A program made the position numbers and the translations under genes. The notes beneath the pieces are model-generated. The model saw only the letters and a list, made by a program, of their open reading frames with translations, had not been told where the DNA came from and searched no databases. This document shows positions 1 to 45,654 of a DNA stretch of 45,654 bases, piece after piece (positions within the stretch are counted from its first letter, which is position 1; every line of letters begins with the position of its first letter). This DNA comes from a virus: positions 1 through 45,654 of IMG/VR virus record IMGVR_UViG_3300037224_000022; one strand, 5' to 3'.

Positions 1-1493
1 CCTGTACCAGCCGATTGAAATGCGCCTGAAATTCCGCCTCCAATAAGCTCGGCTTGAGCAAGTCCAACCCCCCTGCTTGCGCCTTTTCCAAGTTTGCCCG
101 CTCTTTTCAAAAGCATTGCGGTTATTCCACCGCCAGCAAGAAGAGCTTCAATACCAGTTAGTTCATGAGGGCTCAAGTTCTTCAGCGCGGATTGCACAAC
201 GCTAGTGCCAGCCTTAGCGGCAGGTTTCAAAATGAAATTTAACCCACGCATAGACTGAACGCTAACCGCTTTTGTGGCACTGGCAAACTGCAACAGATAC
301 CGTTGGTCGTTTGCTCTTCTGGCCGCGAGCCCCAGCGTGTTCTTTTTTTCAGCTTCAACCAGCAATTTTGCAGCTTTCTCCAGCCCTTCTGCTCCACCCG
401 TTGCAATTAAGTTGAGGAACGCGCGGGCGGACTGAAGACGAGGAAACAACTTGTAGATCGCTGTAAGGTTAGCGCCGCCGCTTACCCCTGCTGCGTTCAT
501 CATTGCAGGAACATCTTGATCCGTTGTGAAATCCGCGCTATTGAGAGCCTTTGGATTGCGAACCTTGACATTTCCTCCAAGCACCCTTAGCAACGTTTTC
601 AGAACCTTGTCTTCGCCTATCTTGTATAGCTGGTTAGGGTCAGAAGTTCCAATGTACTGCTGCATCATTGCTTTTGAAGCAGCCGACTTGGGTGCGACAA
701 GAGACTGCGTGAGTAGCTGTCTGACATTCTGCGTAATCATTCCTGGCGAGCCACCGGCTTTCGACGCCTGAAGCAGTACCGCGAATATCTGTTCCGGTGT
801 CATTCGTCCGGCTATTTTTGCCGGGGCGAGCTGGCCTACTGACGTAGCAACGTCTTGACCCCAAAGGGTAGGCGACTCTTGGAGCATTGCGTACAGCATC
901 GACCCCATTTGTTGTCCGCGCTTTGGCTTGTATTTACCGCCCATCAACGCAGAGATACCCGCAATCATCTGCTTAGGATCACCCATTTCGTCTGCCCCTG
1001 CCGCCACAGTAAATTGCGACATCATATCTGCCAAGCCTGAAGCCTGTTTTACGCCAGCTTTTCCACTTGGCGCATCAAAGGCGGAATAAAATGATCGCAT
1101 ATATTCTTGCACGTCAGTCACAGCTAATCCAAACTTGACTGACATTTTCAATGCGTCAGTTCCAAGATTCTCAAGCTCGTTGCCGACGCCCTTGAGTTTT
1201 CCACTAGACGTAACCTGTGTCGCAATTGCGTCAATTTCACCAAGCTTTACCTGAAACTGACTGAGACTTGAAATTGCTGTAATCACGCCGTAGACAACAC
1301 TACCAGCAAGAGCGTACCGGATCGTTGTACCAAGGGCTCTCATTTGCTGTCCCCAGTAACCGAGCTGCTTACCGCTTTGCCCGGTTGCTTGGTTGACCTG
1401 ACTGAACCCGCTTTTGATCTGATTCAGATCGGCTCTGAGCTGCTGTCCATGACTGACCCAGTTGATACCAATCTCTTCTGACCAAACTGGCAC
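1..1493 (-). CDS. Tail tape-measure protein, N-terminal part
   Basis: Open reading frame running off the left edge; about 497 residues are visible. It follows the chaperone pair, which is where tape-measure genes lie, and reads as a long helical protein rich in Ala, Gly, Lys and Gln with a hydrophobic stretch near residues 60-75. Tape-measure proteins fix tail length and pass through the tail tube during DNA ejection. No ATG lies near the 5' end, so I chose the GTG at 1493, with a weak AGTAGG-like site upstream. The frame is the same as the preceding chaperone extension and is separated from it only by a TAG at 1500-1502 and two codons. The function rests on position and length; sequence motifs are not diagnostic. 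Confidence 0.8.
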   Translation of the reverse strand, partial: MPVWSEEIGINWVSHGQQLRADLNQIKSGFSQVNQATGQSGKQLGYWGQQMRALGTTIRYALAGSVVYGVITAISSLSQFQVKLGEIDAIATQVTSSGKLKGVGNELENLGTDALKMSVKFGLAVTDVQEYMRSFYSAFDAPSGKAGVKQASGLADMMSQFTVAAGADEMGDPKQMIAGISALMGGKYKPKRGQQMGSMLYAMLQESPTLWGQDVATSVGQLAPAKIAGRMTPEQIFAVLLQASKAGGSPGMITQNVRQLLTQSLVAPKSAASKAMMQQYIGTSDPNQLYKIGEDKVLKTLLRVLGGNVKVRNPKALNSADFTTDQDVPAMMNAAGVSGGANLTAIYKLFPRLQSARAFLNLIATGGAEGLEKAAKLLVEAEKKNTLGLAARRANDQRYLLQFASATKAVSVQSMRGLNFILKPAAKAGTSVVQSALKNLSPHELTGIEALLAGGGITAMLLKRAGKLGKGASRGVGLAQAELIGGGISGAFQSAGT

Positions 1494-1499
1494 TGCTGC

Positions 1500-2266
1500 C
1501 TACTTTCGTTTAGGTGAAATTAGTTCTTCGATCTCTTTACGTCGTTCGCTTTTTTCAAACCCTGTTAATTCCACTTCGTCACCTGGCTTGAAAATTTCCT
1601 CTTCGTACTCTTCTCTTACCAGTTCTTCTACGTCTGGGTCGTATGGCTCCATGCACACTTCGCAGACTGTCTGCGTCAGCTTTGGTCGGCAGTGGGGGTG
1701 GGCTCTTCTGATTCGCTCGTCCCAGTCAAGCTCTTGATTAAGGAAAGTCCAAATGAGCTGTCCTGAAGTTGCGTGCGCGTGAGACTCGAAAGGAAGTTTC
1801 TTAGATACCACCAAGGTCTGCCAGACAATACGTTCCAGTCGATCATTTCCAAGACTTTTTTTAGTTCCACCAACTCTTCTTCAGAAACCCCATCGAGCTT
1901 CGGTGAAGAGAATTCCATCATCATCTGATATTCCTCAGCGAGTCCGTTAATTTCGTCACTGTTGAGTGTTTCAAGTAGTTCCTCTAACGAATCAAAGACG
2001 CGCTCTTTCAAGTTGTCAGGATTCCGCATTGCGTAAAAAAGCGTAGAAGAGCGAAACCGTTTATCCATCCCTTGCTGGCCGTATGTGTTGTCTTCCGCCC
2101 CAAGGTGGCTCGCTTCGACCCACGCCATTTCCTCTTCTGCTTCAATGAGAGGAACCAACGCGATTCTGTTTTCACCACGAAGGTTGACAAAGGTTGGAGC
2201 CTCTTGCCCCAACCGCATCTTTTTCAGTCTGTTTGATTTTTTGATTGCCTCACTAATGGCTCCCAT
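1500..2266 (-). CDS. G-T frameshift fusion, tail assembly chaperone (-1 shift at 1856)
   Basis: Predicted product of -1 programmed frameshifting: 137 residues of the G-like protein followed by 118 residues read from 1856 to 1503, stop TAG at 1500-1502, 255 residues in total. The -1 frame opens just upstream of the heptamer after a TGA and has no stop until 1500. The only start in the downstream frame alone is a TTG at 1814 with no good ribosome binding site, which supports access by frameshift. The extension is highly charged and has a CEVC motif near its middle. In lambda the T part recruits the tail tube protein; the same role is inferred here. Confidence 0.75.
1676..2266 (-). CDS. Tail assembly chaperone G-like protein
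   Basis: A 196-residue acidic protein upstream of the tape measure and downstream of sheath and tube. In many tailed phages this slot holds the lambda G-type chaperone that coats the tape-measure protein during tail assembly. Its codons 136-137 form the slippery heptamer A AAA AAA at 1862-1856. A fraction of ribosomes would slip back one base there and continue into the overlapping frame, giving the longer G-T protein. The unshifted product ends at 1676. The start at 2266 overlaps the end of the upstream zinc-binding protein by 14 bases. Assignment is from gene order and frameshift architecture. Confidence 0.8.
   Translation of the reverse strand: MGAISEAIKKSNRLKKMRLGQEAPTFVNLRGENRIALVPLIEAEEEMAWVEASHLGAEDNTYGQQGMDKRFRSSTLFYAMRNPDNLKERVFDSLEELLETLNSDEINGLAEEYQMMMEFSSPKLDGVSEEELVELKKVLEMIDWNVLSGRPWWYLRNFLSSLTRTQLQDSSFGLSLIKSLTGTSESEEPTPTADQS
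1856..1862 (-). promoter_or_regulatory. Slippery heptamer A AAA AAA
   Basis: Seven T on the plus strand read as CTA AAA AAA GTC in the G frame, exactly the X XXY YYZ phase needed for -1 slippage. Both frames are open on either side. No strong downstream stem was obvious by eye. Confidence 0.75.
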
Positions 2267-2597
2267 TTCCTGCCGCCTTTCTTTCTGAAATTAACATTTT
2301 CGCCGCCTCGACAGAATGAACCAATATCATTCCCGATGGAATTCCGTACACGGTTCTGTCGCAACAATGAACGCGCCCGATGAAAAAGTAATCAGACGCG
2401 TTCCCTTTTGTTTCGCCGGTTTCCTCGGGAGTTACAATTGGGTCATTCTTCCCGCAGTAAGGGCAGGTTGGAAGAGCCTCAGCAAACTCGATCTGTTCCG
2501 TCTGCTCTTTGGCAAGCCGAAGAAGCTCTTCGCTAGCCTCAGCACTTCTTACGAGCGCGTTAGCTCCTCTTTCAATTAGCTCTTCTGTTCTTGACAT
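2253..2597 (-). CDS. Small zinc-binding-type protein between tail tube and chaperones
   Basis: A 114-residue protein, family not recognised. The N-terminal half is helical and Glu/Ala-rich. The middle has a CPYC pair and the later part a CC pair, which could bind a metal ion. Such small proteins often sit between the tube and chaperone genes of contractile-tailed phages, sometimes as extra tail-assembly factors. It starts at ATG 2597 and overlaps the next gene by 14 bases, so it is co-transcribed with the tail genes. Confidence 0.7.
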   Translation of the reverse strand: MSRTEELIERGANALVRSAEASEELLRLAKEQTEQIEFAEALPTCPYCGKNDPIVTPEETGETKGNASDYFFIGRVHCCDRTVYGIPSGMILVHSVEAAKMLISERKAAGNGSH

Positions 2598-2616
2598 TTA
2601 CCCGTCTCCTTATCTA

Positions 2617-3018
2617 TCAACTCCGAGAGTAACCTGGAACGCTCACAGTGCAGTTCAATGTCACGCTGTCTTGCGTTGAACTGATGCTGATGCTCGTCCA
2701 GTTGCAGTTAGTGTAAACCTGCCTTCCGTCACCCCTGCGAGTGATGATTTCAAAGTCTCGCAGTGTTTTCAACGTACTTTCGTCGTTCAACCCTCTCGCT
2801 ACACCTTGCTTGAGAAGCAAAGCCGAGAATGACACTTCATCAGCGTCAGCCTTGCGCACAGTACGAAGGATCGGGCCGTCAACGCCAAAGCCGCCGTGAT
2901 AGGTGACTTCTTGGTTCAATGTCTCAGTCATATCTTGTGTAGCAGCAAAATCTTCGCCTGCGACGAACAGACCAAGATCAACTGCATTAAGACCCTCTAG
3001 GAACGGTATGATAATCAC
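2617..3018 (-). CDS. Tail tube protein
   Basis: A 133-residue protein directly after the sheath gene, the usual position and size for the tube subunit of contractile tails. Near residues 40-70 it has a segment (HGGFGVDGPI...) and it ends in alternating Ser/Thr beta-strand sequence, consistent with the beta-sandwich of tube proteins. The start is a GTG at 3018, preceded by AGAGAGGA; the sheath stop lies 9 bases upstream. The call is from order, size and strand pattern rather than a clear motif. Confidence 0.7.
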   Translation of the reverse strand: MIIIPFLEGLNAVDLGLFVAGEDFAATQDMTETLNQEVTYHGGFGVDGPILRTVRKADADEVSFSALLLKQGVARGLNDESTLKTLRDFEIITRRGDGRQVYTNCNWTSISISSTQDSVTLNCTVSVPGYSRS

Positions 3019-3026
3019 ATCCTCTC

Positions 3027-4157
3027 TTAAACGGGAATTTCAAGATGGCCATCGACCAGGATGGTCGAAATGCCACGAACGACTTGCCCGGTGTAGCTAA
3101 CTGTAAGCTGCCGGTTGTCAGGCGAACTTGTAATTGCTACGCCATAGCCCATCTTTCCGTCTGGCTGCAAAACCATGAGCAGCCAATTGGAACGATCAGC
3201 AAGGAGCGCTGCGACACCCGCCTGAAGGTCAGCCCTTGTAGCTGCCGTATTGCCCCGACGCAGATACTTGCTGTCAATGCAATACTTTTTTACATCGAGG
3301 AAGAGCTGATCCACAATGAGCCGAGTCATCAACGCGTCGAACGTTTCATCCGTGGTGTAAGTGGTCCGCAGATGCGTCACTTCAACCCCGCCGTACTGAT
3401 TCTGCTTCAGCGGAGAAACACCACCCTGAAGAAGAGTCTCGAACTCATTGTCAGGAGTACCAGCATTTGCCTTCACACGAAACAGCGGAAGACCGAAGGC
3501 GTCTTTTTCAATTCCTGTCAGCCCTGCGAGAGTGTAGGTATCAAGATCGTCTGAAATGTCAAGGTTCTTGCTAACAGACGCCGCCACAGCAGCCGCCGCA
3601 AAGCTTCCGTTTTGCAAAACGCCAACGTCATCATAGACACCAGGCCCGACCAAGACGAAACGCTTCGACGCAATAGCTGTCGCCGCTGAAATCAATTCGC
3701 CCTTGGTCTTGCCAGAAGCAAGACCGCCAAAAGCAATCTGCTTGTTGTAGATTCCTTCCGCCGACAAGCACGACTCAGCCAAACCAACCAAATCAGCTTG
3801 CACGTTGCTGTCCGTGAGCCGAATTCGGATTGTGCTGTCGTCTTCGAGCTGAGCCCACACTGCTTGCCGATCTTCAAGCGCAGGAGTTTCTGCCTCCGCT
3901 GACGCAACAGCTATCACCGAAGCAACTCCTCGCTTAAGCAAGAAGAGAATGAGCGCTGTCAAACTAGACGTAGCACTAGCACCGAACGCAGTTACCGCTT
4001 CAAACGGGGACGTGATGGTTTCAGCAGTACCGACTGTCGCATCGCCATCAGCACCCATTTTACCTTCGACCGCGATCGGTAGGTAAAGAGACTCTGAAAA
4101 AATTGGCCCGAGAGTGCTCGCATCAATAATGTCAGGATAAAGTTGAGAACTTGACAT
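3027..4157 (-). CDS. Contractile tail sheath protein
   Basis: 376 residues with features of phage sheath subunits: an N-terminal LPIAVEG strand, ITSPFEAV...FGA, a central RFVLVGPGVYDDVG segment, and a C-terminal region with a repeated-strand pattern (TVSYTGQVV...). Sheath proteins polymerise around the tube and contract to drive it through the cell envelope. A strong AGGAGGAGG site precedes the ATG at 4157, fitting a protein made in many copies. The tube gene follows directly. This gene is the main reason to call the phage a myovirus-type particle. It is shorter than many sheaths, so variable outer domains may be reduced. Confidence 0.88.
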   Translation of the reverse strand: MSSSQLYPDIIDASTLGPIFSESLYLPIAVEGKMGADGDATVGTAETITSPFEAVTAFGASATSSLTALILFLLKRGVASVIAVASAEAETPALEDRQAVWAQLEDDSTIRIRLTDSNVQADLVGLAESCLSAEGIYNKQIAFGGLASGKTKGELISAATAIASKRFVLVGPGVYDDVGVLQNGSFAAAAVAASVSKNLDISDDLDTYTLAGLTGIEKDAFGLPLFRVKANAGTPDNEFETLLQGGVSPLKQNQYGGVEVTHLRTTYTTDETFDALMTRLIVDQLFLDVKKYCIDSKYLRRGNTAATRADLQAGVAALLADRSNWLLMVLQPDGKMGYGVAITSSPDNRQLTVSYTGQVVRGISTILVDGHLEIPV

Positions 4158-4184
4158 TTAACCTCCTCCTATCTGTTTGTGAAA

Positions 4185-4748
4185 CTATGGTTGTTGGACG
4201 ATTTCATCAACGTATGGCCCTGGCGCTTGCGTCTTGCGCGTGTAGACGCGTACACGCAACGTGGTATTGACGCTTCTGAAAACTGTCACATCATTTATCG
4301 TGTCGTTCATGAATCTTCCTCCCCCAAACGCTATTATTTCAATACCGTCTGTAAAGGCCATACACGCTACGAAGGCTGAAGGGCCGTGGAACAGGGTATC
4401 GAGGTCTTCGCGTGCTGCGAGGCGAGCTGTAGGCCCGCCAGCTTCGATGCTAGCCCACGTTTCTACGTTGAACGTCACCAAACGGCTTCCTGCCTCATGT
4501 TCGATGATCTCGCCGGTGCCTGTGTTGTAGTCGGCGTCAACAACATTGTCACCAAAACCAAAGTTTGGTGCGTCAACGTCATCTATTTCAAAGCTGATTA
4601 GCGTTTTTGGTATCGGCACCTTCTTTATGTCGCTAGGGCTCGGGTGCGAAAAGATGATTTCATACAAGTCCAAGTCAAGCACGCTTTCAACGTACTCTCT
4701 CAGAGCGTCGTTAAGAGACGTTGCCCACTTGTCAGGGTTGAAGGTCAT
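4185..4748 (-). CDS. Tail completion/terminator-like protein
   Basis: A 187-residue protein between a neck-type gene and the sheath, the slot of tail terminator or tail completion proteins that cap the tail and join it to the head. I start it at ATG 4748, 4 bases after the stop of the previous gene, instead of an upstream ATG at 4781 that would overlap that gene. It has mixed alpha/beta sequence with Gly-rich turns (GFGDN, FGGGRF). No diagnostic motif was seen, so the role is inferred from order. Confidence 0.6.
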   Translation of the reverse strand: MTFNPDKWATSLNDALREYVESVLDLDLYEIIFSHPSPSDIKKVPIPKTLISFEIDDVDAPNFGFGDNVVDADYNTGTGEIIEHEAGSRLVTFNVETWASIEAGGPTARLAAREDLDTLFHGPSAFVACMAFTDGIEIIAFGGGRFMNDTINDVTVFRSVNTTLRVRVYTRKTQAPGPYVDEIVQQP

Positions 4749-4752
4749 GCGC

Positions 4753-5304
4753 CTATCCACCGCCCTTGGCTCGTGACACATAGCCCATTGCGCCGGGGAT
4801 CATTGAAAAGATCGCGGCAGATGATTTGAAATGTCCGTGGTTGTCGCGCAGATTTCCGAAGGTTCCTTTCAATACTCTTTTTCCGAGTGCTGTGGTTGAC
4901 GAAAACGCAAGCGTCTCAATGACAGAGGTTTTCATGATCGGTCGGCGTCTTGCGTGACCGCCTCTGAAAATTCCAAATTCTACGGCAATGGCACCGCGAG
5001 TCGGGTTAGCAGTACGCCAAATACCTAGTCCAACTTTTTTCACATACCAACCCTGATAGGTTTCACTTGTCAACCGCGCAACAGGGTCAAGCCAAGGGCG
5101 ACCGCCAACTGGCCCACGATAATGCCATTGACAACGAGCCTGCATGAACTTAGCGTGCAGCTCAGCAACAACGTCCATGACAAAGACGTACTCCCTTGAT
5201 GCCGTATCAAAGTCTTTTGCCACGCGCTCAAGTTCCTCAAACGTTTGGCGCGATAAACCCATCGCGCCCGGAATGGCAGCAGTTCGATTTCCCCAAGTGG
5301 CCAT
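4753..5304 (-). CDS. Head-tail connector/neck-type protein
   Basis: 183 residues, basic C-terminus (GHARRRPIMKT...). It lies between the tail appendage region and the completion protein, where HK97 gp10-like neck proteins commonly sit. The sequence has a helical N-terminal region followed by a probable beta-rich core with Trp and Tyr residues (QGWYVKKVGLGIW). The ATG at 5304 overlaps the last base of the upstream stop, indicating translational coupling. No family motif was recognised. Confidence 0.55.
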   Translation of the reverse strand: MATWGNRTAAIPGAMGLSRQTFEELERVAKDFDTASREYVFVMDVVAELHAKFMQARCQWHYRGPVGGRPWLDPVARLTSETYQGWYVKKVGLGIWRTANPTRGAIAVEFGIFRGGHARRRPIMKTSVIETLAFSSTTALGKRVLKGTFGNLRDNHGHFKSSAAIFSMIPGAMGYVSRAKGGG

Positions 5305-5807
5305 TAGGTGACATTCCTATCGGTAGCGATTAAGCGTAGCCCTACCTCGAAGTGGTGGGGGTTGCCGTCTGCTGGGTCAGGTACCAGGTTTACGCATACT
5401 ACCAGGAAACGACGACCCCTGAACAGAACGTATTCCTCACCGCTCTGGCTCCAATCCATGAAGTCAATTTCAATCCCGCCAAAAGTCAACGGAAAAATTC
5501 CGATGTGGTCGTTTATTTTAATTTCACCAGGAAACATTCCAGAGATGTACTCTGATTGCATTCTTCTTACCGCGCCAGCTTGGACAAGTTGAACAAACGC
5601 TTTTCCTTCAATTTCAACAACCGCTGGGTCGAGCATTCCGCGCTCGTTGCACATAACCGCGCCAGAATTTTCTTTGTGCCAGCGCAAGTCCCTGAATCCT
5701 GCCGATGAAAGGCAAGGACAAGCGGTGCCGCCAGTCTCGCGGTGATACGTCACGATCGACCCGCTAATTGCTGCGCGTTTTTCAAATGCTATTTTGTTTG
5801 CGCTCAT
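5304..5807 (-). CDS. Probable separate structural protein downstream of the glycine-rich fibre
   Basis: If the glycine-rich protein ends at 5830, this is its downstream neighbour: 167 residues from ATG 5807, 22 bases after that stop. It is a compact mixed alpha/beta protein with a CPC pair near residue 32, no glycine repeats, and a hydrophobic beta-rich C-terminal half (GEEYVLFRGRRFLVVCVNLV). It overlaps the next neck gene by 1 base. It could be a head-completion or neck protein by position. The ribosome binding site before ATG 5807 is poor. Confidence 0.55.
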   Translation of the reverse strand: MSANKIAFEKRAAISGSIVTYHRETGGTACPCLSSAGFRDLRWHKENSGAVMCNERGMLDPAVVEIEGKAFVQLVQAGAVRRMQSEYISGMFPGEIKINDHIGIFPLTFGGIEIDFMDWSQSGEEYVLFRGRRFLVVCVNLVPDPADGNPHHFEVGLRLIATDRNVT

Positions 5808-7166
5808 TGATTTTTTTTCAAACTGTGAATTAGAACCATGTTGTAACCCGCACTTCCCCTCGTCCGCCTGCGCCGCCTGCGCCGCCAGTTCTGGCCGCCC
5901 CGCCGCCGCCGCCACCTCCGCCGGGTGCGCCGCCTGCGCCGCCTGCGCCGCCGACATGAACTTGATCTGAGCGCCACCGCCACCGCCTGCGCCACTCTTG
6001 ATAGAGGTTCCCGCATTACCAGCGCCACCCGGAGCCGTGCCGCCTCCTCCGTTACCCCACACACTCGTAGCGCCGCCAGCTCCTGCCGTGCTGGCGCTCG
6101 TTACCATTACCTCGGCTCCGCCGCCGCCGCCGCCGCCACCACGCAGAGAGCAGCCACCATTCATCCCAACGTATGAACCGCCGACACCACCACGACCGCC
6201 AGCCCCTCCACCCGCTTCTGCCGCAGCGCCGTGGGCATAGGCGTAAGTCCCGCCAGCACCGCCTTCTCCTAGTCCGGCTGCAGCCACGGCCGTATCTGAT
6301 GCCCGAGGAGAACCGCCGACCGAGCCCACGTTGATAACTCCAGCCCCGCCTGCAGAACCAGATCCTCCGCCACCGCCGCCGGATGCGGGACCAGAGGCAA
6401 GGAGTCCCTTTGAACCACCACCACCGCCGTAGGCAGTCAGATACCCTCCGAAGGACGAGGGGTTGCCTGCGTTACCATTCGCGTCGTGTACCCCGCCAGC
6501 CACCTGCGCGCCGACTGTAACTGCGATGGTATCCGTGAGATCGGTAGCCTCGAACATTCTCTCGGGACATGCTCCGCCGCCACCGCCGCCACCGCCATCG
6601 CCGTTTGCAGATGAAACAGACTGCCCGCCGCCGCCCGAGCCGCCGCCGCCGACGCAACGCACCTTGACGGTCTTGGCACCCGATGGTTTCGACCAAGTGC
6701 CGTTGCCGGTGAAAGTCTGAATGTCACACAGAAGCGCCCTCGTGCTAAGAGTGGCCCCGCCGTCTTTGATGGTCTTGCCAGTAACCCCATCAAAAACGGC
6801 TACGCGGTTGTCTACTGCCGAGGCTGGGCCTGCGACCTTTGTACCAACGATGGTCTTTGTGGCGTGCTGCGTTGCAATCTTGGTAGCCGAGTCTGCGGCA
6901 AGAGTTACGTCCGCATCAAGATCGGCAGCCTTGAGTTGTACGTCGTTGGTGACTGACCCAAGGCCGACATCAGCGGACGTTAGCGCTGTCCAAGCGAGCG
7001 CCCCACCAACTGTCTTGAGCCACTTGCCGTTGTTAGCCGCAGCGCCAAACGCCAACGCGTGAGGGACAAGCGCACCGAGAACACTGTCATAAACAAAGCC
7101 CTGACCATCAACCGGCGTTTGTACGTCGTCAAGATCACGAAATCTTGTGATTATGCGAGGAGTCAT
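5304..7166 (-). CDS. Glycine-rich tail fibre/appendage ORF, probably two genes fused by a frame change
   Basis: An open frame of 620 residues. Residues 1-150 resemble tail-fibre shafts (DLDDVQ, GLGSVTNDVQLKAADLD). Residues 150-400 form a glycine-rich domain of the kind that caps fibres and binds host surface. At about residue 405 the glycine pattern breaks into Ala/Gln-rich sequence, while the -1 frame continues the glycine pattern and ends with GGRGEVRVTTWF and a TAA at 5830-5832, a typical end for such domains. A frame change therefore probably lies between 5945 and 6015. The C-terminal 167 residues look like a separate gene starting at ATG 5807. Whether the break is real, an assembly error or a recoding event cannot be told here. 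Confidence 0.8.
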   Translation of the reverse strand: MTPRIITRFRDLDDVQTPVDGQGFVYDSVLGALVPHALAFGAAANNGKWLKTVGGALAWTALTSADVGLGSVTNDVQLKAADLDADVTLAADSATKIATQHATKTIVGTKVAGPASAVDNRVAVFDGVTGKTIKDGGATLSTRALLCDIQTFTGNGTWSKPSGAKTVKVRCVGGGGSGGGGQSVSSANGDGGGGGGGGACPERMFEATDLTDTIAVTVGAQVAGGVHDANGNAGNPSSFGGYLTAYGGGGGSKGLLASGPASGGGGGGSGSAGGAGVINVGSVGGSPRASDTAVAAAGLGEGGAGGTYAYAHGAAAEAGGGAGGRGGVGGSYVGMNGGCSLRGGGGGGGGAEVMVTSASTAGAGGATSVWGNGGGGTAPGGAGNAGTSIKSGAGGGGGAQIKFMSAAQAAQAAHPAEVAAAAGRPELAAQAAQADEGKCGLQHGSNSQFEKKSMSANKIAFEKRAAISGSIVTYHRETGGTACPCLSSAGFRDLRWHKENSGAVMCNERGMLDPAVVEIEGKAFVQLVQAGAVRRMQSEYISGMFPGEIKINDHIGIFPLTFGGIEIDFMDWSQSGEEYVLFRGRRFLVVCVNLVPDPADGNPHHFEVGLRLIATDRNVT

Positions 7167-7852
7167 CCGATGTCAATCAGTAGCCGGGATATGTCAACGT
7201 TGATCGAACTTGCGTTGTTAGTTCCAGTCGGGTCGATATCTTCAAGAAGCAAAACTATGCTGCAATTGATTCCAAGCAACGCGTTGGCTTCACTCACCAA
7301 CGTACTTATGAGCACCTTTTTGCTTGCAAGCGAGCCGACGCCTGACTTCTGACTCACGAGCCCAGCGGTGTAACTCTCGTCTGTCTGCGTCTGCGCGAGA
7401 CTATGAAGCTGCGCACGCGCGAGAGACAGAAGAGTGAGCCCTTCAAGCTGCGCATAAGTGGCAACTATCGCTGCGTCGTATGGCGTTTCAGTGACAAAGA
7501 ATCTTGAGACTACCCATTCGCAAACCTGCGCTACCAAGTTTTCATCCAAAGTCGCATCACGTAGCATAACTCGATCGATCAGTTTTGAAACAAGCAAAAA
7601 AGTACCACCTTGGACGGCACCTGAAAAGTCGGTAGCCGCTCCCTTATTGTCAACCCACTGAATCCTAAACCAATCAGCCGTGCTAATAGCTTGGTCGGTT
7701 GTGTAACGTGTCAAATAACCAGGGTACTCACCAATTTCAGTTACCGTTTCAATCAGCGTGAACTCACCGTCTTTGGACGTTCCTTCAAAGATTGACAACG
7801 ATACTATATCGGGGTTAGTCGGTGGTAAAAAGTCGAGTGCTACTGATGCCAT
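7163..7852 (-). CDS. Structural protein of unknown role upstream of the fibre
   Basis: 229 residues. The first 90 residues read like a fibronectin-III-type beta sandwich (LDFLPPTNPDIVSLSIFEGT..., WFRIQWVDNKG), a domain often decorating phage surfaces. The C-terminal part is helical and Ala/Leu/Ser-rich. It overlaps both neighbours (stop at 7163 inside the next start; start at 7852 at the previous stop), so it is tightly coupled to the fibre and the repeat protein. Probably a virion decoration or adaptor protein; no specific family was recognised. Confidence 0.6.
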   Translation of the reverse strand: MASVALDFLPPTNPDIVSLSIFEGTSKDGEFTLIETVTEIGEYPGYLTRYTTDQAISTADWFRIQWVDNKGAATDFSGAVQGGTFLLVSKLIDRVMLRDATLDENLVAQVCEWVVSRFFVTETPYDAAIVATYAQLEGLTLLSLARAQLHSLAQTQTDESYTAGLVSQKSGVGSLASKKVLISTLVSEANALLGINCSIVLLLEDIDPTGTNNASSINVDISRLLIDIG

Positions 7853-8733
7853 TACAATCCCACCTTTGTCAGTGTTGCGTCAGGGTTTGAAATTATGCCG
7901 CCGCCCTCTTGTTCAAGTCTCGCGCTAGTCAGAACAGGTGCGTCTTCTTTTGCGCTTGTCAAAACAGCTTCAGAAGTACCAAGCGTGTCAACCTTTCTTT
8001 GGAACCGCGTTCTAGTTGCAAGATCGTTTTCAACGACCCTTGCGACATGCGCCGATTTACGAACAATCATTGTCCATACAGCGTCTTGAGTCGTTGCTGT
8101 CTTAACCGAGAACCCACGATCCGCAGATACCTTTGTAACAATTTCACTTTCATGCAAGGCAGTCAAAGCTTTCGCCTTGATTATTCGCGCTGGAAGAATG
8201 GTGCTGGTTTCAGTCGCGGTACTTACTGCAACTCGGACGGTGCGGCGTGGAACGATCGTTTCAGCTATGTCAGTCTCAGTTGCGCTCGACAAACGCCGCG
8301 AATGCTGTTTGACAAAGGCAAACACTGAATCATGTTCGATAGCCCCTCTGCGAGTGATGCGGTAACTCTTCCGTGGTCTGACGCTATCCGCTGAATCAAT
8401 TTCACTTGACGACGTGAAACTCTTGGCTTTTTGAACCACAAACGCGCGTCCGGCATCAGTTTCAACTTTGCAAGCGAGCGCCCTGCTTTTTTTCTTCTTT
8501 GCGCGCAGAGAGATACCAATTTCAGTTATTTGCGCAAGATGTACTCGCTTGCAACGCGCAATTGAAAAAGCGGTATCCATCTCTGCGAATTGCGACAACG
8601 CAATCGATCTGGAACAACGAATAGCGCCCGCACGCTCAGTCTCAGAAGTGCAGTTTAGCCTGCGAGCTTTGACGCGTGCAATTTCAAGCGCGGTGTCTGC
8701 CTCAGCCACAAAGTTCATATATGCGTCAGCCAC
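7852..8733 (-). CDS. Repeat-built virion protein (E-x-D-x-A repeats)
   Basis: 293 residues made mostly of about nine to ten imperfect repeats of 24-27 residues. Each is anchored by E-(T/I/S)-D-x-A followed by I or V, then a basic K/R segment and a short beta-like stretch (for example VETDAGRAFVVQKAKSF and TETDIAETIVPRRTVRV). Related ETD-A repeats occur in phage structural proteins near the capsid genes and probably form a beta-rich fibre or capsid decoration. It lies between a capsid-region protein and the fibre region. The function is inferred from the repeat architecture and place. Confidence 0.65.
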   Translation of the reverse strand: MADAYMNFVAEADTALEIARVKARRLNCTSETERAGAIRCSRSIALSQFAEMDTAFSIARCKRVHLAQITEIGISLRAKKKKSRALACKVETDAGRAFVVQKAKSFTSSSEIDSADSVRPRKSYRITRRGAIEHDSVFAFVKQHSRRLSSATETDIAETIVPRRTVRVAVSTATETSTILPARIIKAKALTALHESEIVTKVSADRGFSVKTATTQDAVWTMIVRKSAHVARVVENDLATRTRFQRKVDTLGTSEAVLTSAKEDAPVLTSARLEQEGGGIISNPDATLTKVGL

Positions 8734-8753
8734 GGTTGTTCCTTTTCCTAAAA

Positions 8754-9224
8754 TTATGCCGCTTTGTAAAAACCAGCCGCGTTAATCACGGCTGTAATGT
8801 CAGAACCGTCAGGCGTGACTGCAAAATCGTGTTGCGTCAGTGGGATACACGCTGAGTCAGGCGAAGCTGTCGCAGGGCGATAAGCAAGAATTAGGTCAGT
8901 CCATCCCGTACCTGCCGCTACCGCTGTCCATGTGGGATCGACTGGAATATCAAGTGCCATCCAGTCGTCAGTGTCATCAGGTGACAACGCGTTAAGATTA
9001 GCAGCCGAAAGAACTTTTCTTACATAGCCGCTATTTGTCACTTCTGTAGCGCCACCTGAAATTACAGCGGCGAGTGTATCAAGGTCTTTCAATGTAGCGT
9101 CTGAGGTTGCACCTACATTGACAGCAACGACGACAAGTGCCGCTGTCGATGGGTCGGCTATTTTCACGCGATTATAAAGTTCCGCCACCCGACCCTTTGA
9201 AATGTTAAAGACGAAGTCCGACAT
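8754..9224 (-). CDS. Capsid-associated structural protein
   Basis: 156 residues starting MSDFVFNISKGRVAELYNRV, a beginning I recognise from conserved phage and prophage proteins found just downstream of capsid genes. The body has a central YVRKVLSAANL segment and an IPLTQHDFAVTPDG segment, also typical of that group. The exact role in the virion is not established. It is the second gene after the major capsid protein, across an intergenic hairpin. Confidence 0.65.
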   Translation of the reverse strand: MSDFVFNISKGRVAELYNRVKIADPSTAALVVVAVNVGATSDATLKDLDTLAAVISGGATEVTNSGYVRKVLSAANLNALSPDDTDDWMALDIPVDPTWTAVAAGTGWTDLILAYRPATASPDSACIPLTQHDFAVTPDGSDITAVINAAGFYKAA

Positions 9225-9254
9225 TTTTGTTACCTCTTTCTGTTGAAAATCATT

Positions 9255-9278
9255 GGGGTTGATCCGTCAGTCAACCCC
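9255..9278 (-). terminator. Hairpin after the major capsid gene, possible partial terminator
   Basis: Perfect 8-bp stem GGGGTTGA/TCAACCCC with an 8-base loop in the 100-base gap after the capsid gene. On the minus strand a short TTTT follows about 7 bases later. It may lower transcription after the highly expressed capsid gene or protect its 3' end. Confidence 0.45.
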
Positions 9279-9325
9279 GCCGATTATCCACGCTTGATAG
9301 AAGTGGTTCCTCCTTATTTCACTGG

Positions 9326-10378
9326 TCAGGGCAGGGTTATCTTCTGGACTGAATTCTGAAGATCGGCATACAAACCACGCCGAGCCCGTCCAACCTGTTG
9401 CCCTTCAACCAACCGTGAAATATCAGCAGGGCCGATGTCGATCCGAAGATCGTGGTGAACCAGTTCCTTCAACTTCCTCTTGGGATACACGAGGTAGCAC
9501 GTACCCGGAGTAACGCCAGGATATGTCACTGACGTTGCCTTGTTGTCAATCGTCTCACCGTCGTAATAGATGATGGTGTCGATTGGCACGGTCGGCAACG
9601 GGTTGCCCAGCGCGTCACGAACCGGAGTGAGAAGTGCGTCCTCGATCTGGAACCTGTCCTGCTCAGACGCGAGCACGGCAGTACCACGACGCTGAGGAAG
9701 GGTACTGATCGAGTCAACGTATGCCTGCCGGAATGTCAGGTTCGTATTCTCCTGGTCAGTTGCTCCCGTTGCGTTCGCCGCAGTTGCATTCGCACCTACA
9801 TAGGTACCGGCGATGATGGCACCAAGATGCAGATGGTTCAGCAACGCGTTGTAGGCACGACCGAACGCTCGGTTGTTCAGAGTAATGTTCCACGTCTGGT
9901 CGAACTCGACCATATCCTCTGTCCACTCGAACGCAGCCGCGTAAGTCGTGATCTTGCCGAACGAGGGCGAACCCGCCGCCAGCGTGCCGAATTGAACCTC
10001 GCCACCCTCGAACTTTTCGAGGAAGATGACATTTGCCTGCAACGTGTACTCATCGATCTGGAACACGCCACCGGGGAACGGGCCTGGAATAGTGTCGTAC
10101 AACGGGCCGTAGAGAAGCGGAATATCCGCAAGACCATCGGCTACGTCAATACGAACCTTTTCAAGCAGTTCCATCTGCCCCTGAGAAGTCGTGAGCATTT
10201 CTGAAATGTCAATATCTTCCTGCCAATCGACGTGGCGCATTCCGCCGCCATCGACCATCGCTGCTTGGATCATTTCGTTGATATAGAGATCGTTCAGCTC
10301 TTTATTTCCGCCGTTGATCGCCTCATGCAGCTTTGCGAGCTGCCGATCTTTGTCAATTACCTTCCAATACGATTCCAT
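9326..10378 (-). CDS. Major capsid protein, HK97 fold
   Basis: 350 residues with the features of a group of HK97-fold capsid proteins: an N-terminal helical region, GPFPGGVFQIDEYTLQ, a loop-like middle, and the C-terminal signature YPKRKLKELVHHDLRIDIGPADISRLVEGQQVGRARRG followed by LQNSVQKITLP. I know this C-terminus from phage major capsid proteins. It lies directly after a decoration-type protein and the protease/scaffold, in the usual head-gene order. There is no long cleavable N-terminal scaffold domain, which fits the separate protease/scaffold gene upstream. An intergenic gap of about 100 bases on the 3' side suggests a defined transcript end. Confidence 0.88.
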   Translation of the reverse strand: MESYWKVIDKDRQLAKLHEAINGGNKELNDLYINEMIQAAMVDGGGMRHVDWQEDIDISEMLTTSQGQMELLEKVRIDVADGLADIPLLYGPLYDTIPGPFPGGVFQIDEYTLQANVIFLEKFEGGEVQFGTLAAGSPSFGKITTYAAAFEWTEDMVEFDQTWNITLNNRAFGRAYNALLNHLHLGAIIAGTYVGANATAANATGATDQENTNLTFRQAYVDSISTLPQRRGTAVLASEQDRFQIEDALLTPVRDALGNPLPTVPIDTIIYYDGETIDNKATSVTYPGVTPGTCYLVYPKRKLKELVHHDLRIDIGPADISRLVEGQQVGRARRGLYADLQNSVQKITLP

Positions 10379-10400
10379 TTGGTTTTTTCACCCCTTTCTG

Positions 10401-11150
10401 TTACGCGCCGAAGGTCAGAACGGTGCTGGCTACCAGCGTGCCGTTCGGGAGGACAACGATGAGGTAACACGACTTAACTCCGGTATGCGTAACGTTGATG
10501 TCAGCAAGACCATTGGCCTCTGAAATCAACTGCCCCGCCTTATTTGCAATAAGCGGAATCAGCACGCCGTTCGTGTCGATTGCCCAACCACCGCTAGGTG
10601 CCGTAGCAATGATCGAGTCACCGTTTGCATCGTCTGACAAATACACAGTTACCGCACCGCGTACTGCCAAGTTGACGCCATCCTGATTTTTGAGCTGCGC
10701 AGTAACCTTGATGACATGCGATACCAAAGAGCCGACTGTCAAGGTCGCCTGCGTTAGCCCACCCGGCCAACCTACGCCGCCACCACCGTCGTTGAGAACA
10801 CGAACGGGGCAGTAGCCGGTAACAGCATTCTTCGCGGTAAGCACCTTGCACGCCGGGGCATCGCCCGCCGTGGCCGGTGACGTTTGAAGATGGGTGTCGC
10901 CCTTCTGATAACTACCCGGAGTCGCCCAATACAGCAGGGTTCCCGCAGCCGGTGCGATTGCTGGAATTTTAATCCACCAAATACGCTCCGCTGAAGTTTC
11001 CAATGCAAGTTTGCGATCTACGTCCGCAGTAACGACATCTTTCATGGCAATACCGTTCCAACCACCAATCCGGTAAAGATCGCCCATGTTAATGTCACCC
11101 GCAGGCCCAACTACGTCAATCGCCTTTCCGTCGCTATAAAGCTGACCCAT
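10401..11150 (-). CDS. Capsid decoration (cement) protein with C-terminal Ig-like domain
   Basis: 249 residues. The N-terminal 110 residues resemble DUF2190-type capsid cement proteins (DVVGPAGDINMGDLYRIGGWNGIAMKDV, then a WWIKIPA strand and LLYWATPGSYQKG). The C-terminal half looks like an Ig-like beta sandwich (TLTVGSLVSHVIKVTAQLKNQDGVNL... NVTHTGVKSCYLIVVLPNG), often used for weak surface binding. It lies immediately upstream of the major capsid gene. Cement proteins bind at capsid quasi-threefold axes and stabilise the shell. The combination is inferred from sequence character. Confidence 0.72.
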   Translation of the reverse strand: MGQLYSDGKAIDVVGPAGDINMGDLYRIGGWNGIAMKDVVTADVDRKLALETSAERIWWIKIPAIAPAAGTLLYWATPGSYQKGDTHLQTSPATAGDAPACKVLTAKNAVTGYCPVRVLNDGGGGVGWPGGLTQATLTVGSLVSHVIKVTAQLKNQDGVNLAVRGAVTVYLSDDANGDSIIATAPSGGWAIDTNGVLIPLIANKAGQLISEANGLADINVTHTGVKSCYLIVVLPNGTLVASTVLTFGA

Positions 11151-11167
11151 TAGTTTTCACCTACTTC

Positions 11168-11626
11168 CTATGGAGTGTTGATTTTTGAATTGACAATTGC
11201 CGCTTTAAGCGCGTCTTGATCCTCAAAGTCTTCCGGGTCAAGATCGTAGTCAGCAGCAATTTCATCCAACTCGTCAGCAGCAGCATCGTTCAGCTCAGCA
11301 AGCCAAGCCTCGTGATCCTCTACTGCCTTTTGAATCTCTGCGCTTTTGGCCTTCTTGGGAATGACAAGCCCAAGATCGTCCGCCGCCTTTTTCCACATCG
11401 GCTTAGTCCATGCTCCTCGATCGGCAGGCACTTCAATTTCAGCCTTTACAGGAGCCGCCTTTGTGTCATCGACAATCGGCGCGATCTGCACGCCTCCGCC
11501 ATAATCCGGTGAAATACTGTCCTTCAGAGGATGAACGTCAATCGGAACTAACGCACCAGCCTGAGTCGCTGGATCAGGCGAAGAATAGGCACCAGGCCCA
11601 ATTACACGTCGTAGTTGTTCAGGCAT
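11168..11626 (-). CDS. Small head-region protein with Rho-N/SAP-like helical domain
   Basis: 152 residues from ATG 11626, chosen because AGGAGG lies 6 bases before it; an ATG two codons earlier touches the AGGAGG. The gene starts just after the stop of the protease/scaffold gene. The N-terminal half is Pro/Gly-rich and probably flexible; residues 85-150 are helical and acidic, with a segment WKKAADDLGLVIPKKAKSAEI resembling a Rho N-terminal or SAP-type fold. The role in the head is unknown. Confidence 0.65.
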   Translation of the reverse strand: MPEQLRRVIGPGAYSSPDPATQAGALVPIDVHPLKDSISPDYGGGVQIAPIVDDTKAAPVKAEIEVPADRGAWTKPMWKKAADDLGLVIPKKAKSAEIQKAVEDHEAWLAELNDAAADELDEIAADYDLDPEDFEDQDALKAAIVNSKINTP

Positions 11627-11636
11627 CTTCATCCTC

Positions 11637-12734
11637 CTAGAACTTCTTGACTGAGGCTTTGGTGTGCTTGAGCTTGTCATCGTCTGTCCGCGCAACCTCG
11701 CGCCTATGAAGCGGGGCAGGCCCAGTCATTTCAGAGACGATCGACTTGATCTCGTCGTCCTTCTCCAAGCACTCCCCAATCTTCTTTTCCAAGTCCTCAT
11801 CGCTGAGGTCTTCCATTTCACTGACAGGCAGAAGACGTGCAACAGCGGCCTTCGCTTTGTCATTCTTAATGTTCTTTGTCAAGAATGCGTTGATGCGATC
11901 CTTGAGAGCAGTCTTGTTGGCTTCGTCCACCTTGCCGCTGATCTCGGTAACTGCCTCAACGATGTCTTTGTCATCGCCAATACCAAGAACCTCGCGGAGC
12001 TTCGCAAAGACCGATTTATCAGCTTTCGCCTCATCGATCTTCGTTTGCATTTCACCAACAGTCTTGCTCACTTCGGCCGCACCCTCCTGCTTAATCAGCT
12101 CGTAGAGGCTTGGATTGCCCTCTCGTAGCTCAGGAGAAGTGAGCTTACTCAATTCCATGTCTTCGTCAACTCCTTCCATTTCAGTAGCAATTGCAACCAC
12201 CTTGGCGCTCATACCAGCTTTGCCTTTACGTGACCAGTCAACACTTTCAAGTGCAAACTTCGTGATGTGTTGAATTCCACCAATCACCTTCGCCGCTGCC
12301 CTACCTCGCCAAGATGCTTCTTTTGTCACACCTGTTTTCAGGTACCCCCTGATTTCTGCGTCAGGGAAGTTATAGCCCTTGACATAGAGGACTTTCTTGC
12401 CTGCCTCCATACGGGCTATTGCCTTGAGCCAAATCGTCTGAGGCTTCGGGAACGCATAACCGGCGTCCTCTGGCTTGATGTGCCCGAGATACCCAACAGG
12501 CTCTTCCCTGTTGATCTGCTCGCAAATGTCATCGAGGACTTCAGGAGTCCAATTGCGCTTGTTCCGGCTTACGCCTGATTCAATACGCAGGATCGGAAAC
12601 TCCGGGCTTGTATCCCCCGTTGCGTCGAGCAGTAATTTTACACGCGCGGGATCAAGCTGAACAACAGCTCCTATATCCGCTGCCATTTCAGATACGACGG
12701 CATCCAGCTCGATTGTCTCAAGGTTCGTTGACAT
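11637..12734 (-). CDS. Prohead protease-scaffold protein
   Basis: 365 residues in two parts. Residues 40-185 form a beta-rich domain with conserved-looking histidine and serine contexts (PVGYLGHIKPEDAGYAFPKPQTIWLKA and SVDWSRKGKAGMSAKVV), compatible with herpes-type prohead serine proteases. Residues 195-340 are charged, helical and coiled-coil-like, as expected for a scaffold. A fused protease-scaffold upstream of the decoration and capsid genes is a common arrangement; the scaffold shapes the prohead and the protease then removes it. The catalytic residues are a guess from context. It could be a scaffold without activity. Confidence 0.65.
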   Translation of the reverse strand: MSTNLETIELDAVVSEMAADIGAVVQLDPARVKLLLDATGDTSPEFPILRIESGVSRNKRNWTPEVLDDICEQINREEPVGYLGHIKPEDAGYAFPKPQTIWLKAIARMEAGKKVLYVKGYNFPDAEIRGYLKTGVTKEASWRGRAAAKVIGGIQHITKFALESVDWSRKGKAGMSAKVVAIATEMEGVDEDMELSKLTSPELREGNPSLYELIKQEGAAEVSKTVGEMQTKIDEAKADKSVFAKLREVLGIGDDKDIVEAVTEISGKVDEANKTALKDRINAFLTKNIKNDKAKAAVARLLPVSEMEDLSDEDLEKKIGECLEKDDEIKSIVSEMTGPAPLHRREVARTDDDKLKHTKASVKKF

Positions 12735-12736
12735 AA

Positions 12737-13030
12737 TTACCTCTTCTTGATGGTTTTGTCAACGCTCCGGTCAGGAACGAGTTCGACGTTGCCGCCGAAT
12801 CCAGTCTGCTTGCTCTCAGTCTTGCCAACCTCAGTTGCAGGCGACACGCCAGAAAGCCCAGTAACGCCATCGGTGACTGTGAAGTCGTCTGCAAAGGGCA
12901 AAGAGAGCCCGTCTGCCGGATCACGCGCGATAAGGCGGTTGACTCCACGCTTGGCGTTTGTGCTGACTTGCTTAAGGCCAGTCCAATTCATTCCACGCCG
13001 CGCGGGGTTGCTTGACAAAATTCGTACCAT
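12737..13030 (-). CDS. Unknown small head-region protein
   Basis: 97 residues starting at ATG 13030 with AAGGAG 6 bases upstream. The N-terminus is basic (SSNPARRGMNW, NAKRGVNRLIARDP), the C-terminus Gly/Thr-rich and ending KTIKKR. It has no recognised family. It lies between the basic micro-proteins and the protease-scaffold and is read in the same operon, so it is probably a minor virion or assembly protein. Confidence 0.6.
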   Translation of the reverse strand: MVRILSSNPARRGMNWTGLKQVSTNAKRGVNRLIARDPADGLSLPFADDFTVTDGVTGLSGVSPATEVGKTESKQTGFGGNVELVPDRSVDKTIKKR

Positions 13031-13034
13031 GTAG

Positions 13035-13175
13035 CTATCTCCTTCCTCTGCGAACTTTTACTGCAATTGACTGCCCCAGCGGTTTCAATCCTCGGATCGG
13101 GCCACTGAGCCCAGTTGCAGTTTTGCTGATGGTCTGACGCCCATAACCGTTGGTCTTGTTGAAAATTATTTTCAT
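13035..13175 (-). CDS. 46-residue basic protein
   Basis: ATG at 13175 overlaps the TGA of the previous small gene (ATGA), stop TAG at 13035-13037. The product starts MKIIFNKTNGYGRQ and ends VKVRRGRR. The stop overlaps the ribosome binding site of the next gene, so translation is coupled. No family was recognised; its strong positive charge suggests nucleic-acid or capsid binding. Confidence 0.55.
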   Translation of the reverse strand: MKIIFNKTNGYGRQTISKTATGLSGPIRGLKPLGQSIAVKVRRGRR

Positions 13176-13342
13176 GGCTTCACCATTCGGACATGAATTT
13201 CTTCGCCAGTTGGCACAACGTCACGGTGCCTAGCGATTCGCTGAGTGCTCTCGTTCTGAAGTATCCTGCCGCTCGGCGCTTGAGTGCGCCACGGTCTGAC
13301 GCGTCTCGCGCGACCGATGTTGCTTGTAATTCGTCGGATCAT
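13172..13342 (-). CDS. 56-residue arginine-rich protein
   Basis: Starts at ATG 13342, one base after the previous stop (TGATATG), and stops at 13172 inside the next start. It is rich in Arg (MIRRITSNIGRARRVRPW...). An ATG further upstream at 13378 would overlap the preceding gene and has no ribosome binding site. Third member of a string of four basic small genes between portal and protease. Confidence 0.55.
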   Translation of the reverse strand: MIRRITSNIGRARRVRPWRTQAPSGRILQNESTQRIARHRDVVPTGEEIHVRMVKP

Positions 13343-13343
13343 A

Positions 13344-13439
13344 TCAGCCCTTCTTTGTTGTCTTCTTGCTGGCAACAAACTTTCCTTTGGCTCCTCGCTT
13401 GCGGCCTACTCTTTTTCGCTTTGCCGGAAGAACTCCCAT
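13344..13439 (-). CDS. 31-residue lysine/arginine-rich microprotein
   Basis: Start at ATG 13439 with AAAGGA 5 bases upstream; an alternative ATG at 13445 overlaps the previous stop (ATGA) and adds two residues. The product MGVLPAKRKRVGRKRGAK... has about half its residues basic and ends KKTTKKG. Too short for family assignment. The overlap chain with both neighbours supports it as a real gene. Confidence 0.5.
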   Translation of the reverse strand: MGVLPAKRKRVGRKRGAKGKFVASKKTTKKG

Positions 13440-13441
13440 TG

Positions 13442-13576
13442 TCATCCTTTCTTGCGTCGTACTCGGGCTCGCGCCGCCTGCGCCACAACCTGATTTGCTT
13501 TCCTGCCGCGTCCGCCATACCGCTTGCGCCTCAGTGACTTTTTCATTCTGAGCTTACGCGGTCTTCCAGCTCGCAC
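13442..13576 (-). CDS. 44-residue lysine/arginine-rich microprotein
   Basis: GTG start at 13576, three bases after the portal TGA and preceded by GGGGG; stop TGA at 13442-13444 overlaps the next ATG. The product (MRAGRPRKLRMKKS..., ending RARVRRKKG) is almost protamine-like. It is the first of four basic small genes. Possible roles include neutralising packaged DNA or scaffolding; neither is shown by the sequence. Confidence 0.5.
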   Translation of the reverse strand: MRAGRPRKLRMKKSLRRKRYGGRGRKANQVVAQAARARVRRKKG

Positions 13577-13578
13577 AC

Positions 13579-15132
13579 TCAACCCCCGTTCTTGTTGAGC
13601 GCGCTTACAGGAGGAAGCTGATCGGCTTTTCCTTTGCCGTTCGTAGTCGCGCTCTGACCAATAACGGGAGATGCAGTAGCGCTACCTGTAATTTCATAGT
13701 TGTCTTTTGCGTTTGTAGCTTCCGTCGCGGAATCCTTCATTACGCGAAAAGTCGGGAACTGCCGAATTATGTCACGCGCTGTGTCGTCGCTAATCAGATG
13801 CCGCTCAAGAGCAAGATCAAGCGCCGTCATGAGCTGCGCGATAGCCTGTGCCATCGTCGCAAGCGTCTCTGTACGGACTTCTGGCCAGATCAGATCGACC
13901 AGCACAGGTGTTTGACCAACGATCGCTTGCCGAGCCTTACAGAGCCACTGAATGAATGGCTGCGCCATGTGCGCTCGCTTGCGCGCAATCTTCTTTTCAA
14001 GCGGAACTGTCTGTGCGTTAACCGAACCCTCAGATGAACCGTTTTCGACTCGCATGAACGCCCATTCCGGCGTCTCCGATGCGATTGAAATACAGCCGAT
14101 CAAAAACTCAAGCAAAACCTTCGAATCAGGAAGCACTGACTTGGCCTCGATGAAACCAACATCGTCATCCGGGCCAAGAACGAGAACTTCACGACCTTTC
14201 CAACTTATCTCTGCCCCAGGTATGACAGCCCCAGTATCAGAATCAATGACGTTCGGAAAGTTGTTTTGCAAGAAAGAGCCAACGTCGGCGGCTTTGAATT
14301 TCAGTTTTGGCGTCGAGTGATAAGTATGCGCCTGCAACGCCTGCCGAACCACTTCATGAAAAGCCTTTATCAACGGATAAACAGCTTCGAAGTCGCTCTG
14401 TCCGCCCGAAAGCGATGAATCGTATTCGTTGTAAACCTCGTAGAGCGGCACGAAGCCAAATGGATTTGTCACTCCCCAACTTGTTAACGGCTCTTCCTTT
14501 GTTTTGTCAAAGTAGGTGGTCTGCGTCGGTGTGAGAGTTTCCCACACCTCATGATCCTCCACAGTTGGCGTAGTTCCGCGCTCTGCGTCTGCTACTTCGT
14601 TTGGGTCAGTTTGAAATTCAACCGACGTTACAATCGTGGCTTGCGTAATCCGCCCTGGGTATCGTGGGTCATACTGAATCTTCACCCGCTCAGGTTCATA
14701 AATTTCAATCGAGCAAGCCTCGTGCTCATCGACTGTAGAAAGAGGATCACGATCAAGGTTGGGTTGCCACATACGAATGACGCATTTGGAATCACGCATC
14801 GCGTTTCTGTAAATTTCATTGATCTTCGGAGCCCACGACTTTTGAATCGCGGCATTCAACTCACCATCAACTGTAACGTCGCCACTCGCCACATGCGGCA
14901 AGCCTATGAACTGAACCGACGTATCAATGATCGGTCGGCAGAAGAAGCCACCGAGGTTCGAATCGCCGCCATCGTTACGATAGAGCTGCCTTGCCATATC
15001 GTAATCGATGTGGGTTTTGTCATACGCCGGAGCGTTAGGAAAAAATGCGTCCCTCAACGTGCGATATGGCACCCGCATACCGCGTGATGCCACAACGAAC
15101 ATTTCTGAAATCCAGCGAAATGGGTTTTTCAT
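13579..15132 (-). CDS. Portal protein
   Basis: 517 residues located after terminase genes, as expected for the dodecameric portal through which DNA enters and leaves the capsid. The sequence shows the portal pattern: an N-terminal region with DYDMARQLYRNDGG, a middle wing with NPFGFVPLYEVYNEYD, a long helical stem near residues 330-440 (LLEFLIGCISIASETPEWAF...EKKIARKRAHMAQPFIQWL), and a disordered Ser/Thr/Ala-rich tail. Its start at 15132 overlaps the end of the TerS-like gene by 4 bases. High confidence from pattern and position. Confidence 0.85.
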   Translation of the reverse strand: MKNPFRWISEMFVVASRGMRVPYRTLRDAFFPNAPAYDKTHIDYDMARQLYRNDGGDSNLGGFFCRPIIDTSVQFIGLPHVASGDVTVDGELNAAIQKSWAPKINEIYRNAMRDSKCVIRMWQPNLDRDPLSTVDEHEACSIEIYEPERVKIQYDPRYPGRITQATIVTSVEFQTDPNEVADAERGTTPTVEDHEVWETLTPTQTTYFDKTKEEPLTSWGVTNPFGFVPLYEVYNEYDSSLSGGQSDFEAVYPLIKAFHEVVRQALQAHTYHSTPKLKFKAADVGSFLQNNFPNVIDSDTGAVIPGAEISWKGREVLVLGPDDDVGFIEAKSVLPDSKVLLEFLIGCISIASETPEWAFMRVENGSSEGSVNAQTVPLEKKIARKRAHMAQPFIQWLCKARQAIVGQTPVLVDLIWPEVRTETLATMAQAIAQLMTALDLALERHLISDDTARDIIRQFPTFRVMKDSATEATNAKDNYEITGSATASPVIGQSATTNGKGKADQLPPVSALNKNGG

Positions 15133-15722
15133 CCTTGTCCTTTCGCAGCAACCATGACGGTTTCAACCTCTTGCATAAGTTCAGCAATTTTCATTTGCGT
15201 TTCCAGCGGCAATGCTTCGATACGGCTGAAGAAATTGTCTGAAAGATCGACTTCTTCCCGCTTCGTGACTTGACTTTCAGTTTTACTGACCTTGGACATT
15301 CCAGCGCGGTCAAGAATGTCATTCAGGCACTTACGAGCTATCTCGTCATCGCCCGTATGCCGCGCGATCTCCATCAGCATTTCGATGGCTTCAATTACAT
15401 AACTCTTCAGTAACTTGACACCGCCATCGATCATGTCAGCCTGAAGCTTCGCAACGCGTTCGGCCATATTCTTGTCTTCGGCAAACCACTTCTTGATAAC
15501 GCTGGTCTGAACCCGGAGATTGTCAGAAATGTAGCGGTAGGAATAATCCGCGGATTTCAAGAAAACGGCATGAGCCTTTTTCCACTCAAGCGTCGAAGCA
15601 TCCATTTCGCTCTCGTCAGTGATCTTGCGATGCTTCCGCTGAGAGCCCAACGCGTTGCCGTCTTTGTAGCGACGCCTGATGGCGTTGCGCTCTTCTTCGA
15701 GAGACGTTGCGTTACGCGCCAC
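15129..15722 (-). CDS. Terminase small-subunit-like DNA-binding protein
   Basis: 197 residues with a probable helix-turn-helix near residues 58-80 (DYSYRYISDNLRVQTSVIKKWFAED), then a long helical region and an acidic C-terminus. Small terminase subunits recognise packaging sites and regulate the large subunit. The gene lies between the large terminase and portal, with an 11-base overlap with the terminase. The order large-then-small is reversed from the most common order, so it could instead be another packaging-linked DNA-binding protein. Confidence 0.6.
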   Translation of the reverse strand: MARNATSLEEERNAIRRRYKDGNALGSQRKHRKITDESEMDASTLEWKKAHAVFLKSADYSYRYISDNLRVQTSVIKKWFAEDKNMAERVAKLQADMIDGGVKLLKSYVIEAIEMLMEIARHTGDDEIARKCLNDILDRAGMSKVSKTESQVTKREEVDLSDNFFSRIEALPLETQMKIAELMQEVETVMVAAKGQG

Positions 15723-17427
15723 TTGAAATCACGTTCCCTGTTCGTGCAAAGAGTTCACCAGCGGATTGTGACAAAACCGTGTACGGCTTTTTCATCATAG
15801 CCGTCTCACAGAACATTTCAGCGTGATGCCAGTGATCGGGATTTTTGTTCTTTCGCCACCGAGCCACAAATCGCCCTCTCGTGTCCTCTTCCTCGACGCG
15901 TACTTGCTGCGTCATCTGATGATAGTAGCCGTTGAATTCCAAGTTCGGCATATTTTCACCTTGCAGGCGTGCATCCACCGGCAAGACAAGACGACCGTGC
16001 ATGATCCGATCTCGTGACGCGTCAAAGGCACACGTTCGGTCAATTGAAACCTTGCCGACAGCACCCGTACCAGGAACATTAAAAAGCGCCGTCTCAGCCT
16101 GGTCAGGACGGTCAAACTCAAAGCCGATCCAGACCCGCTTGTGATACTTCAATGCAAGCCTCTTTGCCTGAGTCTTTTCAGGATGGGCATCGATGACGCA
16201 TGTAAAGCTGTTCAGGTTAGAAAGAAATTCATCAAGCTGCATCCACATATCTTTGCCCGGTTTGTCACTAAAAATGATGAACTTCCAAGCCATAGCCCGA
16301 TCGTCCTTACTCAAGTAATTCACGCGGCAATGCAGAACCGAACCTACATCGACTCCGATATAGGCTGGCCCGATCGCCATTCCGCCACCGTAGTAGCCCT
16401 TCCCAATGCAGGCGTCGAGCATTTCCGCAGTGATCTTGTCACCATGCGCCACATAAGGCTCGCCACGGTTGTTGTTGTACCAAGCCCGCATCTTTTTCAC
16501 GTCGCGCAAACCATCGAAGTAATTCTTCATGAATCCTTCGATTGACTTGGTTGGAGAGTTAAGCTGGCTGATGTGATAGCCGCGCTTTGTACCGTTAGGG
16601 TTGTCGGCTTCCCAAGAGCCAAAAGCGTTGGCCAGTGCGCGGTCAGCGTCAGAGATCGCTTTCTTGCAAAAGGCGCAGCGAAGGAAGCACTCCTCAGCCA
16701 CTTCTCCGATGACAACATTCTCATCGACTGTAAAGTTCTGTCTGCGACCGCAATGAGGACAAGGTACAAACCATCGATGCTGGTCGCTCATCTTCCAAGC
16801 GTCATCGGCATCTACACCTATGCCCGGAGCGGTCGGTGTGGACAGTTCTACGACACGATGTATGAGAGAACCGTCGAGCCTCGCTTCGGCTTCTGGAATG
16901 TTTTCTTCCACCATTTTGTCGCGCTCATCCATTACGAGAACGTCAGACGGAATCTCTCGCAATTCCGTCCAGATATTCGTGCCTCTAATTCGGAAGGCAA
17001 TATCGTCAATGGATTGCTTATGCAACCTGTTATCCACCGATTTAAAGATGTGCGCCAGCTCGTCGTTGGAATTGATGATCGGATCGATGCGACCTTGCAC
17101 GAATGGAATTGCACCGGTCTTGAGTGGCATCAGGTACAGGTGGTGCCATTTCCTTTTCACTACCCAGTTGAAACTTCTTACCAAAAACGCTGTTGTCAAC
17201 CCGACCTGCGCACCCTTCGGAATGACAATCCACTCCGATTCGTCACGCATAATTCCAATTTGGTACTCACGACCCCTAATATCCCAGTTATGGCCATCTA
17301 CTTTCAAGCTTAGCGCTTCGGCCCATTTGTCAGGATATACACCAGACTGTATGCGCGCCAAACTCATCGATGACATTGATGATGGTACGTGAGGTTTCCG
17401 TATTGCGTCTTTGGTCTTGCGAGCCAT
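15712..17427 (-). CDS. Terminase large subunit, GpA family
   Basis: 571 residues. The ATPase shows a GpA-type deviant Walker A (PKGAQVGLTT, with the lysine at the start as in lambda gpA) and a Walker B VLVMDE. A zinc-binding insertion CPHCG...CAFC lies near residues 222-252. The C-terminal nuclease has acidic positions in YIGVDVGS and TCVIDAHPE. The enzyme translocates and cuts phage DNA at packaging. It is the first gene of the late module; its ATG at 17427 is preceded by GTAGGTGG and a leader carrying an inverted repeat and a strong hairpin. Confidence 0.9.
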   Translation of the reverse strand: MARKTKDAIRKPHVPSSMSSMSLARIQSGVYPDKWAEALSLKVDGHNWDIRGREYQIGIMRDESEWIVIPKGAQVGLTTAFLVRSFNWVVKRKWHHLYLMPLKTGAIPFVQGRIDPIINSNDELAHIFKSVDNRLHKQSIDDIAFRIRGTNIWTELREIPSDVLVMDERDKMVEENIPEAEARLDGSLIHRVVELSTPTAPGIGVDADDAWKMSDQHRWFVPCPHCGRRQNFTVDENVVIGEVAEECFLRCAFCKKAISDADRALANAFGSWEADNPNGTKRGYHISQLNSPTKSIEGFMKNYFDGLRDVKKMRAWYNNNRGEPYVAHGDKITAEMLDACIGKGYYGGGMAIGPAYIGVDVGSVLHCRVNYLSKDDRAMAWKFIIFSDKPGKDMWMQLDEFLSNLNSFTCVIDAHPEKTQAKRLALKYHKRVWIGFEFDRPDQAETALFNVPGTGAVGKVSIDRTCAFDASRDRIMHGRLVLPVDARLQGENMPNLEFNGYYHQMTQQVRVEEEDTRGRFVARWRKNKNPDHWHHAEMFCETAMMKKPYTVLSQSAGELFARTGNVISSGA

Positions 17428-17438
17428 GTGCCACCTAC

Positions 17439-17466
17439 TGAAATAGCGGGTTTTCGGACTATTTCA
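17439..17466. promoter_or_regulatory. Inverted repeat in the terminase leader
   Basis: TGAAATAG at 17439-17446 and CTATTTCA at 17459-17466, 12 bases apart, between the leader hairpin and the terminase start. It could be an operator or an RNA hairpin near the ribosome binding site. Confidence 0.4.
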
Positions 17467-17482
17467 ATGATACCACCAAAAG

Positions 17483-17510
17483 AAAGGGGGGAGCTTTCGC
17501 TCCCCCCTTT
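17483..17510 (-). terminator. Strong intrinsic terminator hairpin upstream of terminase
   Basis: Perfect 12-bp stem (AAAGGGGGGAGC with its complement). The loop on the minus strand is GAAA, a stable GNRA tetraloop. The minus-strand RNA continues UCUUUUGG. It separates the 17.6-18.7 kb operon from the late genes and also lies within the leader of the candidate late promoter. Confidence 0.8.
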
Positions 17511-17549
17511 AGCCCGAAACGCCACCCCTGGCTCGGCGGTGTCGTAACC

Positions 17550-17578
17550 AAAGTATCAACTGCTTGAAAAGTTGTCAA
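17550..17578 (-). promoter_or_regulatory. Candidate late promoter
   Basis: TTGACA at 17578-17573, 17-base spacer, TACTTT at 17555-17550. It is the only good match in the gap before terminase. Transcription would start about 17,542 and meet the hairpin at 17,510-17,483 at once, a layout seen where antitermination controls late genes. Confidence 0.45.
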
Positions 17579-17763
17579 CCTGCGTCGGTCGGCAACCTAT
17601 TCTTCTTGGCAAATATCTCGAAGCTGATGCTTCCTTCACGTATCTTTCCAACATGCCGCCGATCACGCGTTGGAATTGACGGAGAAGGCGACAGCCCATG
17701 CAATCGAACTGACGCGTCGTTGTAGATTACGTCCTTACTTTGATGCGGCTGTTTAACCTTCAT
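17575..17763 (-). CDS. Unknown 62-residue protein
   Basis: Last gene of the short minus-strand operon before the terminator. Start ATG 17763 overlaps the stop of the preceding gene by 11 bases; a GGAGA lies 11 bases upstream. The sequence is polar with a basic middle (IPTRDRRHVGKIREG) and shows no recognised domain. Its end touches the -35 box of the candidate late promoter. Confidence 0.5.
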   Translation of the reverse strand: MKVKQPHQSKDVIYNDASVRLHGLSPSPSIPTRDRRHVGKIREGSISFEIFAKKNRLPTDAG

Positions 17764-18016
17764 CGTTCAACAAATCTCCGGGCTCGATTGTCACTGTGAT
17801 TATCCTGGGCTTACCAAAGTCTTCCCATACCTGAAGTGGAATTTCAACTTTCGACCCAGGTATTTCGCCGTCCTGACGAGGCTCGTTGTAATCGGGATTG
17901 ACAAACCATCGCATGAGCCCGTCTCTGACATCATGACAAGTTCCGTTGTCATGAAGAACGCATTGCTTACGCAGTAACTTGTTTTCAGTTGTCTTAACGT
18001 CCACTTCCGCTGCCAT
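17753..18016 (-). CDS. Unknown 87-residue protein
   Basis: Start ATG 18016 chosen because AGGAGGGG precedes it and it overlaps the MazG stop; longer versions would be antisense artefacts of the MazG frame. It contains two cysteines near the N-terminus (KQCVLHDNGTC) and a beta-rich C-terminal half (KVEIPLQVWEDFGKPRIITVTIEPGD). No family was recognised. Confidence 0.6.
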   Translation of the reverse strand: MAAEVDVKTTENKLLRKQCVLHDNGTCHDVRDGLMRWFVNPDYNEPRQDGEIPGSKVEIPLQVWEDFGKPRIITVTIEPGDLLNDEG

Positions 18017-18368
18017 GCAACTTCCCCTCCTCTTTACGTTGAGCCAATTTGTCAAGGTTCTTCTGCATGATCTCTGATAAGCCATAACCCAACTCGTTAG
18101 CAAGGACGGCAACATACCACTGAACGTCGCCAAGCTCTTTCACTAATTTCAATCTGCGTTCAAAGGTAAGTTCGCCGTCGTCATCCCGCAGCGATTTGCC
18201 TACCTCCTCTGCAATCTCGCCTGCCTCACCATTTAATTTCAATGTCAAGTACGACAATCGAAGCAAGTTGGCAACTTCGTTGTCAGTAGCTTCTTCTACA
18301 AAATCGTCTACGCTGTCTCCGAAGACGGCAGTTGAAATTGCTTTGCGTTGATAATCACCTGTGTCCAT
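17994..18368 (-). CDS. mazG: MazG-type nucleoside triphosphate pyrophosphohydrolase
   Basis: 124 residues. Helix 1 carries LKLNGEAGEIAEEVGK and helix 3 KELGDVQWYVAVLANELG, the paired acidic motifs (ExxE...ExxD) that bind Mg and NTP in the MazG fold. The enzyme splits NTPs or alarmones to monophosphates; phage copies may lower ppGpp or sanitise nucleotide pools. Start ATG 18368 has GGAGG 3 bases upstream and overlaps the previous gene; a longer start at 18485 is not supported. Substrate is unknown. Confidence 0.85.
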   Translation of the reverse strand: MDTGDYQRKAISTAVFGDSVDDFVEEATDNEVANLLRLSYLTLKLNGEAGEIAEEVGKSLRDDDGELTFERRLKLVKELGDVQWYVAVLANELGYGLSEIMQKNLDKLAQRKEEGKLHGSGSGR

Positions 18369-18579
18369 GCTCCTCCAATTCGTCGATGTCAGCCAAGGTA
18401 CGACTAAAAGCGCGAGCCTCGATAGCTTCGCGCTCCTCATCGGTAAGCAGAAGACTTGAAAACAAAGATTCGAGCCCGAGATCACGAACTAGCCTATCGT
18501 TACCTAAATCGAGATCGTCAATGAACTGTTCGGTCGCCCGCTGTAGTTCATCAAGCACTTTTTTTGTCAAGTCGTCCAA
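18355..18579 (-). CDS. Unknown 74-residue acidic helical protein
   Basis: TTG start at 18579 with AGGAG 9 bases upstream. Strongly acidic (about a third Asp/Glu) and probably all helical (LTKKVLDELQRATEQFIDDLDLGND...). Overlaps the preceding small gene and the MazG gene, so translation is coupled. No family was recognised. Confidence 0.55.
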   Translation of the reverse strand: MDDLTKKVLDELQRATEQFIDDLDLGNDRLVRDLGLESLFSSLLLTDEEREAIEARAFSRTLADIDELEEHGHR

Positions 18580-18686
18580 CTTACTGATCTCCTGAAAGCG
18601 TTGTCAATTCCAGGCAGATAAAGGCAAAAAAGGTCAGCCTGCTTCCTGACAAGAGATATGTCCCGATCTGTTATCACGCGGCTCAT
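18567..18686 (-). CDS. 39-residue protein, first gene of the MazG operon
   Basis: ATG at 18686 to TGA 18567-18569; product begins MSRVITDRDISLVRKQ. AGGAG lies 12 bases upstream, slightly far. It overlaps the next gene by 13 bases and follows the promoter at 18,807-18,836 after a structured leader. It may be a leader peptide. Too short for a family call. Confidence 0.45.
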   Translation of the reverse strand: MSRVITDRDISLVRKQADLFCLYLPGIDNAFRRSVSWTT

Positions 18687-18718
18687 GCCCTGTGCCTTCT
18701 CCTCTCTATTGAAATATA

Positions 18719-18765
18719 AGCGGGGCGGCATCCTCCACCAGTCATGATAGAAACACCGCCCCGCT
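18719..18765. repeat. 10-bp GC-rich inverted repeat in the operon leader
   Basis: AGCGGGGCGG at 18719-18728 and CCGCCCCGCT at 18756-18765, 27 bases apart. In the minus-strand RNA the second arm is followed by UUAUAUUU, so it could act as an attenuator between the promoter and the first gene. A 20-codon ORF lies inside it. Confidence 0.5.
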
Positions 18766-18806
18766 ATGCGCCTCCCAGCGCATCGACAGTGCTATCTGCC
18801 TCGGCC

Positions 18807-18836
18807 ATTATATCGCGCAAGGGCAAGAGAAGGCAA
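18807..18836 (-). promoter_or_regulatory. Sigma-70-type promoter of the MazG operon
   Basis: Consensus TATAAT at 18812-18807, 18-base spacer, TTGCCT at 18836-18831. Transcription would start near 18,800 and read leftward through the MazG operon to the terminator at 17,483-17,510. Confidence 0.6.
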
Positions 18837-19077
18837 GCTCGCGTTACCGTCGAGCCCACTCCTCCCGAGTTTTCCCATAGAGGAGTACCCAGCGCAACTC
18901 TGCCCCTGCGTTTGACTTGGCTGATTCCCGTTCCTTCCGCCTCTGGCACCAAGTCATACGGACGGGCAGGCTCATTGTAGCCCCTCACAGCTTCGCTGGC
19001 AAGAGGAATGAGCCAAACCCTGGTGATCTCTGCAAGAGAGTGTATCCCGCCGCTGCGAGCTTCCTGCGCGTTCCTGT

Positions 19078-19115
19078 CCGTTAGTTCAAGTTAGCCCCGT
19101 AAGTTGAACTAACGG
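19078..19115. repeat. Perfect 12-bp inverted repeat
   Basis: CCGTTAGTTCAA at 19078-19089 and TTGAACTAACGG at 19104-19115 with a 14-base spacer. No T-run follows on either strand, so an operator or RNA structure is more likely than a terminator. Confidence 0.6.
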
Positions 19116-19269
19116 CGTTCCTTGTTTCGACTTGTTTCAAGTTGCGTCTTCGGCTGATTTCTAGTCTTTGTCTCGGCTGATTCACAGTATGTAGTTCCCA
19201 ATCCTGTTTTTTCCCCAAAAAGAAATTTCACGATGGCCATCATCGTGTTCTACTCGTTTCTGTCTTTGT

Positions 19270-19555
19270 TGACATAAATTTGTCACTTTCGAAAGTAGAC
19301 CAGCGATGTATTTGTTAGTGACAATTAATTGTCAACTTCAAGATGCGACTGGCGATATACGGGTTAGCCCCACCCCGCCATCACTCCACCTATCGAATTT
19401 CACAATGTTTCCGGTACTTGACAATTCTTTGTCACTTAGGCGAATGTCAATTGAAATTGAATAGGTGACAATTATCAGGGTATTATTGACAAATTCTTTC
19501 TGACATTGCGAGGTGTGTGACTGCCCAGGGTAAGACGACATCGACAACAATGACA
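19270..19555. promoter_or_regulatory. Cluster of eleven TGACA/TGTCA half-sites
   Basis: Half-sites begin at 19270, 19281, 19319, 19330, 19419, 19430, 19445, 19466, 19487, 19501 and 19551. Less than one would be expected by chance. Two pairs form 16-bp dyads, TGACAATTAATTGTCA (19319-19334, a perfect palindrome) and TGACAATTCTTTGTCA (19419-19434), exactly 100 bases apart. Candidate operators for a phage repressor or origin-binding protein. Confidence 0.6.
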
Positions 19556-19764
19556 AAGAAAACTCTGTACCTATATATCTATGTATGCTTAGCAGCATTC
19601 TTATCCGCTGAATTAGGGTAATTTCAACGTATCGCGGCGCGGTAGGTTATCCCTCTAATGTCACTACACAGAACAGGCTTTGTTAGTGCAATGTCAACAT
19701 AGCGCGCATGCGGCACGAATACAGGGCTACAGGGTAGCGTTGATAACGCGCGCAATGTCAACGC

Positions 19765-19788
19765 TACGCGCGCGCGCATACGCGCGCG
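19765..19788. repeat. 24-base alternating purine-pyrimidine tract
   Basis: A run of alternating TA/CG/CA steps with no break for 24 bases (TACGCGCGCGCGCATACGCG then CGCG), next to AATGTCAACGC. Such sequence can form left-handed DNA under negative supercoiling. Confidence 0.5.
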
Positions 19789-20057
19789 AGCAGGCTACGC
19801 CATAGCAGGCATTCTCCCTAGCATGCGTACTGTTTAGCGTTTCCCTGTTTCCCGCTGATCTGGAGCCCGCACAATGGCGCTAGCGGGCATGCGGGAACTA
19901 TCCCCCGGATAGCGTCGCATTTCCCCCGCATGGGGGATCGGGCGAGCCCTTGCGTTGCCGATTCTGAGGGTATGCGAAAACACCTTTTTAGCTACTGGCA
20001 ACGCTACGCGTACCCGCTCGCACTGGTTGCGATTTACTACGCGCCGCGTTTCGTGTT

Positions 20058-20086
20058 TTGACATTCTCGCCGATTCTTGATAGCTT
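20058..20086 (+). promoter_or_regulatory. Promoter of the rightward gene unit
   Basis: TTGACA at 20058-20063, 17-base spacer, TAGCTT at 20081-20086. The first rightward gene starts 38 bases downstream. The -35 box matches consensus fully; the -10 box is weak. Confidence 0.5.
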
Positions 20087-20123
20087 CCCCTTGTATTCAT
20101 TCACGCGAGGGAAGGAAAGAGAA

Positions 20124-20351
20124 ATGCCCGCCACAAAACGATCCTACGTCATACCGGGCGACACCCTGCCGAACGGTGCGCTAGTCGTGGCCGCGAAAAA
20201 ATGGCTAAACGAGCCAACCGGGCGCATAGTTCTATGTCTCTGGAACAGCGAATACGTGACGTGGAAAACGGACGAGAACGGAAACGCGTTTTGGGGTAGT
20301 TACTTCGGGGACAATTTCATCGGAGCTGTTAGAGACTTCGAAGACCGCTAG
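20124..20351 (+). CDS. Unknown 75-residue protein, first rightward gene
   Basis: ATG at 20124 after GAGGGAAGGAAAGAG. The product has a small beta-rich pattern with many aromatic residues (GRIVLCLWNSEYVTWKTDENGNAFWGSYF) and could be a compact DNA- or protein-binding fold. No family was recognised. Its place directly behind the promoter suggests early expression and possibly a host-takeover role, but that is inference only. Confidence 0.65.
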   Translation: MPATKRSYVIPGDTLPNGALVVAAKKWLNEPTGRIVLCLWNSEYVTWKTDENGNAFWGSYFGDNFIGAVRDFEDR

Positions 20352-20359
20352 CTCGTTTG

Positions 20360-20416
20360 ACGCGGGGAGGGTCACTCCCTCCCGCGCGTGAAATGTCAGC
20401 TAGTCAAACAGGGAGG
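20360..20416 (+). promoter_or_regulatory. Structured leader A (covarying hairpin plus ribosome binding site)
   Basis: Outer stem ACGCG (20360-20364) with CGCGT (20385-20389), bulged G at 20384, inner stem GGGAGGG/CCCTCCC, 5-base loop, then GAAATGTCAGCTAGTCAAAC and AGGGAGG before ATG 20426. It matches leader B in architecture and single-stranded sequence, while the inner stem differs with pairing kept. Confidence 0.65.
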
Positions 20417-20425
20417 GTTTTGAAA

Positions 20426-20620
20426 ATGTATCGCGTTCATCTATTCACGGAAGCGCCAGAAGAAACGACCGCCGCGCGTATCGAACGGGACACGGCATAC
20501 TCGGACGGTTGGAATGATTACCAGCACGGGTACGATCCCCGCGCAGAGCCCGCCAACTATCCCGCGCCATACATCACGGAATATCTAAAAGGTTTCGACG
20601 ACGCGCACGCCGCTAGTTGA
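20426..20620 (+). CDS. Unknown 64-residue protein
   Basis: Start at ATG 20426, preceded by AGGGAGGG in leader A. The product contains DTAYSDGWNDYQHGYDPRAEP and TEYLKGFDDAHAAS, an aromatic and Gly/Asp pattern seen in small phage proteins where a G-W-x-D-Y-x-x-G unit repeats loosely (YSDGWNDYQHG, YLKGFDDAH). Function unknown. Confidence 0.65.
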   Translation: MYRVHLFTEAPEETTAARIERDTAYSDGWNDYQHGYDPRAEPANYPAPYITEYLKGFDDAHAAS

Positions 20621-20626
20621 AATTTG

Positions 20627-20683
20627 ACGCGGCGAGCCATTACGGGCTCGCACGCGTGAAATGTCAACTAGTCAACAGGGAGG
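20627..20683 (+). promoter_or_regulatory. Structured leader B (covarying hairpin plus ribosome binding site)
   Basis: Outer stem ACGCG (20627-20631) with CGCGT (20653-20657), bulged A at 20652, inner stem GCGAGCC/GGCTCGC, 6-base loop, then GAAATGTCAACTAGTCAAC and AGGGAGG before ATG 20692. All inner-stem changes relative to leader A are compensated. Confidence 0.65.
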
Positions 20684-20691
20684 ATTTCAAA

Positions 20692-20817
20692 ATGACGGAC
20701 AAGCAAGCAAAACAGCTAAGCGACTTGCTGAAAATCTATCTTCATGACTACAACGAAGACAGGTTTATGACAATCGACGCGCTAATAAAAGACTTGCGCG
20801 AATCGCTCAACGCTTGA
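20692..20817 (+). CDS. Unknown 41-residue protein
   Basis: Start at ATG 20692 behind leader B. MTDKQAKQLSDLLKIYL... is amphipathic and helical throughout, with a C-terminal ALIKDLRESLNA. Too short for a family call; the shared leader implies shared control with the previous gene. Confidence 0.6.
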   Translation: MTDKQAKQLSDLLKIYLHDYNEDRFMTIDALIKDLRESLNA

Positions 20818-20841
20818 CAAGAAAAGAAAGGTAGAGGGAAA

Positions 20842-21063
20842 ATGATCGATAACAAAACGCCAGATATGGAACGAGCGATGCAGGGGGGTTATTCCGTCCG
20901 AGCTTATTTCATGCCTGCGCTATCAAAGCCGCAATACGTCAAGCTGGAATTAGCGCACGACGAGAACACCCTCGCGCTATTTGTCGCATCCCCTGAAAAC
21001 GCGTCGGAAGCATTTCAACACCCTAGCGCGTACTCGGCCGACGTTTGCGCAATTCTCAAATAG
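20842..21063 (+). CDS. Unknown 73-residue protein
   Basis: ATG 20842 preceded by AAAGGTAGAGGG. Mixed alpha/beta small protein (YSVRAYFMPALSKPQYVKLELAHDENTLALFVA). No recognised motif. Spacing to both neighbours is short (24 and 15 bases), so it belongs to the same transcript. Confidence 0.6.
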   Translation: MIDNKTPDMERAMQGGYSVRAYFMPALSKPQYVKLELAHDENTLALFVASPENASEAFQHPSAYSADVCAILK

Positions 21064-21078
21064 GAAGGAACCGAACCG

Positions 21079-21273
21079 ATGTATAAAATCGTTCGAATGT
21101 ATTTCAACCCGAACATTTCACGCCGCACCACAATCGAAACAGGGCTAACACTTCAGGAGGCTCAAGCGCACTGCAACAATCCCGAAACGAGTTCGAGCAC
21201 TTGCACTAGTTCAACCGGGCGCGCTCGCACGCGCAGACTCGGCCCGTGGTTCGATGGATATGAGAAGACGTGA
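21079..21273 (+). CDS. Conserved phage small protein (MYKIVRMYF type)
   Basis: 64 residues. The pattern MYKIVRMYFN...RRTTIETGLTLQEAQAHCNNPETSSSTC...GPWFDGYE is one I recognise from small uncharacterised proteins in many phages: a two-strand/one-helix unit followed by an NPETSSST-type motif and a terminal aromatic segment. The biochemical role is unknown. The stop overlaps a GTG start of the next small frame. Confidence 0.75.
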   Translation: MYKIVRMYFNPNISRRTTIETGLTLQEAQAHCNNPETSSSTCTSSTGRARTRRLGPWFDGYEKT

Positions 21274-21419
21274 AAACGCCGAAAGAAACTAAGCGGGATG
21301 GAACAAATAGAAAACGTTCAGGAATAAAAAACCCTCGCGCTACTGGCCAACCGTTCAAACCGATTAAAGGGAGGTTTGTAAACTATGCGAGCGACTGGGC
21401 ACGACGCACGCACGATTGA
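21270..21419 (+). CDS. Possible 49-residue basic protein
   Basis: GTG at 21270 overlaps the previous stop (GTGA); stop TGA at 21417-21419 lies 35 bases inside the next gene. The product MKTPKETKRDGTNRKRSG... is basic and low in hydrophobic residues. It fills an otherwise empty gap, but the ribosome binding site is weak and the frame may be chance. Confidence 0.35.
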   Translation: MKTPKETKRDGTNRKRSGIKNPRATGQPFKPIKGRFVNYASDWARRTHD

Positions 21420-23451
21420 AGACGCGATACGCGTTTTGTATTACGGTTCCCGCATGCGCGAGCATGCGCGCGACGGATACCCTGAACCGGGAACAAATCA
21501 AACGCGGCACGTTCGAGAATATGCCGATGGACGCGTTGACGCACGATTGTCACGCGGCGAGGTTTTCAGCTATGGCCCGCATTTCCCGCTGTTTCATTTC
21601 ATACCCGCTAAAAAACGGCACCCTGCCGTTTTTGTTATCAATGGCGATATATGGCGTGGCCCGCAAAGCCGCACAAGTGAACATCAAGCAGACACGCGGC
21701 GAATCATCGGACTAACCTTTGCCGCGTCCGTGATTATCCCGTTTTCAGCGCTAGACGGCGCAGGGATCGATTTAGATTCTATTCGACCGATCGATTCGCG
21801 CCCGGACAAGACATGGGCAGAAAAGCATTATGTCAACGCGCCCGATTTTGACGCGTTTGAAACCGCGCTCAAAATGAAAGAAACCGATGAGCGAAAATCG
21901 ACCGATTATCGCGGCGAGCCCTGCGCAGAATACGGGACGTGGTCACGTACTTATACCTGGAAAATCGAAGGCCATACCTTTACTCGTGTTATCAACCGCG
22001 CGTGTTACGATTACTCGGACGGCGGTAGCTGGAAATGTTCGGACGATTGGAACAGTCCTGTTTCCGATCATCGCTATATCAACGGCGGAACAATTGAAAA
22101 AGATGCAGACGGCTACTATTTTGAAACGCGGCACCATCGGCTCGGAGATTCGATATTTTCAGCGGTGCGGCACGAACGGCTAGCTAGCAGGTTTGCGCAA
22201 CCGTTTGAATCGAACCGGGACAACGCGCGAGAAACCGTCACGCTGTTTTCATTCGAGGACAGTTATCGCTACGATTCAGACGAGGGAAAACCTCATGAAG
22301 CAGGCGCGAACGGTTTTTGTATCAATTGCGAGTTACAACTATTTGCTGACGTGACAAAACATCGGCGGGCGCGATACATATCCTCGTTCGATTCAAACGA
22401 GCGGCAACCGCTGTATTTTTTGGCGCAATTACCGCGCGGAAAAATAGAAACCGTCGATGCAGCGATCGACGCACTAGCACCGCGCGCCGTTCACGCTGCA
22501 ATAGCTCGCGAGCGAGAAGTGTTACGGCAGGGTGATATTTTTTACATTCGCACCGATACGGATATGTCCGAGCTTACCGCGCGAGGATTTATATCCCGCG
22601 CACGGCTAACGCAATGGACGCGCGACGCTATCCCGAAACGCGGCGAGGTAGGTTTTCATAAACCGCTCACTGCAAAACAGCGCCGCGCGATGATGCGCTA
22701 CGCTCGCAAGCTATACCGCGAACGCCGCGCCGAATTACATACTGCCACGGTTGCAGACTACAATGGTCAGCGGTTCCCGTTTCAACCGCGCACCGATGCA
22801 AACTCCCGCAAACACTGGCGAGACATTCGAAACAGCTACGCGGCCGAATTGACACGCGCGCAAGCCGAATTGAAAACCGCGCTATGGCGTTTGCCCGCTG
22901 CACCATACGGTTACGGCGCTTATCAATCCGGCGCTTATGCGCAAACCGATCATGAAACATTCGAACGCAAACAAGCGGCACGCGTGCGGAAATGGAAACG
23001 ACATATCTACTATGCGCGCCAATCACTAGCACGAGTACAAAAGGACGGTGCGCACGATTCGCTCGGTTTTAGAAACGCGCGACACGCACGGGACATATAT
23101 CGAAAACGTGAGGGATTCGCACTAGCGCAATGGCGAGACGCGTTATTGTCCGCACGTTTGAAATTCGAGCCGTTCGCACTAGCGCATAGCGAATTCAGAC
23201 AAAACGAGCGCGAGCGAGTGCGCAATGCGTTAGCTATCTACGGCACCGCGCATAGCGCGACTGAAATAGTCCGCGTGCGCGGCGGTGCTACATACGCGCG
23301 CGGGATAGCCCGGCATGTTCCCGATCTTGAGCGCGGGCGCAATGGCGGGCGCGATCATTCTCCGCTAACGTTAGGGGATGGAGAAACGTTTTATCTAGCG
23401 GTGCGCAACACGGTACCGCGTCAGAATCGGCCGCACGTCCGAAACGCGTAA
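21385..23451 (+). CDS. Large orphan protein of the rightward unit
   Basis: 688 residues, ATG 21385 with AAAGGGAGG 9 bases upstream. Residues 40-95 contain ARLSRGEVFSYGPHFPLFHF...VFVINGDIWRG, a motif I associate with uncharacterised phage proteins. Residues 190-270 are rich in Tyr/Trp and Cys (two short C-containing segments, FCINCEL near residue 312). Residues 420-600 are strongly basic and helical with many Arg, like a nucleic-acid-binding region. No catalytic signature was recognised. It is the largest product of this unit and, like the unit, very rich in CG dinucleotides. It could be a virion-injected or host-takeover protein; this is speculation. Confidence 0.75.
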   Translation: MRATGHDARTIEDAIRVLYYGSRMREHARDGYPEPGTNQTRHVREYADGRVDARLSRGEVFSYGPHFPLFHFIPAKKRHPAVFVINGDIWRGPQSRTSEHQADTRRIIGLTFAASVIIPFSALDGAGIDLDSIRPIDSRPDKTWAEKHYVNAPDFDAFETALKMKETDERKSTDYRGEPCAEYGTWSRTYTWKIEGHTFTRVINRACYDYSDGGSWKCSDDWNSPVSDHRYINGGTIEKDADGYYFETRHHRLGDSIFSAVRHERLASRFAQPFESNRDNARETVTLFSFEDSYRYDSDEGKPHEAGANGFCINCELQLFADVTKHRRARYISSFDSNERQPLYFLAQLPRGKIETVDAAIDALAPRAVHAAIAREREVLRQGDIFYIRTDTDMSELTARGFISRARLTQWTRDAIPKRGEVGFHKPLTAKQRRAMMRYARKLYRERRAELHTATVADYNGQRFPFQPRTDANSRKHWRDIRNSYAAELTRAQAELKTALWRLPAAPYGYGAYQSGAYAQTDHETFERKQAARVRKWKRHIYYARQSLARVQKDGAHDSLGFRNARHARDIYRKREGFALAQWRDALLSARLKFEPFALAHSEFRQNERERVRNALAIYGTAHSATEIVRVRGGATYARGIARHVPDLERGRNGGRDHSPLTLGDGETFYLAVRNTVPRQNRPHVRNA

Positions 23452-23474
23452 CAAACACGAGGGAGAAACAAAAC

Positions 23475-23684
23475 ATGAAAACCGAAACACTGAAACAAAC
23501 AGCCAACACGCAAACAGCCGCTCCCGCATGCGCTACGTGCGGCGATACGCTCGCACCGTCTGGCGCATGCCTCAACGCGGGCGCATGCCTGAACGCGGAC
23601 ACGGACGCGGCACGACGCGGACGAGGGGATAGCCAAAAATTCGCTATCCCGTCTGCATGGAATGCGCGGGGTATGGTCGATTGA
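23475..23684 (+). CDS. Unknown 69-residue Cys/Ala-rich protein
   Basis: ATG 23475 preceded by GAGGGAGAAAC. The product has a CATC pair and a later repeated segment (SGACLNAGACLNAD) coded by a short tandem repeat of GCATGCCT-containing units. It may be a small zinc-binding protein, or partly low-complexity sequence. Confidence 0.45.
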   Translation: MKTETLKQTANTQTAAPACATCGDTLAPSGACLNAGACLNADTDAARRGRGDSQKFAIPSAWNARGMVD

Positions 23685-23705
23685 CAAACCGCGCCAGATA
23701 GTCAG

Positions 23706-23742
23706 TACCACTGCGAGCCCGCCATTGTGCGGGCTCGTGGTA
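23706..23742 (+). promoter_or_regulatory. Long GC-rich hairpin
   Basis: TACCA + CGAGCCCGC pairs with GCGGGCTCG + TGGTA, leaving a 3-base bulge and a 6-base loop (CATTGT). No T-run follows, so it is more likely an RNA structure or processing site than a terminator. The loop CATTGT is the same as that of the terminator at 24728. Confidence 0.5.
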
Positions 23743-23825
23743 TGCCTGCGAGCTATCGAGCGGTGCGCGCTCGGATCGATCGGGCGCGTATCGCTGGAAT
23801 GCTAGCAACCGGAAACGAGGGAGCT

Positions 23826-24047
23826 ATGAAACGAGCCGATGAGCCCGTGCCGAACATGTTCGCTAGCGGCGCTGAGCGCTCTCCTAACGTGCCCGCGCTC
23901 GAATCGCGGCCAACCGTACCGGCCGAGCGTATCTCCGAGCTACAAGCCGCGATGATGCGCGCGCAGCTCACGCAGGCACGCGCCCGAGCAGGCTACCGAT
24001 CGCATTCTCAGCGGTATAAGCCGGAAGGGGATTCTAAGCGATTCTAA
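23826..24047 (+). CDS. Unknown 73-residue protein
   Basis: ATG 23826 with GAGGGAG 4 bases upstream; an in-frame ATG at 23727 would include the 3' part of the hairpin and lacks a good binding site. The product is Ala/Arg-rich with a helical C-terminal half (ISELQAAMMRAQLTQARARAGYRSHSQRY). No family was recognised. Confidence 0.5.
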   Translation: MKRADEPVPNMFASGAERSPNVPALESRPTVPAERISELQAAMMRAQLTQARARAGYRSHSQRYKPEGDSKRF

Positions 24048-24488
24048 ACAATTGAAATTCGAGCCGTGCTAGTACCTTCGGCCGCGTTCGCTACGCGTTA
24101 GCGTCGTTTTCAGTGGCGTTTGCGTTGATTCTGGCGGGATTGTCAAACGAGGGAGGGAGAACTAACGAGCGGAAACAGTGAAAACCTAGCGTTTGACCGT
24201 CGTTGGTAGCAGTTTCGCCGCTGCATGCGTTCGCGCGCATTCTTGAAATCGCTCGAAAACGGCCGCGGTGTTGCCTGCGCTGGCAACTATGCCGACGACG
24301 ACCGAAAATCGTGTTACCACGCTAACAGAATTTCAATACAGTTACCGAATGCCCTTTACGTTGTCATTGTTGACAACTTTCCAAAGTGAAATACCACAAC
24401 ACTAAATTGAAATGAAAACTGCCCATCCCTGACACTGGCAAAATCGGTGAAAATTTTGGGCCGATGGAAAACGAAAGGAAACAAAACA
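24048..24488. other. Intergenic stretch without a credible gene
   Basis: About 440 bases. It contains TTGTCATTGTTGACAA (24361-24376, facing TTGTCA/TTGACAA half-sites), a GTCAAACGAGGGAGGG segment at about 24,142 resembling the leader A/B ribosome-binding segment without an ORF behind it, and the first copy of the 32-base direct repeat (24429-24460). It may be a remnant of a lost gene. Confidence 0.4.
24429..24460. repeat. 32-base direct repeat, copy 1
   Basis: Begins CTGACACTGGCAAAATCGG and ends AAAATTTTGGG. It is identical over 32 bases to 25542-25573 and lies 28 bases upstream of ATG 24489. CTGACA resembles a -35 box but the matching -10 (AATTTT) is weak. Confidence 0.7.
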
Positions 24489-24686
24489 ATGGAGTCACAC
24501 ACTCAAAGAAACAAGCAGGCCACGAGGGAAGCGCTTTACGACGATCCGTTTGTCAGTGACGCTGACTACGGCACGCTAGTCGAACAAGCGATCGAGGACG
24601 ACGAGACGGAAGCGCTACGGCTTGAGCGCGAAGAGTATCGCCATGATGAAGAGCTGGAAGCTGAAGGGCTCGATTATTTGTCATAA
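24489..24686 (+). CDS. Unknown 65-residue acidic protein
   Basis: ATG 24489 with AAAGGA 9 bases upstream; a GTG at 24447 in the same frame lies inside the direct repeat and is less likely. The product is strongly acidic (EQAIEDDETEALRLEREEYRHDEELEAEG) and probably helical. Last rightward gene before the terminator; small acidic proteins of this sort are often DNA mimics or inhibitors, but nothing here proves it. Confidence 0.6.
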   Translation: MESHTQRNKQATREALYDDPFVSDADYGTLVEQAIEDDETEALRLEREEYRHDEELEAEGLDYLS

Positions 24687-24727
24687 CGCGCTGAGAGCAT
24701 TTTCACAAACATAGCCAGTCAAGAGAG

Positions 24728-24754
24728 CGCCCGCATTGTCGGGCGTTTTCTTTC
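24728..24754 (+). terminator. Rho-independent terminator of the rightward unit
   Basis: CGCCCG-cattgt-CGGGCG followed by TTTTCTTT. It ends the plus-strand unit 42 bases after the last rightward gene and just before the convergent leftward genes. Confidence 0.85.
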
Positions 24755-24796
24755 GGCGTTCAAAATGCTCGGCGTTGAAATTGCCCTACCTGCCGT

Positions 24797-25123
24797 TCAA
24801 AACAGATGCCCACAAAAAGGGCATTTCCTTTTGCGGCCAGTAGCCCGCTGCCCTGCCGGGTGCGGCTTATCCCAAACTTCCAAGTTCTTTTGTCGATTAT
24901 CGTCCCGCTGCCCATTGACGTGATGCACATTTTCATTTTCACGTAGCGCCCGACCAAGCTTAGCGGTCATTACTAACCGATGCTCTACTTCCCAAACTCC
25001 CGGTTCGACTTGACAATTCACATAACCGAGTCGCGTAACCGTTCGCGGCATCGCCGCGATCTCCTCCATTGTCCAGCTACGAGAATACGCAGGCTTGAAC
25101 TGTCTAGCACTGCTCTGTCCCAT
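24797..25123 (-). CDS. HNH homing endonuclease
   Basis: 108 residues from ATG 25123 (a GTG at 25141 is an alternative). The HNH core reads VEHRLVMTAKLGRALRENENVHHVNGQRDDNRQKNLEVW, and a C-terminal CPFCG may hold a zinc ion. Free-standing phage HNH enzymes cut DNA at a target site and spread their own gene. It is isolated between two terminators and between the copies of the 32-base repeat, consistent with a mobile insertion. Confidence 0.88.
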   Translation of the reverse strand: MGQSSARQFKPAYSRSWTMEEIAAMPRTVTRLGYVNCQVEPGVWEVEHRLVMTAKLGRALRENENVHHVNGQRDDNRQKNLEVWDKPHPAGQRATGRKRKCPFCGHLF

Positions 25124-25167
25124 GCCGTTAGAATAGCACACAGGCGTTCTAAGCGGTACTCTAACGA

Positions 25168-25193
25168 AAAGGCCGGGGAATGTCCCGGCCTTT
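25168..25193. terminator. Bidirectional-type terminator hairpin
   Basis: Perfect 10-bp stem AAAGGCCGGG/CCCGGCCTTT with loop GAATGT. The plus strand continues CTGTTTC, the minus strand TCGTT. It lies just upstream of the HNH gene. Confidence 0.75.
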
Positions 25194-25199
25194 CTGTTT

Positions 25200-25579
25200 C
25201 TGCGCGTCAGCGTGGCGTTCAGTTAGCTCAGCGTTCGTTTTACCCCTCCTACCGTTACCCCCGGTACCTATTTCCTCCCTCGTTGAAATCTACCGGCCTA
25301 GCGTATCACACAAATAAGTGAATTTCAACTCTTTTTTTGTGGTATGATCCTGGGGTTTGAAATAGAACAGCCCCCTCTTGCGAAGGGGCTGCTCGTTGCC
25401 TGTGCTCACATCGTCGCCACGACGGAGCCGACAGGCGTGCCCGCGCGAGGGAATTGCGCGAGCTACGGCGCGTCCCGCCGCATGGGACGCATTCCGTACC
25501 GAGCCAGTGTAGCACCGGGCCAAGAAGCTGTCCAGTTCTCTCTGACACTGGCAAAATCGGTGAAAATTTTGGGGCTCGG
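25200..25579. other. Intergenic stretch with hairpin and repeat
   Basis: No credible gene. It contains a CAGCCCC/GGGGCTG hairpin (25368-25391) followed on the minus strand by TTCTATTTC, a probable terminator for the leftward unit ending at 25,580. It also holds a 7-T run with TATGAT at 25,341 and the second copy of the 32-base repeat. Confidence 0.45.
25542..25573. repeat. 32-base direct repeat, copy 2
   Basis: Identical over 32 bases to 24429-24460, same orientation, 1,113 bases apart. The interval holds the last rightward gene, its terminator, the HNH gene and a second terminator. Confidence 0.7.
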
Positions 25580-25666
25580 TCATCGAAGGTGGTGCCCATC
25601 CCAAAAAAACCGTATCATCGTGATCCATAGCCCAAGACCGATTGCCGCAAAAATGTATTGCCACAT
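25580..25666 (-). CDS. 28-residue membrane microprotein
   Basis: ATG 25666 overlaps the TGA of the preceding gene; stop at 25580-25582. The product MWQYIFAAIGLGLWITMIRF then FWDGHHLR is one hydrophobic helix with a basic/aromatic C-terminus, as in small phage membrane proteins. GAGGA lies about 8 bases upstream. Function unknown. Confidence 0.45.
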   Translation of the reverse strand: MWQYIFAAIGLGLWITMIRFFWDGHHLR

Positions 25667-25854
25667 CAGAGTTTCCTCGCTTCGGCTGCTCGCACTTGCC
25701 GCTTGCTCACTGAAACGACATAGCCCCAAGCGTCACGGATTGTCACTACCCGCGCACCGATAGCGAGAACCACGCTCGGGCGAAACGTTGCGTCGTAGGC
25801 AACTCGATCGCCCACCTTGATGACTCGGCCGTTTTTCAATTTCATCTGTTTCAT
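25666..25854 (-). CDS. Small KOW/SH3-like protein
   Basis: 62 residues, ATG 25854 after AGGAGGGAACG. LKNGRVIKVGDRVAYDATFRPSVVLAIGARVVTIRDAWGYVVSVSKRQVRAAE looks like a short beta-barrel with a KOW-type turn. A longer reading to 25971 is false because it runs through the tmRNA. It lies 25 bases after the tmRNA 3' end on the same strand. Confidence 0.6.
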   Translation of the reverse strand: MKQMKLKNGRVIKVGDRVAYDATFRPSVVLAIGARVVTIRDAWGYVVSVSKRQVRAAEARKL

Positions 25855-25879
25855 CGTTCCCTCCTTCGGCGTTTGAAAT

Positions 25880-26228
25880 TGGAGTAGGGGGGAATCGAAC
25901 CCCCGTCCGCGAACGCTATTGCCAATCACTTTCCTAACAGCTTTTTTGGGGGCGTGTGTGCCCTCCACCATCTTGTCTTTCCAAGATGCCAGTTCAGTCT
26001 TTCCCGAACCCGCCAGCTCTGTCCGAGCAGGATCAGCGATTGGTGCTGGTTACGCTGAAACCAGGGCCGACTCGGAGAGGAACGCTTCAATTTCAACGAT
26101 CCCCCGAGCTGCCTCGTTTGCTACTTCGTCTTTCGCATTCACATTGTCCAATTCAGGACTTGATGCGGTAGGCCGCAACCCGCTGTAAGTAACTGCCACA
26201 TTACGCCACGTCGAAACCGATCTACCCC
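25880..26228 (-). ncRNA. ssrA: Phage-encoded transfer-messenger RNA (tmRNA)
   Basis: 349 bases with the canonical parts. The 5' end GGGGTAG (26228-26222) pairs with CTACTCC (25887-25881), including the G:U third pair that AlaRS recognises. TCGGTTTCGACG follows as the D-loop-like element. T arm GGGGG-TTCGATT-CCCCC, discriminator A at 25880, CCA not encoded. CAGTTACTT (26195-26187) pairs with AAGTGATTG (25931-25923) as the long closing helix. The tag frame starts at GCA 26121 after AAGTA, reads ANEAARG...EIEAFLSESALVSA and stops at TAA 26050, in the loop of a CTGGTT/AACCAG hairpin. Downstream CATCTTG/CAAGATG and GGGC/GCCC hairpins fit the later pseudoknot region. tmRNA rescues stalled ribosomes and tags the product; phage copies, known in mycobacteriophages with similarly long tags, may supplement the host. 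Confidence 0.95.
26050..26121 (-). other. tmRNA proteolysis-tag reading frame
   Basis: 23 codons plus TAA. Resume codon GCA (Ala), then AAC GAG as in many bacterial tags (E. coli GCA AAC GAC). The end is LVSA instead of the usual LAA. Confidence 0.85.
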
Positions 26229-26239
26229 GAGTGACAATT

Positions 26240-26355
26240 GAGAGACGAACCGAGAGGAGTCGAACCTCTCGCCCGGCGTCAGCCTCGAACCCTCTGAATG
26301 GGCGTCCATGGACTCGGCCTTAGCATCCGGCGTCTCAGCCTTGTGCTCGTCTCTC
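26240..26355 (-). ncRNA. Aberrant tRNA-like element upstream of the tmRNA
   Basis: 116 bases. The ends form a perfect 9-bp stem GAGAGACGA/TCGTCTCTC, 11 bp if one G:U and one C:G pair are added. A classical T arm, GAGAGG-TTCGACT-CCTCTC, precedes the 3' strand. The 5' half has a D-loop-like AAGGCTGA and a TGCTAA segment like the anticodon loop of tRNA-Ser(GCU), but the anticodon stem is poor and about 45 bases separate it from the T arm. A second loop ATTCAGA could offer a UCA anticodon. It may be a decayed or unusual class II tRNA, or a structured RNA co-processed with the tmRNA 11 bases downstream. Confidence 0.45.
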
Positions 26356-26373
26356 AATCTTGCTGCCATCGTA

Positions 26374-27147
26374 CTACTTGCTCTTCTTCTTGGCAACTGC
26401 TTTCTTCGGCTTCGCGGTGCCACGCTTAGCGGCCTTCTTAGCCGCTACGGGCTCGGCCTTGCTCTTGCTGCCCTTCGGCCGTCCACGCTTCGCAGCGGGC
26501 TTGCTGGCCGCTTTCTTCGCCTTGCTGACTGTGTTCTTCCTGTTGGTGCTCGCCTCGTGCTGGCCGGTGCCAGTAACGAAGTCGAATTTCACGCGGGAGA
26601 TGTTCCAGCGCAAGAGAGCCTCGGCCTCAGCCTTCGTGTACTTCTTGCCGGTTGTAGGGCTCGTCTTGAAAAGCTGCTGCGCGTCGGGCTTCAGTAGCTC
26701 GAAGCACTTGTCAACGTTGCCCCTGAACTTGCGGACAGCCTTGAGAATGGTCTGCCGGTTGCCCCGCTGTCCACCACTCCACTCGGCCTTCCAGTCGATC
26801 GATTTGTCATCGATCAGATTACGACCGCTCGGGCCGTCTGCCTTCGGCTTTGTCACCTTGACAGCTTTCTTGACGTTCTTGCTTCCAGCCGGTCGTCCGC
26901 GCTTCTTGGCAACCTTCTCCGCCTTCGCGGGAGCGCTCTTCTTCGCAGTCTTCTTCGCGGACGACTTCTTGCTAACTGACTTCGCAGGCGCGGCTGACTT
27001 CTTCGCGGCACCCTTCTTCTTGGCAGGAGCCGCCTTCTCGCTCTTGCCGTGGTTCTTGATTGCGTCCTGAAGCTCGGACGCGCTCATTGCCTTGTAGCCC
27101 TCGATGCCAAGCTGCTTCGCCTTGGCCCGGATTTCAAGTGTTCCCAT
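26374..27147 (-). CDS. Histone-H1-like DNA-binding protein with AT hooks
   Basis: 257 residues. Residues 1-35 resemble a Rho-N/SAP-type helical domain (IRAKAKQLGIEGYKAMSASELQDAI). Residues 36-95 and 200-257 are Lys/Ala/Pro-rich tails with AT-hook motifs KKRGRPAGSK and KRGRPKGSK. A central folded domain (residues 105-195, IDWKAEWSGGQRGNRQTILKAVRKFRGNVDKCFELL...) lies between the tails. Such proteins bind AT-rich DNA and may compact or silence DNA. The gene has its own strong promoter, GGAGG 8 bases before ATG 27147, and is followed by the tRNA-like element and tmRNA, which are probably on the same transcript. Confidence 0.8.
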   Translation of the reverse strand: MGTLEIRAKAKQLGIEGYKAMSASELQDAIKNHGKSEKAAPAKKKGAAKKSAAPAKSVSKKSSAKKTAKKSAPAKAEKVAKKRGRPAGSKNVKKAVKVTKPKADGPSGRNLIDDKSIDWKAEWSGGQRGNRQTILKAVRKFRGNVDKCFELLKPDAQQLFKTSPTTGKKYTKAEAEALLRWNISRVKFDFVTGTGQHEASTNRKNTVSKAKKAASKPAAKRGRPKGSKSKAEPVAAKKAAKRGTAKPKKAVAKKKSK

Positions 27148-27199
27148 CTTTCAAACCTCCGTCTCGCTTGTCATTGTCGAAAACTCACTGTGCCCCGGA

Positions 27200-27228
27200 A
27201 TGATACCGCCTTTTCATTCCATTGTCAA
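27200..27228 (-). promoter_or_regulatory. Strong sigma-70-type promoter
   Basis: TTGACA at 27228-27223, 17-base spacer, TATCAT at 27205-27200. It reads into the H1-like gene 50 bases away and probably on through the tRNA-like element and tmRNA. Confidence 0.7.
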
Positions 27229-27593
27229 ACACGAAACTGAAAATGGCATTCGATCGCGGCCGTTGCTGCCTTCTTGTCGATCTCGGTCACTACGAGCTTG
27301 ATCTGTTCGACCCGACCGCTATCCAACTCAGGCGCAAGCAGCTCTGCCGAAGCCCTGCGAATGTAACCCATGTGAATACCTTTGAGCGATGCTGCTTTGT
27401 CATCGGCGACCACAACCATGACCGCATTCGGATCAAATTTATTGTCCGGCTCTCGTTCGAGCCTTACGTGAAACGGGCATACTCGCATGAGCTTGTCTCT
27501 GCCGGTAGCCGTAACGTGATGCTCTAGCCCCACGGCAGTCAATTCGATGTCCCATTTCTTTCCTACCTTCTTCTGTGCTGTCTTGCGCGCCAT
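27225..27593 (-). CDS. HIRAN-domain protein
   Basis: 122 residues from ATG 27593. The segment FHVRLEREPDNKFDPNAVMVVVADDKAASLKGIHMGYIRRASAELLAPELDSG has the HIRAN pattern (E-x-x-N-x-x-D-x-N-A ... G-Y-I-x-x). HIRAN domains bind single-stranded 3' DNA ends and are usually fused to SF2 helicases such as HLTF; here the domain stands alone, with an SF2 helicase four genes upstream in the same operon. The N-terminus is a short Lys-rich tail. The start overlaps the stop of the preceding gene. Confidence 0.75.
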   Translation of the reverse strand: MARKTAQKKVGKKWDIELTAVGLEHHVTATGRDKLMRVCPFHVRLEREPDNKFDPNAVMVVVADDKAASLKGIHMGYIRRASAELLAPELDSGRVEQIKLVVTEIDKKAATAAIECHFQFRV

Positions 27594-27724
27594 TACCGCT
27601 TCCCTTCCCGGCACCACGCAATTGTCAAGCAACGCTCGCGCCCGCCGAAGAACGAATAATAAACCATGCGGCAACCGCAACATAGATGACGATACCGCGC
27701 CCTAATTGGAATGAACTTTTTCAT
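27593..27724 (-). CDS. 43-residue Cys-rich protein
   Basis: ATG 27724 with GGAGGG 4 bases upstream and overlapping the previous stop. HLCCGCRMVYYSFFGGRERCLTIAWCREGKR carries four or five cysteines in CCxC...C...C spacing, like a small zinc ribbon. Unknown role. Confidence 0.6.
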   Translation of the reverse strand: MKKFIPIRARYRHLCCGCRMVYYSFFGGRERCLTIAWCREGKR

Positions 27725-28002
27725 TGCGCCCTCCTCGGTCTGCCTACTTTCATTGTCTTGAAAATTCCCTCGATCTCCTTGACTTGCGCGGGGGAGTATA
27801 GCCGAAAACTCAGCTCTCCCAATTGTACTCGTTTCGCTTGTGGAATTCGACCCGCTCTTTCCAACCGCTTGATCCACGAAATGTCTTTGCGCACAACACG
27901 CGCAAGTTCCCCGATTGTCAAGTAGTCGCTGAACCGCTCGGGCTTGATGTGGCTGGTGCGCGGAGTACGCGAAGGAAAGTGCGGGCCGATTCGCTTTTTC
28001 AC
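27721..28002 (-). CDS. MerR-like helix-turn-helix protein
   Basis: 93 residues from GTG 28002, which overlaps the previous stop (GTGA). SDYLTIGELARVVRKDISWIKRLERAGRIPQAKRVQLGELSFRLYSPAQVKEIEGI matches the MerR-type winged HTH: a TIGELA helix, recognition helix, R-x-Y-S-x-x-Q-V-K-E-I. There is no ligand domain. It could be a phage transcription factor acting on one of the operators noted here. Confidence 0.75.
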   Translation of the reverse strand: MKKRIGPHFPSRTPRTSHIKPERFSDYLTIGELARVVRKDISWIKRLERAGRIPQAKRVQLGELSFRLYSPAQVKEIEGIFKTMKVGRPRRAQ

Positions 28003-28187
28003 GATTCTTCCAACCTCTTCAGAATCATGTTCGTGTACGGGTCTTCTGGGTCGATGTATGCCAGCATGCACAAGTCAGCCATACCGGGATTACCGATCTC
28101 GGCAAACGCTACCGCTCGGGCTCGTTTGAGCCCTTCGGGGTCAATGCGCGCGTCGGGTGACGGCTCAGCGTTGTAGATTCTGTCCAT
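27999..28187 (-). CDS. Unknown 62-residue protein
   Basis: ATG 28187, one base after the previous stop. MDRIYNAEPSPDARIDPEGLKRARAVAFAEIGNPGMADLCMLAYIDPEDPYTNMILKRLE is helical with two conserved-looking DPE turns. No family was recognised. Confidence 0.6.
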   Translation of the reverse strand: MDRIYNAEPSPDARIDPEGLKRARAVAFAEIGNPGMADLCMLAYIDPEDPYTNMILKRLEES

Positions 28188-28188
28188 G

Positions 28189-28686
28189 CTAGCCCGCCAA
28201 CCTTTTCTTCAAGTTGGCAACCTCATCCGTATCTTCCCTGCCCTTCGGCGTGAATTTCAAGTACGGCGCATTCGGGGTCACGATAAACGCAGACTCAATC
28301 TTTTTCAAGTCAAGTTTGCCTTCCTTGACCAGCTCATCGATCTTGGCCGGGTCAACTGTAATCTTGGCAATTTTCAAGAAACCGGCTTTGCCAAGAATCT
28401 TCTTCAGCTTGCCGTCATCCCAACGCGATCGAGACGCACAAACAAGTGAAATTGTATAGTCCGGGCGAGCAACTGAGGGCAAGTTGTGAACGGTCATGAA
28501 CTCTTTGACCGCTTGCTGAAGCGTTGTCACGTCGTCTTTTGTCGCAGAGTAGTCATACTCCTCTTCCATCTTTGCTTCAATTTCAGCAATCAGCTCCTTG
28601 TTCTCTTCGATCAACTCAATGGCCTGAAGCAGCTCTTTCTCGGAGGCGATTTGCCAACTCCCGTCTTTGCTCTGCTTTGGTGACAT
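28189..28686 (-). CDS. Coiled-coil protein upstream of MerR-like genes
   Basis: 165 residues. Residues 15-60 form a charged coiled coil (ELLQAIELIEENKELIAEIEAKMEEEYDY), followed by an alpha/beta domain (KKILGKAGFLKIAKITVDPAKIDELV...). The layout, coiled coil then small domain, resembles Gam-type nuclease inhibitors, but I do not see enough to assert it. Its start overlaps the helicase gene by 71 bases. Confidence 0.6.
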   Translation of the reverse strand: MSPKQSKDGSWQIASEKELLQAIELIEENKELIAEIEAKMEEEYDYSATKDDVTTLQQAVKEFMTVHNLPSVARPDYTISLVCASRSRWDDGKLKKILGKAGFLKIAKITVDPAKIDELVKEGKLDLKKIESAFIVTPNAPYLKFTPKGREDTDEVANLKKRLAG

Positions 28687-30040
28687 ATTGTGTTTCCTTT
28701 CCCTTGCGATGTTTGACTTTGATTTTCATTTCCTTGTACGCTTTGCGTCGCAAATTCCATTGACGATGCAAGACGGCAATATTTTTGTCAACTAGGTCGA
28801 AGATAACAGCATCCGTTTTGTCAGGGTATTCACGCAGGGCTCGCCCTGCTTGCTGAATGATCCGGCCGTCATGCTTGCCAGGGAATGACAAAATCACGCG
28901 TGACAAAATCGGCACGTCAAGTGCTTCATCTGCAAGCTGCGTGGCAAGAAGGCATTTAACCTTCCCGGCCCTGAAGTCATCCAACCTTTGCGTGCGCAAT
29001 TTCTTCGGCACCTTGGCCGTCAGAATTTCAACCGAGCAGTCAGGCTCTTGCGAGCGCATAGCCGCGAGTAGCAAGTCAAGGTGCTCGATCCGGCGGCTCA
29101 GCACGAGTACGCTATGCCCCTTGCTGATCTGACGCAGCGCGGTGCTAGCGATGAGCTTGTTGCGCCCCTCGTCTTCCACGAGCGCTTCGAGCAACGGCAT
29201 CCAATCCCACCGACCGCGATAAGCAAACTTGAAATATGTGTAAAGCGGAATTGCACGCGTCGGTATCTTGGGTTTCATTTGCCGCTTGTAAATAACCGGG
29301 CCAATAACGAATTTCATAAGCGGCTCCATCCCGTCGGCCCGCTTCTGCGTAGCCGTGAAACCAAAACGGTTATACGCAAGCGAATTGTTCATGACGACTT
29401 CCCACGTTCTTGCACTAGAATGATGACATTCATCGATGACAATTGTGCCAAACTTCTTATTGTCGGCAATGAACTCATCGAGGTTTTTATTTACGGTCTG
29501 AATCATCGCAACTGTAATGTCACCTATCGTCCACTCAACGTCGTTGATCTTGCCAATTCGCGCATTAGGAATGTCACTCTCAATCCGCTCGACCCATTGT
29601 TGAAAAATATCCTTAGTGTGAACGATCACGATCGCGGGTGTTTGCTTCTCTGCGATATACGCAAGGGCAATTTCACTTTTTCCGCTACCCGGTTGAGCTA
29701 CAACAATTCCGCAGTCAGTGGCGAGCATTGCGTCTAGCGCGTCCTGCTGCCCCTCGAAGCTCTTCGCTTCAGATTGATAATCAAGCGTCTTGTTGAATTT
29801 CAGTTTACGCTTGCGTTTGATCGGCGGCTGAACACGCGTATCCTCAGCATGCTCAAGTAGCCGGTCAGGAAGAAGAGCGAGCGCGCCGCGTGAGACTTGA
29901 AGCTTCCCGTCGCGGCAATGGCGAACGCAGTCAACCTCGTTGCGTTCGCCATTTAGGAAAGTGAGCTGCTTGAAAAAACGCTTGCGTTCGAAGAACGTCA
30001 GCTCGCTCTCGTTCAGTTCCAGATAAGTGCCGATCTTCAT
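28616..30040 (-). CDS. SF2 DNA helicase
   Basis: 474 residues. Motif I QPGSGKS near residue 115, motif II DECHH near 203, motif III FGFTATQKR, then motif IV-VI segments including VLVLSRRIEHLDLLL, LLATQLADEALDVPILSRVILS and QQAGRALREYP. This is a full two-domain SF2 helicase of the DEAD/UvsW-like type; phage members act in recombination-dependent replication and fork restart. About 80 residues precede the core. The operon also contains the RuvC-like resolvase and a separate HIRAN protein, consistent with fork processing. The C-terminus is basic. It overlaps the following gene by 71 bases. Confidence 0.9.
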   Translation of the reverse strand: MKIGTYLELNESELTFFERKRFFKQLTFLNGERNEVDCVRHCRDGKLQVSRGALALLPDRLLEHAEDTRVQPPIKRKRKLKFNKTLDYQSEAKSFEGQQDALDAMLATDCGIVVAQPGSGKSEIALAYIAEKQTPAIVIVHTKDIFQQWVERIESDIPNARIGKINDVEWTIGDITVAMIQTVNKNLDEFIADNKKFGTIVIDECHHSSARTWEVVMNNSLAYNRFGFTATQKRADGMEPLMKFVIGPVIYKRQMKPKIPTRAIPLYTYFKFAYRGRWDWMPLLEALVEDEGRNKLIASTALRQISKGHSVLVLSRRIEHLDLLLAAMRSQEPDCSVEILTAKVPKKLRTQRLDDFRAGKVKCLLATQLADEALDVPILSRVILSFPGKHDGRIIQQAGRALREYPDKTDAVIFDLVDKNIAVLHRQWNLRRKAYKEMKIKVKHRKGKETQYVTKAEQRRELANRLRERAASGH

Positions 30041-30268
30041 TCAAAAATGCCTTCCCCCAAGGGTGCCCTTTCTTATCGGAATCGGAATTTCATCGACACT
30101 GACAATCTCGGGATCGTAGTGCTCGTCAAGAATCTGCTTGACGGGCAGTGAAATAGGAGTATCTCGCAACTCAACTATCTGGCGAGCATCCTCTTCGGTG
30201 TCACAGTCAACTGCATATTGCACGCGCGCTTCCTCTCGGCATGACACGATAAACCTTTTCATTTTCAA
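30041..30268 (-). CDS. Unknown 75-residue protein
   Basis: Ends exactly where the helicase ORF starts. MKRFIVSCREEARVQYAVDCDTEEDARQIVELRD is a ferredoxin-like beta-alpha pattern common in small phage proteins. Its GAGAGGAG site precedes the ATG. No function is known. Confidence 0.6.
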   Translation of the reverse strand: MKMKRFIVSCREEARVQYAVDCDTEEDARQIVELRDTPISLPVKQILDEHYDPEIVSVDEIPIPIRKGTLGGRHF

Positions 30269-30295
30269 TCTCCTCTCAGTTGTCCCATGCGCGGC

Positions 30296-30324
30296 ATTGT
30301 ATCAAACCCAGAGTCAATTAACAA
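30296..30324 (-). promoter_or_regulatory. Candidate promoter upstream of the helicase unit
   Basis: TTGTTA at 30324-30319, 17-base spacer, TACAAT at 30301-30296. It starts within the last codons of the HNH gene and reads into 30,268 and the helicase. Confidence 0.5.
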
Positions 30325-30611
30325 GCGGCTGCTTTGGCAGCATGCCCGCGCTTGATGTTTTCAGCGTGAGTAACGGCTTCAAGGTGAACGGGGTTGACGC
30401 AACCACGGTTTCGACACAAATGGTCAATTTCAAGACCGTCAGGAATTGGCTCAACAAAATGTTCGTAAGATAGACGGTGAGCATATTCCTGCCCATAATC
30501 AACTGAAAGACGTGCGTACCCAGCAGGCGTGCGCGCTCCCTGCCATATCCAACAGCCATTTTTATCCATTTTTACAAAGTTGATAAAACGCTTCAACGTT
30601 CTTTTGGTCAT
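30318..30611 (-). CDS. HNH endonuclease
   Basis: 97 residues with a clear HNH core: [69 protein letters not shown], containing the DHLC and C-V-N-P-x-H-L motifs. It is of the free-standing homing type and sits between the RuvC-like gene and the helicase unit. It could also help in packaging, but it is distant from terminase, so a homing role is more likely. Confidence 0.92.
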
Positions 30612-30612
30612 T

Positions 30613-31338
30613 TTAACTTTCCCCGATTTCGTTAAGCATCCAATTCATGCAGCCGCAAGCGTCGTACACGTCTTCCGGCTGCGCTGGCTTAGCTCGACTT
30701 GTCACTGGCTTCGGCTTGAGTCCGTCCTTTGACTGGATCAAGTCAGGTAACTCAGGCAAGCCCCAATCGTGAATTGCCCATTCCTTGACATTCCACTTGA
30801 ATTCTTTTGTCCTACGTCCCTTGAAACCAATGTCAGCGGCGACTAATTTTTTCCAACTCTCTGAGTTAATTTCATAGATATTGGTATAGCCATATCTAAG
30901 CAAGCCGCCGACGAACGCTCCTTGTAATTGAGCCTGTTGCTTCAGCCATGCAGAATTTCCTTGCTTTGCATATCCCATTGGCCACGGCTCTTCGATGGCG
31001 ATGAAGATTTGGTCGCATTCGGCCACCGCGCCGCGAAGCCCTGACACCAGCGATCTTAGGAAAATTTCTGGCTTCGACGCATATTTCATCCGGTCGAAGT
31101 AATGGGTGCCGCGCTCCCAACGATTTGAGTAGATCGCTGGCCCGCGCATTTTGTCAAGTATGCCGTCGCTCATGAACGCGCAGCCAGCGATGCTTGACAA
31201 TGACATATCAATGCCGACGCATACCCACGTCGGCTTTGCTTTGTAAAGTTTCTTCTTCTTGGCTGCTGATTTTCTGGCCATGATCCCCTCGGGCGGTTGA
31301 AGCAGAGCCCCGTCTGCTAGCGCTTGTTCGATTTCCAT
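30613..31338 (-). CDS. RuvC-like Holliday junction resolvase
   Basis: 241 residues from ATG 31338 (AGGTG upstream). The RNase-H-like fold shows the first acidic site in [14 protein letters not shown], the second in [15 protein letters not shown] and the third in [12 protein letters not shown], matching RuvC-type catalytic acids. A Lys-rich N-terminus ([12 protein letters not shown]) may bind DNA. It would cut four-way junctions during recombination or before packaging. A TTG at 31371 is an alternative start and would overlap the previous stop. Confidence 0.78.
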
Positions 31339-31367
31339 CTTGCACCTACCGATCTTTCGTTCGGCGT

Positions 31368-31658
31368 TCAAATCCCGGTTCGGCGTTTTACCCCTCCCTG
31401 CCCTTCTTCACGCAATCTCACAACCTTGGCGGCAAGTACGGGAATGGCAGCCGCCCGCTCTTCAGCAAACTCCAACTGCTTTTCTGCGCAGCACAATTCA
31501 CAACAATTAAGTTGCCCGCCATGAGTAAGTGAAAGCAAATCCCCAAAATGTAGCGTTGCGGGGCGTTCCTTGCAAAAAAGGCACTTCCCTTTAAGGGGGC
31601 ATCCTTCGACAGAATGCGCGCATTGACAATTAACGCACCAAACAGCATAGTCGTTCAT
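31368..31658 (-). CDS. Cys-rich zinc-binding-type protein
   Basis: 96 residues with nine cysteines (WCVNCQCAH...GCPLKGKCLFCKERP...CCELCC) followed by a helix. The spacing suggests two zinc sites. Overlaps the previous gene by 4 bases (ATGA). Unknown role; possibly a small protein-interaction module. Confidence 0.6.
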   Translation of the reverse strand: MNDYAVWCVNCQCAHSVEGCPLKGKCLFCKERPATLHFGDLLSLTHGGQLNCCELCCAEKQLEFAEERAAAIPVLAAKVVRLREEGQGGVKRRTGI

Positions 31659-32371
31659 AGCTCCTCCCTACAATCAATGCAAAGCGGGGGGTTGCCGAAT
31701 TCCACTTCGCGGATCAGCACTTTAGATTCAACCAGCTCGCTCAGGACGCCTTGAGCGGCGTTCTCTAGCAGCCGGTAGCGTTCGAGCCCCTTTACCTCAC
31801 TCGCACCTGGGTACGCGTCTGCGGCCTCGTTGAGCGCGTCGTTGATGATCTGATGAAGCTCCTCTTTGTCCACAAAAATTCTGCGCTTCGATGTCGCGCT
31901 CCAACTGTCATACGCTTGAAGTTGTTTTTTCAATTTAGCCGCTGTTTTCTCAAGTGCCCGCGTGAAACGCTTCAACCGCTTTGGCGTCTCACCTTTTGTC
32001 TCAAGAATTTGAAATTCGGCAGATTCCTCTGCTTCTGCTTCCAGCACCTCCGCCCCAAGAGTTTGGTACCTTGCATAGATTCTTTCCAGCGGCATATTTT
32101 CAACGTCGCTGTTGCAGACCGGGCAACCGCCATTCCCGAGAAATAAACCATGCTTCGCGCAGTTGTAGGGATCGTCCGGACTCGCCTGATCCGCGTGTTC
32201 GCAGAAATCACATTTCACTCCGGTACAACCAGGTTCGTGAAGCGTCCTCACTTCTTGCCCTGGCCCATGTTCGACATCACAATCGCATGCGTCGTCGCCC
32301 ATGAAACCTTTCCCATTCGAGCAGATAGCAAAAAGCGGGATCAACGCTTTCTTGTGCTTCGCGCAAGTCAT
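31655..32371 (-). CDS. Two-part protein: Cys-rich N-terminus, helical C-terminus
   Basis: 238 residues; ATG 32371 overlaps the previous stop (ATGA). Residues 1-110 contain many Cys and His (TCAKHKK, CDCDVEHG, GCTGVKCDFCEHAD, YNCAKHG, GCPVCNSD). A long charged helix follows (LGAEVLEAEAEESAEFQ...ALEKTAAKLKKQLQAYD), and the protein ends CIDCREEL. No known family; probably a zinc-binding scaffold. Confidence 0.6.
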   Translation of the reverse strand: MTCAKHKKALIPLFAICSNGKGFMGDDACDCDVEHGPGQEVRTLHEPGCTGVKCDFCEHADQASPDDPYNCAKHGLFLGNGGCPVCNSDVENMPLERIYARYQTLGAEVLEAEAEESAEFQILETKGETPKRLKRFTRALEKTAAKLKKQLQAYDSWSATSKRRIFVDKEELHQIINDALNEAADAYPGASEVKGLERYRLLENAAQGVLSELVESKVLIREVEFGNPPLCIDCREEL

Positions 32372-32760
32372 TTCCTGCCCCGCTTCTTCTTGACAACTTC
32401 CAATTCCAATGTTGCTCCGCACTTCGCGCACAGCGACGGCGGAAACTTGAAATTGGCTATTTGAATGTCAAAAAGTCTTAGGTCTTTAAGAATTTCAATG
32501 GCAATAAACATCAGGTTGTAGTCGATATACTCCTGCGGCATCCTAACCGGAACGTAAGACCGACCAACCTTGACGGCGGTATCTCCATTCGTACCAAGGC
32601 GCAGCCGATTCAGAATCCTGTTCAGCACCTTCTGCGTTTCTTCGTCTTGGTAGTCCCAAGCTTCTTTAGCCATTTCCCCGCGAATTTCAGTAACGGCCTT
32701 CCAATTATCAACCGCTTCGTCCAAAACTTTTTTGTTTGGTAAAATTGATTTACGGCTCAC
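32368..32760 (-). CDS. Unknown protein with C-terminal zinc pair and AT-hook-like tail
   Basis: 130 residues, GTG start at 32760 overlapping the previous stop (GTGA). Helical N-terminal half, then PPSLCAKCGATLELEVVKKKRGRK, a CxxC knuckle plus a KKKRGRK basic tail resembling an AT hook. It may bind DNA. Confidence 0.6.
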   Translation of the reverse strand: MSRKSILPNKKVLDEAVDNWKAVTEIRGEMAKEAWDYQDEETQKVLNRILNRLRLGTNGDTAVKVGRSYVPVRMPQEYIDYNLMFIAIEILKDLRLFDIQIANFKFPPSLCAKCGATLELEVVKKKRGRK

Positions 32761-32933
32761 GCTTCCCCGTCCTCCTCTATCTCTCTAACCGCTACGACAT
32801 GAATCGTTTCGCTATTACCACCTGTACCCGTCAGTCGTTCAAACGTTCCCAACAACCTCACGATCTCATAGCCAAGGGGAGCGGGTTCGCCAGCGGCGAG
32901 ACGTAGGATCTTCTCTAAACCCTGGATTGTCAT
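32757..32933 (-). CDS. Unknown 58-residue protein
   Basis: ATG 32933 overlaps the previous stop (ATGA); TGA at 32757-32759 overlaps the next GTG. The product begins MTIQGLEKILRLAAGEPAPLG and ends acidic (REIEEDGEA). The overlap on both sides is good evidence of a real gene. Confidence 0.55.
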   Translation of the reverse strand: MTIQGLEKILRLAAGEPAPLGYEIVRLLGTFERLTGTGGNSETIHVVAVREIEEDGEA

Positions 32934-33181
32934 CCCTTCTCCTTCCCGGCTAGGGCTTGGCGGGCGACTGCGACTGACCAGTGATCGCTTGTTACTTCGC
33001 CAATCGTTGTCAGCGCCTCTCGCAGGTATTCGTTCCCCTCTTGGAGGGCCATAATTTCCGAGAGGACGTTTTCAACATCGTCCATACCGAATGGGGCCAT
33101 GCTTACAGCCGGGCCTGGGCCTTGCTTTGTCGCAGCGATACCGACAGCTAGACGCTTAAAAGATTCCGATTGCGCTCTCAT
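32930..33181 (-). CDS. Unknown helical protein (paralogue group of three)
   Basis: 83 residues. The C-terminal half NEYLREALTTIGEVTSDHWSVAVARQALAGKEKG resembles the next gene (EELRDALRDIAADDKRGIPGALARQALLGQK). They appear to be tandem copies of a small helical module. Overlaps both neighbours by 4 bases. Function unknown. Confidence 0.6.
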   Translation of the reverse strand: MRAQSESFKRLAVGIAATKQGPGPAVSMAPFGMDDVENVLSEIMALQEGNEYLREALTTIGEVTSDHWSVAVARQALAGKEKG

Positions 33182-33540
33182 GGCCCGTCTTCCCTCATGG
33201 CAGCATCGAGCGCTTTTTCGGCGTCGGCTTCGTCCCCGGTCATATCTGCGACCATCCGCAGCGCCGCCGCTTCCCCGCTAGGTAGTTCACGCGGCGTGGC
33301 AATCTTCTGGCCAAGGAGGGCCTGACGCGCAAGTGCTCCGGGAATGCCACGTTTATCGTCAGCCGCGATATCCCGCAGTGCGTCTCTCAACTCCTCCCGT
33401 GCAGCCTCGGAGGTGGCTAGATCGGATTCGAGGGCGGCGATGTGGTCTAATAATTTGATCCGGTCGTCATCCCAATCAGCCCATTTCTCGACGTGTTGCT
33501 GAATGTCAGCCAGCTCCTCCGCGCTCATCTTGTCAGTCAT
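33178..33540 (-). CDS. Unknown helical protein (paralogue group of three)
   Basis: 120 residues, ATG 33540. It has an N-terminal acidic helix, a coiled-coil-like middle (LLDHIAALESDLATSEAAREELRDALRDIA) and the ALARQAL motif shared with its neighbour. Such proteins recur in phage genomes as strings of small open frames with no known function. Confidence 0.6.
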   Translation of the reverse strand: MTDKMSAEELADIQQHVEKWADWDDDRIKLLDHIAALESDLATSEAAREELRDALRDIAADDKRGIPGALARQALLGQKIATPRELPSGEAAALRMVADMTGDEADAEKALDAAMREDGP

Positions 33541-33791
33541 TCGTTGCCTCCGTACTTGGCGAAGTGCCCATCAACGATTTCGTTAGCTTCCCTCCACGTC
33601 CACGTATCCAGTGAGCCAATCTCGCATAGCGCTTCCTCTGCCGCTGTTAGTCGCGCGGCTATGCCGCGAAGAAACTCCGCGAGCCGTTCCCTGGCGCACA
33701 CGAACTCGTCCGCAACGTCTCGATGTACTTCGTAGTTCAGGTCGGACAGAATCTCTGCGATCTTCTCTTCGCTCAGCACGTCATCAGGCAT
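33537..33791 (-). CDS. Unknown helical protein (paralogue group of three)
   Basis: 84 residues from ATG 33791 with CGAGGAGAC upstream; a longer reading to 33920 has no binding site. SEEKIAEILSDLNYEV...LTAAEEALCEIGSLDTWTWREANEIVDGHFAKYGG carries a looser version of the same L-x-x-A-L-x-x-I ... A pattern. Confidence 0.55.
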   Translation of the reverse strand: MPDDVLSEEKIAEILSDLNYEVHRDVADEFVCARERLAEFLRGIAARLTAAEEALCEIGSLDTWTWREANEIVDGHFAKYGGNE

Positions 33792-33963
33792 GGGGAGTCT
33801 CCTCGGGTATGCGGACGTGGGCCGAAAAGGCGGGAGAACGCTCAGTGTGAACCGTGTCCACCATAAACAGACGTGCAACAACATGGGTATCGGGTAGACA
33901 ACCATCATCGGAGATTTCAACCCACGCCCTCACGCCGCGATAAACGATCTCTGTGGATTTCAT
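33784..33963 (-). CDS. Unknown 59-residue protein
   Basis: ATG 33963 overlaps the preceding stop. The product (MKSTEIVYRGVRAWVEISDDGCLPDTHVVARLFMV...) is beta-rich. A longer reading to 34146 is an artefact of the opposite frame of the next gene. Confidence 0.55.
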   Translation of the reverse strand: MKSTEIVYRGVRAWVEISDDGCLPDTHVVARLFMVDTVHTERSPAFSAHVRIPEETPHA

Positions 33964-34418
33964 CCTTCTCGCCTCTCTGGCTTTGGCTCCTCGGGCCTGG
34001 CTGCCCTTTCTACGAGTTCTGCGAGCGCGTTCCGAGAGATGTGATCTTCTTTCCCGAGTCCTACTCTGACAATCCCGGCAAGCTTCTCGGCACTCGGCCC
34101 GCCGGGTGAAGACTTTCCCGCGATCCCCAACTCCCGAAGGAAACACGGGCCGCAGATAATCGGTGACTCTCCTAGTTGCGGAACATGAAACTCACCCTCT
34201 ACATCTCCGCAGTAAAGGCACATTCCCTCTGCCCCGTCACTGACCGGGGTGATTCCTAGTTGGCTCCAAAGTTTCTCAGTCATCGCGCCCTCCTCTGAGA
34301 CGAAAAGACAACACCAACACTTAGCAACTCCACACTCGCGTCTACTCCACTTGTGATCCGAGCAAACGTATGAGTGCCCGCGTTCTTTATGCCCGCACTT
34401 GCATACGTCGTCGCTCAT
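33960..34418 (-). CDS. Zinc-binding protein, possibly two joined small genes
   Basis: 152 residues from ATG 34418, which overlaps the stop of the membrane microprotein. The first 45 residues hold CKCGHKERGH...CSDHKWSRRECGVAKCWCC, a C/H cluster of its own. A strong GAGGAGGGCGCG site lies before an in-frame ATG at 34280, where a second zinc module starts (CLYCGDVEGEFHV...ICGPCFLRELG). It could be one protein or a fusion, with the second module also made separately. Confidence 0.55.
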   Translation of the reverse strand: MSDDVCKCGHKERGHSYVCSDHKWSRRECGVAKCWCCLFVSEEGAMTEKLWSQLGITPVSDGAEGMCLYCGDVEGEFHVPQLGESPIICGPCFLRELGIAGKSSPGGPSAEKLAGIVRVGLGKEDHISRNALAELVERAARPEEPKPERREG

Positions 34419-34510
34419 GGCTTGTTCCTCTCGAACCATGTAACACCGACGACCAGACCGAGCAAGAACGCGATAACCCCTACCCAAATCATCAGTTCCC
34501 ATTTGCTCAT
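34415..34510 (-). CDS. 31-residue single-helix membrane protein
   Basis: ATG 34510 with GAGGAGACGAG upstream; TGA at 34415-34417 overlaps the next ATG. MSKWELMIWVGVIAFLLGLV then VGVTWFERNKP is one transmembrane helix with a charged C-terminus, the form of small phage membrane proteins. It lies in a chain of overlapping genes, so it is likely real. Holin-like action cannot be judged. Confidence 0.55.
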   Translation of the reverse strand: MSKWELMIWVGVIAFLLGLVVGVTWFERNKP

Positions 34511-34641
34511 CTCGTCTCCTCTCGGGCTAGTAGGTGAGCCTTCTTGAGCGCCCATTCAACGAACTTGTCTTGCCGCGATGCCGAGCGCCCGAAGATGAAA
34601 AGCAGGCTGCCGAGCTTCTTGATTTGACTCTCGCGGCTCAC
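34507..34641 (-). CDS. Unknown 44-residue protein
   Basis: GTG 34641 overlaps the previous stop (GTGA); TGA at 34507-34509 overlaps the next ATG. MSRESQIKKLGSLLFIFGRSASRQDKF...KKAHLLAREETR is basic and helical. No family was recognised. Confidence 0.5.
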   Translation of the reverse strand: MSRESQIKKLGSLLFIFGRSASRQDKFVEWALKKAHLLAREETR

Positions 34642-35009
34642 TTCTCTCCTTGGTTGGGGACTAGCTCGAACTCGATGCGCCAGACTTGTTGATAATGATC
34701 GAATCCATCACCGTAAATGGTGGCCCACCGGCTCCAGAACGCGGCCGGGGTCTTGAACCCCTCCCAAGTGCATTCGTACGGTTTCCAGACATCCATAAGA
34801 TTCTCCCGGCGCACCGAGACTATTCGTACTCGCCCAATCGACTTCTTGCCTCGACCCGGCTGGACGGCGTAATCAATGCCGGGTAGGTAGCGGCACGGGA
34901 TAGCGTCCCGATTCTTGCTGCGAATATCCGGCACGTACTTCACTGGCCGCCGCGTAACCGTCTTCCTGCCAGATAGGATCAATTCGCAGAGATCAGGAGA
35001 GAAGATCAT
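34638..35009 (-). CDS. ASCH-domain-like protein
   Basis: 123 residues. MIFSPDLCELILSGRKTVTRRPVKYVPD...YAVQPGRGKKSIGRVRIVSVRREN...EGFKTPAAFWSRWATIYGDGFDHYQQVWRIEFELV has the ASCH order: a GxKxxTRR-type substrate loop, a G-x-V-R-I strand, an EGF turn and a final V-x-R-I-x-F strand. ASCH proteins bind RNA or modified nucleosides; some cleave N4-acetylcytidine. The role in phages is unclear. Overlaps both neighbours by 4 bases. Confidence 0.82.
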   Translation of the reverse strand: MIFSPDLCELILSGRKTVTRRPVKYVPDIRSKNRDAIPCRYLPGIDYAVQPGRGKKSIGRVRIVSVRRENLMDVWKPYECTWEGFKTPAAFWSRWATIYGDGFDHYQQVWRIEFELVPNQGEK

Positions 35010-35719
35010 TCGCTCTCCTTCGTCACTGGGTTAGAAGTCTTTTGAAATTCTCCCGCTTCCAACGCGGTGATTGCTTCTTCAACCATATCTGGCCACAAGC
35101 TTTCGTCGGGCGTGTAATTGCGCCACCAGTCGATGACATACATACCCTCGGGTTTCAAATCCATAAAGCGAGCCTCCAACGACGGCTCACGCGGCTTCGC
35201 CATCACAGGATAGAACGCTTTTGAGTGGCGCGGCTTTTGCTGCTTCGTTTTGTCCTGCGGCTTGATTGAAAAAGTACGCACCTTTGAAGTTTTCTTTCCT
35301 GACTTCAAGCAAGCCTCAGCGCTTCTCTGTCGAACGGCTAGCTTGCGTTCCCTAGCTGTCTGCATTGCGGCTCCTTTCCCTGTCGCCACTACGACCACGC
35401 CTATCTTATCATCCCTGGGCGGTTTACGCAAGCTATTCTTAGGAGGCTTGCCTAAGCTCCAAGGCTTCAGGATTTTCAAGTCGTCCAGCAGCTCGGGTGC
35501 GCCGAGCGCAGTAAACCACCGATCAGCGGTACGCGGGTTGACCCACTGCCGGTCGCCATGCACGAGTTTACGCACAGCAGCTTCGCTGACGCCTATGCGT
35601 CGGGCCAATGCTGAAATCGACCCTTCCCTCTCAAGAAAAGGTTGAAGAAGACTGACGACATCGGCAATAGGGTAAGCCGTCTGATGATAACGCTTAATCT
35701 CCACGGCTTGTTCGCTCAT
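35006..35719 (-). CDS. Helix-turn-helix DNA-binding protein with basic linker
   Basis: 237 residues. Residues 28-75 form an XRE-like HTH (REGSISALARRIGVSEAAVRKLVHGDRQWVNPRTADRWFTALG). A long Lys/Arg-rich linker (residues 95-175) follows, and then an acidic aromatic end (MYVIDWWRNYTPDESLWPDMVEEAI). It could regulate transcription or replication. The best candidates for its site are the TGACA dyads near 19.3-19.4 kb, but this link is a guess. Confidence 0.7.
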   Translation of the reverse strand: MSEQAVEIKRYHQTAYPIADVVSLLQPFLEREGSISALARRIGVSEAAVRKLVHGDRQWVNPRTADRWFTALGAPELLDDLKILKPWSLGKPPKNSLRKPPRDDKIGVVVVATGKGAAMQTARERKLAVRQRSAEACLKSGKKTSKVRTFSIKPQDKTKQQKPRHSKAFYPVMAKPREPSLEARFMDLKPEGMYVIDWWRNYTPDESLWPDMVEEAITALEAGEFQKTSNPVTKESE

Positions 35720-36266
35720 TTTCCCTCCTGCTAATTTCTCGGCTACTGCCCTCCTGCAATTTCAAGTACGCACCGATAACGCCTTCGATCAACGCCTTCT
35801 TCCTTTCCAATACGGCAATACCGTCCTCTAGCTTTTTAATCTCGGGCTCAAGAGCAGCCTGCGCGTCAACTTCAAACTTCTTGCCCTGGTTTTTGTCAAT
35901 GAACCTTGCTTTGGCTAGTTTCAGTTCGCGCCGCTTCTCGATGAGATCGGCTTCTGCAATCGAAGCATGATAGATCGCATACCCAACGCGTACTGCGAAC
36001 TCACTATGTATCCGGCCTATCTCCTTCGAGCTAACCGAAGTGAAATCAAGACGCAATTCCCTTTCGTCTGCTGTTATTGCGCCTGGAACGACCAGTGACA
36101 ATTGTGCCAGGAACCTTTCGTTCTCGATCGACGGCAGTTCGATTTTCAGTTTCCCTTCCTCGCTGAATACGTGTGACCTCTTCCTTGCAATTTTTCGAGA
36201 AGGGGCAGTTTTCAAACTGGATACTGCGGGTGCTCGTGCAGGCTGGCTTCGGGATTTCTTCCGCAT
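35694..36266 (-). CDS. Unknown coiled-coil protein overlapping the Cas4-like gene
   Basis: 190 residues. The Arg/Lys-rich N-terminus is followed by a beta-rich segment (KLKIELPSIENERFLAQLSLVVPGAI) and a coiled coil (residues 120-170). It overlaps the 3' end of the Cas4-like gene by 221 bases, which is unusually long; the true start may be later but no other ATG is in frame. Possibly a recombination accessory protein, from its neighbours. Confidence 0.55.
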   Translation of the reverse strand: MRKKSRSQPARAPAVSSLKTAPSRKIARKRSHVFSEEGKLKIELPSIENERFLAQLSLVVPGAITADERELRLDFTSVSSKEIGRIHSEFAVRVGYAIYHASIAEADLIEKRRELKLAKARFIDKNQGKKFEVDAQAALEPEIKKLEDGIAVLERKKALIEGVIGAYLKLQEGSSREISRRENERTSRGD

Positions 36267-37008
36267 CGACTGACCTCCTAAGCTCGTTCAATTTCCGTTT
36301 GACTTCACTTCTATACCGCGATACTTCAAAGACATCTTCGTGCAGCGCAGTCGGTGAACCGTTCTGCGTCGGCCCGCCTTTGTTCTCTCCGACTAAGATA
36401 CACTTGTCAACTTTGAGAGATTTCAATTCCTGCCCGCTGAAGGGCTCGACCACGCGACCGATGTTGTTGTTGACCGCGTAGCACACGAGTTGAATTCGAT
36501 GCGTCGGCGTCGCGCCTTCGCGTTGAAATTTCATGAACGCCTGAACGTTCATCCCCTTGAAATCGATGATGTATGGAACATCGTCAATTACAACCAAGCC
36601 GTCAAGCGTTCCAACCAAATCCCCGTTAGGATGATACGTGCGCAGCTCGACACCAATCAGCTTGAGCTTGCCGAGCTGATCGAGCCGGTATAGACAATAC
36701 TGCCACTTGAAGTGCCTGAAGTTCCCATCAATGAAGAACGAATTCATTCGCGGGTCTGGAACAAGCACCTTCTCGTATCCCATTCGCGCAAAATACGCTC
36801 GACGCACGCACTGTCCCAGCATCGACGGCGAGAAGACTTTTTCAATGCGCGGCATCTTGCGAGCATTGAGTAGCGCAGTCATAAATTCCACATCGCCGGG
36901 TTTGTCCATATCTTGCGGCTTCTCAAGAAGTTCCTCGATCAGCGGTACGAGGACGCCACCTTTTGAGCGGCGCGCGTCACGAATTCGGCGTTCAGTCTGC
37001 GTTGTCAT
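36046..37008 (-). CDS. Cas4-like PD-(D/E)XK exonuclease
   Basis: 320 residues. FSPSMLGQCVRRAYFARMGYE contains the first cluster cysteine; GTLDGLVVIDDVPYIIDFKGM has the D...D-F-K nuclease motif; CTSTRSIQFENCPFSKNC supplies three more cysteines, together fitting the Fe-S cluster of Cas4/AddB-type nucleases. Such enzymes resect DNA ends and occur in phages without CRISPR arrays, for recombination or end processing. The C-terminal 40 residues are basic and probably disordered. The start overlaps the PAPS-reductase-like gene by 17 bases. Confidence 0.8.
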   Translation of the reverse strand: MTTQTERRIRDARRSKGGVLVPLIEELLEKPQDMDKPGDVEFMTALLNARKMPRIEKVFSPSMLGQCVRRAYFARMGYEKVLVPDPRMNSFFIDGNFRHFKWQYCLYRLDQLGKLKLIGVELRTYHPNGDLVGTLDGLVVIDDVPYIIDFKGMNVQAFMKFQREGATPTHRIQLVCYAVNNNIGRVVEPFSGQELKSLKVDKCILVGENKGGPTQNGSPTALHEDVFEVSRYRSEVKRKLNELRRSVDAEEIPKPACTSTRSIQFENCPFSKNCKEEVTRIQRGRETENRTAVDRERKVPGTIVTGRSRRNNSRRKGIAS

Positions 37009-37735
37009 TGCAATCAGGGCCGCACGATATATTTTCAGTTATTTCTTCATCTATTTCGTCATACGGAATTTCATCAATGAAAATTCGTTCTCCATGCAAG
37101 CGCGTAAGACGAACTCCTAATTTCCGAGATTGAAAAGAGCGGCGTTCAAACGTTTCTGGAAAAAGCTTTCGTACTTTTTTCCAATACGCAATGCTAGTCG
37201 CCTTCACGCACCCAATACAGTTGTTATTCCGAAACCCAAAACCGTACATAGCCGGAAGTTCAATCCCGACGTTTGCCACCAAATCCAAACACATTTGTTT
37301 TGTGTAACCCTCATCGCGCAATACCCAGTCCAAACGAAGTTCAGGGTTATTGGCGTCAAGGCGGTCAATGCGTTTTATCTCATCTGCGGTCATTCCAAAC
37401 ACATGAATGTCGCTAGGGAGTTGATATTGAAATCTAGGAATTTTTTTCATTTCAGTAGTGCATCTTGCGCCAGATATACCAGCCATATATCGCGTTCGTT
37501 CAAAAACGTCATCGATTGAAACGTATTTTGACGAGCTTATTATTTCAACGTCTTTGTGAAGCCACTTTTCAACCGACTTCAAAAAAGTTTTATTCGATGG
37601 ATGCTCGCTAGAAAGTACGTTGCAATAAACGAGACGTACACGGTCAACGTCATATTTTTTTAGTGCCAAGTACGAAGCAGTCGCAGAAGCGGCACCGCAC
37701 GAAAACCAAACAACAACCCGGCGTTGCTTGCGCAA
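36992..37735 (-). CDS. PP-loop/PAPS reductase-family protein
   Basis: 247 residues. VVVWFSCGAASATASYLAL is a PP-loop-type nucleotide site near the N-terminus. ARCTTEMKKIPR provides a reductase-like cysteine, and NNCIGCVK plus CGPDC supply further cysteines. Family members activate sulfate or transfer sulfur, and DndC is a relative that acts in DNA phosphorothioation. Phage copies are common but mostly unexplained. The substrate cannot be deduced. Its start is 2 bases after the next upstream gene ends. Confidence 0.75.
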   Translation of the reverse strand: MRKQRRVVVWFSCGAASATASYLALKKYDVDRVRLVYCNVLSSEHPSNKTFLKSVEKWLHKDVEIISSSKYVSIDDVFERTRYMAGISGARCTTEMKKIPRFQYQLPSDIHVFGMTADEIKRIDRLDANNPELRLDWVLRDEGYTKQMCLDLVANVGIELPAMYGFGFRNNNCIGCVKATSIAYWKKVRKLFPETFERRSFQSRKLGVRLTRLHGERIFIDEIPYDEIDEEITENISCGPDCNDNAD

Positions 37736-37736
37736 G

Positions 37737-38078
37737 TTATTTCCCTTCCTCGATCATTGCCTGTATCGCCAGAAAGTCTTCCTGCCGAATTGCGATCAGT
37801 TTCAATCCCTGAATGTTGACCATCATCGCAGGTAGCATCCCTGGCGGTGTTGAAAACGCTTCACGCGTGATCTTCTCGAATTCGTCCTTGTTGATCGAGT
37901 ACGACCCGCTGTTTGTGATCCGCGTTTCCACCAGAAACCCGCAAAGCGTGTTGTCACGCCTGTTGAACCAGTGACGGCCCGAGTTTACTTGTTTCGATCC
38001 ACCAGGAAGCTTGCCAACCCGCTCCTCTTCGCGGCGAGCCTTCCGCTGTTTGTTAGCTTGTTTCCAAGGGGTGTCCAT
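37737..38078 (-). CDS. Putative resolvase-like restriction-fold nuclease
   Basis: 113 residues. Pattern GGSKQVNSGRHWFNRRDNTLCGFLVETRITNSGSYSINKDEFEKITREAF...MMVNIQGLKLIAIRQEDF resembles small archaeal-type Holliday resolvase/PD-(D/E)XK proteins of phages, but the lysine expected after the glutamate is arginine (ETR). It could be inactive or use a different residue. It sits next to the recombination genes. Confidence 0.5.
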   Translation of the reverse strand: MDTPWKQANKQRKARREEERVGKLPGGSKQVNSGRHWFNRRDNTLCGFLVETRITNSGSYSINKDEFEKITREAFSTPPGMLPAMMVNIQGLKLIAIRQEDFLAIQAMIEEGK

Positions 38079-38352
38079 TGTCTACCTCCACCACTGAAAT
38101 TTCTTTGATCGCCATCGCAAAATTCTCAGCTATTTCAACTTGATTAAACCCCGAAAGAGATGCCCCGAACTCAGCGTCAAGGATTTCCTCTATCAGCGAA
38201 CCAAAGTCTTCTTCAGCGCATTCTTTCATCATTTCAATAAGCGCTTCCCAATCGTTTTTTCCTTCAGCTTTCAATTCCAAAAAGTATTCTTCGTCAAACC
38301 ACATTGAAGACAAAACCTTTTCTTTTTCAATTTTTATCTTAATTGTCAACAT
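38053..38352 (-). CDS. Unknown acidic protein
   Basis: 99 residues, acidic with a helical centre (DWEALIEMMKECAEEDFGSLIEEILDAEFGASLSGF). Overlaps the next gene by 26 bases. No family was recognised. Confidence 0.55.
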   Translation of the reverse strand: MLTIKIKIEKEKVLSSMWFDEEYFLELKAEGKNDWEALIEMMKECAEEDFGSLIEEILDAEFGASLSGFNQVEIAENFAMAIKEISVVEVDNGHPLETS

Positions 38353-38539
38353 TCTTTTTTCTCCGTTTCGTCCATGCGGCGAACCGATTCACTGACTCAA
38401 CACAACATCTACCAATGTCAGCGCGGACTGAGTAGTTGCAGGCGTCCGTCATCTTTCCGTTCCTGACCGGCGAAAGGTAAATCTTGGCAACGATTTCAGC
38501 AGGCTTCCCGCATACATCGCACGTTCTAAGTCGTGCCAT
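38339..38539 (-). CDS. Cys-rich zinc-binding-type protein
   Basis: 66 residues from ATG 38539 (AGGAGG 4 bases upstream; an adjacent ATG at 38542 overlaps the RecA stop). TCDVCGKPAEIVAKIYLSPVRNG...CNYSVRADIGRCCVE forms a likely zinc site. The C-terminus is basic (WTKRRKKNVDN). Directly downstream of recA. Confidence 0.6.
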   Translation of the reverse strand: MARLRTCDVCGKPAEIVAKIYLSPVRNGKMTDACNYSVRADIGRCCVESVNRFAAWTKRRKKNVDN

Positions 38540-40353
38540 CATGCCTCCTCGATTGAAATTGTCAGTTCTTTGGTTTTCTCGCCAATGAGCCATTCCAACT
38601 CTTCGCGCATGTCGTCATTGTCAATGAGAAGTTTCTTGAACCTTGATTCGGTTCCCGACCACGGCTGCTTCTCTGAGTCAATGTAAGTGAAGGTGTTTCC
38701 GCTGCGCGTGATTGCACCGTCTTGGAGCCCCAAGTTGATGATTTCAACTTCATGATCGATACAGCCGTTCTCGGTATCAAAGAGAAACATGCCAGCCATT
38801 TCCGGTCGAGCTGTCTTTTGCTTTTCAGCTCGCACCATAACCCACTGGCCTACTGGTACGTCCGTAGCGACGAGCTTTCCCTTCTTGGCAACCTGCTTTG
38901 ACCGCTTCTCCTTCTTCTCGCGCTTCAGTTCCAACCGAATAGATGCGTAGAATTTCAACGCTCGACCACCAGGAGTCGTAATGCCGCCATAACCACTGAT
39001 TTTGTCAATGACTTGATTCGTCCAGATGAAAAGCGTCTCATCATTAACCGTGGTGACTCGACGCAATGCGCGGCTCATCATCCGGGCTCGACCCGCTGTG
39101 CGATCCTCACCTTCCTCCGGGTCTTTGTTCAGTTCTTCGTTCGGCAGAAGCGACGCCACCGAATCAATTGTCACAATATCGGCACCTTCCGGGCCAGCGA
39201 GAAGCATCAGAAGTTTGATCGTCTCTTCCGCCGTGCTCGGCCGGTGAATCAGCAACTCGTCTATGTCGCCGCCAAGCTTCTTGAACCACTTGGAATCAAA
39301 GATGCCCTCGCTATCGATGAGCGCGCATAGCTCGCCCCGCTGCTGAGCCAACACCATTGTCATGTACGCAAGAAACGATTTGCCGCTTGAATTGTGAGAG
39401 CAAAGGCCATCGGCAAAAAAGGTTTTGGTGCTTGTACCAAAAACGCAAACTTCTTGTTCCCCAACATACCGCACTTTTTTCACTGTTGCATAAACGTCTC
39501 GACCGTCAGTATACCCGTTCTGCCCATGTGTGGTGAATGCCTTACCAACCCAAAACTTGTTGTCAAACCTTTTTGGTTTCACTTGACCCAAAAAACGCAT
39601 GACTTCAGGAACACCACCGCAAACATAAACGCCATGACAGCCAGTACCATTTCCGTTTGCTGACCTGTGATGAACTTGAAAACCAAGTTTTTTCATTAAT
39701 TCAAGTGCGTAATCCAACACAACGCCCTCGTTTTGAGAAAAGCCAAACCGGCCGCCACTAAGCCAACCTTCACCATCAACTAACCCCGCCAAGTATGTTG
39801 CCGCTTCCGCATTTTCAGGCTTGTCCCAGCGATCCCCCAACCAAAGTATTTTGTCACCAACTGAAAGATTGCGCGACGTTATCCACATCGGCGATTTATA
39901 TGTTTTGTTCAAGGTCAACCACCCGTGACTTGCGCTAGCCACAGTTTTTGTTCCCTTGTCCGTTGTAATTTCAAAACACGGCAATACCCGCCGATTGTTG
40001 CGCCCCATTGTTGACAATTGAAGTTTACGCTTTTTTCCTCGTCCACCTGGCCCAAATTCGTCAAACCCGACCAACTCATTACCGCATTTCAGTTCTTCTG
40101 CTGGCAACCATTCCAGGTCAGACGTAAGGATCGCCGTATCAGGCGAAACACAGTAATCGCCAAAGATTTCAACATGACGACCGCGAGGAAACCCGCCGCC
40201 CGTAATTCGTTCTACTGTGAGACTTCCGCACGGCACGCGCTTGACCTCGTATTTGTCATCGCTGGCGAACCCGAGCACTGGGGCTTTCATTGCCGTGTTG
40301 ATAGCGCTGGCTAAAGCGGCGGCAGGTGAAGCAGTCCTTCCTTTGCGCGCCAT
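38539..40353 (-). CDS. recA: RecA-family recombinase with an intein in Walker A
   Basis: 604 residues before splicing, about 350 after removing the 254-residue intein. The N-extein ends HVEIFGDY and the C-extein begins SSGKSFLAY, so the joined P-loop reads GDYSSGKS. Further RecA features: ADIVTIDSVASLLPNEEL (Walker B region), TLFIWTNQVIDKISGYGGITTPGGRALKFYASIRLEL (L2 region with the usual GGxALKFYAS motif), and a C-terminal domain. RecA pairs homologous DNA during recombination-dependent replication and repair. I start at ATG 40353, which overlaps the previous stop (TAATG); an upstream ATG at 40413 is unlikely. The protein can work only after splicing. Confidence 0.92.
   Translation of the reverse strand: MARKGRTASPAAALASAINTAMKAPVLGFASDDKYEVKRVPCGSLTVERITGGGFPRGRHVEIFGDYCVSPDTAILTSDLEWLPAEELKCGNELVGFDEFGPGGRGKKRKLQLSTMGRNNRRVLPCFEITTDKGTKTVASASHGWLTLNKTYKSPMWITSRNLSVGDKILWLGDRWDKPENAEAATYLAGLVDGEGWLSGGRFGFSQNEGVVLDYALELMKKLGFQVHHRSANGNGTGCHGVYVCGGVPEVMRFLGQVKPKRFDNKFWVGKAFTTHGQNGYTDGRDVYATVKKVRYVGEQEVCVFGTSTKTFFADGLCSHNSSGKSFLAYMTMVLAQQRGELCALIDSEGIFDSKWFKKLGGDIDELLIHRPSTAEETIKLLMLLAGPEGADIVTIDSVASLLPNEELNKDPEEGEDRTAGRARMMSRALRRVTTVNDETLFIWTNQVIDKISGYGGITTPGGRALKFYASIRLELKREKKEKRSKQVAKKGKLVATDVPVGQWVMVRAEKQKTARPEMAGMFLFDTENGCIDHEVEIINLGLQDGAITRSGNTFTYIDSEKQPWSGTESRFKKLLIDNDDMREELEWLIGEKTKELTISIEEA
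39391..40152 (-). mobile_element. RecA intein with LAGLIDADG homing endonuclease motif
   Basis: 254 residues. Block A begins CVSPDTAILT. A block-B-like TKTVASASHGWLTL follows. The C-terminal blocks read EVCVFGTSTKTFFADGLCSHN before the +1 Ser of the extein. YLAGLVDGEGWLSGG is a LAGLIDADG-type motif; only one clear copy was seen and the domain is short, so the endonuclease may be reduced. Insertion between Tyr and Ser-Ser-Gly-Lys-Ser in the P-loop keeps RecA inactive until excision. Confidence 0.95.
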
Positions 40354-40565
40354 TAAGGGTACGCTACTTTCATGAGCACTTCGAACCGAATCGCCTTTCC
40401 AACATGCGGGCACCCAACGTGCGTTTCAAAACTCACGCACCCTGCGCCGTCACGCCTTATAAGTGGTTGTTCATCTGATTCGATCAAAAGTTGGTCATGA
40501 ACAGCCTTTGACGCAGCAGAAACCAACCGCTTTGTCAACTGACCCTCTGGTGAATTAGCGTCCAC
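40353..40565 (-). CDS. Unknown 70-residue protein
   Basis: Stop TAA overlaps the RecA start (TAATG), so the two are translationally coupled. The product has two cysteines and a basic centre (PLIRRDGAGCVSFETHVGCPHVGKAIRFEV). Function unknown. Confidence 0.6.
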   Translation of the reverse strand: MDANSPEGQLTKRLVSAASKAVHDQLLIESDEQPLIRRDGAGCVSFETHVGCPHVGKAIRFEVLMKVAYP

Positions 40566-40833
40566 GGTTAACCCTCCTTGACATTTTTGCTACCTTGTTC
40601 TTGGCCCGACGTTTCTTCTTCATTTTCAACGCATGAACCCGCGCACCCGGCTTCTCTTTCGTGACAACCAACATTCCGCTCTTACGCTTTTTGCTGATCT
40701 TCGTAACAAGTTCGGACTCACGTATTTTGTGAAGCTGATCCTTGAGTGACAACTTCTCCGCGATCTGGCCAGGAATTAAAAGGCCCGATGCGCGTTTAGC
40801 CCACTTTGGTTTGTCTTTGTTTTCAAGCGGCAT
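40555..40833 (-). CDS. Unknown basic protein
   Basis: 92 residues from ATG 40833 (ATG 40842 is also possible). Lys/Arg-rich with KISKKRKSGMLVV and a C-terminal KMKKKRRAKNKVAKMSRRVNRGR tail. Overlaps the preceding gene by 11 bases. Probably binds nucleic acid. Confidence 0.5.
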   Translation of the reverse strand: MPLENKDKPKWAKRASGLLIPGQIAEKLSLKDQLHKIRESELVTKISKKRKSGMLVVTKEKPGARVHALKMKKKRRAKNKVAKMSRRVNRGR

Positions 40834-41263
40834 TGTCGTCATCCCACAATTTCTTCGGCGGGTCGTTCCTCGGTTTCCACTCCGGACTTTCCGCCGCACG
40901 TTCAACAGACGGGTCGGGCGGTATCTCGGTCACTGAGTCATCGCTATACGCAACGGCATACTTGCCACTCGTATAAACAGGATCGCAAACCAAAAGCCGA
41001 CCATGCGGGCAAGTAATTATTTCGCGGTGCCCATCCTTCTTTGGCAATCTGAATGTCAACTCAGCTTCATCTTGGCTAACAGTGATATGTTCAAGAACCA
41101 ACCCCGGCAGCCCTTCTGCTACAGCAAATTGCAAATCCGCTCCCACATACAATTCGCCATCACCCTCAAAAAAGATCGTGAAGCCATCTTTTTTGCCGTT
41201 CTTCCTTTTCACTTTTGTCGCAACAACATGCCGACCGATGAAATACTCAGGCTTTGCTTGCAT
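40823..41263 (-). CDS. Unknown 146-residue protein
   Basis: An N-terminal beta-rich domain (YFIGRHVVATKVKRKNGKKDGFTIFFEGDGELYVGAD...) is followed by a disordered acidic/Pro-rich tail. Overlaps the DNA polymerase gene by 17 bases, so it is translated with it. No family was recognised. Confidence 0.55.
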   Translation of the reverse strand: MQAKPEYFIGRHVVATKVKRKNGKKDGFTIFFEGDGELYVGADLQFAVAEGLPGLVLEHITVSQDEAELTFRLPKKDGHREIITCPHGRLLVCDPVYTSGKYAVAYSDDSVTEIPPDPSVERAAESPEWKPRNDPPKKLWDDDNAA

Positions 41264-44200
41264 TTTGACTTCTTGCCCTCCGCTTTCTTTTGTGGAGAAG
41301 ATTAAAAGCCTTCACATAATTTTCATCTTCAATTCCCCAACACTGAGGTTCCTCTTGCATCGTTCCAGTGACATCGAAGAACCGGAAACCTAGCGGCCCA
41401 TCGAGGTTGAATGGATTGCGTATTGAACCATCAAAGCAAAAGACAGCGCCACGGCACTTCTCTGCCATGAATTTCAAGTATGCGTATTCCTCCGTTTTGG
41501 CTTCGTCTACGATCAACTCGAATGGAAGACCGTTTTCATCTACCACCAGGAGAAGCCAACTCTTACCTCTTCCCATTGCCGATGCTTTCTTCTTTAGAAT
41601 GTCACCGGCAGGAAGATTCGGAACCCAAAACAATTTTGAGACACTGGCTCCTCGTGGCGTCAATGGCACTTTACGTTCGAGCCCCAAATGCTTCCATCCC
41701 CTTGAACTCTCCCGCCGACCGGCATGCTTCGGTTTCATCGTTTTCAAGTCCATTGCCTTCGGATGATTGAGGAGGAAGCCAAGAACATGCAACGTCTCTT
41801 CATCACTATCCGTAGGCTTGATGCCAAAGCTCCTGAATGCCCCTACAGCAGCCAAAGCTTCCACTGAGGGTTGTTTTACCGCCGCCTTCGGCAAACGCTC
41901 TCTGAAGTCTTCCAGTGAGCTATACGGCTGCTTTGCTAGAATCGCACGCAACGCAACCGGGCCGATTCCCCTGACACGCGCCAAACCGACGAAAATTTCA
42001 GTGGATTTCGGGCCTCGTGTGAATCCTGCGGCAGAAAGGTTGACATCGGGAGGAAGCAGTTTGAATCCCTCGTCCTTCGCCGCTGCAATGTAACGATGCT
42101 TTTCTGGATAGACATCAAGTAACGAAACGAAGAACTCTTGCGGGTGATGACATTTCAAGTAAGCTGACTTGACAGCGAGCCGACCATACGACGTTGCGTG
42201 AGCCCTTGCGAAGCCGTAGCCTTGAAACGAATTCATCAATTCCCAAACCTCGTCAGCCTCTCCCTGAGAAACCTTTTTCAACGCCTTCTTCATGAAGATC
42301 GGTTTGAATTTGCCAAAGGCTTCTTTCGCTCCCCTACCGACTCCCTTAGCAAGCTTGATCGCGTCAAGCAACTGCTGAGCTTCGTCGTGGTCGAGCCCGA
42401 CTTCGTACCCAAGTTCAAGAATCTGTTCTTGAAAAATCGGGATACCGTAAGTCTCTTCCAGCACGTCTTTGACAACCTTCGACGTGTAATCAACCTCTTC
42501 GATCCCTTTGCGCCGCCGATTGTAGATGGTGTGATAACCAGGACGAGTCAACGACGGGCGGTAAATCGCAACCGACGCAATCACGTCTGACTCTTTTTCA
42601 ACCTCTACTTCGATGCAACCCTGCCGGTTCGTGCTCCCCTGCAAAGTGAAAACGCCTTCGGTTCGTCCGCTGCGAAGCATCTTGAACGTCTCAGGGTCGT
42701 CAGTCGGTATCTGCCGAAGGTCAAGCGGGTTTTTGCCGAGTGAACTCAGGCATCGTGAAATTACGCTCAGATTCTTGAGCCGCAGGAAATCGCCCTTGTT
42801 GAACCCGAACTTCTCGATGTTCTTGTAATCGAACTGGGTGACAAGTTTTCCCGACGACGCAATGAGATACATCGGTACCCAATCCTTCAACGGACGTTCA
42901 GCGGTTCCGAAGACCCAGCCGCATGCGTGCTGGCCCACGCTCTTCAGATTGTCAAAGACTTCAGAAGCCAGCTCGTAAATTTCAGGATAAGTGTCTTTGA
43001 GCGCTGTGTAAACGTCTTCCTCTTCATCGACCATGCCCGAGTCGATCATCTGCGGAAGCAAGTTGGCGATCTCATCCTGAATCTCTTTTGAAATTCCGAG
43101 GCTTTCTGCAACCAGACGGAACGAAGAGCGGTTGGCCAGCGTTTGATAGTTGCCTATCATCGCAACCTGCCCCTCGCCTTCCAGCTCGACCATTCTCTCC
43201 AAGACGATTTTCATGAAGTCGTCATAGCGGTCGTGCTCAATGTCAATATCAATGTCCGGCAGCTTCTTTCGCTGCGGGTTATAGAATCGCTCGAATGTCA
43301 GTTTGTCGGCAATCGGATCAACATCGTGAATGCTAAGACAGTAACAAACAAGGGAGCTGGATGCCGACCCTCTTGTGTTTGTCAAGATGCCTTGCTTCGC
43401 AGCCGTCCTGATGAAATAAGACATGAGCAGCAGGTAGTGGGCAAAGTCGCCCATCGCGCTCAGCTCGTGCTCAAACCGTTCCTTGGCGATCTTGCCATGC
43501 TTCCGACTAATCCCCTTGAGCCGCGAACTACTGAGATTGCGAATTTTTTCAATCGGGTTATCGTAGCCCGAGAACGGAATTGAATATGAAAATGAGTCCA
43601 AAGCACTCAGCCGAACGTTTGACTCCTTGACAATTTCCATGATATTGTCACAAGCCCCGCTAAGCCCGTCAGTCCGTTCTTCCAGTTCTTCCATTGACTG
43701 TAAATGCGCAGTCCAGTAGCAATAATCTCTGACAAACCCCGATATTTGGTGCTCGTCTGACTGAACGCGGTGCGTATCTTCCTTCGCCCAATTTTTCATC
43801 TTTGAACTGAGCATTGAAATATGGGCTTTGCGTTGCGAGACAGTCTGATAGTGCGAATCGTTTGTCAACACAACCGGCGTCCTAGTGATTGCGGCCAACC
43901 TCAGCAAACGTTCGCGTACTCGATCCTCAGCCTCGCACATACCCTCGTAGGCCACGAACCCTTTGTCCATAAACGAAGGATGACCGTGGTTCTGAATTTC
44001 AATGTAGAAATTCGGGAAAATCGTTTTCATGCTATCGATGTAGCAAGAGGCGGCATAAAGATCGGGCTTCATGCCGATCAAGAGCTGCGCCAATTCGCCA
44101 CCAAGGCAACCAGTCATGAAGACATTGTGATGAAGAGGTTGCGGCGCTCGCTCGATCATCGCATTTAATGAAATTCGCGGCCGGTAGTAGAAATTCTCCG

Positions 44201-44555
44201 GCTGCATTGAAAACGTTGACCAAGCAACAAGATTCTTGTAACCCTCGGCGCTCAGCGCAAGAACGGTCAGGTGCCGAGCCGACTTGCGTACTTCCTTATC
44301 TCTGACGCCTAAAATTTCATCAGAAACAGTATAGAACTCTTCCCCCAAAATCGGTTTAATGCGCGCTTCCCGACATGCTCTGTAAAAAGGAGGAACGCTA
44401 CCCATGTGGCCGTGCTCTGTAAGCGCAGCCGCGCCCCATCCCAATTCGACGGCGCGTGCAACCACATTCTTTGGCGACCCAAACCCGTCAAGGAGGCTAA
44501 AGGTACTGTGGACATGCAAGTCGCACGCTTTTTTTACACGCGCCGTCTTTCGCAT
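41247..44555 (-). CDS. dnaE: DNA polymerase III alpha subunit, DnaE-type
   Basis: 1,102 residues. Residues 10-80 are a PHP domain (CDLHVHSTFSLLDGFGSP, TEHGHMGSVPPFY). The polymerase core includes GSASSSLVCYCLSIHDVDPI and the catalytic triad region KKLPDIDIDIEHDRYDDFM, where the PDxDxD motif is complete. FQGYGFARAHATSYGRLA lies in the fingers, and RVRGIGPVALRAILAKQPYSSLEDF is a helix-hairpin-helix segment before the C-terminal domain. Phages that carry a C-family replicase use it as their own replicative polymerase; this one is close in length to bacterial DnaE, with a somewhat short C-terminus. Proofreading activity in the PHP domain cannot be predicted. Confidence 0.93.
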   Translation of the reverse strand: MRKTARVKKACDLHVHSTFSLLDGFGSPKNVVARAVELGWGAAALTEHGHMGSVPPFYRACREARIKPILGEEFYTVSDEILGVRDKEVRKSARHLTVLALSAEGYKNLVAWSTFSMQPENFYYRPRISLNAMIERAPQPLHHNVFMTGCLGGELAQLLIGMKPDLYAASCYIDSMKTIFPNFYIEIQNHGHPSFMDKGFVAYEGMCEAEDRVRERLLRLAAITRTPVVLTNDSHYQTVSQRKAHISMLSSKMKNWAKEDTHRVQSDEHQISGFVRDYCYWTAHLQSMEELEERTDGLSGACDNIMEIVKESNVRLSALDSFSYSIPFSGYDNPIEKIRNLSSSRLKGISRKHGKIAKERFEHELSAMGDFAHYLLLMSYFIRTAAKQGILTNTRGSASSSLVCYCLSIHDVDPIADKLTFERFYNPQRKKLPDIDIDIEHDRYDDFMKIVLERMVELEGEGQVAMIGNYQTLANRSSFRLVAESLGISKEIQDEIANLLPQMIDSGMVDEEEDVYTALKDTYPEIYELASEVFDNLKSVGQHACGWVFGTAERPLKDWVPMYLIASSGKLVTQFDYKNIEKFGFNKGDFLRLKNLSVISRCLSSLGKNPLDLRQIPTDDPETFKMLRSGRTEGVFTLQGSTNRQGCIEVEVEKESDVIASVAIYRPSLTRPGYHTIYNRRRKGIEEVDYTSKVVKDVLEETYGIPIFQEQILELGYEVGLDHDEAQQLLDAIKLAKGVGRGAKEAFGKFKPIFMKKALKKVSQGEADEVWELMNSFQGYGFARAHATSYGRLAVKSAYLKCHHPQEFFVSLLDVYPEKHRYIAAAKDEGFKLLPPDVNLSAAGFTRGPKSTEIFVGLARVRGIGPVALRAILAKQPYSSLEDFRERLPKAAVKQPSVEALAAVGAFRSFGIKPTDSDEETLHVLGFLLNHPKAMDLKTMKPKHAGRRESSRGWKHLGLERKVPLTPRGASVSKLFWVPNLPAGDILKKKASAMGRGKSWLLLVVDENGLPFELIVDEAKTEEYAYLKFMAEKCRGAVFCFDGSIRNPFNLDGPLGFRFFDVTGTMQEEPQCWGIEDENYVKAFNLLHKRKRRARSQNASKA

Positions 44556-44557
44556 TG

Positions 44558-44995
44558 TTACTTCGCGCTCTTCTTCGCGGCTCTCTCTGCCTTAGCCGCT
44601 GCTTTCTCAGCAGCCTCGCGACGGGCTACGGCCTTGTCAGCCTTCTCCTGCGCTACGTCACGCAGTACCTTGCCGTTCTTGCTCGTCGTAGAAGGCAGAG
44701 CGTCCTTGAGCTTTTTCAACGGGTTAGCCTTCAGCGCAATCTTCGCCGGTCGTGCAGCGAAGGTCGTCTCTTCACCCGTTCGAGGATCAGTGCCCTTCCT
44801 CTTCGGCTTTGCCAGCCTGAAAACAGGCGTGATCTTGACAAGCCCGAATAGGTTGATCGTCTCGCCTGCTTCAAGAAGCTCCTCGATCACGTAACCAAGA
44901 GACTCGTAATAATCCTTCTCTTGAGTCTTGTTTGCGAATGGAATATCCATCGCTTCCGATACACGCTTTTTCAACTGCGCAGGTGTTACCGCCAT
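44558..44995 (-). CDS. HU/IHF-like DNA-binding protein with Lys/Ala tail
   Basis: 145 residues. Residues 5-90 resemble the HU fold: helices, then LFGLVKITPVFRLAKPKRKGTDPRTGEETTFAARPAKIALKANPLKKLKDAL, with a proline in the arm region at KRKGTDPRTGEE. Residues 105-145 form a Lys/Ala-rich tail. HU proteins bend and wrap DNA. With the H1-like protein this gives the phage two nucleoid-type proteins. It is encoded just upstream of dnaE with a 2-base gap, so they are co-expressed. Confidence 0.85.
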   Translation of the reverse strand: MAVTPAQLKKRVSEAMDIPFANKTQEKDYYESLGYVIEELLEAGETINLFGLVKITPVFRLAKPKRKGTDPRTGEETTFAARPAKIALKANPLKKLKDALPSTTSKNGKVLRDVAQEKADKAVARREAAEKAAAKAERAAKKSAK

Positions 44996-45025
44996 CTTGT
45001 ACCGCCTTTCAGTCCAGGGGTGAAA

Positions 45026-45654
45026 TTACTTCTTGGTCTTCTTCTTGGCAACCACCGGGAACGCATCAGCGAGCATGTCGCCATCCTCGTCCTTCGCGGC
45101 AGAAATGGTGATCTGCTGCCCTGCCTTGAAATCGTCAAGGTCGAGATCGGCCCAACTGTTGCCGTTATCGTCTTCGCCGTCATCGAGGAAGTATAGATCG
45201 AAGATAACGCCGTCTTCCGTCTCGACATTCAACGTCTGCTCTTCAGAATTGACTTCTACGATCTTGGCTTTTCCTTCGTAGTTGTCAGGAAGTTCAGAAT
45301 CGGATTTCTCTTCCTCTTCTGCGGGCTCCTCCTCTTCCTCTTCCTCGGGCTCGCTGTCAGAGCTAGACATTTCGGTAGCAACAAAATCGCCATCGTCGTC
45401 CTTCTCAGCAACGATCGTTACGATTTCGCTCTTACCAAAATCGCCCAAGTCAACATCGTCCGAAGCGAAGACAACAAATTCCACGCCTTCGACGCTAACC
45501 TTTGCCTTGAGCTTGTCAGAGAAGATTTTGACAATCGTAGCGTCGCCCTCGAACTCAGTATCCTCTTCAGGGTCAAAACCGCTGGTTGTCTCGTCCTCTT
45601 CCTCTTCTTCAACCTCTTCCTCGGGCTCGGCCTTCTTGGTGGTCTTCTTGTCAG
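45026..45654 (-). CDS. Acidic two-module protein, N-terminus cut off by window edge
   Basis: 209 residues visible, open to the right edge, so the true start is outside. Two related beta-rich modules (DATIVKIFSDKLKAKVSVEG...AEKDDDGDFVATEM and KAKIVEVNSEEQTLNVETED...AAKDEDGDMLADAF) are joined by Glu-rich stretches and end in KKKTKK. This looks like tandem OB-like small barrels with acidic linkers. A single-strand DNA-binding or replication accessory role is possible from its place beside HU and dnaE, but not shown. Confidence 0.7.
   Translation of the reverse strand, partial: DKKTTKKAEPEEEVEEEEEDETTSGFDPEEDTEFEGDATIVKIFSDKLKAKVSVEGVEFVVFASDDVDLGDFGKSEIVTIVAEKDDDGDFVATEMSSSDSEPEEEEEEEPAEEEEKSDSELPDNYEGKAKIVEVNSEEQTLNVETEDGVIFDLYFLDDGEDDNGNSWADLDLDDFKAGQQITISAAKDEDGDMLADAFPVVAKKKTKK

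What the first reader, a model, noticed from the sequence alone, without database searches (positions are those of the whole stretch)
25880..26228. Complete phage-encoded tmRNA
All canonical elements are visible on the minus strand: GGGGTAG/CTACTCC acceptor stem with the G3:U alanine identity pair, TTCGACG element, T arm, 9-bp closing helix 255 bases apart, GCA resume codon, tag frame and stop codon in a hairpin loop. tmRNA genes in phages are known in a few groups (for example mycobacteriophages) but are uncommon. It is co-oriented with an H1-like gene behind a strong promoter, which suggests deliberate, probably high, expression.
Basis: partly seen in the sequence, partly recalled or inferred. 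Interest (0 to 1): 0.88.

Follow-up and report, generated by a model that had tools for sequence, protein, structure and literature searches.

The report
Phage tmRNA with conserved unusual tag
A ~62-kb uncultured phage carries a complete but highly divergent ribosome-rescue RNA (tmRNA) that standard software misses; it should tag stalled proteins with a long peptide ending ALVSA that is conserved in tmRNAs of Mycobacterium and Gordonia phages and lacks the usual bacterial degradation signal.

Summary
A full-length one-piece tmRNA lies on the minus strand at 26228-25880 (Rfam RF00023, 57.6 bits against a cut-off of 47, E=4e-20). ARAGORN misses it. It has a G3:U70 acceptor stem, UUCGAC element, T arm and a 9-bp P2 helix exactly 255 nt apart. 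A second record of the same virus (~61.8 kb circle) carries it 100% identical; no tRNA, SmpB gene or integrase was found. Related phages (DNA polymerase 50-62% identical) lack it; in two of them a small ORF occupies the slot.

The frame reads AKDEVANEAARGIVEIEAFLSESALVSA*. It is homologous to tmRNA tags of Mycobacterium phages Bxz1/ET08 and Phrappuccino, Gordonia phages GodonK, BlueNGold and Sixama, and uncultured contig L423 (core EIEA[FY]...ALV). Core codons differ from ours almost only at third positions, so the peptide is under selection. In IMG/VR the pattern E[I/V]EA[F/Y]x4-ALVxA-stop occurs in three records, all tmRNAs.

Most likely it is a working trans-translation RNA using host SmpB and alanyl-tRNA synthetase, replacing the host LAA degron with a phage-specific tag. 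The fate of tagged proteins is unknown.

The parts
25880..26228 (-). tmRNA (ssrA-like) gene, 349 nt including discriminator A73; CCA not encoded
   Evidence: Rfam RF00023 57.6 bits, full model length; fold z -4.13
26222..26228 (-). 5' strand of acceptor stem GGGGUAG (pairs with 25887-25881; G3:U70 alanine identity)
   Evidence: pair probability 0.98-1.00
25881..25887 (-). 3' strand of acceptor stem CUACUCC; discriminator A at 25880
25888..25904 (-). T arm GGGGG-UUCGAUU-CCCCC
   Evidence: pair probability 0.92; aligned to RF00023
26182..26195 (-). P2 helix 5' strand CAGUUACUU + ACAGC
   Evidence: pair probability 0.82-0.94
25923..25941 (-). P2 helix 3' strand GCUGU (bulge UAGGA) AAGUGAUUG
26050..26136 (-). 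tag reading frame AKDEVANEAARGIVEIEAFLSESALVSA* (resume GCG 26136; same-frame alternative resume GCA 26121; stop UAA 26052-26050)
   Evidence: homology to phage tmRNA tags with third-position codon changes
26033..26064 (-). probable pseudoknot (PK2 position): CUGGUU/AACCAG with UCAGCG/CGCUGA, enclosing the stop codon
   Evidence: two compatible 6-bp stems, -6.0 and -7.8 kcal/mol; inferred
26374..27147 (-). lysine-rich histone H1-like protein gene upstream of the tmRNA (weak Pfam Rho_N match only)
   Evidence: homologues in G001 and G002
27200..27228 (-). sigma-70-type promoter TTGACA-17-TATCAT
   Evidence: 11 of 12 matches
25716..25855 (-). small ORF directly downstream of the tmRNA (approximate limits); homologue follows the H1-like gene in G001
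   Evidence: tblastn, sequence
26235..26360 (-). hairpin-forming spacer between H1-like gene and tmRNA; 14-bp outer stem with an inner T-arm-like CGAGAGG-UUCGACU-CCUCUCG
   Evidence: fold z -2.35; no tRNA model hit

Best explanation
This is a functional, horizontally acquired one-piece tmRNA of an actinobacteriophage-like virus. Made during infection, probably with the H1-like gene, it is processed, given CCA and charged with alanine by the host alanyl-tRNA synthetase (G3:U70). With host SmpB and EF-Tu it enters ribosomes stalled on truncated mRNAs, and translation resumes on its 23-28-codon frame and stops at UAA. Stalled proteins then carry a phage tag ending ...EIEAFLSESALVSA instead of the bacterial ...LAA degron. 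Shown here: structure, frame, peptide-level conservation of the tag, no phage SmpB, presence only in this lineage among its relatives. Inferred: charging, SmpB use, expression, rescue. The tag's effect is hypothesis: I favour that it gives tagged proteins a phage-chosen fate (a different protease or none) rather than standard ClpXP disposal.
For: Full-length RF00023 match. P1, T arm and P2 supported by pair probabilities; P2 keeps pairing with a sequence (ACAGC/GCUGU) different from the Rfam consensus CAUGC/GCAUG. Tag homology: EIEAF..SALVSA shared with Phrappuccino, AKD...EIEAFF..ALVDA in L423, ATDTDATVTDAEIEAFFAEEAAALV in ET08/Bxz1, GodonK, BlueNGold, Sixama. Shuffles of our tag reaching the observed score: 0/20000 for Phrappuccino and L423, 11/20000 for GodonK; EIEAF codons differ at codon positions 1/2/3 in 0/0/3-5 places (0/1/4 against GodonK's EIEAY). 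Complete IMG/VR scan for E[I/V]EA[F/Y]x4-ALVxA-stop: three records, all tmRNAs. Identical gene in a second record of the virus. Host-supplied partners: no SmpB.
Against: Low covariance score (57.6 bits; phage relatives searched here mostly 82-127) and ARAGORN failure. Position -4 of the favoured GCG resume codon is G, whereas A is nearly universal and the E. coli A86G mutant is impaired (PMC2481249). The classical PK1 pseudoknot is not evident. The shuffle test is weak against BlueNGold (1732/20000). No expression data; host unknown. Nothing here tests what happens to tagged proteins.
Confidence: 0.82

Rival explanations
1. Decoy: the RNA is charged and binds SmpB but mainly blocks host trans-translation by titrating SmpB, like the near-TLD-only tmRNA of mycobacteriophage DS6A.
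For: Degenerate PK1 region and -4 G at the favoured resume codon; a DS6A-like molecule strongly inhibits tmRNA (PMC4131195).
Against: A decoy needs no tag, yet the frame is intact and selected at the amino-acid level; Sixama has an in-frame 18-nt expansion within its tag.
Confidence: 0.08
2. Decaying passenger: a tmRNA captured from a larger tRNA-rich actinophage, now losing function.
For: Absent from all relatives of this virus; low score; a T-arm-like remnant lies just upstream, where Bxz1-like phages have a tRNA-Arg.
Against: All acceptor, T-arm and P2 pairs intact; frame open for at least 28 codons with the conserved end; the other tag-family members are too diverged for recent capture.
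Confidence: 0.07
3. attP or mis-excision remnant of a host tmRNA used as integration site.
For: tmRNA genes are known integration sites (PMC3029335).
Against: Complete gene with 5' domain, not a 3' fragment; no tyrosine or serine integrase hit; phage-type tag, not a bacterial one.
Confidence: 0.02
4. Ordinary degradation tag: the altered tag is still degraded efficiently by host proteases, so the RNA simply raises rescue capacity. This shares the trans-translation mechanism of the best explanation and differs only in the fate of tagged proteins.
For: Other phages carry tmRNAs with ordinary LAA-like tags (107 of 134 distinct ARAGORN tags end in AA), so extra capacity alone can be selected.
Against: Strong conservation of a specific non-LAA peptide across phage genera suggests a dedicated role.
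Confidence: 0.3

Closest known systems
Bixzunavirus (mycobacteriophage Bxz1/ET08, Nappy) tmRNA
   Same: One-piece phage tmRNA; tag core EIEAFF..E.A.LV; CCA not encoded; no LAA
   Different: Those phages are ~155 kb with ~30 tRNAs and the tmRNA lies in a tRNA array; here no tRNA was found in a ~62-kb phage; DNA too diverged for a BLAST hit; tag extended by SA
Mycobacterium phage Phrappuccino tmRNA (unannotated in its record, found here)
   Same: 28-residue tag ending EIEAF-x3-SALVSA, identical end
   Different: Acceptor GGGCCUG; T loop degenerate (no GGTTCGA); only the tag and core elements align
Uncultured contig L423 (IMGVR 3300020061_000027) tmRNA
   Same: Tag AKDVDATVTDAEIEAFFNEEALVDA: starts AKD and ends ALVxA like ours
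   Different: Bxz1-like body and tRNA array; 3-residue shorter tag
Gordonia phages GodonK, BlueNGold/Forza, Sixama tmRNAs
   Same: EIEA[FY]AN...ALV tags
   Different: End in ALV without SA; different bodies; GodonK lacks an evident canonical 5' half
Host-type actinobacterial tmRNA (from general knowledge, tag ADSNQRDYALAA)
   Same: Overall fold and mechanism
   Different: Short tag ending LAA read by ClpXP

Membership tests
tmRNA (RF00023, one-piece) | Full-length covariance-model match above gathering score | tested here: met
   57.6 vs 47 bits, positions 1-374
tmRNA (RF00023, one-piece) | Acceptor stem with G3:U70 and A73 | tested here: met
   sequence
tmRNA (RF00023, one-piece) | UUCGAC D-loop element, T arm, long P2 helix joining 5' and 3' parts | tested here: met
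tmRNA (RF00023, one-piece) | Open tag frame with resume codon and stop | tested here: met
   frame selected at peptide level; exact resume codon unresolved (GCG 26136 or GCA 26121)
tmRNA (RF00023, one-piece) | PK1 upstream of the tag and conserved A at -4 | tested here: inconclusive
   two hairpins instead of a clear PK1; -4 is G for GCG, A for GCA
tmRNA (RF00023, one-piece) | Alanine charging, SmpB binding, tagging | not testable with these tools
   needs biochemistry. (ARAGORN detection, a heuristic and not a defining feature, fails here and also for Phrappuccino and GodonK.)
EIEA[FY]...ALV tag group of actinophage tmRNAs (grouping proposed here) | Tag core homologous with synonymous codon changes | tested here: met
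Permuted two-piece tmRNA (RF04321) | 3' domain precedes 5' domain | tested here: not met
   order is 5' acceptor-tag-3' acceptor; RF04321 only 14.9 bits against 47
TLD-only decoy tmRNA (DS6A type) | No mRNA-like domain | tested here: not met
   28-codon tag and further stems present

The most novel reading that the evidence does not exclude
Diverse actinobacteriophages share a tmRNA lineage whose conserved EIEA[FY]...ALV tag is a phage-specific fate signal that replaces the host LAA degron, so that during infection the phage decides what happens to every rescued protein (stabilised, or sent to another host or phage partner).
Probability: 0.35. Interest if true: 0.78.

Novelty: new member of a known kind. 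Interest (0 to 1): 0.52.

Why it matters
Phage tmRNAs are usually explained as extra ribosome rescue. A tag conserved among several phage genera at the peptide level, but without LAA, says the message matters too and gives a simple test of whether phages rewrite the fate of rescued proteins. It also shows that routine annotation misses members: ARAGORN skips this one, Phrappuccino's and GodonK's, so phage tmRNA counts are underestimates. The tag points to a Mycobacterium/Gordonia-like host for an otherwise unassigned virus.

Tried and rejected
blastn of the locus against phages found only T-arm matches, and tblastn of the tag found nothing at E<=10, so the link was found through the Bxz1-group tag, a BLAST of that tmRNA and degenerate-codon pattern scans. 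The G001/G002 intergenic region was searched for a divergent tmRNA: none, a small ORF is there instead. SmpB absent. Integrases absent. The upstream element as a tRNA: rejected by Rfam and ARAGORN; only a forced low-threshold ARAGORN run gives contrived tRNAs with large introns. Bacterial origin through the 5' pattern gave mostly Rhizobiales sites and no actinobacterium, and was not pursued. Similar long acidic tags (L174, L282, L299) do not score above shuffles against ours and are not claimed as homologues. Bxz1 and Wildcat records were not held; ET08 stood in for Bxz1.

Full report
Observation. The window is an IMG/VR virus record of 45,654 bp. Rfam finds one family above threshold in it: tmRNA RF00023 at 26228-25877 minus, full model length, 57.6 bits, E 4e-20. 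ARAGORN finds nothing. The fold is 4.1 sd better than dinucleotide shuffles. The inner P2 helix is ACAGC/GCUGU where the Rfam consensus has CAUGC/GCAUG, that is, pairing is kept with different bases.

Virus. A second record, G003 (61,917 bp), carries the locus at 100% identity. Its ends overlap by 123 nt and the window maps across that junction, so the genome is a ~61.8-kb circle or permuted molecule. No tRNA was found in it, no SmpB, no integrase. Relatives G001 and G002 (terminase 67%, DNA polymerase 59-61% identical) and the more distant G005 and G006 (DNA polymerase 55% and 50%) have no tmRNA hit. In G001 and G002 the stretch after the H1-like gene holds a small ORF, hydrophobic at its N-terminus, instead. 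The tmRNA was therefore gained in, or uniquely kept by, this lineage.

Tag. The frame open from GCG 26136 to UAA 26052-26050 reads AKDEVANEAARGIVEIEAFLSESALVSA. The ET08/Bxz1-group tag is ATDTDATVTDAEIEAFFAEEAAALV. Following that tmRNA by BLAST led to Phrappuccino, whose tmRNA is unannotated and missed by ARAGORN; read by hand its tag is ADNNDALVSDADFAEIEAFANDSALVSA. GodonK, also missed, gives AEADVVVSDSDIAEIEAYANEAALV; BlueNGold is annotated as EEANAPVVTEADFAEIEAFANSEAAALV; Sixama has the same with an in-frame 18-nt tandem expansion. A degenerate-codon scan found uncultured L423, AKDVDATVTDAEIEAFFNEEALVDA, confirmed by ARAGORN. Our tag scores above all of 20,000 shuffles against Phrappuccino and L423, only in the correct frame, and the EIEAF codons differ from each relative almost only at third positions. 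A complete scan of IMG/VR for E[I/V]EA[F/Y]x4-ALVxA-stop returned three records, Phrappuccino, L423 and this virus, all tmRNAs. The peptide is what is conserved, so the RNA is, or recently was, translated as a tag.

Resume codon. GCG (26136) lies at tmRNA nt 93, close to nt 96-101 in the relatives, 9 nt after the last hairpin, and gives the AKD start of L423; but it has G at -4. Both are in the same frame. I favour GCG, weakly.

Stop and pseudoknot. CUGGUU/AACCAG and UCAGCG/CGCUGA can form an H-type pseudoknot with the stop codon at their junction; the UCAGCG strand is the SA codons themselves. So the SA extension may be shaped by RNA structure as well as by protein. This is inferred; the thermodynamic fold prefers only one of the two stems.

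Mechanism. By the established tmRNA pathway, the host alanyl-tRNA synthetase, CCA enzyme, EF-Tu and SmpB would make this RNA work. Wildcat's tmRNA is that phage's most highly expressed lytic gene (PMC7474061), which makes high expression plausible. The promoter TTGACA-17-TATCAT at 27228 would drive the H1-like gene and the tmRNA together. The tag lacks the LAA end. In a survey of tags called by ARAGORN in the fetched loci, 107 of 134 distinct tags end in AA (median 11 residues) and 27 do not (median 21), the latter including some obvious false calls. What the conserved end does is not known. I found no paper in the library that describes the motif, though individual tags are in GenBank records and a tmRNA database lists several of these phages (PMC4131195).

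Status. Membership in tmRNA is established by sequence, structure and comparative evidence; activity is not. The kind (phage tmRNA) is known. The new points are this member, its presence in a small phage without detected tRNAs, the unannotated members in Phrappuccino, GodonK and Sixama, and the recognition that their tags form one conserved non-LAA group.

Noticed in passing
26235-26360 (minus): Spacer between H1-like gene and tmRNA forms a 14-bp stem (ATTGAGAGACGAGC/GTTCGTCTCTCAAT) around a T-arm-like CGAGAGG-TTCGACT-CCTCTCG; its 3' part resembles the T arm of the tRNA-Arg(CCT) that sits just upstream of the tmRNA in Bxz1-like phages. Not a tRNA by Rfam or ARAGORN; an ORF from ATG ~26369 also runs through it into the tmRNA.
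   Followed up: partly
L335 700-1110 (Mycobacterium phage Phrappuccino MK937592): Unannotated tmRNA overlapping annotated gene 9; tag ADNNDALVSDADFAEIEAFANDSALVSA; its T loop lacks the usual TTCGA sequence.
   Followed up: partly
L336 380-771 (Gordonia phage GodonK): Unannotated tmRNA 3' part and tag, but no canonical 5' half is evident; it seems fused to or replaced by a tRNA-like stretch annotated as tRNA-His.
   Followed up: partly
L460 ~520-970 (Gordonia phage Sixama): Unannotated tmRNA whose tag carries an in-frame tandem repeat (EAFANSEAFANSEAAALV).
   Followed up: partly
L141 and L142 1420-1811 (Pseudomonas phages PaMx31 and SM1): Unannotated tmRNA (permuted and betaproteobacterial Rfam models match); ARAGORN tag ATEGVYLELL, not LAA-ended.
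   Followed up: partly
L168, L185, L234: Phage tmRNAs with the same first 19 nt as ours (GGGGTAGATCGGTTTCGAC) but a different conserved long tag, GT(L/F)ITESALRNK...F(V/I)R(I/V)(S/P)VAA.
   Followed up: no
L174, L282, L299: Acidic long tags ending LI/LV (ADSYSCDWDAEFAALLEEEGCLI, ADFSADTESDALWAEFDAREGVLV, AEDNTEAPESDALWAEFDACESVLV), a possible second non-LAA tag group.
   Followed up: partly
27225-27683 (minus): HIRAN-domain protein (Pfam PF08797, E 1.6e-9) upstream of the H1-like gene.
   Followed up: no
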